The notes under the pieces are model-generated. The model did not search any database, was not told the DNA's origin, and was given only the letters and a program-made list of their open reading frames with translations. This document shows, one piece after another, positions 1 through 35,454 of a stretch of 35,454 bases of DNA. Both the position numbers and the translations under genes were made by a program. Position 1 is the first letter of the stretch, and each line of letters begins with the position of its first letter. The DNA comes from Thermoplasmatota archaeon (GTDB lineage: Archaea > Thermoplasmatota > E2 > DHVEG-1): assembly GCA_030619765.1 (NCBI GenBank), contig JAUXAU010000032.1, positions 1 through 35,454 of the forward strand. The letters are read 5' to 3'.

Positions 1-170
1 ATAAATTACTCACCTCGTTTCTAAACATAGACTTTAGTTTGTTACATAAGACATAGATCAGAAACTCACGGGAAGCACCCTATTCATCCATTTTAAATAG
101 GCTTTTTTAGAAAGAAACAACTATGTTTTTCTATGTCAATATCTACAGTCCTTTCCTCTGATCAACCTCT

Positions 171-587
171 TCACTCAGAATGAGGAAGGACCTCCTCTTT
201 CTCAATTTGCTGAGGACATTTTCCATGCCCCCACCGATGCTCCTTCAAATATTCTATTATCGCATCGTGACTATTGGAGTCGGGAGAGATATTTATTCTC
301 CCATTACATAGGTGACAAAAATACCAAATCTGCCAAGCACTCTTTGCTTTGTTATAACCGTCATCCAACCCTTTTTTATAGCCAATTGTATGGCCATCTG
401 AGTAGGACTTTTTCTTCTCCTCAAAAATAGAAATAGAAACAGATTCTATCTCTGGCGTAACCGGTTGTTGGGCAGTTGATTGTTTCAACAAATACTTTAT
501 AGCTTCGGTATAATACTTGAAGCTGTGTTCACTTCGAATCTTGTTCAGTTCACGCCAGATGGCTTTTGATACGCCAATATTTTTCAT
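171..587 (-). CDS. Small DNA-binding-like protein: RHH/antitoxin-like N-terminus (VSKAIWRELNKIRSEHSFKYYTEAIKYLL) plus C-terminal CxxC/H-C zinc-binding-like region
   Basis: ORF track; RBS-like AAGGTGGTGCAACATG; motif reading. Confidence 0.6.
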   Translation of the reverse strand: MKNIGVSKAIWRELNKIRSEHSFKYYTEAIKYLLKQSTAQQPVTPEIESVSISIFEEKKKSYSDGHTIGYKKGLDDGYNKAKSAWQIWYFCHLCNGRINISPDSNSHDAIIEYLKEHRWGHGKCPQQIEKEEVLPHSE

Positions 588-706
588 GTTGCACCACCTT
601 TAATCATTAAACGAGATATAATACCTGCGATACACTCGTCGAGCAGCATTAACAACATGTCATTCATAAAAGTTGCTACTATACTCTAAAAAATGAAGCT
701 GTTTTT

Positions 707-886
707 TCAATCGTGATAGACGCCAACAACAGATGCCGGTACTTCTGTTGCATATGTTTTCACATCCCAACGCTTCGGCAAATACCAAGTTGAACACTTG
801 CAGTTCGGACATCGAACAGGGCGCTGCTTTGTCTGAGATATCCAGACAAAACCGCAGCGATAACAGTACCTTTCTTTGCCTCTCAT
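707..886 (-). CDS. 59-aa zinc-ribbon microprotein MRGKERYCYRCGFVWISQTKQRPVRCPNCKCSTWYLPKRWDVKTYATEVPASVVGVYHD
   Basis: Own translation of the minus strand (ATG 886-884, TGA 709-707, 60 codons in frame); two CxxC knuckles; absent from the ORF track. Confidence 0.7.
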   Translation of the reverse strand: MRGKERYCYRCGFVWISQTKQRPVRCPNCKCSTWYLPKRWDVKTYATEVPASVVGVYHD

Positions 887-936
887 CTTCGTCTCCTTCG
901 CTCCCTCATTTTATCATCTTATTTTTATCTTCTGCT

Positions 937-1116
937 TCAAATCCGAGCTACCACCTTTTTCCAATCTCCATACCAGTATTTTCTTGGCACCCTCCGAACC
1001 TGCCTGCTATTGCAATATGGACAAACAAAACCACCACTCTTATCTTCTGTGGCAACATCAACATAATTTGTGTCACAACTGTTACACTCGCAGAACGTGA
1101 TCTTTTTATCAGTCAT
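937..1116 (-). CDS. 59-aa zinc-ribbon microprotein MTDKKITFCECNSCDTNYVDVATEDKSGGFVCPYCNSRQVRRVPRKYWYGDWKKVVARI
   Basis: Own translation (ATG 1116, TGA 937-939, 60 codons); CxCxxC and CxxC pairs; absent from the ORF track. Confidence 0.7.
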   Translation of the reverse strand: MTDKKITFCECNSCDTNYVDVATEDKSGGFVCPYCNSRQVRRVPRKYWYGDWKKVVARI

Positions 1117-1172
1117 ATTTCACTTTCACATTAAATACACATGTCCATTTTCACTCAACCCCTTTTAAAATC

Positions 1173-1394
1173 CTACATAACATTATTCCCCAAAACGCTA
1201 AAAAACTCGATTACATCCTCATCCCTGATTGTCTTTCTACCGTGGCTTTTAGCGATCTCGTCAATTTTTGGAGCCATATCATACAGCTTGTCGAGGATAC
1301 GTCCAGAGAGCTCTTTGACAGCGGCAGGGCTAACTTTTAGTTTGCAGTATTTGTGCATTAGCTTACCTACATTTATCGCATTTTTATCTTTCAT
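1173..1394 (-). CDS. Archaeal histone-fold protein, 73 aa
   Basis: Layout helix1-loop1-helix2-loop2-helix3 with KVSPAAVKEL and the diagnostic HGRKTIRDEDVIEFF (archaeal histone HxGRKTxxxxD). Confidence 0.8.
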   Translation of the reverse strand: MKDKNAINVGKLMHKYCKLKVSPAAVKELSGRILDKLYDMAPKIDEIAKSHGRKTIRDEDVIEFFSVLGNNVM

Positions 1395-1453
1395 TTTATC
1401 ACCTTATTTTTATCTTTTGCATTTATGGCGTAATCTATAGCAGAGTTTTGATC

Positions 1454-2221
1454 TCAATACTTTTCGATCTCGATACTATACGCTACCACCTTCTTATCGA
1501 ACGTCGTCAACTGATTGCCATCGTGTTTTCTATATTCTGGGTGAAGAATACCGTTGGCAATCACCCTATCACCCATTCCTATCTTTCCCACAAGATCATC
1601 CTCGAGACAAATCGGGATTCTCTCCGGATTTCCACCGTAATGCAACCCCCCAGAATCTTCCTTTATCCCTATCTTTTGTGAATCCACAAATTGAGAGTGA
1701 TCCGGTAGAAATTTAAAGATACTTACTCTCCCACAACCTCCTTGCTTTTCATAACACTCCACGGGTTCTATTAAGATATCTCCGCCCGGTTCAACGTGAA
1801 TAATAGCCCCACACCTCCGGCATTCAAACGCGGCAACATCAACTTTCTGCATTACCATCGTTCGTAGTTTCACATCACCACCAATTGCAACAGACTTACC
1901 AAAATGCCTTGCACGAATCTCGCTAACGTCAATCTTGCAGATATCCGGCAGGTTGTAAGGTCTAAAATGAAGTTTCATCTTTTTTGGATTAGCAGTATCG
2001 ATGTCCCTCAAAGCCTCCTCGGCGTTAAAGATTGATTTATAAGGATGATTGATAAGTGAGGGTGTCAAATCAAGGTTTGCCTTGTCGATAACAGAAAAAT
2101 CTACCTCCAAGCTACGTTTTTCGGGATAAGAAAGAGCAATAGTCTCAATATCAGACTTGCAATGATCTTCGAAGAAATCCTTCCATGACTCATATATTCT
2201 ATCGTCCCTAAGCAATCCCAC
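1454..2221 (-). CDS. Stand-alone MCM N-terminal domain (OB fold plus zinc finger), no AAA+ module
   Basis: MCM-N signatures: FFEDHCKSDIETIALSYPEKRSLEVDFSVIDKANLDL, FECRRCG...ECYEKQGGCG, SQFVDSQKIGIKEDSGGLHYGGNPERIPICLEDDLVGKIGMGDRVIANGIL; terminates before any Walker A. Confidence 0.85.
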   Translation of the reverse strand: MGLLRDDRIYESWKDFFEDHCKSDIETIALSYPEKRSLEVDFSVIDKANLDLTPSLINHPYKSIFNAEEALRDIDTANPKKMKLHFRPYNLPDICKIDVSEIRARHFGKSVAIGGDVKLRTMVMQKVDVAAFECRRCGAIIHVEPGGDILIEPVECYEKQGGCGRVSIFKFLPDHSQFVDSQKIGIKEDSGGLHYGGNPERIPICLEDDLVGKIGMGDRVIANGILHPEYRKHDGNQLTTFDKKVVAYSIEIEKY

Positions 2222-2250
2222 TATGACATCCTTCCCTTTATTCGCCTATT

Positions 2251-2490
2251 TTATAACAATGTCCTATTCTTCAAAACAGGGGATACTCTATTTTCACATC
2301 CTCTCTTTTTTTCAACCAAGCACAGATCACTGCCACACCCCTCGCATATCATTGTGACATCTCCTAACCAGAAATAATCCCCCGGGTTTGCCGAATATTC
2401 ACCTTCACATCCCTGTTCACATACTGCAACCATATCAACAGATTGGTATTGCTTCATATTTTCTATGTTTGCTTTTATTTTCTCTTCCAT
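2251..2490 (-). CDS. 79-aa zinc-ribbon protein (CEQGCEGEYSANPGDYFWLGD...CEGCGSD)
   Basis: ORF track; paired cysteines; resembles the zinc module of ORF 5967-6503. Confidence 0.6.
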   Translation of the reverse strand: MEEKIKANIENMKQYQSVDMVAVCEQGCEGEYSANPGDYFWLGDVTMICEGCGSDLCLVEKKRGCENRVSPVLKNRTLL

Positions 2491-2512
2491 TTTCTATCAC
2501 TTCCTTATTATA

Positions 2513-3364
2513 TTATACATCAACAGCAGTTTCTCCAAGTGATGTTGGCTGACGAGGATGTATCTTAAGCCACTCTGCTTTCTCTATAGCTATCCTAGAA
2601 GCCTTCTCCTCATCTTCACGTCTTGCCTCTTCATCAAGCTGACTAATTCTCGCATATAGCTCATCAACATCCAGATATTTACTTAGATCAACACCCTTTG
2701 TTTCTAAACGTTCCTTTGATTCTTTTAAAAATATCATTCTGGCCAAAGGAGTAGGAAACGAACCACCAAATCCCATAGCAACTAAAATATGCATAATTTT
2801 GTACAATACCAACCATTCCTTATTCAAGTCGGTATGTGCCTTCTTAAGGGATCTCCATCGGTCCATTTCGCGTTCTGGAAGATCAGGCATTACATCATCT
2901 GCCCAATCAACAGTAGTCCTTACACGCGTACCATGAGCCAATATCTTTACAGATCCTCTTTTTTCCAGTTCAACTATTTCATCTCCAATTTGACAGGCGG
3001 GCCATATATTTTTAATCAACGGAGGTCTTTTAGTAGGCTTACGAGTGTATTCTTCACTATAACTGATAGTGGAAAATATATCCCTTAGCCTCGAGATAAG
3101 AGGATCCCCGGCTTCAAGTTTCTCCATTTCCCGCTGCCATCTACATAGTTTTATCTCTATCGGCCATTGCTTCTGAAACATCTCAATATACCGTTTGCCA
3201 TTCGAATCTGTCATACGTAAAGCATCGGCAGCCACTTGACGCAACTTTTCTTCATAATCTCTATTCTCTTCTTCTGTCATCTCAATTTCTGTATCAACAG
3301 CCTTCACCGGTACTTGTCTACTAAGCACTTTTTCTTCCTTTATTTTTATTTCTTCCTTACACAT
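2513..3364 (-). CDS. Hypothetical protein, 283 aa, charged/coiled-coil-like
   Basis: ORF track; co-oriented with the replicon genes. Confidence 0.6.
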   Translation of the reverse strand: MCKEEIKIKEEKVLSRQVPVKAVDTEIEMTEEENRDYEEKLRQVAADALRMTDSNGKRYIEMFQKQWPIEIKLCRWQREMEKLEAGDPLISRLRDIFSTISYSEEYTRKPTKRPPLIKNIWPACQIGDEIVELEKRGSVKILAHGTRVRTTVDWADDVMPDLPEREMDRWRSLKKAHTDLNKEWLVLYKIMHILVAMGFGGSFPTPLARMIFLKESKERLETKGVDLSKYLDVDELYARISQLDEEARREDEEKASRIAIEKAEWLKIHPRQPTSLGETAVDV

Positions 3365-3509
3365 TTTTCTTCACTTCCTATTGATTTTTTAGTTATTTTT
3401 CCTACTTGAAAAGTCCCATCATCAACAGGGATCAATGTCAATTTGTGTTGGTGGAAACTTTTCAGATCAACACCTGCCTCTTTCCACATTCTATATTGAT
3501 CTTTATTAT

Positions 3510-3884
3510 TCATTTTTCATCACCTTCTTTTTCTTTTTTCGTTTCTATCACGCTTTGCATCTCGAGCTTCTCCAATTCTCTACAAGATCGACGACGTGCA
3601 CGCGGTCTGAAATCACAATCTGCAGCAGTAAATCCAAAAAACATAATCTTGGGTCCATACTGTTTTGCAAGATGTTCCAATGCCTGTAGCATCCTAAAAT
3701 ATGTTTTAGCTTTGTAACACTTGATCCCCCAATCCTCTATTTCATCCTCCGACCAACCAAGAAACGACAATAGTTTGCCATCTGTCTCTTCTTTGATGTA
3801 GTACAAGATTGCTTGTTTATCATCAGCCTTCTCTTGTGGTAATTCATCACTATTAACCACAAACCATATACTATTTTCAGTCAT
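3510..3884 (-). CDS. Hypothetical protein, 124 aa
   Basis: ORF track; RBS-like GGTGTGATAGAAAATG spacing; overlaps start/stop with the upstream ORF. Confidence 0.55.
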   Translation of the reverse strand: MTENSIWFVVNSDELPQEKADDKQAILYYIKEETDGKLLSFLGWSEDEIEDWGIKCYKAKTYFRMLQALEHLAKQYGPKIMFFGFTAADCDFRPRARRRSCRELEKLEMQSVIETKKEKEGDEK

Positions 3885-4335
3885 TTTCTATCACACCTTT
3901 AATGTCCCCAAACATAGATGTCTCGAAGAAAAACACCTCATAAGTAATAAGATCAATAATTCTCTTGATCTCGAGAGCCAAGTTTTCGTCATGAAAATTC
4001 TCCATTTCACTCATATGACGCTTCAGCTCTTTCAAGAGTGCAGATTTAAATTCATGCGAACACTTACCCAACGTTGCATCATCATAATTAAGGAGTATTA
4101 TCTCCATATCTAGTTTTGCTGCATCATCCTCGGGTGGATTCCCAAGACAATTAGTTACCTTTATCGTCACACCGTTGCCGGATTCCTCTTCTGTTTTTTT
4201 CTCACACTCATCGCACATATACTTGCCTTTTTCTATTTCTTTATCACACCGGCTACAATAATCTCCCGGATAGATTTTGTCCCCTACATTTTCTTTTTCT
4301 ATTGTTTTTGTTTCCGTTTCCATACACATTTTCAT
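3877..4335 (-). CDS. Hypothetical protein with N-terminal zinc knuckle (CSRCDKEIEKGKYMCDEC), 152 aa
   Basis: ORF track; CxxC-x9-CxxC. Confidence 0.6.
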   Translation of the reverse strand: MKMCMETETKTIEKENVGDKIYPGDYCSRCDKEIEKGKYMCDECEKKTEEESGNGVTIKVTNCLGNPPEDDAAKLDMEIILLNYDDATLGKCSHEFKSALLKELKRHMSEMENFHDENLALEIKRIIDLITYEVFFFETSMFGDIKGVIEND

Positions 4336-4646
4336 TCAACTCCTTTTATTATTTTAAACTCTGGACCGCACTGCCTACACCCTATAGCAAACCGACCATT
4401 CTCATCCCTCGGAGACCTAAAATATACATCAGGTACACCAGCATCATCACCATAACACCGACCAACCTCTACACTATCATCAAAAACGATGATGTCTCCA
4501 TGCTCCGCTAACAATTCCTCTATTTTTTCCTTACTCAATTCTCAATACTCATCCACAGTAAACTTATTCCCAGATGGTATCTTACTGACATTTACAGTCA
4601 CCATTGAGCCATCAACAGCCTCTTTCATTTGTTCTGCTTTTTTCAT
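4332..4646 (-). pseudogene. Interrupted paralog of ORF 5967-6503 C-terminus: MKKAEQMKEAVDGSMVTVNVSKIPSGNKFTVDEY[TGA]ELSKEKIEELLAEHGDIIVFDDSVEVGRCYGDDAGVPDVYFRSPRDENGRFAIGCRQCGPEFKIIKGVE
   Basis: Own translation; ATG 4646-4644, in-frame TGA 4544-4542, same frame continues to 4332; aligns across the stop with VTMDEFLAMGHENVEKLLKHGSIIVFDD of ORF 5967-6503. Confidence 0.55.
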
Positions 4647-4666
4647 TTCATTTCACATCCTTAAGA

Positions 4667-5278
4667 TTAAACACAAGTATCTTCAATTGCCTCGCTTGTT
4701 GCTTTCATCACCGCAGCTATCTCTTTTACCAGACTAGTTGTCTCAGAAAATGCTGCTTTGGACGTCTTAATACAATACATCAGCTTATTGTTCTCATTTG
4801 ACACAAGGCCCCATTCTATTTTTGATTTCAATAGCTTTAGTTCTATCCATCGCTGTAGCTTTTGTTTTGGTATCTCTGGTATCATCTCATCGACATAGAT
4901 ATCCCTCCGTATTGATATCACAGAATTACCACCAGGGGTATATTCGATGTATTTTCTTTCAACCAGGACATCTATCGCATCAAGAACTCTATTTTTATTC
5001 ATGGAACTCTCACCGGTGTATACATCCTTTGACCCGATTATACAATCAGATACCAGCTCATTTATCGATACCGGATTATCTAATAGATGAAAAAATACCG
5101 ACCGCATCGCGCTAAAATCTCCTTTATCAAGTTTTTCTAATTTCTTTATCTCATCTGTATATGTATAAAACTTATCGGTAAGCTCTTTTTTTCGTTGATC
5201 AAACTGTGATAATTCTGTCTCTTTTACATTATCTGTCCGATCATCAACAGCCTCTTTCATTTGTTCTGCTTTTTTCAT
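4667..5278 (-). CDS. Hypothetical protein, possible winged-helix domain, 203 aa
   Basis: ORF track; region RVLDAIDVLVERKYIEYTPGGNSVISI resembles a wHTH. Confidence 0.6.
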   Translation of the reverse strand: MKKAEQMKEAVDDRTDNVKETELSQFDQRKKELTDKFYTYTDEIKKLEKLDKGDFSAMRSVFFHLLDNPVSINELVSDCIIGSKDVYTGESSMNKNRVLDAIDVLVERKYIEYTPGGNSVISIRRDIYVDEMIPEIPKQKLQRWIELKLLKSKIEWGLVSNENNKLMYCIKTSKAAFSETTSLVKEIAAVMKATSEAIEDTCV

Positions 5279-5356
5279 TTCATTTCACATCCTATATCTG
5301 TTTTTGGAATGGATTCCGCCGTTCCTTCGTCAAACTGTATTTTACCTTCGTCACCA

Positions 5357-5932
5357 TCAGTCAGCCATCGTTTTGATTTCTGCATCGACACCAAACAACT
5401 TAAGCTGACTAAGTAGAAATTCGTAGATGTCCTCCTTAAACAACATCGACTGATCATGGAAGTCATTACCCTCGTTATCTTCGAAGTCAAAACGTACCTC
5501 AAAATGCTGCTGTTTCCAATCCCTCATAGCAGTTGTCTCACTTACTCCCATAGAAATCATATATTCCGAGGCATCGTCATCAGTCTCTTCTGCAAGGGGA
5601 ACTTCTGACTTTTTCAAGTGGTAAAGAACCTTTTCGTCACATATTCTATTTGAAGAATCGGTACCAAATTTCTCAAAAAGATCAAGCAGCTGTTTATTCT
5701 TCGGCTTTTCGAAAACCATCCATACCCATCCACAGAAATCATACCTATGGTCATCAAGAATCACAGTGGGTATACCTTTTGGATTCCCGTGATAGTCATA
5801 AACAGCACCATCATAGATTCTCTTATGGATTTTTTTCATCTCTGCTATTGTTGTAGCAACAGCATCTTTCAATGCTTCTTTATCAAGCACTCCTATTCTA
5901 TTTTTTGTTTTTATCTCTTCTTTTATATTCAT
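5357..5932 (-). CDS. Hypothetical protein, 191 aa
   Basis: ORF track. Confidence 0.6.
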   Translation of the reverse strand: MNIKEEIKTKNRIGVLDKEALKDAVATTIAEMKKIHKRIYDGAVYDYHGNPKGIPTVILDDHRYDFCGWVWMVFEKPKNKQLLDLFEKFGTDSSNRICDEKVLYHLKKSEVPLAEETDDDASEYMISMGVSETTAMRDWKQQHFEVRFDFEDNEGNDFHDQSMLFKEDIYEFLLSQLKLFGVDAEIKTMAD

Positions 5933-5966
5933 TTTTCTTCACCTTCTTTTTCTTCTTTCGTTTCTA

Positions 5967-6503
5967 TCACCGTCTGCACCCTATAGCAAACTGACCATTC
6001 TCATCCCTCGGAGACCTGAAATACACATCAGGCACACCCGTGGCATCGCCGCTCCACTGACCGGCATCCAAAACATCATCAAAGACAATGATACTTCCAT
6101 GCTTCAACAACTTCTCTACATTTTCATGACCCATTGCCAAAAACTCATCCATGGTAACCCCACCTCTAACAAATGTTCGATATTCATCAAAAGTAACCTC
6201 ACTTTTAGATGACATCTCTCTAATTGCCTCTTTCATTTTTACTGATTTTACCATCTGAGAGAGAACACAAGCTTGGTCCTTTTCATGCATTTTATGACTG
6301 ATTTTTTGGCAAAGCACCTTGGAGAGATCAGCATTTGTTTCGGTACTACCACACTCCGGACACACAGGTGGATATGGATAACTGTCCTCCCCCCAAGTCC
6401 AATTATATGGGTTTGAATCAAACTTATGTCCGCAGTCATCACATTTCACGGTTACCATCTGCTCAACAGCCTCTTTCTTTTCTATTGCTTTTATTTCTTC
6501 CAT
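5967..6503 (-). CDS. Modular zinc-ribbon protein, 178 aa (CDDCGHKF...CPECGS) with C-terminal VFDD...GVPDVYFRSPRDENGQFAIGCRR module
   Basis: ORF track; C-terminal module duplicated at 4332-4538. Confidence 0.65.
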   Translation of the reverse strand: MEEIKAIEKKEAVEQMVTVKCDDCGHKFDSNPYNWTWGEDSYPYPPVCPECGSTETNADLSKVLCQKISHKMHEKDQACVLSQMVKSVKMKEAIREMSSKSEVTFDEYRTFVRGGVTMDEFLAMGHENVEKLLKHGSIIVFDDVLDAGQWSGDATGVPDVYFRSPRDENGQFAIGCRR

Positions 6504-6524
6504 TTTTTGCTACCTCTGTTTTGG

Positions 6525-8222
6525 TTACATTTTTTCAAACTTTCCTCCATTCAACATAGCAAGCCAATCCTCAGAAGTCTGATCAACAAATCTAGCCGGA
6601 ACAGGTACACGATAAACAGATTCCATAAACCACTGTGGAAAAAACCTACGATACCTTTGAATCAGATCCTCAAAACAGATGTCCAAGATATATGTAACGC
6701 CCCAATCATTTTTTGATCTCACGATTCTCCCCGCGGATTGCACGAGACGTGCAATCGTGCAGCTGATGAACCAGTCATGATCGACAGCCATTCGCTTTTT
6801 TACCTGTCGGTCGCCAATAGATAGATAAGGGACTTTCAAAATAAACTGAACTCTGCACAGATCTCCTGCCAGGTCAATGCCGGTTTCCATCGATGGAGTG
6901 ATCAAAATAGCCGGTGGATCGGCACGTTTAAAGTCATCCAACGCATCTGATCTTTCTTTAGCATTTTTATGGTAGAAAACCTGATAATCCCCAAATAGAG
7001 AAGAGGCAGATCTCATCGCATTGGCAATCTTGTAGTTAGTGCAATGAACCAAAATCTTCTTCTTATATCTTTTACAGTAAGCAGTCAAAAAAGAAATGGT
7101 CTTCTCAAGATTACCCTCCAAGTAAGAACGGCTCATCCGGCCGATAGGAATAAAAATTATTGGCCGATTTTCCTTCCTAAACGTTGATGGGATCGCCAAG
7201 TACTTTATACTCTCTTGAGGAATTCCCAAGCTATTGCACAAAACTGATAAGTGAGGGAGAGTCGCGGACATTAATAATATTTTATCCGCCCAATTAAAAA
7301 GATAATTCGAGAAGTTGTCAACCTTTATCGGTTTAAATGAGATGTAACTACCCCACCTCTTTGAATCCTTGGAGTAATCGAGAACCCATTGATCTGGATT
7401 ATAGACGCTTTTGAAGAACAACATCTTCTTCAATTGGTTCTCCCACTTATTGCACAAACGGAGGTCTTCCACACCAGGAACACCATCGTTGTCTACCTTC
7501 TCGCGTATCACCTTTTTAGCAGCGTCGTACTTTTTCTTGATAATAATCAGAGCTTTTTCCAGCACGGTAAAGATATAATCATGATCTTCTCTCCCAGGAA
7601 AAAGCAAATCAAGATCATCGAAAAACCGATATTTGAATGTTATATCGACAAAACGCATCAACTCTCCTTCGAGAAGATGCGCCTCATCGCAAATTAGCAT
7701 CTCCACCTTTGGGAAATCTCTAGCAAAACGCTGATTTGTTAAAAACATCGAATAGTTCCAGGCGACAATCTGTGCATCCTTTGCCCTCTCTTTCTGGACA
7801 TAATAAGGGCATTTTGATTTCTTTGGACATGTCTCTTTCTCAAGATGCAAATACATGCATTGATCACAGGTTGCGCTTTTTTTTATCAAGCATTCGAAAT
7901 TGTTTCTGCCTTTAAGGAGGATTGTCCCGGGAAAATCCTTCAGAATCTGATTTTGTAGATCCTTTGTGCTGACGAGATAATAGGTTCTCCCTTGCAACAG
8001 TTTTGCAACGGCCATGGCAATCAAACTCTTACCTGCACCCGTTAATGCAACAACTGCAATGAAGCGGTCTTTTGCATTTATGATAGAAGCAACCGCTTCA
8101 CGTTGGTGTGTCCGCCATGAATCGAAATTCGAGAACATCGGTTGCTCGGGAACAGTTATATAATCTAACATTCTATCTTTACTCCCACCTTCTTTTCTAG
8201 ATCTTCCATCAGGGTAATCCAC
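6525..8222 (-). CDS. SF2 helicase of the XPD/DinG type with putative Fe-S cysteine cluster
   Basis: Walker A TGAGKSLIA, cysteines CLIKKSATCDQCMYLHLEKETCPKKSKCPY, DEAH box ICDEAHLLE, C-terminal motif VQSAGRIVRSKNDWG. Confidence 0.85.
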   Translation of the reverse strand: MDYPDGRSRKEGGSKDRMLDYITVPEQPMFSNFDSWRTHQREAVASIINAKDRFIAVVALTGAGKSLIAMAVAKLLQGRTYYLVSTKDLQNQILKDFPGTILLKGRNNFECLIKKSATCDQCMYLHLEKETCPKKSKCPYYVQKERAKDAQIVAWNYSMFLTNQRFARDFPKVEMLICDEAHLLEGELMRFVDITFKYRFFDDLDLLFPGREDHDYIFTVLEKALIIIKKKYDAAKKVIREKVDNDGVPGVEDLRLCNKWENQLKKMLFFKSVYNPDQWVLDYSKDSKRWGSYISFKPIKVDNFSNYLFNWADKILLMSATLPHLSVLCNSLGIPQESIKYLAIPSTFRKENRPIIFIPIGRMSRSYLEGNLEKTISFLTAYCKRYKKKILVHCTNYKIANAMRSASSLFGDYQVFYHKNAKERSDALDDFKRADPPAILITPSMETGIDLAGDLCRVQFILKVPYLSIGDRQVKKRMAVDHDWFISCTIARLVQSAGRIVRSKNDWGVTYILDICFEDLIQRYRRFFPQWFMESVYRVPVPARFVDQTSEDWLAMLNGGKFEKM

Positions 8223-8341
8223 CGAATTTTTATGGGAATAAGAAAGATATCTTCCCTGTATTTGTTCCTCTCAAGCAATCGCCCTAAACGTTCTATTTCA
8301 TCCGTCATTTCTGCCTTATCCATCATTTTTAGTACCTCCAT

Positions 8342-8623
8342 TCAATAAATTTTTTCTCCCTCTTCAACGACTATAGGCCTGCGATTTTGCTGTTCAAGGA
8401 ATGTGTTCGTATCCTCCAGTAACCTCTCGATACCACTCAATGACGTCGAAATTTGCTTCAACACTGCAATTAGATGCCGCATCTCTATAGTATGATCATC
8501 AAGGGCATCTGAAATTGCTAACCTGGTAAGATCACCCGGATCATTACAAGACGCAAGGAATTTCTTTTGTATCTCATCCTTATCCATTGCTTTTCCCACT
8601 ACTTCTTCGTCTTTTTCTACCAA
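8342..8623 (-). CDS. Hypothetical coiled-coil protein, 93 aa
   Basis: ORF track; RBS GGTGGTGAAAGATTGG just upstream. Confidence 0.55.
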   Translation of the reverse strand: MVEKDEEVVGKAMDKDEIQKKFLASCNDPGDLTRLAISDALDDHTIEMRHLIAVLKQISTSLSGIERLLEDTNTFLEQQNRRPIVVEEGEKIY

Positions 8624-8640
8624 TCTTTCACCACCACGAT

Positions 8641-9000
8641 ATTAATTCACATGGCTACAAATCTAACTTATTAGAAAAAAGTTAGAAAAAGTTAGATCGC
8701 CATAAAATCCTCCTTTTTCCTTAAAACTGGAAGAAAAGTTAGAAAGTTAGACGAATTTTGGCCTATGCACGTTATAGAAATTTTACGCGTTTTTTTTCTA
8801 TTTTCATTGTCTGTATGTATATATAGATATATCTTATATCTTATACGTAGATACGTAAATATAGGAAAAATATAACCTATGTGTACATAATCGCACATAC
8901 ACGAAAAAAGATCTAACTTTCTAACTTTTGTAATAGAAAACAAGAGAAAACCAGAAATTTTTTTGAATCTAACTTTTTCCTCACAAGTTAGGTTTGTATG
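8641..9000. other. Candidate replication origin: AGTTAGA iterons in inverted blocks around an A+T-rich core
   Basis: AGTTAGA at 8680-8686, 8690-8696, 8737-8743, 8745-8751; inverse TCTAACT at 8662-8668, 8912-8918, 8920-8926, 8968-8974; AGTTAGG at 8986-8992; core about 8770-8890 includes tatatagatatatcttatatcttatac. Confidence 0.55.
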
Positions 9001-9065
9001 GATGTTTTGCTTTGATTCCTCTACATGACATCCTATCATTACGGGTTCTACCCCTGATTCTTTCA

Positions 9066-11834
9066 TTATTTACCTCCTGTAAAACCGATACCTTCGTTAT
9101 CTACACTATACCTTGTCACGATGCCACGCTCCAAAAGCACCTTAAGGTATCTCTCAGAGTCGGTTCTCGCTAATGCACAATTTAAAAAAGCTAAAAATCT
9201 TGTTTCAGAGACTCGACCTGTCTTGCCTCCTTGTTGCTGGATGTACCGTTCTATCTTTTCTATGTCTACCTGTTGAATTTCTAAATCTGGTGGATCTTTG
9301 TTATTTTCTTCTTTTTGTGGTGCAGGCGCATCATCTTTCCAGATTTTATAGGGTAGAAACACCCCGTACCTAGATCTTCCCCCAATCTTCCACGACCCCA
9401 CCAATTCTTTCACGGGTATGCCAGTAATCACGTTTATGGCTTTAGCTATATCTGCTACCTTGTCTATCTTACTGTTTTTAGTTTGCTGATACTCATGCGT
9501 TATCGCTGAGGTTATGATATCCCCTCGATACTCTGGTTTGTTCGGTAGTTCTTTATCCTGAGCCCAGATATTGTTTATCCCTCGAATCTGCTCTTCGGAT
9601 TGGCCGCTATCGAAGTATATTCTCGTTATATTCTGCACCTGCCACATCTCAAACCATCTAAGAAAATGCATTACTGGTGGTTCCCTAGCATCTTTTGTAC
9701 TTGTTTCAATGTGATCGATAACATTTTTTACGAAATCTTCATACGATGGTGCCCGCCATTCTAAACCGTATTTGATTGCAGATGATTCCCATATTTTTAA
9801 TCCTTCAAAAATGGCGGACCATGCTACTGCTCTCCGTGGATCAAAAAAGTCCGTGTACAGCCGCCTAATCTCTTTCTCGTGATTGGCTATTCTCTCCAAT
9901 AATATATCAAGCGAATGGTTGACATCCTCCAGTTCAATTTCTGCCAGCCGCCAGCCGATAGGAGTTAGTCTGTTCAGGGTCTCTGATAGTTGTTCCACCC
10001 GATCATCACTCCCTGCTCTCCCATCAATAACTGACGCGTCAAACTCGTCTTTAAATATCCGGACAAGCGTGTTTTCACCCATAACTGGAAATCGGTTGGA
10101 ATTGATACCCAGTACTGCTCTACTGAGGAATTGCGCTGAAGTTTGATCTGCCCTTCCTCTCACGTTGCAGAGATAATTTTCCGGGGTATCTCTCAATATC
10201 GCCTCCAACTTCCTCCAGTTGACATCATCGGCCTCTTCAACAACCTGATATGCACATATCCCGTCATATGCTAAACTCAACCGGAACTCTGAGTCGATAG
10301 AGTTACCGTTTAATGGGAATATACTAAATAGATACATCGAGAATATCTTCTCCACCGTAGACTTTCCGAGGTGTGTTGCCGGTGAAAAATTCCATATGTT
10401 TGGAAACATCTTTCCGTGCTTTCGTAACATAAGGACAAATGGCGAGATTGCTCCAGTGCCCATACTTGGCAGGATTTCATAGTCATGCCAAAAGTTGGTC
10501 GTGTCGAAGTATGCCTTCAAGGATTCCTTTGTTATCTCTTGTTTTATTGAGGGTTCGCATTGTGCTTTTATTCTTCTTTGTGCATCATTGATCGGCATCG
10601 CATCGAGGCATAGTTCCAGTCTATCGCCTTCTTCATATACCCCGGCGGTAGCATGTCCCGTTCTTGTTGGGAGATCTAGGAAAATAGCATTGATGCAGTC
10701 ATCGATTTTGTTTTTATTTAAGACGCCACCACCCTTTTTGATATCCCGTATAATTCCGGGCATGTCTGCGATTCTCTCTTGATCCCCTTGGTATAGGAAA
10801 ACAGTGAACTCGCCGTCAATTACCAGCTTCTCCATCGGTTTAATATGACCATGGAAAACTTTTTGCGGTGCCCATTTCTCGTTTCCGTTTTTATCCACCC
10901 CAATCATTTTATCGAGGAATACGCCTGTATCTGTGTGAACCACAATTGTCGTGTTGTCGGTGTATACCTCTTGGATCACATCCTCTTCTTTGTATTGTCC
11001 CAACCGCTGGGTTTTTTTATGCTTCCCTTTTCTATATTGCTTGGGTTGTTGTTCTTTTTCCTTAATGGGGTCTGTACTGAATATGTTGGTCTCCTGTAGT
11101 TGTAATAGTATGGGAGTGAAAATCTTTATGATCTCATCTTTTTCCGTTTTATCTACTACATCCAGTGAGAGGTAGATTCCCTTGAAGAATTCCTTCCGCT
11201 TGTTCTCGCGTCTGAAAAAATCTAATACCGTCTCGTTTTCCAATCCCTTCTTATCATCTGTAATGATGTAGCATAGCAGTTTTTCCTCGTTCTGTTTGAA
11301 TTTAATCTGGTGTTTTTTTCCGTTATATTCGAACGAGAACAGTGTAAGATCGTCTTTCCTTTTCCTTTCTACATACTCCAATGGGTTGGCGATTTCTTTG
11401 CAGATGTCATCATGATGGCATATGCCAGTTTCTCCCATCTCACCGTGTGGAAACCCTGACCCCTTCTTTTGGATTTTCTTGCAGCTGAAACAGATCATCT
11501 TGCGGAACCAGGACTTAAAAATATTTGATGATGGTCCCCCTAGTTGTTCTGAAACTTTATTGAATAATTTTTTTGCTTTTTCTTCGGGCCATCCCACCTG
11601 TCCAAGAAATGAGACGAATAATGCTTTCCACCTTGCTCTCCCAATCTTCGGGTGGTATGCTGCTAAAATATGCATGATACATGGTGGGAAATATTTTATA
11701 TCTGCCTCATATTTCAGTATGGTTACTTCACGCTCTCCATCATCTTGATAATCGCCCACGTCGATCTGGTCTTCATATTTTTTCAGTATTATCATGAGGT
11801 TTTTTGCTTCGTCAGATCTTTCTACTTCATCCAC
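9066..11834 (-). CDS. Replication protein: N-terminal PriL-CTD-like Fe-S domain plus C-terminal D5/SF3-like AAA+ helicase
   Basis: PPCIMHIL...ICFSCKK...GICHHDDICKEIANP cysteine set; Walker A-like SPATHLGKST, Walker B-like YQVVEEADD, sensor-like AVLGINSNRFP. Confidence 0.7.
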   Translation of the reverse strand: MDEVERSDEAKNLMIILKKYEDQIDVGDYQDDGEREVTILKYEADIKYFPPCIMHILAAYHPKIGRARWKALFVSFLGQVGWPEEKAKKLFNKVSEQLGGPSSNIFKSWFRKMICFSCKKIQKKGSGFPHGEMGETGICHHDDICKEIANPLEYVERKRKDDLTLFSFEYNGKKHQIKFKQNEEKLLCYIITDDKKGLENETVLDFFRRENKRKEFFKGIYLSLDVVDKTEKDEIIKIFTPILLQLQETNIFSTDPIKEKEQQPKQYRKGKHKKTQRLGQYKEEDVIQEVYTDNTTIVVHTDTGVFLDKMIGVDKNGNEKWAPQKVFHGHIKPMEKLVIDGEFTVFLYQGDQERIADMPGIIRDIKKGGGVLNKNKIDDCINAIFLDLPTRTGHATAGVYEEGDRLELCLDAMPINDAQRRIKAQCEPSIKQEITKESLKAYFDTTNFWHDYEILPSMGTGAISPFVLMLRKHGKMFPNIWNFSPATHLGKSTVEKIFSMYLFSIFPLNGNSIDSEFRLSLAYDGICAYQVVEEADDVNWRKLEAILRDTPENYLCNVRGRADQTSAQFLSRAVLGINSNRFPVMGENTLVRIFKDEFDASVIDGRAGSDDRVEQLSETLNRLTPIGWRLAEIELEDVNHSLDILLERIANHEKEIRRLYTDFFDPRRAVAWSAIFEGLKIWESSAIKYGLEWRAPSYEDFVKNVIDHIETSTKDAREPPVMHFLRWFEMWQVQNITRIYFDSGQSEEQIRGINNIWAQDKELPNKPEYRGDIITSAITHEYQQTKNSKIDKVADIAKAINVITGIPVKELVGSWKIGGRSRYGVFLPYKIWKDDAPAPQKEENNKDPPDLEIQQVDIEKIERYIQQQGGKTGRVSETRFLAFLNCALARTDSERYLKVLLERGIVTRYSVDNEGIGFTGGK

Positions 11835-12691
11835 TGTAATCCCCCCTTTTTGATCTCATCCCTCAATGGTATCAACGCATCGGCCAGGTTTATCTTGATA
11901 TTAACAGTATCCAACGGGATAACTGCAAATGGATACCGGCTATGGACACTGAACAATGACTTGAAAAGCCGCTTTTGATTATTGATGGCATCTGCTTTTA
12001 CTTTCTCCTTATGCTCGGGATATTTTTTGAAGAATTCCTCCTCCAGTTCTTTAACATACGCGTTGAAGCACCCCGTCAACATTCGCCATGAGTATTCCCG
12101 TTTTGTATCGGTGCTGAATGTTTTCGCGAAGATCGCGTGGTGGATGAGGATATAGATTCCACCACCACTGAACGCAGCATATACACTGGTGGGACAGGTT
12201 TCCCTAAACTTGTCTGCATAAAACTGCGCCATCGCCTCAACTGCTTTTTTGGTGTTGGGTTGCCATATCTCTCCTTTACCGTCAATGTCCACTCCAAGAG
12301 TATATGCACCGCAATCTTTGAATGTTCCCAGCCGTTTGTTTTCCTCATCTGATGGCCTGGTCTGATATTTTAGTTCCTGCTCAAACAGATTAAGTGTCGT
12401 ATAAAGAGTTCTTCCTCCAGTTTTTATGAGATATTCATAATCCTCCCGATCGGATGGAACCCATAGTCGTACCATACCGTTTTCTTCCTTGTACCAGTTA
12501 AATTTATCCATATTGCCTGCCCTGAACAAGGTCCGATACTGCGACCATGCTATGATAGCTCTACTGACGATCTCATCTTGATAATGGGCAATAATTGCAG
12601 CTCTTGACAGTTTGATATTTGCCAGGTCCCGATCTGACAGTTTTGCCCCTATTATCCTCGGTGGCACTCCCAATCTTTCTTCATTGGTCAT
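11822..12691 (-). CDS. Archaeo-eukaryotic primase (PriS-like) catalytic subunit
   Basis: Motif I TLGVDIDGKG (DxD), motif II FSGGGIYILIH; 3' end overlaps the primase-helicase gene. Confidence 0.7.
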   Translation of the reverse strand: MTNEERLGVPPRIIGAKLSDRDLANIKLSRAAIIAHYQDEIVSRAIIAWSQYRTLFRAGNMDKFNWYKEENGMVRLWVPSDREDYEYLIKTGGRTLYTTLNLFEQELKYQTRPSDEENKRLGTFKDCGAYTLGVDIDGKGEIWQPNTKKAVEAMAQFYADKFRETCPTSVYAAFSGGGIYILIHHAIFAKTFSTDTKREYSWRMLTGCFNAYVKELEEEFFKKYPEHKEKVKADAINNQKRLFKSLFSVHSRYPFAVIPLDTVNIKINLADALIPLRDEIKKGGLQWMK

Positions 12692-12840
12692 GGTGCCCTC
12701 CTAAACTGCAGAAAATCCCAACAAAAAGGGGATGAATAAAATAAATATTCGAAAATTTTATATAAGGGATATGCATTGTATTACAAATAATGCTGTAGTT
12801 GGTTTGTGGTTGGAGCTTGCAGGCCCCAACCATACTCATT

Positions 12841-13050
12841 TTATCCATCCTTTCCTATTTCCTCCTTCTTAATCCACAGCTGATTAGCACTTATAGTCGA
12901 ATAAACGATTGTAACTCCACTATATGCTTCCAAAAGTCTTGCAATCTCTTTCAAAATGTCAAAATCCCCTCGGAGAACTACGCCAAGGTTTACATCCATA
13001 CAAATTGAATTCTCAGAATTTGAATTTGTAGAAACCTCTTTCTGTTGCAT
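12841..13050 (-). CDS. Small hypothetical protein, 69 aa
   Basis: ORF track. Confidence 0.4.
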   Translation of the reverse strand: MQQKEVSTNSNSENSICMDVNLGVVLRGDFDILKEIARLLEAYSGVTIVYSTISANQLWIKKEEIGKDG

Positions 13051-13119
13051 TTATTTATCAAACTCCTCGGTTTTTTTATTTATTAGACACCTAGTACTGA
13101 AGGGCTAACGTCTCCAGCA

Positions 13120-13170
13120 TTATAAGGTTTATACGACAAAAAAGGCAAATTTGTCGTAAAAAGTTTATAT
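13120..13170. promoter_or_regulatory. Operator-like inverted repeat TACGACAAA-N9-TTTGTCGTA (arms 13132-13140 / 13150-13158) with TATA-like elements
   Basis: Perfect 9-bp arms; near-identical element at 14323-14349. Confidence 0.6.
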
Positions 13171-13431
13171 AGGATGATATCAGAAATCCGGTGGTGGGGG
13201 TATGTCAATAAGGAGACATCAGCACTATTTTACCATTAAAACAGGTGTTTTTCTTCATAGTTGTTATGATCGGTTTATGCTGCTTTCAAATTAGTTTGCA
13301 TTACCAGTTTCTTCATTCTATCGGAGGATGGCCGCGTTTTATAACAATGCTGCCCATTTTCATCCTATTTTATGGCAATGGTAAAATATATATAGGAGTT
13401 GCCATATTTATAAGCACAAAGAGTTTGGCGC

Positions 13432-13995
13432 ATGACTAAAAAGCAAGTTTCTATTAAAAGACGGTCTGTCTCCGTATATCTGCCTACAAACAAGATGGTT
13501 GATAAATGGAAACGGTTGGCTGAAAAGGCAGGTCTTTCTCGGTCTCAGTATGTCCAAAATATTGTAGAGAAATATATTAAAACCGAGGAAGCACATCGTA
13601 TTCTATCTCCTTTATATAAAGAATTAGATGACATAGAAAGAGAGCAAAAACAATTAAAAAAGGATGCTTTATCGCAGCAAGAACAGATCAAGATACTTGG
13701 TTCTTTGACTGATGAAGTGGAAAGAGAGCAAAAACAAATAGACAACGATATTTTAGATGTATCAAAACAGGTCATTATGCTTGGTTCTTCGAATGAGGGG
13801 ATAGATATCCTATCTGATATCATTGACTTTTTGAAAGAACGAGATGTTGTTGAGGAGCAGGAATTGTTAGATATTTTTTGTGTTGATCATGGTAATACTG
13901 GATCTGAATCTGTGAAAGTTGTGAATCAACTTCTGGAAGATATGGTCAATTTCAATCTTATCAAAAGAAGTAATGGAGAAATCATCTGGGTATAA
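13432..13995 (+). CDS. RHH-type DNA-binding protein with coiled coil and C-terminal wHTH-like domain
   Basis: N-terminal SVSVYLPTNKMVDKWKRLAEKAGLSRSQYVQNIV; strong similarity to ORF 26044-26586; TATA box AAATATATATAGG about 40 nt upstream. Confidence 0.75.
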   Translation: MTKKQVSIKRRSVSVYLPTNKMVDKWKRLAEKAGLSRSQYVQNIVEKYIKTEEAHRILSPLYKELDDIEREQKQLKKDALSQQEQIKILGSLTDEVEREQKQIDNDILDVSKQVIMLGSSNEGIDILSDIIDFLKERDVVEEQELLDIFCVDHGNTGSESVKVVNQLLEDMVNFNLIKRSNGEIIWV

Positions 13996-14309
13996 TAGGG
14001 ACTATATTATGGTTGGTTATGGTTAGATATTGAAACGCCGAAGTACTAATTTAGCGTCAACGTAGTGTGCCTTCTATTTAATCCACTATGTTTTTTCTTA
14101 TTTTTATCTCTAATTTTGCGATCTCTTCAGCTAAACGAAAAAGTAACTCCGGGTCATCAATATCCAACTCCGGGCAATACTCGTCACGGAATTTTATATA
14201 TGTTTCACTATGTGCCATTTATAATTCCTCTTATTTTCTCCAAATCCTTTTGTTGTTCTTCACCATTAAATTATTCCTGCTTTATCTTAAAACTTTAAAT
14301 ATTTATTAC

Positions 14310-14356
14310 CTTATAATGTTTTTACGACAAAAATGGCAAATTTGTCGTGAAAGGTT
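14310..14356. promoter_or_regulatory. Second operator-like inverted repeat TACGACAAA-N9-TTTGTCGTG
   Basis: Arms 14323-14331 / 14341-14349; about 48 bp shared with 13120-13170. Confidence 0.6.
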
Positions 14357-14364
14357 TAAGTACT

Positions 14365-15153
14365 ATGACTATCAAAAATCCAGCAAGGAAGGGTTTGTCC
14401 TCGAAGGTGTATTGGATGTGTTATCCAAAGCCTACTACTATATCTGAAGTTGCTAGAAGGCTCTCCATCCCTAAAAAGACGCCTAAAAAGGGGATGGCTA
14501 AAAAAAAAAATCGGATAGAGACGAGCCATTTTTATGATGCAAGGGATCGCCTGCTTGATAAGGGGTATCTCGTTGAATTACCTAATGGACTTCTGTCTAC
14601 TCCCAAAGCTTTGGTTGAGGGCATTGAACAAGCACTACAGGAGAAAAAAGAGATATTAACGAAGGATGACAGGGATGTGTTACTTTGGGCTCTGGATTCT
14701 TGGGATTTCAGAAAAATGGTGGACATCGAGTCTATGGACCATGAAATAGCAGAGGACAGTATGTTTGACGGTGTGGAGACTCTTATGATGTATTTTTGTT
14801 CCTCAGTGTTTTGCTTCTATGTTGCAAGAAGTCAGGCGTCTTCCATTGGTAAGAAGTGGAAACTGCGTAGGTTTTCTAAAGGCAGTGGTAAGGTCTTTGA
14901 AAAATTTTTAAAAAATCTACGTGAGAAGTATAAGCCCCCAACGGATCAGCTTGGGCTTGCTGAGGTTGATAATGCATTGTGGGATATTGTCCTTAATTTT
15001 GATTTTTCAACACCGTTATTTGATGCTATTCCAATGGATTTGTTGAGGAAGTTGTCGTTGTTGGTACCAGAGCCACTATTGGCGGCTTCCTCCATTCTGA
15101 TAAAGGATATTTTTGACAAGATGAGGGATAATTTCTGGGTGAGGAAGAAATAG
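14365..15153 (+). CDS. wHTH-domain hypothetical protein (ORF track starts at GTG 14347; ATG 14365 preferred)
   Basis: TTISEVARRLSIPKKT...DARDRLLDKGYLVELPNGLLS; start moved because GTG 14347 lies within the operator repeat. Confidence 0.6.
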   Translation: MTIKNPARKGLSSKVYWMCYPKPTTISEVARRLSIPKKTPKKGMAKKKNRIETSHFYDARDRLLDKGYLVELPNGLLSTPKALVEGIEQALQEKKEILTKDDRDVLLWALDSWDFRKMVDIESMDHEIAEDSMFDGVETLMMYFCSSVFCFYVARSQASSIGKKWKLRRFSKGSGKVFEKFLKNLREKYKPPTDQLGLAEVDNALWDIVLNFDFSTPLFDAIPMDLLRKLSLLVPEPLLAASSILIKDIFDKMRDNFWVRKK

Positions 15154-15212
15154 TAGTCTGTATGAGTAGACAAGTTGCTAAAGGGAGAGAATACAAGGCT
15201 TCGCTAAATCTA

Positions 15213-16532
15213 TTATGCTGGTTGAAATGGTTCCAGGACTCTTTGATTTTGATGCTTTTTCTTAACCATGTCCCACTGTTTTGACATTTCCTTATCTGCT
15301 TTCTCTCCTAGTTCTGGGTTGTTAGACAGAAGCTTACCAACATTCTTTTTAACTATTGACATTTGCATTTCTCGTATTTCATCTCTTCCCAATAACTGAT
15401 TCTGTTTGGTTCTAATGTCGAATAGCTGTTGATCACGTAATGAGATTTCTAATCTTAGCGCTTTATTCTCTTCCGATAACTGATTCATTTTTTTTTCAAA
15501 TTCGTTTTTCAAATTTTCCATGCCGTTTTGAATTATATCTTCAGCTTCTTTATTCCGTATCTCAAGTTCTTCGCGGCTGGGTGCTGTTGGCCCATCTTCA
15601 CAGATCTTCCTGCGTAAATCTTCCTTGGTTGTTAGGTCATATTGTTCCCTTCTGCTTGGCACCTGTTTTACTGTCCAGCCGAAAAAATCTGCTATCATCG
15701 TGTCAGTGAACTTTGGCTTCGAGAACATTATAGTAGCGCGTGTCGCTCTGAAGTTTTTTGGTTTAATGGTTGATTTTACTCCTGTTGTGCGCTTGATTAC
15801 TCTTTCGAGATGCACCCTAACGCATTGGGGTGTCATCGGGGTCCCCTTTCTCGTTATCCATAAGGCGTGTTTTGGATTATCTCTGAATGGGTGTTCTTCC
15901 AACCATTTCATCAGGTGTGCTGGAGGATTTTTTTCTAAAGTGATTATCCTCGGTATTGTCTTGGATCGGTAAACCGTTACTTCATACCCCTGTACACCGT
16001 CCTTATCAAACCTATTGACGCCTCCAATCTTCATGCTGCACAACTCGTCGTTTCTGCCACCTGAGTAATAAAACGTTTCCCATAATGCCTTATCCTGTGT
16101 ATCCCTAGAGGCTCGTATAATCTCAGCATATTCTTCCGGTGTGATGAACGCTTTTTCTTTCCATCCTGGTTCCTTATCCTGTGCCTTTTGGGCTTTGGTT
16201 TGGTATTCATACCACTCCATAATCTCTGGTTGTTGTTTTTTTTTCAACTTCAGGAGCCATTTGTAGAAAACCTTAATATGATTCGCGTCGATATCGCAGG
16301 AGATTTTTTTCTCATTTTTGCATGCCTCTTTGAAAAATTTCTCTAGATCTTCTTCTGTTGCCTTTCTAAAGTTTTTTTTCCCGAGAAACCGTGCGAGCTT
16401 TACCAGAGTACCTCGGTCACTTCTGATAGTCTTTTTGGCTCTTTGTCTGCCTCTCCGGAATTCCGTAAACTCCTCAATAAGCTTTCTGTTTTTCTCACTT
16501 GCACCCCTCCAATCTATTTCAGGACGACTCAT
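15213..16532 (-). CDS. Tyrosine recombinase/integrase with C-terminal coiled coil
   Basis: SGGRNDELCSMKIGGV, RSKT, KNFRATRATIM (HxxR position reads NFR), FGW, candidate tyrosine REQYDL. Confidence 0.75.
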   Translation of the reverse strand: MSRPEIDWRGASEKNRKLIEEFTEFRRGRQRAKKTIRSDRGTLVKLARFLGKKNFRKATEEDLEKFFKEACKNEKKISCDIDANHIKVFYKWLLKLKKKQQPEIMEWYEYQTKAQKAQDKEPGWKEKAFITPEEYAEIIRASRDTQDKALWETFYYSGGRNDELCSMKIGGVNRFDKDGVQGYEVTVYRSKTIPRIITLEKNPPAHLMKWLEEHPFRDNPKHALWITRKGTPMTPQCVRVHLERVIKRTTGVKSTIKPKNFRATRATIMFSKPKFTDTMIADFFGWTVKQVPSRREQYDLTTKEDLRRKICEDGPTAPSREELEIRNKEAEDIIQNGMENLKNEFEKKMNQLSEENKALRLEISLRDQQLFDIRTKQNQLLGRDEIREMQMSIVKKNVGKLLSNNPELGEKADKEMSKQWDMVKKKHQNQRVLEPFQPA

Positions 16533-16783
16533 CTCAGCACCACCAAATCTATAACTTTTGTGTGTTTATAAACATACTCTTTTTGGTTTCTTTCAACTCC
16601 AAAGCATTCGAAAAACGTATGTTTAGTATTATTTATGTTTTTTGTGATGTCGCCATAATCGCCCCTCTCAAGCTTTTTCCCGATCAGATCCGCTAGATTT
16701 CCTTTTTGTGCCATCATTTTAGGTTTTCCATCTATGATGTCGGTTGGCATTCCTGCATTTTCGTAGTTTTGTTCTGACTCCAT
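16529..16783 (-). CDS. Small hypothetical protein overlapping the recombinase start
   Basis: ORF track. Confidence 0.4.
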   Translation of the reverse strand: MESEQNYENAGMPTDIIDGKPKMMAQKGNLADLIGKKLERGDYGDITKNINNTKHTFFECFGVERNQKEYVYKHTKVIDLVVLR

Positions 16784-17035
16784 TTTTTCACGTCCATTAA
16801 TTTTTTTTATTTATAATATAGTATCTATTTTATAACCTTATATATATTTCTATTATTATACCTTGGGGTAGTATCGTCACATACGACATAGCACAAAAAA
16901 GACATGTATACTAAACACCTACAATATTATCCAAAAACCCCTTTTTCAACCAAAACCTTACTTACCGACTGACAAACACTATTTACAGTTTCAACTCTTC
17001 CATTGTTTTTTCTTCTTTGATGTTAAGGATGCTCT

Positions 17036-17791
17036 TTATCGTACCGTTACATCTGAACCTGCTAAGCGAATATACCTGCTAGGCATCTGTGAATTTTTAC
17101 TCCATCCAAAACGATCACACAGCATAAACTCGTTGAGTCCCTTGCTTGCACACATAGCGGCACTATTACGCCTGAGATAATGCGGGGTAATATTCTTCTT
17201 GACACCGCTATCTTCAGCAATTCGCCTTATTATGTGAGATATTAGCGTCCTAGAAATTGGCGTATGTGCTGGATCTTTCACTTGAGTTGATTTTGAATAG
17301 ATAAAATACGCTTCGGGATCGTCTTTGTACTTGTGATGATTTAAATATTCCTTGATATATTGTGTAGAACTGGGGATAAGAAAGAGATGTACTTTCCTAT
17401 GCCTAATCATGCCTTCCGACAATATGAAGTAAGCACCGAGTTTGTCAAAACCAATGTTCCGTATTTTCATCTTTGCCAGTTCTAACATTCTTATCCCTCC
17501 GTCCAGTAGACTGCAAATGATGACCTGTTCTCTGGTGTCCTTACAAGCGTCAAGTAGTTTTTTAATATCTTCATCCGTAAGCATTTCCTCTATCGGCAAC
17601 CCGATGTCCTTGGTTATGGATCCTGTAGCCTCAATATTTTCTTCCTTGTTTTCTTCTATCATAAAGAATGTGATATAACAGGGAGCAATTAAACCTTTCT
17701 CCCTAAACGTTTTCAATAATGTTGAATGTGGTGCCCCAGTTTTAAGAGAAAAATAACACAAATTTGAGTATAGACTTACAGTTAATTGCAA
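17036..17791 (-). CDS. Tyrosine recombinase, short (251 aa), catalytic-domain dominated
   Basis: LLDGGIRMLELAKMKI, ITPHYLRRNSAA, FGWSK, SRYIRL. Confidence 0.75.
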   Translation of the reverse strand: MQLTVSLYSNLCYFSLKTGAPHSTLLKTFREKGLIAPCYITFFMIEENKEENIEATGSITKDIGLPIEEMLTDEDIKKLLDACKDTREQVIICSLLDGGIRMLELAKMKIRNIGFDKLGAYFILSEGMIRHRKVHLFLIPSSTQYIKEYLNHHKYKDDPEAYFIYSKSTQVKDPAHTPISRTLISHIIRRIAEDSGVKKNITPHYLRRNSAAMCASKGLNEFMLCDRFGWSKNSQMPSRYIRLAGSDVTVR

Positions 17792-18105
17792 GGTGGACTA
17801 AAACGAAGTTTTATGCTTCTTGATTTATTATGTCTATTTCAGATCGATGGTATAGATGGGGGCATACCATAAAACTAATCTTTTCAGTTTGCATCAGCGA
17901 TCCTCTTTGAAATCGGTTTTTTTTTAATTTCCTTAATTTTCTATTTTAGGACGATTTAAAAACGGTTTTTCCATCGTGCTTACTAAGGCACCTATGTTCT
18001 ATTGTTGGCGCTGAAATTATTGTTTCCTGCCCCAGATCATAGCAATCAGCAAAAAATTAAATGGATTTATCAGGATTTTTTCATAATTCTGCTGGAATCT
18101 TTACG

Positions 18106-18525
18106 CTATGGAATTTTACGTTCTGAATACAGGCGTAGCCATTTATCTGCTAATCTATCAGCTTCATTTTCTAGCTTTGAAATAAATTTTTTACTCTTCC
18201 CAAATCCTGCCTCGTGGCCTAAGTAACAATGTGCTAGTTCGTGAAGTATTGTCCTAATTATTTTTTTCTTACCATAGTCCCAGACATGATAATTAATGTG
18301 AATTAATCTTTTGCAATCTTTAAAATCTTCATGCGAAATACATAGTGCATTTGCTCTCCTGAAATACATTTCTGCACTGAACATAACAGGATTCTCGACA
18401 AAATATTCTTTTACTTCTTCAGGTAATATGTTAAGGGCTTCTAGGATGATTGATGTCTCTTTTGGGAATTCTTCAGTGGGAAAACGAAGAACAACAGTAA
18501 GAGTAGTTGATTTTTTTTCATTCAT
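18106..18525 (-). CDS. HExxH zincin-like metalloprotease domain protein (ImmA/IrrE- or SprT-like)
   Basis: IIRTILHELAHCYLGHEAGFG...ENEADRLADKWL. Confidence 0.6.
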   Translation of the reverse strand: MNEKKSTTLTVVLRFPTEEFPKETSIILEALNILPEEVKEYFVENPVMFSAEMYFRRANALCISHEDFKDCKRLIHINYHVWDYGKKKIIRTILHELAHCYLGHEAGFGKSKKFISKLENEADRLADKWLRLYSERKIP

Positions 18526-18674
18526 TTATCTCACCATCTATCATAATAAACAGTTAGACAGGGCATCAGATGATCATAGATATCTGATTTATCTTTGAAA
18601 AAGATATTGGACACAATTTATCCCAATGTATTGGAGTTTTCTGTATAGCGTTCATTATCTTTTTTCTATTTTCT

Positions 18675-18917
18675 TCATACAATTTTTTTATCAGTTTTAT
18701 CTTCCTTTATCGTAATCATTATCATTGCGATTTCTTTCTTATGGGCTGTCGAGTGTCTTTTAAACTTCAATTTTGCATTTACCGGTATTCCCGCCAATTT
18801 TAAAGCATTCTCCAATGTCCCGGCATCGATATGGAGCCATATGCCACCCGTAGGCGTGCCATTAGCCTTGTGAACTCTACGTCTTGCTTTTATCCATTCT
18901 TTTGCTTCTATGGCCAT
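18675..18917 (-). CDS. Small hypothetical protein, 80 aa
   Basis: ORF track. Confidence 0.45.
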   Translation of the reverse strand: MAIEAKEWIKARRRVHKANGTPTGGIWLHIDAGTLENALKLAGIPVNAKLKFKRHSTAHKKEIAMIMITIKEDKTDKKIV

Positions 18918-19233
18918 ATTATCGCCTAATGTTGCAACATCAACCTTTACTGCTTCTTTTTTCCATCTTCGCCATCTTATATCATGATAATTCTCGTCGG
19001 TATGCTATATAAGAATATTGTGTAAAAATGTCAAAATGTAAAAATATCTAAAATATAAAAAGAAATAAAATAGATGAGTAATACGTGCAGGCATAAATTG
19101 CAATAGTAAACCCAAGCGCATCCCTAATCGCCAAGTTAATAAAACCCTTTTGAAAACAATTTTGTTGGTAGGAGCAACAAGCAAAGTATTTTTTAGTATA
19201 CAAAAAGATATAGGACAATAGGTGAAGTAAAAC

Positions 19234-19533
19234 ATGAACATAGACCCCGATGATGCTACATCAAAAGAAACTGATCGATATTTGACTGATTGTTTTGGGG
19301 AGTATAAGCCAACTAAAGAAGTTAGAGGAAGAATGGATTATCTTGTTGGATATTTGAATGCTACTTTTGGGAGTTGTAATATTGAAAGTAATATATCTGA
19401 AAAAGACAAAAGGTATATCAAAAAGAAAATTGGACTATTACTCCGTGATCTGATTTACTCGGGAAGTTTACAATGGTCCGAAGATATCATCCCAAATGTT
19501 AAAAATGCAGACATGCAAATACAATACCAATAG
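19234..19533 (+). CDS. Hypothetical protein, 99 aa
   Basis: ORF track; RBS-like AGGTGAAG upstream. Confidence 0.5.
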   Translation: MNIDPDDATSKETDRYLTDCFGEYKPTKEVRGRMDYLVGYLNATFGSCNIESNISEKDKRYIKKKIGLLLRDLIYSGSLQWSEDIIPNVKNADMQIQYQ

Positions 19534-19552
19534 AACCAGTTAATCTGTAATT

Positions 19553-19640
19553 TTAACCTTTTTCTTTTGAATTCTGGTATTTATTTAGCAACTCCTTGGC
19601 AGTTTCTATGCCTCCTTGGGTCAATTGCACTCGCTTTTTA
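19553..19640 (-). pseudogene. C-terminal remnant of a wHTH-like protein (FKKRVQLTQGGIETAKELLNKYQNSKEKG)
   Basis: Own translation; stop in frame immediately upstream of the homologous part. Confidence 0.3.
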
Positions 19641-19676
19641 AAGTGGGGTCATTGAATCGAAACATCATTTATCCTT

Positions 19677-19979
19677 TTATCCTGTGCGTAATACAGTTAT
19701 TTTTCCCAGTTTGAAAAGAATCGTGTCGAGTGGCATTCTACAACCTTTTCGATCATATCTTTTTTTCAGATCTAATATCTCTTTCACTGTTTTTTCATCG
19801 ATCTCTGTGAATTTGTAGCCTTTTTCGATTAATTCTTTTTTCTTTTTTGTTGCCAACAATAGAACGTCATCACAATTTTCTACAGGATTGTGTTGATAAT
19901 TAGTTACACTATCTGTTATAAAGTATTTTTCATTTTCTTCTATGATACAATGATCATATGCTATTTCTATGACATTCAT
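19677..19979 (-). CDS. Hypothetical protein, 100 aa
   Basis: ORF track. Confidence 0.45.
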   Translation of the reverse strand: MNVIEIAYDHCIIEENEKYFITDSVTNYQHNPVENCDDVLLLATKKKKELIEKGYKFTEIDEKTVKEILDLKKRYDRKGCRMPLDTILFKLGKITVLRTG

Positions 19980-20066
19980 TTATATCACCTCATCATTTTT
20001 TTGCTCTTTGTTTCAAATCTATCATCATCGACTATGTTTGATTCAACCTCTGTCTTAATAAAGAGT

Positions 20067-20236
20067 ATTTTAATCCCACTGTGGTCTTATTCTAACCTTA
20101 ATTATTCCAAAAAGCACATAACTCTCTCTATACGATTTCAATCCCACTATGGTCTGATTCTTACTATACCAGTTTTTATTTTATAAGGTAAGAGTTCTTT
20201 ATACATATTTCAATCCCACTATGGTCTGATTCTTAC
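20067..20236 (-). CRISPR. Mini-CRISPR: three 30-bp repeats (20067-20096 degenerate, 20135-20164, 20207-20236), spacers 38 and 42 nt
   Basis: Repeats 2 and 3 are identical: atttcaatcccactatggtctgattcttac; repeat 1 differs at 4 positions; minus-strand repeat ends ATTGAAAT, like the known 8-nt crRNA handle ATTGAAAN. Confidence 0.8.
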
Positions 20237-20368
20237 CTCAATAACCGAATACCCTAGTTGTTTAAATAAATTTTCCTAATTTAATAGTAGTACCCGCATT
20301 CGCTTAAAGGAGTTTTTACCTCTTGATTTCTTTTTCTATTTCAGAGTGGTGGTAGGAGAGGCATACTG

Positions 20369-21550
20369 TTAAGCCAATTTTTTCAGCTTTCTGATCAATT
20401 TTTTATCGGCTATCTTGTCTGGTAAGTTACCATGAATATTCATAATTAGACCTTTAACTTCTTCAAAGCGATTCTCTATCTCTGTCTCAACTGTTTTAAA
20501 TCGCTGGTCCGTATCTGTCTTAGATGACTTTAGTTCTTTTTTCAGATAAAAGATCTCTTCGTCTTTCTCTGCAAGCCTTTCCTCTAAATCAGTGGTGTCT
20601 GTTGGTATGTCAAACACTGCTATGGTGTGCACTGCTTTTTCATATAATTCAGCGAGCTGCTCCTGTGAGTATCGCCTGTATGCCACGGTAAGATAGCCTT
20701 CGTGCCCCATCAATGCTTCAACCACATCAACCGGTATTTCAAGAGACATTCGAGTTCGATAGTACTTCCTCAAAGTATGTATGTGCATTTTATGACGATT
20801 TGTCCGTTCCTCCTTTTCAGTAAATCCTGCTTCACGTGCCAACCGATTCCACATAATAAGAGCGGTTGCATACGTGAAAGGGAAAATATAGGGGTTTTCT
20901 GCTGTTTTTGTGTAGTGTTTGAAGTTTGTTCTTTTTACTGCTACTCGCAGGTATTCCTTTCTAACTTTTAGCCATTCTTCCAGGTAGGTTTTTGCTTCTT
21001 CGCTCATGAATGCTATTCTTGGATTGCCTGTTTTGGTGGTTTCGCCGCGTATGTTGATTTTAACTGGTTTGCTGTCCAGATCTATGTCTGATTCTTTCAG
21101 GTGTAGTATCTCGTCTATCCTCATTCCGGTGCTAGAAGCTATGAGAAATAAACTGTGTTCTTTTACTCCTCCATGGGTGAGTATCTTTTTTAGCTGTGCA
21201 TTTGTTGGAACTATATCCTGTGTTACGGGTCTGTTTCCTTTTGCTCGTTTTTTAAAGTTTTTCCATATCTTCGGCTTGATATTTACATCGTTTTCTACGA
21301 GGAATGTCCTTACACATGATATCCTCATATTTCTTGTACAAGGTGGTTCGTCGATTATTGCTTTCCAGAATGTTTTTACGTCCTGCTCATGGTCACGGCC
21401 GTTGTTGAAGTACTGTTCTGGGTCTGCTTCTATGGTGTTGAAAAATTTTTTTAGATGGCCTCTGTAGCTACTGCGTGTTGAACTGCTAGGGTAATCCTCT
21501 AGGAATTCTTCTATTTTATTCATTACTTTATCATTCATTACTTTATTCAT
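20369..21550 (-). CDS. Tyrosine recombinase (XerC/D-like) with C-terminal coiled coil
   Basis: SSTGMRIDEILHLKESDID, TKTGNPR, HIHTLRKYYRT, LMGHEGYLTVAYRRY; TATA box GATATATAAACC about 30 nt upstream. Confidence 0.85.
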   Translation of the reverse strand: MNKVMNDKVMNKIEEFLEDYPSSSTRSSYRGHLKKFFNTIEADPEQYFNNGRDHEQDVKTFWKAIIDEPPCTRNMRISCVRTFLVENDVNIKPKIWKNFKKRAKGNRPVTQDIVPTNAQLKKILTHGGVKEHSLFLIASSTGMRIDEILHLKESDIDLDSKPVKINIRGETTKTGNPRIAFMSEEAKTYLEEWLKVRKEYLRVAVKRTNFKHYTKTAENPYIFPFTYATALIMWNRLAREAGFTEKEERTNRHKMHIHTLRKYYRTRMSLEIPVDVVEALMGHEGYLTVAYRRYSQEQLAELYEKAVHTIAVFDIPTDTTDLEERLAEKDEEIFYLKKELKSSKTDTDQRFKTVETEIENRFEEVKGLIMNIHGNLPDKIADKKLIRKLKKLA

Positions 21551-21576
21551 TAATTATCACCATATAATTAATAGAT

Positions 21577-22113
21577 TTAGGGGTTTATATATCTTATGTT
21601 GATATAATAATATAGGGTTATACCATATAAGTTGTTAACAAGAAGATTCTCTGCAATGATATTATAATTTGAACTGCAGTTGATTCCGGCGTTCGGAAAA
21701 ATAAGGCCACTATGTCGAATAGTAAAACCTTGTATGGTTACATGATCAGCATTGATTTTAATAACATTTCCAGACCCTCGCCCATCGATAATAGTAGTAT
21801 TTCTATTTTCTCCAAGAAGTGTTATTTTTTTGTCAATAACAATATTCTCAGAATATGTCCCATTATATACAAAGATGGTGTCACCGGAATGTGCAGTGTC
21901 AATACCGTCTTGAATGGTTGAAAAATTTTCATTTCCAGAACTGCTGACATAAAGTATAGATTCTTCATTCGATAAGCAAGATCCGATTTGATTTATGATG
22001 ATAGAAAAACTGAAAAGTATCATGAAAATTATAGTCATAACATATATTTTTTTAACAAATACATGCCTAGTTCTATACCTCTTCAGATGCTTTCTCATTG
22101 AACGATCAAACAC
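21577..22113 (-). pseudogene. Truncated secreted right-handed beta-helix (NosD/PbH1-like) protein
   Basis: Signal peptide plus VSSSGNENFSTIQDGIDTAHSGDTIFVYNGTYSENIVIDKKITLLGE...TIIDGRG; stops during the first coils next to the recombinase gene. Confidence 0.6.
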
Positions 22114-22186
22114 AGGAGTGTATATAAGAATTTCTCCTTTCTCAAAACAACAAATTTATCAATAAGATATCAATAAACTTTAGCCC

Positions 22187-23248
22187 ATGAAGAAAAACAT
22201 ATGTTATGGGGTTGCTATCGCAATGGTTATCATTTTACTGCTTTGTGTTGGATGTGTCGACATTCAGCAGGATGAAATAAAATATCGATCAACTGAAAAT
22301 GTGATACCAAAAGTAAAACAAGGAAAGATGACCTTTGATATCACAATTAGAGCAAATGAAACAGCAACAACCATCCGGCTCTGGCTTCCATATCCTGTTT
22401 CGAATGATAATCAAAAGATTGAAGATGTCGTAATCAATGGGAATTACAATTATAGTGGCATTCATCGAGAAGCAGAATATGGCAATATGATATTATATGC
22501 TGAATGGTGTGAACCACCGGAGTATCCTCAATTAAACTTCTCTTTTAATGTATCAAGAACTGAGGTAATAATGAAAAACTTCCCTGAAGAAGAGGGATCA
22601 TTTCCAGTTGATGTAGAAGAGTTTTTGCTCCCTACAAATCTTAGCCCTACCACCGGCGAAGTCAAAGATCATGCTGATCAGATTATTGAGGGGAAAAATA
22701 CAATACTGAGCAAAGCAACGGCAATTTATGATTACCTTGTTGAACATGGGGAACGTGATCCAAATCTAAGTTTCTGTGGAGATGGAGATGTATGCGAACT
22801 GCTCAAGAATCTACGAGGGAAATGCGTTGATTTTTCATCTGTTTTTGTTGCCTTGTCAAGAAGTGTAGGCATCCCTGCAAGAGAGATTTTGGGTACTCGA
22901 ATCGCTAAAGATGGGGACATTACTGGAGCTTATCACTGTCGTGCTGAATTCTACCTTCCTGGATATGGATGGATACCAGTTGACCCATCAGATGTTGCTA
23001 AATTAATGCTTAAGGAAAACGTAGAATTGAACGACTTAAAAGTAATAGATGTGCGCGATTATTATTTTGGAGCGCAGACTGAAACGTATATTGATCTTTC
23101 AACTGGTCGAGATATTGTACTAAATCCTGTACAAGAAAGTGGACCGCTTAATTATTTTATGTACCCTTATGCCGAAGTTGATGGACAACCGTTGGATTTC
23201 ATATCGCAAGAGTATTTGAAATATGTTGTCACTTTTATGGAGCACTAA
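22187..23248 (+). CDS. Secreted/lipoprotein transglutaminase-like (cysteine protease fold) protein
   Basis: Lipobox-like LLLCVGC; RGKCVDFSSVFVALSRSVGIPAREILG ... GAYHCRAEFYLPGYGWIPVDPSD gives Cys-His-Asp. Confidence 0.8.
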   Translation: MKKNICYGVAIAMVIILLLCVGCVDIQQDEIKYRSTENVIPKVKQGKMTFDITIRANETATTIRLWLPYPVSNDNQKIEDVVINGNYNYSGIHREAEYGNMILYAEWCEPPEYPQLNFSFNVSRTEVIMKNFPEEEGSFPVDVEEFLLPTNLSPTTGEVKDHADQIIEGKNTILSKATAIYDYLVEHGERDPNLSFCGDGDVCELLKNLRGKCVDFSSVFVALSRSVGIPAREILGTRIAKDGDITGAYHCRAEFYLPGYGWIPVDPSDVAKLMLKENVELNDLKVIDVRDYYFGAQTETYIDLSTGRDIVLNPVQESGPLNYFMYPYAEVDGQPLDFISQEYLKYVVTFMEH

Positions 23249-23387
23249 AGAAACTGCTTTTTCTAATCAATCACGTTCTGGATGACGTGACCATACCTAG
23301 CACATGAGGGAAATAAGAGATATAATGGTATGTCTTTAAAGAAATAGCAGTTTTTACCATTATTCATTTAAAAATACTAGTAAGATA

Positions 23388-24797
23388 TCAGATTTTTCCG
23401 AAGCTTTTACCCATCCAACAATACAGACATAATTTATCCTTGGGTGCCCCTATCGCCTCAACCATATCATCTAATAGCTGGTATCTTAGTGAGGTTACAC
23501 CTAAATCTTTTGCAATCCAATCAATCATTTTCTTATATTTCTCAGAATTAGAATCCAAATATTCAGAAACATCTTCGATATCTTTTCCTTCTAGCGCACG
23601 TATTGCTCTCCGGGCAGCCAACTCGTGAATGCTTCTTGTTGATAAATTATAGATGCATGGAAACATCAATGGTGGACATCCAGGCCTCACATGCACCTCT
23701 TTTGCACCAGCATTTTTCAATTTTGTAATTGTGAAATTCTTCAATTGAGTTCCTCTTACAATGGAGTCTTCACATAACACGATCCTATTGCCTTCAGTAA
23801 TGTCTTCATTTGCTATTAATTTCATTAACGCAATCCTATCCCTCATATCTTGTGTTAAAGGTGTGTAGCTTCTTCCATAACCTGGCGTATATTTCAGTAA
23901 AACTCTTCTAAATGGTTTACCAGATTCCATGGCGTAACCTATCGCATGAGCTGTCCCTGAATCAGGAACTCCTGAGACTAAATCTATTTCAACATTGTCT
24001 CGTTTTGCTAAAAATCCCCCGCTATTCTCTCTTACCTTCTCTACATTTATACCTTCATAAGATGAGGCTGGGAATCCCGTATAAATCCATAAAAATGCGC
24101 ATATCTTGTTGAGATGATTTCCCTCTTTTTTCCCCTCTATACCTTTTCTACTGATAAAAACAATCTCGCCTGGACCAATAAATTTTTTAATTGCAAAACC
24201 CAGGTTAGGAAATGAACAGGTTTCACTGGCAATGGCTGTCTCTCCTTCTTTTTTTCCGATAATTAATGGGGTAACTCCATTTCTGTCTCTAGCGCAATAA
24301 ATTCCTTTCTTTGTTAATAAGAGCAAAGATATAGACCCGTTAATCTTGTCATACATCTTTTCAATGCCATCGATTATGTTGTTGCCTTGGTTTATTAAGT
24401 ATGCAACAAGTTCTGTCGTGTTGATGTCACCATGATCTATCTCGCCGAAAGAGACACCTTTTTTAATTAGCATTTTCACCAATGCGTCTTTGTTAGTTAC
24501 CAAACCAGCGCAACATATGGCAAAAGGTCCAAATTTACTTTTAAAACTTAATGGTTGAGGGTCTTTATCAGAGATCACCCCGATACCTAAATTACTTTTT
24601 ATTTCATCAGAACCTTCATAAAACTTTGATTTAAACTGTGAATTAGCGATATCATGGATCTTCTTAACAGGCATTCCATCTTCATTAATAAAGGCTATAC
24701 CGCCGTATTCAGTGCCAAGATGACTGTGGTAATCAGTTCCATAGTAGAGGCTGGAAATACAATTACTATCACTCACAACTCCAAATAATCCGCTCAT
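23388..24797 (-). CDS. PurF-like amidophosphoribosyltransferase with Ser in place of the catalytic Cys after Met1
   Basis: N-terminus MSGLFGVVSD; PRPP loop VLCEDSIVRGTQL. Confidence 0.75.
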   Translation of the reverse strand: MSGLFGVVSDSNCISSLYYGTDYHSHLGTEYGGIAFINEDGMPVKKIHDIANSQFKSKFYEGSDEIKSNLGIGVISDKDPQPLSFKSKFGPFAICCAGLVTNKDALVKMLIKKGVSFGEIDHGDINTTELVAYLINQGNNIIDGIEKMYDKINGSISLLLLTKKGIYCARDRNGVTPLIIGKKEGETAIASETCSFPNLGFAIKKFIGPGEIVFISRKGIEGKKEGNHLNKICAFLWIYTGFPASSYEGINVEKVRENSGGFLAKRDNVEIDLVSGVPDSGTAHAIGYAMESGKPFRRVLLKYTPGYGRSYTPLTQDMRDRIALMKLIANEDITEGNRIVLCEDSIVRGTQLKNFTITKLKNAGAKEVHVRPGCPPLMFPCIYNLSTRSIHELAARRAIRALEGKDIEDVSEYLDSNSEKYKKMIDWIAKDLGVTSLRYQLLDDMVEAIGAPKDKLCLYCWMGKSFGKI

Positions 24798-25064
24798 AGT
24801 TCCCCCATTAAAGGTGAAATCAATGATCTGTATTTAAGGATTATTAAATTTAAAAAAGAATAGTCTTCCATTAAAAGTTAAATAGTTGCGCGTTGTTCTA
24901 AACACATTCAAATTAATAGTATCACTATTAGTATCGTGCCTAACAACAAGTTTTCAACATGAAAAATTGACCAGATTTTTGTTAATTTAATATACAACAT
25001 CTAGCCATATTTCAAACTAATAGTTTTTTAAAGTAAGAGGTGTTTATTTTTGCATGTGAAATAA

Positions 25065-25556
25065 ATGGATAAGCTTTATGAAAATTCAGAAACAGGTTGC
25101 TGTCCACGATTTAACCCTGAACCTTGGGATGAAAAGGAGATTGCGTGGCAGAATAAACTATTTATCAAGGATCAAGTCAGAAGTTTTGCACACATTCCAC
25201 TAGGTTTTGGAAAAGTTATGATTAAAAATATGGAAATGATCAAAGAGGCAGATGCGTTCAATCCACAGCCTATCATGCTTTCTGATGAACAATCTGCTTG
25301 GAGAACCAATATATTTATAGGGGTAAGTAAGAATGTGTCTGGTGCAGAGATGGTGAAAATATCAGGAAGGTTTCTTACCAAAGTATTTGAGGGGCACTTC
25401 AAAAATATGAAAAGATGGATAAAAGAAATGGAAACCTATGTCAAATCAAAAAATAAAGATATTAAAAAACTGTACTTTTTTTACACTACCTGTCCTCATT
25501 GCGCTAAAGTATACGGTGAAAACTACGTCGTCCTCTTAGCAGAAGTATATAACTAG
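25065..25556 (+). CDS. Hypothetical protein, 163 aa, with C-terminal CPHC motif
   Basis: ORF track; FYTTCPHCAKVYGENYVVLLAEVYN. Confidence 0.5.
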   Translation: MDKLYENSETGCCPRFNPEPWDEKEIAWQNKLFIKDQVRSFAHIPLGFGKVMIKNMEMIKEADAFNPQPIMLSDEQSAWRTNIFIGVSKNVSGAEMVKISGRFLTKVFEGHFKNMKRWIKEMETYVKSKNKDIKKLYFFYTTCPHCAKVYGENYVVLLAEVYN

Positions 25557-25641
25557 TGCAGTGAAAAAGACCTTGGTATTCTAAGATAGGCAAAGGTAAC
25601 AAGCAAGGCTTGTAACAATACCCAGCAAAAGATCAGTCAGA

Positions 25642-25986
25642 TTAATGGATATAAAGTCCTCCGTTGACATTTATTGTTTCACCGGTTATGTAGTTTGATA
25701 GGTCAGATGCAAGAAATAGGCAACAATTTGCTACATCTTCTGGAGTACCAAGCCTCCTTAATGGAATCTCTTTTATTCTTTCCTCTCTCATTTTTTTAGT
25801 GTAGCCCGCAATAATATCAGTGTCAATAGTACCTGGAGCTACCGCATTCACACAAATGTTTTTCTCCGCCAGTTCAAGAGCAAGACTTCTCATAAGACCG
25901 AGCATGCCTGCTTTTGACGTTGCATAATCTGCTCCATGGGAAGATCCCTTGAAGGCAAGCTGTGAGGAAATAAAAATTCTCTCAAT
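25642..25986 (-). pseudogene. 3' remnant of an SDR/FabG-like oxidoreductase
   Basis: Extended own translation IERIFISSQLAFKGSSHGADYATSKAGMLGLMRSLALELAEKNICVNAVAPG... retains YxxxK but lacks the Rossmann N-terminal half. Confidence 0.75.
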
Positions 25987-26043
25987 AATCTACCAGTAAA
26001 CTTTATATATTCAGCACGACATATATACTGTTGGTAGAATATT

Positions 26044-26586
26044 ATGACTGAAAAACGAACTTCAATAAAAGAAAGGTCCATTTACGTGTATGTGCCTACA
26101 AACAAGATGGCTGATAGATGGAAACGTTTGGCAAAAAAATCAGGGCTCTCTATATCCCAGTATGTCCTAAATATCGTAGAAAACCACATCGGAGATGAGA
26201 GTATGGCTGCCTCCCAAGGGAATTTAGACAAACGGTTAGGTGAGTTGGAGGGGCAAAACAGCCAGTTAAGGAGTGAAAACCTTGCTCTCTCCAAGCGAGT
26301 AAAAATGCTGGATATATTGACTGATAGGTATGAGGAAGACCTCAAGAATTCGAGAAACCGTCAACTCCAGGATGAAGGTTCTTTTGAGGGTGACAGAGAA
26401 TATGAACCTAAACTCACCAAACTCCTAAAAGAAAGAGATATTGTCAAGGAGCATGAATTGCTCGATCTCTTGCACATTGACCCGGGTGATGCTGCATCGG
26501 TACGGGCTATAAATCAGCAGTTGGACAATCTCTTCAGTTATGGGCTTGTTAAGAGAGGTAAGGGGGGTCTCGTATGGATAAGATAA
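26044..26586 (+). CDS. RHH-type DNA-binding protein with coiled coil and C-terminal wHTH-like domain (paralog of 13432-13995)
   Basis: SIYVYVPTNKMADRWKRLAKKSGLSISQYVLNIVENHI; overlaps the recombinase start. Confidence 0.8.
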   Translation: MTEKRTSIKERSIYVYVPTNKMADRWKRLAKKSGLSISQYVLNIVENHIGDESMAASQGNLDKRLGELEGQNSQLRSENLALSKRVKMLDILTDRYEEDLKNSRNRQLQDEGSFEGDREYEPKLTKLLKERDIVKEHELLDLLHIDPGDAASVRAINQQLDNLFSYGLVKRGKGGLVWIR

Positions 26587-27527
26587 GCGATGACCAGGTT
26601 ATTGAAAAATTTGTAAAACACTGCATACGACAGAGAAGGTCGGAGAATACTATTGAGATATATACCAATGTGGTTAAGTTTTTCAGGCGGTTTCTTAACA
26701 GTAAGAGGCGACATCTTGTGGACGTTGATGGGATGGAAAATAAGGATCTGCTGGAGGCGTTTATGGACCATTTACGGGATAACGGAGTGCGTTCGTTCTC
26801 TCGTTACAATGTGTGTTTTTCCGCTTTGAATCATCTTTATAGCTATTTGGAATATGATGGGGTTATCAAACAGAATATTGTTCTCACTGTTAGGAAAATG
26901 AATCTTAAATCGTACAAAAAAGGAGCTGCTCCTTCGAAGCGGAAAATTATAGATGTGGAAAAGATGTCGCGTTTTCTTAACAGTATCATTAACCTTGAAG
27001 ACAAAACTATTTGCACTGTGCTTGTTAAGACAGGCTTCAGGCTTGATGAGTTGGCAAGCATCGAGGTCAACGAAATAAGTTTTGGAGACAACTCCATTAC
27101 ACTAAAAGATGGCAAGTTCTATAAACGCACTAATCTAAAGGCGTATTTTGATGAGGAGACCGAGCGTCTTTTGAAACGATGGTTGGCGAGGCGTAAGATG
27201 ATAGCGAAACCAGGGGAATCTGCGTTGTTTCTAGCGGAATCTGGTTGCCAGCTGATGGCTCCTGGTATCGCCTACCACATAACAAAATGGGCGGCACAGT
27301 TTGGTATCCATGACAAGAGTTCAGAGAGGATAGAAGATCGTTTTACAGCTCATAACTTCCGGCATTGTTTCACTACGTATCTCCGGCAAGCGGGGATGAC
27401 CAGGGAGTACATCGGAGAGCTCAGAGGGGACAAGCCGAAAGAGGTATTTGATATCTACTACCACATTGACCATAGGGACCTTCGGAAGAGTTACCTTAGC
27501 TCCATGCCAAAGTTCAATGTGTACTAA
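26574..27527 (+). CDS. Tyrosine recombinase
   Basis: VKTGFRLDELASIEVNEI, FTAHNFRHCFTTYLRQAG, YIGELRGDKPKEVFDIYYHID. Confidence 0.85.
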   Translation: MDKISDDQVIEKFVKHCIRQRRSENTIEIYTNVVKFFRRFLNSKRRHLVDVDGMENKDLLEAFMDHLRDNGVRSFSRYNVCFSALNHLYSYLEYDGVIKQNIVLTVRKMNLKSYKKGAAPSKRKIIDVEKMSRFLNSIINLEDKTICTVLVKTGFRLDELASIEVNEISFGDNSITLKDGKFYKRTNLKAYFDEETERLLKRWLARRKMIAKPGESALFLAESGCQLMAPGIAYHITKWAAQFGIHDKSSERIEDRFTAHNFRHCFTTYLRQAGMTREYIGELRGDKPKEVFDIYYHIDHRDLRKSYLSSMPKFNVY

Positions 27528-27620
27528 ACCCTATATTTGATGTGAGTTAAGGATGCGGAAGGCAATTCAGTAATATTTAATTTTGAAAGGTGTATAATCT
27601 CCATATTGTGTTAATGGTCA

Positions 27621-27713
27621 TTAATTTGTGAAATGTCGTAACATTGCTACGATCGTTATCACAGCGGCCATGAACATAAAATAACAGATTAACCAGTTCA
27701 ACCTCAGTTTCAT
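27621..27713 (-). CDS. 30-aa single-pass membrane microprotein MKLRLNWLICYFMFMAAVITIVAMLRHFTN
   Basis: Own translation; ATGA overlap with the upstream gene; strongly hydrophobic. Confidence 0.45.
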   Translation of the reverse strand: MKLRLNWLICYFMFMAAVITIVAMLRHFTN

Positions 27714-27835
27714 AGTAACTTTTTCTCTTGCTTTTTTCTCTTCATATAACAAGTAACACACAATCCTTTCACCCTGGCTAAATTGTTACATTCAGGTACG
27801 CTACAGATTTTCCCTTTGTTGGCTTGGTATTTCAT
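27710..27835 (-). CDS. 41-aa zinc-finger-like microprotein MKYQANKGKICSVPECNNLARVKGLCVTCYMKRKKQEKKLL
   Basis: Own translation; C-x4-C...CxxC typical of small archaeal/phage zinc fingers. Confidence 0.5.
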   Translation of the reverse strand: MKYQANKGKICSVPECNNLARVKGLCVTCYMKRKKQEKKLL

Positions 27836-27907
27836 TTCTCCACTTTACTAACAGTTCATTAGTTAAAAATATATCTTAACCCACATATTGTGATAATGAT
27901 TGACAAC

Positions 27908-28384
27908 TTATTTTTGTTTCATGCTTTTTATTAATTTTCTGCCTTTCCGTGTTAACTCAATATCACTAACCTTTCTAGAACCTTGATACCAAAGATCTTT
28001 CATTTCATTGTTCTCCCAATATGTAGTTAGAAACTCCCTTTTCAACACAACAAATCCTTTTTTTTCCAAATTACGAATACTTCTACTAAAAGAAGATTTT
28101 AAACTCCAATCGTACCATATTGGATTAGGATTAACCATTCTAATTAAATTTCTCTCATGTGCCGATATGCTCTTCAAATCATCAGGTTTTAATCCATATT
28201 TTTCTCTGGATTTTTCATAGATGCTTCTCCAATCATAGAACGGGTTTTCTTCGTGTGATTCTTCTGCAATTACTTCAAGTATTATTCTCTGTAATTTACT
28301 TAATCGTTCTTTACTCATAATATCCTTAATGTTAATACAGTATATTAACTTTAAGAAAATTACCTTATCCTTACAACCAATCAT
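27908..28384 (-). CDS. wHTH-like hypothetical protein, 158 aa
   Basis: SRSIRNLEKKGFVVLKRE...ELTRKGRKLIKSMKQK. Confidence 0.6.
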   Translation of the reverse strand: MIGCKDKVIFLKLIYCINIKDIMSKERLSKLQRIILEVIAEESHEENPFYDWRSIYEKSREKYGLKPDDLKSISAHERNLIRMVNPNPIWYDWSLKSSFSRSIRNLEKKGFVVLKREFLTTYWENNEMKDLWYQGSRKVSDIELTRKGRKLIKSMKQK

Positions 28385-28651
28385 CTATTGTTTTCTTTTG
28401 TTTTGGTTGATTAAAACTTTGTTTACGGTGTTTCCCCTGTATATCTCTTCTATTTCAATTATTTTTCTCTTATTAACAGTTGGTATCCCTATTATCCATA
28501 CCAAGCAGTTCCAAAAGTGTTTCCCGAGAAACACTTTTTTCACTGTATTGATATACCTCATATGCCCTTTTATCGTTGTTAACAGTAGGTTGGTTTTCTC
28601 TTATACCTTACGAAATTGATGTTTACATTGAAGTAAATGAGGAAAAATTAT

Positions 28652-28667
28652 ATAATCAATTGATTAT
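28652..28667. promoter_or_regulatory. 16-bp palindrome ATAATCAATTGATTAT overlapping the probable TATA region of the MT-A70 gene
   Basis: Perfect palindrome about 30 nt upstream of ATG 28696. Confidence 0.45.
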
Positions 28668-28695
28668 TTAATCAAAATAGATTAGGAGATTACTG

Positions 28696-29274
28696 ATGAC
28701 AATTCCGTTCCCACAAAAAAGATATAAAATAATATATGCGGACCCTCCTTGGAGATTTAAAACTTGGAGTGCAAAGGGTAAAGGTAGAAGTGCTGAACGA
28801 CATTATAACACTATGTCTTTAGAGGACATCAAGAAACTGCGTGTTGCGGATTTAGCAGATGATGACTGTGCATTGTTTCTATGGGCAACACAGCCAATGT
28901 TAAAACATGCATTAGAAGTTTTAGACTCATGGGGTTTTTCTTATCAAACTGTTGCGTTCGATTGGATCAAAACAAATAAAAAATCCCCAGGTATTTTTAT
29001 GGGGATGGGTTACTGGACAAGATCAAATGCTGAATTTTGTCTTCTTGGGATAAAAGGATGGCCAAAAATCATAGACGAAGATGTGTCAGGATTAGTAATT
29101 AGTAAAAGAAGAGAGCATAGTCGAAAACCAGACGAAGTGAGAGAAAGAATTGTTCAATTGCTGGGGAATTTACCACGGATAGAGCTTTTTGCTAGGCAAC
29201 GTTTTCAAGGATGGGATGCATGGGGAGATGAAGCGGATTTAAATACTACACAAGAGATATTGCCAAAGAGATAA
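28696..29274 (+). CDS. MT-A70 family N6-adenine methyltransferase
   Basis: IIYADPPWRFKTW (DPPW), ALFLWATQPMLKHALEVLDSWGFSYQTVAFDWIKTNK, SRKPDEVRERIVQLLG...ELFARQRFQGWDAWG. Confidence 0.9.
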   Translation: MTIPFPQKRYKIIYADPPWRFKTWSAKGKGRSAERHYNTMSLEDIKKLRVADLADDDCALFLWATQPMLKHALEVLDSWGFSYQTVAFDWIKTNKKSPGIFMGMGYWTRSNAEFCLLGIKGWPKIIDEDVSGLVISKRREHSRKPDEVRERIVQLLGNLPRIELFARQRFQGWDAWGDEADLNTTQEILPKR

Positions 29275-30937
29275 TTCGTTATATTCTCTACTAGTTCCGG
29301 AGAAATCTCCGGAAAAAAAAGAAAGAAGAGTATCTGTTGAGAAAATATAGAAAAAAAGGAATATTTGCTAATTCCAAAAGCGTTTCTAAAGAAACACTTT
29401 CTTTGCGCTCTCCTGTCATTTCCAAAAGTTTGTCCCGGGCCATACTTTCTTTTTCCCCTATTTGAAAAAGGGACGCGTCCCCTTTTGGCAAAATATCGAC
29501 ATATCCTAAACTCTATATCTATTTTATATACTGTGTAACGCTTTTAAAACCGTTACAGTATATTTAAAGGTTAAGGAGAAACTTGAATAAAGGTACTACA
29601 TCTTATCTGTGGCACGGATAGGTCTCTTTGGGAATTATTTTTCTGTCACAGAAAAAAAAGGAATAGATGTTAACTCTAAAACTATCTCACGTCGAAACTC
29701 CCCTCCCTTTTATAAATTCATTAGTCGAAAAACAATAATATATGATACAACTTTCGACGTGTTTGTTTATAAAACCATCTCTCTTTTCGACGTTAGTATG
29801 TGTTATTCAGCATTCCCCCATTAATTTGATATCAACCCATCGGAGAACGGGTCTCTTGTGATCACCATATCTAAATCGCCGAGAGAAAAAAAGGAATAGA
29901 TGCTAATTCTAAAAGTATTTCGGACGAAATACTTTCTTTGCGCTCTCCTGTTAATTCAGAAAGTGACACTTGGGTGTCACTTTCTTCGCAGAGAAAATAT
30001 TAGTATTATGTAGCTTAGAAAGCTCTTGGTATAATTTTTTATTAATTTGTATTTCTTACACATTTTTACGCATTTATTCGTATTCTTCTTGTGTTGAATA
30101 TGGGTGTTAAAGCCTTGTCAAAAAGAAATAGTTGCTAAAATGAAAAGTTATGCCCATGGGCGTAAGTTATCGACGCGTCGATAATTTTGACATGCATGAA
30201 AATTTGCTGACGCGTCAGCAAGTTTATCTTTTACCTCTTTTTTGAGTTTTGCAATACGCAAATGTCTATAAAAGAGAGTATAAGGAATGGGCGATAATAT
30301 TCCCATAGGGAGTAATATATAAATAAAGGAATTTTTTAGTAACTAAAAAATATCGTTTTTAATATTTAATGAGGATGATGTAATTGTTAGACATCTACTG
30401 TTATGAAAACAGGTAAAGTTTAAATATGGGTTGTTTGCCGATTTCTTAAGGAGGGCATATCTTATCTTGTGGCTGCCACAGGATAAGGAGAAAATATATG
30501 TATATCGGTAAATCAAAAGGAACTGGTTCTGTTTTGGCTACGACATCATTGCCGTATACAAAGAAAATCTGTACTGACGTCGGTACAGGGGTCTAAATAT
30601 GAATGATGGTGTAGATGAAAATAGTGCTAGCACTATTTCTGCTTTGAAAATGTTAGTCACTAACATTCCCTGTGTAGATGAAAAGAATTATGAATTTCTT
30701 TAGTATTAAAGTTTTTCATAATTTCGGTAGAGAAAATATAGAAAATGGAGAGAAATCTCTCCAATTTAAAAATGTAACCGGTTACATTCCAGACGGAGAA
30801 GAAAACTCACAATTATCAATAAATGTGAGAATATCCTCTTTTATATTCTCATGGAGAAACCGTGCTTTGTCAAACTGTGTTTGTGGTTCAAGAAGCGAGA
30901 AATATATAGATATTAGAGTATCATTCACATACAATTG

Positions 30938-30997
30938 AAAATCTAAAGAACTTTAAAAATTCAATTTTTTAAGGATCTAGATCTATATATTAAGAAC
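30938..30997. repeat. Direct repeat IV copy 1: aaaatctaaagaactttaaaaatt...ttaaggatctagatctatatattaagaac
   Basis: Near-identical to 31831-31889. Confidence 0.85.
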
Positions 30998-31203
30998 GTC
31001 GCCATTAGTTAAAACATATTTTCGGGGGTAACAAAAAAGACAATTAGTGTTATTTTAAGCAAATTGTGTAAAAACAGTAAAATTACTGAAATTACACAAA
31101 TGAGTGATTTTGAGTAAAAATCCGAAATTTCTGAAAATTACTAAAATGACTAATTTTGAGCCAAAACCATAAAAAACCATATTTTCTCTCAATTACACTA
31201 ATC

Positions 31204-31520
31204 TATGTTATGTTCTATATTATAATATAGATAACCTGGATTATAATCCAGCATTAAACCAGGACCATAATCTAGGTTGTATCCAATATTATAATCTAGG
31301 TAACATGGATTATAACCGTTGTTATAACCTTCGTAACATAGGTTATACCATATGTTTGAACATCGTCTTGAACCTATGTTGTAATCAATGTTATAACCTT
31401 TGTAATATATGTTATAAGGATGGTTATACCTTTCATAAGGATGGTTATACATTACATTTGAATGTTACGTATGACTTACCTCGTAAAGATGGTTATACCT
31501 TTCATAAGGATGGTTACACC
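31204..31520. repeat. TTATAA-centred degenerate tandem repeat block (GGTTATAACC / GGATTATAATCC variants)
   Basis: CTATATTATAATATAG 31215-31230; CTGGATTATAATCCAG 31236-31251; aaggatggttatacctttcataaggatggtta duplicated at 31416-31450 and 31485-31520. Confidence 0.7.
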
Positions 31521-31830
31521 ATAGTTAAAACATAGTTTCTCTCTTTTTCTACAGTGAATAATAAAAAAAAGGAATAGGTGTTTTATTTTCATTTACGATA
31601 ATTAAATGTTTTTGTAATTTTACAAATACCTTTAATCTGTCAGAGAAAATATAGGAGCAGGCAAAGGAACAGCAGAAAAAAAAACCAGTTTTTGTTTCCC
31701 CAATGTTGGGGAAACAGAAAAGCAGGTAGAAAATATATACTATCAGTGAGAAATATATAGATACACCAATTGCGTTAATTGACGCAAATGACGATAGGCT
31801 TGATAGATGAGACAGTTTGATTAACTACCA

Positions 31831-31889
31831 AAAATCTAAAGAACTTTAAAAATTTGGTTTTTAAGGATCTAGATCTATATATTAAGAAC
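31831..31889. repeat. Direct repeat IV copy 2
   Basis: Near-identical to 30938-30997. Confidence 0.85.
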
Positions 31890-32441
31890 CGGTTCCATTT
31901 TACACCATAGTTAAAACATATATTTTCTCTCTTTCTCTATTCATATATATATTTTCTTTTGGTCCTGAACCATCTCTCTTCTTTTTTTGGCTTCCTAAGC
32001 CATTTTTCCTATATTTTCCCTCTTTTTCTCTACTAAAAAAGGGATAGTTGCTAAATGAAAAGTTATGAATGCATCCATAATTTTGACATACATAGAAACT
32101 TATCGACGCATCGATAATTTTGTCATACATGAAAAGTTATGCCCATGGGCATAAGTTACCGACGCGTCGGTAATTTTTACATACATAGAAACTTACTCCT
32201 GCAGGAGTGAGTTTATCTTTTGAACTTTCTGTGAGTATTCTTATGTTGGTACAGGATGTGATTATTAGGCCACTACTGTTACGAAAACAGGTAAAGTTTA
32301 AGTACGGGTAAAATGTCGATTTCATAAGGAGGGCATAAGATAATGAACAGCTGCTGTTCATTATGGAGAAAATATAATATATTAGGTTGTATTCAGGAAG
32401 ACAACGGATAAGAGTTCAGAGTCGCTAAAGAGGATTTGATA

Positions 32442-33200
32442 ATGGAACCATTTAAAATGGCGTACGATGGAGCTATTACTATATTTTCTCCTGATGGGAG
32501 ATTGTTTCAGGTGGAATATGCTCGGGAGTCGGTAAAAAGAGGAACCACTACAGTTGGAGTGAAATTTAAAGATGGTGTGGTATTAATTGTGGATAAACGA
32601 ATTATTTCTCGTTTGATAGAACCTATTTCTATTGAGAAGATCTTTCGGATAGATGAATGCATTGGTTGTGCTACGTCTGGTCTTGTTGCTGATGCACGGG
32701 TCATAGTGGACAGAGCTCGTATGGATGCGCAGATAAATGAGGTAACCTATGATGAAAAGATACCGGTTATAACTCTCGTGAAGCGTATCTGTGCTTTCAA
32801 GCATGCGTACACCCAGTATGGTTGGGTGAGGCCTTTTGGCACTAGCCTCCTTATTGCAGGTGTTGACGAGACAGGATCGCATTTGTTTGCTACCGATCCA
32901 TCTGGTGCTTTTATAGAATACAAGGTAGACAGCGAGGGAGAAGGCCGTAGTGGTGCTATGGTGTATTTCGAAGAAAACTATAAAGAGGATATGATGTTAG
33001 CAGAGGCTATCGATATGGGTATAAAGGCTATTCATAAGGGTAATGAAGGGAGATTGAATCCTGACGCGGTTGAGATAGCAGTTATCGATGCAAGGGAGAA
33101 ATTCCGGGTATTGCCACGTGATGAATCAAAAAACTATGTAAAAAAAGCAATGGAGGAAAAAATTTATGGCAGAAGAAAGAACAGAAGAAAGAACGGATGA
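32442..33200 (+). CDS. psmA: Proteasome subunit alpha (ORF track starts at 32436)
   Basis: [43 protein letters not shown]. Confidence 0.9.
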
Positions 33201-33480
33201 AAACGTAGTATATGTTGGAAGTAAACCGCCAATGAGTTATGTGCTTGCAGTGATAACACGATTTAGCACTGATGACTCGGATGAGGTTGTAATAAAAGCT
33301 AGAGGCAGAGCCATAAGTAGAGCAGTGGATACAGCAGAAATTGTAAGGAACAGGTTTGTTACAGAAGCAAAAGTAAAAGAGATAAAAATTGGTACTGAGA
33401 GCGTTACCAATGAAGAAGGTAGAACATCTAATGTATCTACAATGGAAATATACTTAATTAAAAAAAAGGTAAATAGATAG
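33166..33480 (+). CDS. Alba family nucleic-acid-binding protein
   Basis: [19 protein letters not shown]...[24 protein letters not shown]. Confidence 0.9.
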
Positions 33481-33648
33481 CAACGATAGGTCTACAAGGT
33501 AATTTCTATATCGAGTTTTCTCATCAGTTCTTTGTACCTGTTTCGAAGGGTTACCTCGGTAACACCGTATTGTGCTAAAATGTCAAAACGTAATTTTTTC
33601 AGGAAAGTGTTATAAACTTAAAAGTAAACACTACCTATTAGTGATAAG

Positions 33649-34242
33649 ATGAAAACAAAAATGTGGGCATTAATCTTGATAGGTGTTCTGCTGATGTCAT
33701 GTATACTCACAGGAACAGTAATAGCTAAGCAATCTAACGGGAGAGGACCTGTAGCCAAAGGGCGTAATGGGCAAGCGGGAAACTCTCATATTGCACATCT
33801 ATTTCTCGTTGAGAAAGATCCAGATACATGGGAGGTTGTCAGAAACGGTTCCTGGGGTAGGATGAAATATATTCTTGAAGGACCTGAATTTGACTTTATA
33901 TTCAACGGACGTAGACTAGAACCAAGTGAGAATTACACGTTGATTTATTACCCTGATCCCTGGCCAGGAAATAACTTGATTTGTTTAGGAAATGCCACCA
34001 CAAATGAAAACGGCAATATCCATATCAAGGGTTCTGTAAATACTAGTGATCTTCCACGTGAATTCGATGAAAACTTTCTATATGGTGCTAAGATTTGGCT
34101 TGTTTTATCTAGTGACGTGGATAACGACAGTGACATACCACATATGGCGGGATGGAACCCAACAGAATATCTCTTTGAATACGACCTGCTTAATTATATC
34201 TATAATGCAATAAGAAACCGCTCTTGGCACAGATTCCGATAA
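33649..34242 (+). CDS. Secreted hypothetical protein
   Basis: N-terminal signal peptide MKTKMWALILIGVLLMSCILTGTVIA; no recognised domain. Confidence 0.65.
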   Translation: MKTKMWALILIGVLLMSCILTGTVIAKQSNGRGPVAKGRNGQAGNSHIAHLFLVEKDPDTWEVVRNGSWGRMKYILEGPEFDFIFNGRRLEPSENYTLIYYPDPWPGNNLICLGNATTNENGNIHIKGSVNTSDLPREFDENFLYGAKIWLVLSSDVDNDSDIPHMAGWNPTEYLFEYDLLNYIYNAIRNRSWHRFR

Positions 34243-34265
34243 AGTTTTTCTGGAACCTAAAACCA

Positions 34266-34505
34266 CTAGTCAAAGCCTATCAATTCTCTTTTCTTTTTCT
34301 TTAAATGCTCTTGCCCACAATCAGAGCAAAGGACACCGGTACCAGGTAATATAAAATAAGCCATGCCAATTTTGATTCTTTCCTTACAGGCAGTACATCT
34401 TCTTGGTATTTTGGCTGTGTACCAATATCTTTTATTTATTATAGAATACTCTTCAAGGTTATCCACTCTTGACTGAGTTTTTTTATTCATCGTACCAGTG
34501 TGCAT
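34266..34505 (-). CDS. Small zinc-finger protein
   Basis: RRCTACKERIKIGMAYFILPGTGVLCSDCGQEHL. Confidence 0.65.
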   Translation of the reverse strand: MHTGTMNKKTQSRVDNLEEYSIINKRYWYTAKIPRRCTACKERIKIGMAYFILPGTGVLCSDCGQEHLKKKKRELIGFD

Positions 34506-34513
34506 AGGACCAT

Positions 34514-35047
34514 CTAATGAAGAAGCCCCAACGAATTAAGTTCTTTTGACAATTTCTCCACGGCTTTCGATACATCCTCAACGTTCCTTCCTCCAGTACA
34601 CACGATTTTTCCGGTGCTAAAAATCAATATAACTACATGCGGTTCTTTCATGCGATAAACCATCCCAGGGAACTGCTCGGGTTCATACTCTATATTTTCC
34701 ATACCAAGTGCCATAGCTGTCTCGGTGAGATCAAGTTCTCCTTCTAAGTCACCCACAGCTACGATATTTTGAACGACTATCTTGATATTCTTATAGACAT
34801 CCACGCCTAAATTTCTCAATATATCTGCTATAGTATCAACGGTTTTATGAATATCTTCAATGTTTTTCGCTCCAGTACAATTCCCTTTGCCACTTCTAAA
34901 AAGAAGCATAGCAGTCTTCGGGTCGCTTGACTTATAAACCAATCCTGGAAATTGTTCAGGTTCGTATTCAGCTCCTTTCACTGAGTGCATTATCATGTTC
35001 AGATCCAAGTTATCTGCAAAAGATGTAGATGCTACAATATTCTCCAC
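34514..35047 (-). CDS. tbp: TATA-box-binding protein
   Basis: Two direct repeats: VASTSFADNLDLN...YEPEQFPGLVYKSSDPKTAMLLFRSGKGNCTGAKN and VQNIVAVGDLEGELDL...YEPEQFPGMVYRMKEPHVVILIFSTGKIVCTGGRN. Confidence 0.95.
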   Translation of the reverse strand: MENIVASTSFADNLDLNMIMHSVKGAEYEPEQFPGLVYKSSDPKTAMLLFRSGKGNCTGAKNIEDIHKTVDTIADILRNLGVDVYKNIKIVVQNIVAVGDLEGELDLTETAMALGMENIEYEPEQFPGMVYRMKEPHVVILIFSTGKIVCTGGRNVEDVSKAVEKLSKELNSLGLLH

Positions 35048-35229
35048 TTTTATTTTTACTATACGCCATCACTATGTTTAACAAGAATACAACCACTATA
35101 TATGCCATTTCGCTCGGATTTTAGTGGTCTTCCATATTTCCCTTTATTTTTAGAACAAAACTACTTTTTTTATTTTTATAAACCTTTATATATATCATTT
35201 TTATATAGCAACGAAAAAGAGTTGATAAG

Positions 35230-35454
35230 ATGAACAAAGATAGACTGTTGAAGAAAGGATTAATTGTAGTAATTATTTTATTGTTTGTTGGAGCGAGTGT
35301 TATACCAAATATAAGCGGAAATGTAGACACTGGAACGGTAGAGGTAAAAGCCCTTGAGGTTACGGATATAACTAGTACTTCCGCTAAACTCAATGCTATA
35401 GCTCTTGGGACTATTCCTGTAAAGGCCTGGTTTTATTATGGACTGACTGATAAT
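35230..35454 (+). CDS. Secreted/surface protein, truncated by window end
   Basis: ATG 35230; MNKDRLLKKGLIVVIILLFVGASVIPNISG signal sequence; open to the last base. Confidence 0.6.
   Translation, partial: MNKDRLLKKGLIVVIILLFVGASVIPNISGNVDTGTVEVKALEVTDITSTSAKLNAIALGTIPVKAWFYYGLTDN

Follow-up and report, generated by a model that had tools for sequence, protein, structure and literature searches.

A palindrome array with conserved frames and variable symmetric cores in a Thermoplasmatota archaeon

Introduction

Protein-binding dyads normally repeat one sequence. The locus described here raises the question of what kind of element keeps its surroundings and yet has its symmetric cores replaced pairwise, with very few asymmetric intermediates. 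It lies between positions 28,380 and 32,440 of a 35,454-nucleotide stretch of DNA (the window), which is contig C38 of an archaeal bin of 3.17 Mb. Dyads, iterons and integrative elements are known kinds of feature; to our knowledge, a diversified, frame-conserved bank of sites has not been described.

An excess of distinct palindromes

A sequence-only reading of the window had claimed more than 20 perfect or near-perfect palindromes in this region, and the nine that it quoted all lie where it had placed them. The region contains 28, against a mean of 1.35 (maximum 4) in 40 shuffles, and 17 exact palindromes (arms of at least 8, loop of at most 2), where 30 dinucleotide shuffles average 0.53 and never exceed 2; the excess over dinucleotide shuffles is about 20- to 30-fold. 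Shuffled sequence of the same composition thus gives far fewer palindromes, and the array is real. The rest of the window (about 31 kb) has one exact palindrome. The density of exact palindromes is 4.7 per kb in the window array and 6.8 per kb in a related array on contig C52, compared with 0.15 per kb in a genome background of 316 kb sampled from other contigs of the same bin, which makes the arrays 30 to 45 times as dense as the background. The exact palindromes of the arrays are all distinct (40/40), and the other element and intergenic DNA sampled from the bin is without such arrays. The region had also been called non-coding, but it does contain open frames: the MT-A70 gene is inside it, and one palindrome family is located within short ones. 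The features are listed in Table 1.

Table 1. Features mapped in and around the palindrome array (positions are those of the window)
Position	Strand	Feature	Basis or comparison
28380-32440	.	Palindrome array region analysed, non-coding apart from the MT-A70 gene	Palindrome excess over shuffles
28513-28538	.	Palindrome AAAAGTGTTTCCCGAGAAACACTTTT; core 28518-28533 TGTTTCCCGAGAAACA, arms identical to consensus parS arms	PMC7383237 consensus
28696-29274	+	MT-A70 family N6-adenine methyltransferase, 192 aa	Pfam PF05063 E=8e-32; phrog_359 E=1.6e-83
29295-29314	.	Palindrome TTCCGGAGAAATCTCCGGAA; C52 counterpart TTCGGGAGAAATCTCCCGAA differs by one compensated pair	
29349-29451	+	Header and two palindromes, frame copy 1	78% identity to 29884-29986 over 103 nt; 84% across the first 81 nt
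29534-29557	.	Palindrome TGTAACGCTTTTAAAACCGTTACA around a TATA-like core	Copies in G007:C90 and G012:C43, two other genera
29684-29800	.	Inverted iteron-like cluster CGTCGAAA / TTTCGACG with an AT-rich core between	Inverted repeat I16
29884-29986	+	Header and two palindromes, frame copy 2	Pairs with frame copy 1
29916-29931		TATTTCGGACGAAATA, exact arms of the Noc-binding-site consensus, inside frame copy 2	
30118-30232	+	Header and three AAANTTA-N12-TAANTTT palindromes	Alignment A1; 82% identity to 32129-32221
30377-30500	+	Frame AAGGAGGGCATA, 27-bp palindromic block, GGAGAAAATATA; copy 1	Compared with the 32318 copy
30608-30789	+	In-frame palindromes AAATAGTGCTAGCACTATTT, AATGTTAGTCACTAACATT, TGGAGAGAAATCTCTCCA, AATGTAACCGGTTACATT	AAATAGTGCTAGCACTATTT in family A2
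30677-30724	-	Hairpin with covarying outer arms; minus strand reads a helix-turn-helix gene fragment IMKNFNTKEIHNSF	2 compensated pairs relative to C107 2237-2284
30938-30997	+	Shared 60-bp block ending in AAGGATCTAGATCTATATATTAAGAAC	Copies 31831-31889 and C52 7331-7389; 93-95% identity
31166-31551	.	Iteron-like zone, direct and inverted GGTTATAACC-type repeats	76% identity to C52 7483-7834; TRF array at 31414-31520
31689-31720	.	Palindrome TTTTTGTTTCCCCAATGTTGGGGAAACAGAAA; G004 has TTTCACAGATATCTGTAAA in the same frame	3 pairs changed on both sides, flanks 6/53
32034-32221	+	Header and five AAANTTA-N12-TAANTTT palindromes	Alignment A1
32318-32376	+	Frame AAGGAGGGCATA, ATAATGAACAGCTGCTGTTCATTAT, GGAGAAAATATA; copy 2, the array end, adjoining the psmA promoter region	

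Conserved frames and replaced cores

The recurrent header reported by the sequence-only reading is present in six copies (29353, 29655, 29888, 30120, 31563 and 32036) with 80-100% identity, and it also occurs on C52. The same reading had described a constant frame around self-complementary but variable cores, and this pattern is confirmed: cores vary within conserved frames. In seven homologous blocks that align without gaps, and that like the families A1 and A2 were picked by eye, so that the exact figures for blocks and families carry selection, 67 of 224 stem bases differ, against 36 of 284 flank bases (p ~2e-6); the flanks therefore drift less than the cores. Of the pair states in these blocks, 215/224 are Watson-Crick, and 30 pairs have changed on both sides compared with 7 on one side. 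The clearest case is C107 1896 versus C52 6778, where 2/30 flank positions have changed and the two palindromes have changed at 17/40, each of them still symmetric. In the 30440/32318 pair, 8 of the 12 pairs of the 27-bp block are replaced on both sides, its centre and length being unchanged, and the near-identical flanks differ at 3/35 positions.

The two frame-aligned palindrome families have covariation values of 0.52 and 0.82, where shuffling gives means of 0.23 and 0.21 and slid controls reach at most 0.13. Even the innermost pairs are complementary and covary (10/10 and 9/10 in A1; 8/10 and 9/10 in A2). Because most homologous copies align gap-free, the cores were replaced, not inserted. 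Part of the frame conservation consists of an A-tract pairing with a T-tract, that is, of the palindrome's own outer part.

A CRISPR array was rejected as an identity for the locus, since the frames are irregularly spaced and what varies is a palindrome in its own right. A MITE or insertion sequence was rejected because the cores differ in gap-free homologous blocks and there is only one possible insertion, of 20 bp.

Symmetric centres

The centres of the palindromes bear on whether they act as duplex DNA or as hairpins. Stems were gathered by 7-bp arms alone, leaving the 4-nt gap unconstrained. The gap is palindromic in 15 of 29 array stems (52%) and in 2 of 52 background stems (4%, 316 kb; p ~8e-7), where chance would give 1 in 16; in about half of the array stems it is non-palindromic. 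In a hairpin these bases would lie unpaired in the loop, and therefore hairpin RNA, single-stranded DNA and cruciform repair all fail to explain the centres. Mismatches read on the plus strand are G.T in 18 cases and A.C in 12, which is no significant strand bias, and together with the symmetric centres this fits a dyad in duplex DNA better than a hairpin RNA.

The hairpin ncRNA family that the sequence-only reading had offered as one of three hypotheses is thus disfavoured. Rfam gave no match (best E=0.68, scores far below the gathering threshold), and membership in an RNA family was rejected on this result, on the symmetric centres and on the like folding of the two strands (z-scores of -4.80 and -5.01). 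The related explanation that the stems belong to a long structured RNA, or act as bidirectional terminator or mRNA-end hairpins between convergent genes, would account for the strong folding, for the A- and T-tracts that flank many stems and for the convergent genes on either side of the arrays of C52, C107 and C86a; in addition, the single-sided changes between C11 and C86 (n=2) are G.U on the plus strand. A structured RNA would covary only in pairs that a hairpin can form and would tolerate G.U on one strand; the covariation here is strong, but it comes with symmetric centres and the 18:12 ratio of mismatches. These two observations, the equal folding of both strands and the Rfam result speak against an RNA, and we consider it improbable.

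A selection-free mutational process, such as template switching or cruciform repair, could also perfect imperfect palindromes in relaxed, decaying element DNA. Decayed helix-turn-helix gene fragments within the arrays and the large majority of double over single changes are what such a process would leave. It is nevertheless very improbable, because hairpin-based correction cannot copy a loop, yet the centres are symmetric, and because, as noted above, the arrays are missing from the other DNA sampled.

Related arrays in mobile-element DNA

Blast, pattern and all-against-all comparisons, whose evidence base is essentially one genome and short alignments, detected homologous arrays on C52 (L009 6290-7900), C107 (L010 1650-2900) and C86 (L071 3190-3480 and 7030-7420), and a partial array on C11. 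Mobile elements are the usual setting of these arrays, whose neighbours are integrases, N6-methyltransferases or small helix-turn-helix genes. Among the family relatives, frame patterns are, apart from the cases that follow, at the level of the reversed-pattern control. The genome G004 has single palindromes in recognisable frames: its contig C137 has TTTCACAGATATCTGTAAA at the position of TTTCCCCAATGTTGGGGAAA in the window, and C141 has an SD-like GGAGGGCATA frame with a TGAACAG-CAT-CTGTTCA hairpin. The 29534 element recurs in two other genera as a promoter-like element. Viral contigs gave one chance match only and phage and plasmid records matched the methyltransferase gene alone, so that, this gene aside, the locus has no catalogued relative in the Rfam, phage, plasmid or viral collections.

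The spread over C38, C52, C107, C86 and partly C11 recalls small selfish palindromic elements, like REP, Rickettsia or mitochondrial double-hairpin elements, which would invade non-coding DNA and gene fragments and keep their fold by compensation. On C52 a 20-bp insert GAAATCGAGCCGGCTCGATA stands between TCTAGATCTATA and TATTAAGAAC, and three other copies are without it, which makes one filled/empty site pair (n=1). Double-hairpin units with common linkers are also present on C52 and C107, and the palindrome family inside open frames would suit such elements as well. REP and Rickettsia palindromic elements are likewise short palindromes in non-coding DNA, some of them in open frames (PMC3733652); however, their families have a conserved palindrome, often with a GTAG/CGTC tag, whereas the sequence of the array palindromes is not conserved. 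A tagged REP family was rejected since it needs many copies of one palindrome. Mitochondrial double-hairpin or repetitive hairpin elements likewise have paired hairpins whose structure is kept (PMC2800124, PMC2670323), and in those of sponges it is the loops that take up substitutions, the stems being conserved. In contrast, the arms of the present array vary more than the flanks and the centres are symmetric, which selection at the level of the fold leaves unexplained. The distinctness of all 40 exact palindromes, the gap-free replacement of cores and the chance-level frames in relatives also count against selfish elements, which we regard as a rather unlikely explanation. The mobile palindrome family proposed by the sequence-only reading retains some support, from the spread over five contigs and from the C52 site pair.

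The genes beside the arrays display a mixed pattern. MT-A70 genes are present on C38 and C107, and C52 has an N6_N4 methylase; no methylase was identified beside the C86 arrays, which are directly downstream of integrases. The description of the arrays as lying around an MT-A70 gene thus holds for C107, and with another N6-methylase for C52, but not for C86. The array contigs also encode helicase, primase-like or topoisomerase genes, and the arrays of C38, C52, C86 and C11 have iteron-like repeats with them, both direct and inverted. An iteron-type replication origin would combine direct iterons with a neighbouring initiator gene, and no such gene was identified. Small helix-turn-helix modules and fragments, on both strands, adjoin the C52 and C107 arrays and were seen nowhere else in the loci scanned. 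Helix-turn-helix proteins of 122 aa (C52) and 100 aa (C107) are encoded by the elements, and the window also encodes small RHH-like proteins (13432-13995 and 26044-26586) and a protein of 158 aa.

Tyrosine integrases adjoin the arrays of C38, C107 and C86, preceding them in each case (twice on C86), and one integrase query has 23 matches in the bin. This would fit orthogonal tyrosine recombinase sites, in which the enzyme would bind the constant half-sites (AAANTTA, AAAGT) and the variable symmetric core would serve as overlap region. Each site would then recombine exclusively with sites of its own kind, in whichever orientation, and shuffle units or small helix-turn-helix gene cassettes. Such sites would be naturally orthogonal and directionless, and they would explain why constant half-sites enclose variable symmetric cores. 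The helix-turn-helix modules on both strands agree with this explanation, as do the differing orders of the array units and a segment that is inverted between C52 6946-6984 and C52 7330-7368. However, array palindromes do not bound the inverted segment, no recombination junction was seen, the 12-bp core is longer than usual overlaps and the half-sites vary between families. A general link of palindromes to integrases was rejected, since their density downstream of these genes is raised only slightly (0.49 versus 0.27 per kb). We therefore view recombinase sites as distinctly unlikely. Integron attC sites were also rejected: RYYYAAC and GTTRRRY occur 0 and 2 times in the window array, where about 4 of each are expected by chance.

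Candidate binding sites and their readers

The paired arm changes, symmetric centres, kept frames, mobile-element context and the helix-turn-helix genes and fragments beside two of the arrays lead us to prefer, at slightly less than an even chance, that the palindromes are candidate duplex dyads of about 16-20 bp for a homodimeric DNA-binding protein and that the array is a bank of them in the control regions of integrative elements. Among the three hypotheses of the sequence-only reading, its diversified protein-binding arrays are the best supported. The recurrence of the 29534 element in other genera and the exact parS and Noc arms described below also speak for this reading. The control regions might serve replication, partition, integration or regulation. 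A dimer would read both half-sites and so make them change in concert, and sites would diversify because their readers do, these being perhaps ParB/Noc-like or other helix-turn-helix proteins; alternatively, diversity might be driven by the avoidance of cross-talk among the many related elements of the bin.

The sites at 28518 and 29916, both in a common frame, have the exact 6-bp arms of the consensus parS and Noc sites (PMC7383237), respectively, and such exact arms do not occur in the 316 kb background. Sites for parS and Noc are likewise 16-bp perfect dyads, several per locus, whose specificity switches by paired half-site change; however, the parS copies of one genome have one sequence, whereas here nearly every site is different and the centres do not match. 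The best full-length matches to the parS/Noc consensus are 14/16 and 13/16, and most other palindromes have no match. The likeness is only a lead to a possible reader protein and does not establish membership, since cores mismatch, most palindromes are unlike parS and a neighbouring ParB could not be confirmed. Genes for ParB_N are present on C117, C16 and C107 (on C107, 13 kb from the array), none of them adjoining the window array; a ParB reading was dropped both for an L023 open frame and for the start of the C107 MT-A70 protein (its N-terminus), as Pfam supported neither.

Under the binding-site reading, the dyads might be partition or regulatory sites, or decoys. Decoy copies of operators were rejected: with up to 2 mismatches, no further copies of the array cores turned up in 1.44 Mb of other loci, save for the 29534 and 32340 elements, so that, these two families apart, decoys would have no target operators. 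The iteron and operator control regions known from plasmids and archaeal viruses resemble the array in that they are AT-rich, non-coding parts of mobile-element DNA and have both direct and inverted iterons, but they contain copies of one or a few sites where the array has more than 20 different perfect dyads. We know of no array that holds so many different operators, and this counts against the binding-site reading, as do the non-palindromic gaps in half of the stems.

If the palindromes are binding sites, the arrays would record DNA-binding specificity diversifying between competing elements in one archaeal cell and would provide a ready-made panel for testing such diversification. A bolder version, which we consider a long shot, is a dedicated integrative-element system that keeps the dyad bank, actively replaces its cores and, with modular helix-turn-helix genes, generates the specificities of sites and readers and exchanges them between elements; it would be a DNA-site analogue of a shufflon or a diversity-generating locus.

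The archaeal host and the adjoining psmA gene

Contig C38 encodes psmA, TBP and an Alba-like gene. The nearest named PsmA relatives come from 'Thermoplasmata archaeon' bins (64-68% identity). An MCR alpha gene was found neither in the bin nor in ten related genomes, and for this reason an ANME or methanogen origin was rejected. Other psmA copies of the bin are on C23 (81%) and C134 (73%), and the C134 copy scores like the main copies of relatives; the psmA gene adjoining the array is an accessory copy. The psmA-proximal part of the array end resembles the DNA upstream of the C23 copy.

Further Genes and Repeats on the Array-Bearing and Other Contigs

A single family of integrases has about 23–25 matches in each of two genomes, the bin holding the window (G000) and the related genome G004, scattered over many contigs. 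In several members from the two genomes, the protein is recovered as two in-frame matches roughly 100 bp apart near residue 210, and this gap suggests a lineage-specific insertion within the protein. Downstream of one G004 integrase is an A-rich region that is possibly the equivalent of the palindrome array in this related species. Its four palindromes have no sequence kinship to those of the window.

The inverted iterons on C11 of the bin, which carries a partial array, differ in sequence from set to set, and each set encloses an AT-rich core. One architecture with altered sequence echoes the palindrome theme of the arrays. The array-bearing contig C107 also encodes a Toprim-like protein of the Topoisomerase VI A/Spo11 type, as well as a member of the phage-type family phrog_2045.

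The proteasome alpha gene in the window is an accessory copy. Other copies are present in the bin on C23 (81%), near tRNA genes, and on C134 (73%), and the presence of three copies suggests that housekeeping genes are element-borne or duplicated. On C86, which has a related array, an Alba gene, read from the sequence alone, is truncated near its 3' end. It sits upstream of a tyrosine integrase, at a distance of about 100 bp, and is possibly an integration site.

No further copies of the TTTCAATCCCACTATGGTCTGATTCTTAC repeat were found across the bin at ≤3 mismatches beyond those at 20060–20236. The repeats sit just downstream of an integrase in the window and look like a mini-CRISPR array.

Coordinates of the features discussed
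Feature	Location	Details
TTTCAATCCCACTATGGTCTGATTCTTAC repeat	window 20060–20236	2 exact copies, upstream partial copy; spacing about 72 bp
Integrase gene	window 20369–21550	minus strand
Proteasome alpha gene	window 32436–33200	
Alba gene	C86 (L071) about 1785–1950	3' end region truncated
Inverted iterons	C11 (L200) around 16100–17800	three sets in succession: GTTCACT, GTAGGCTTT, GACGGCTTT
Toprim-like and phrog_2045 proteins	C107 (L010) 9077–11991	
A-rich region, four palindromes	G004 C125 (L213) 2160–2900	downstream of integrase
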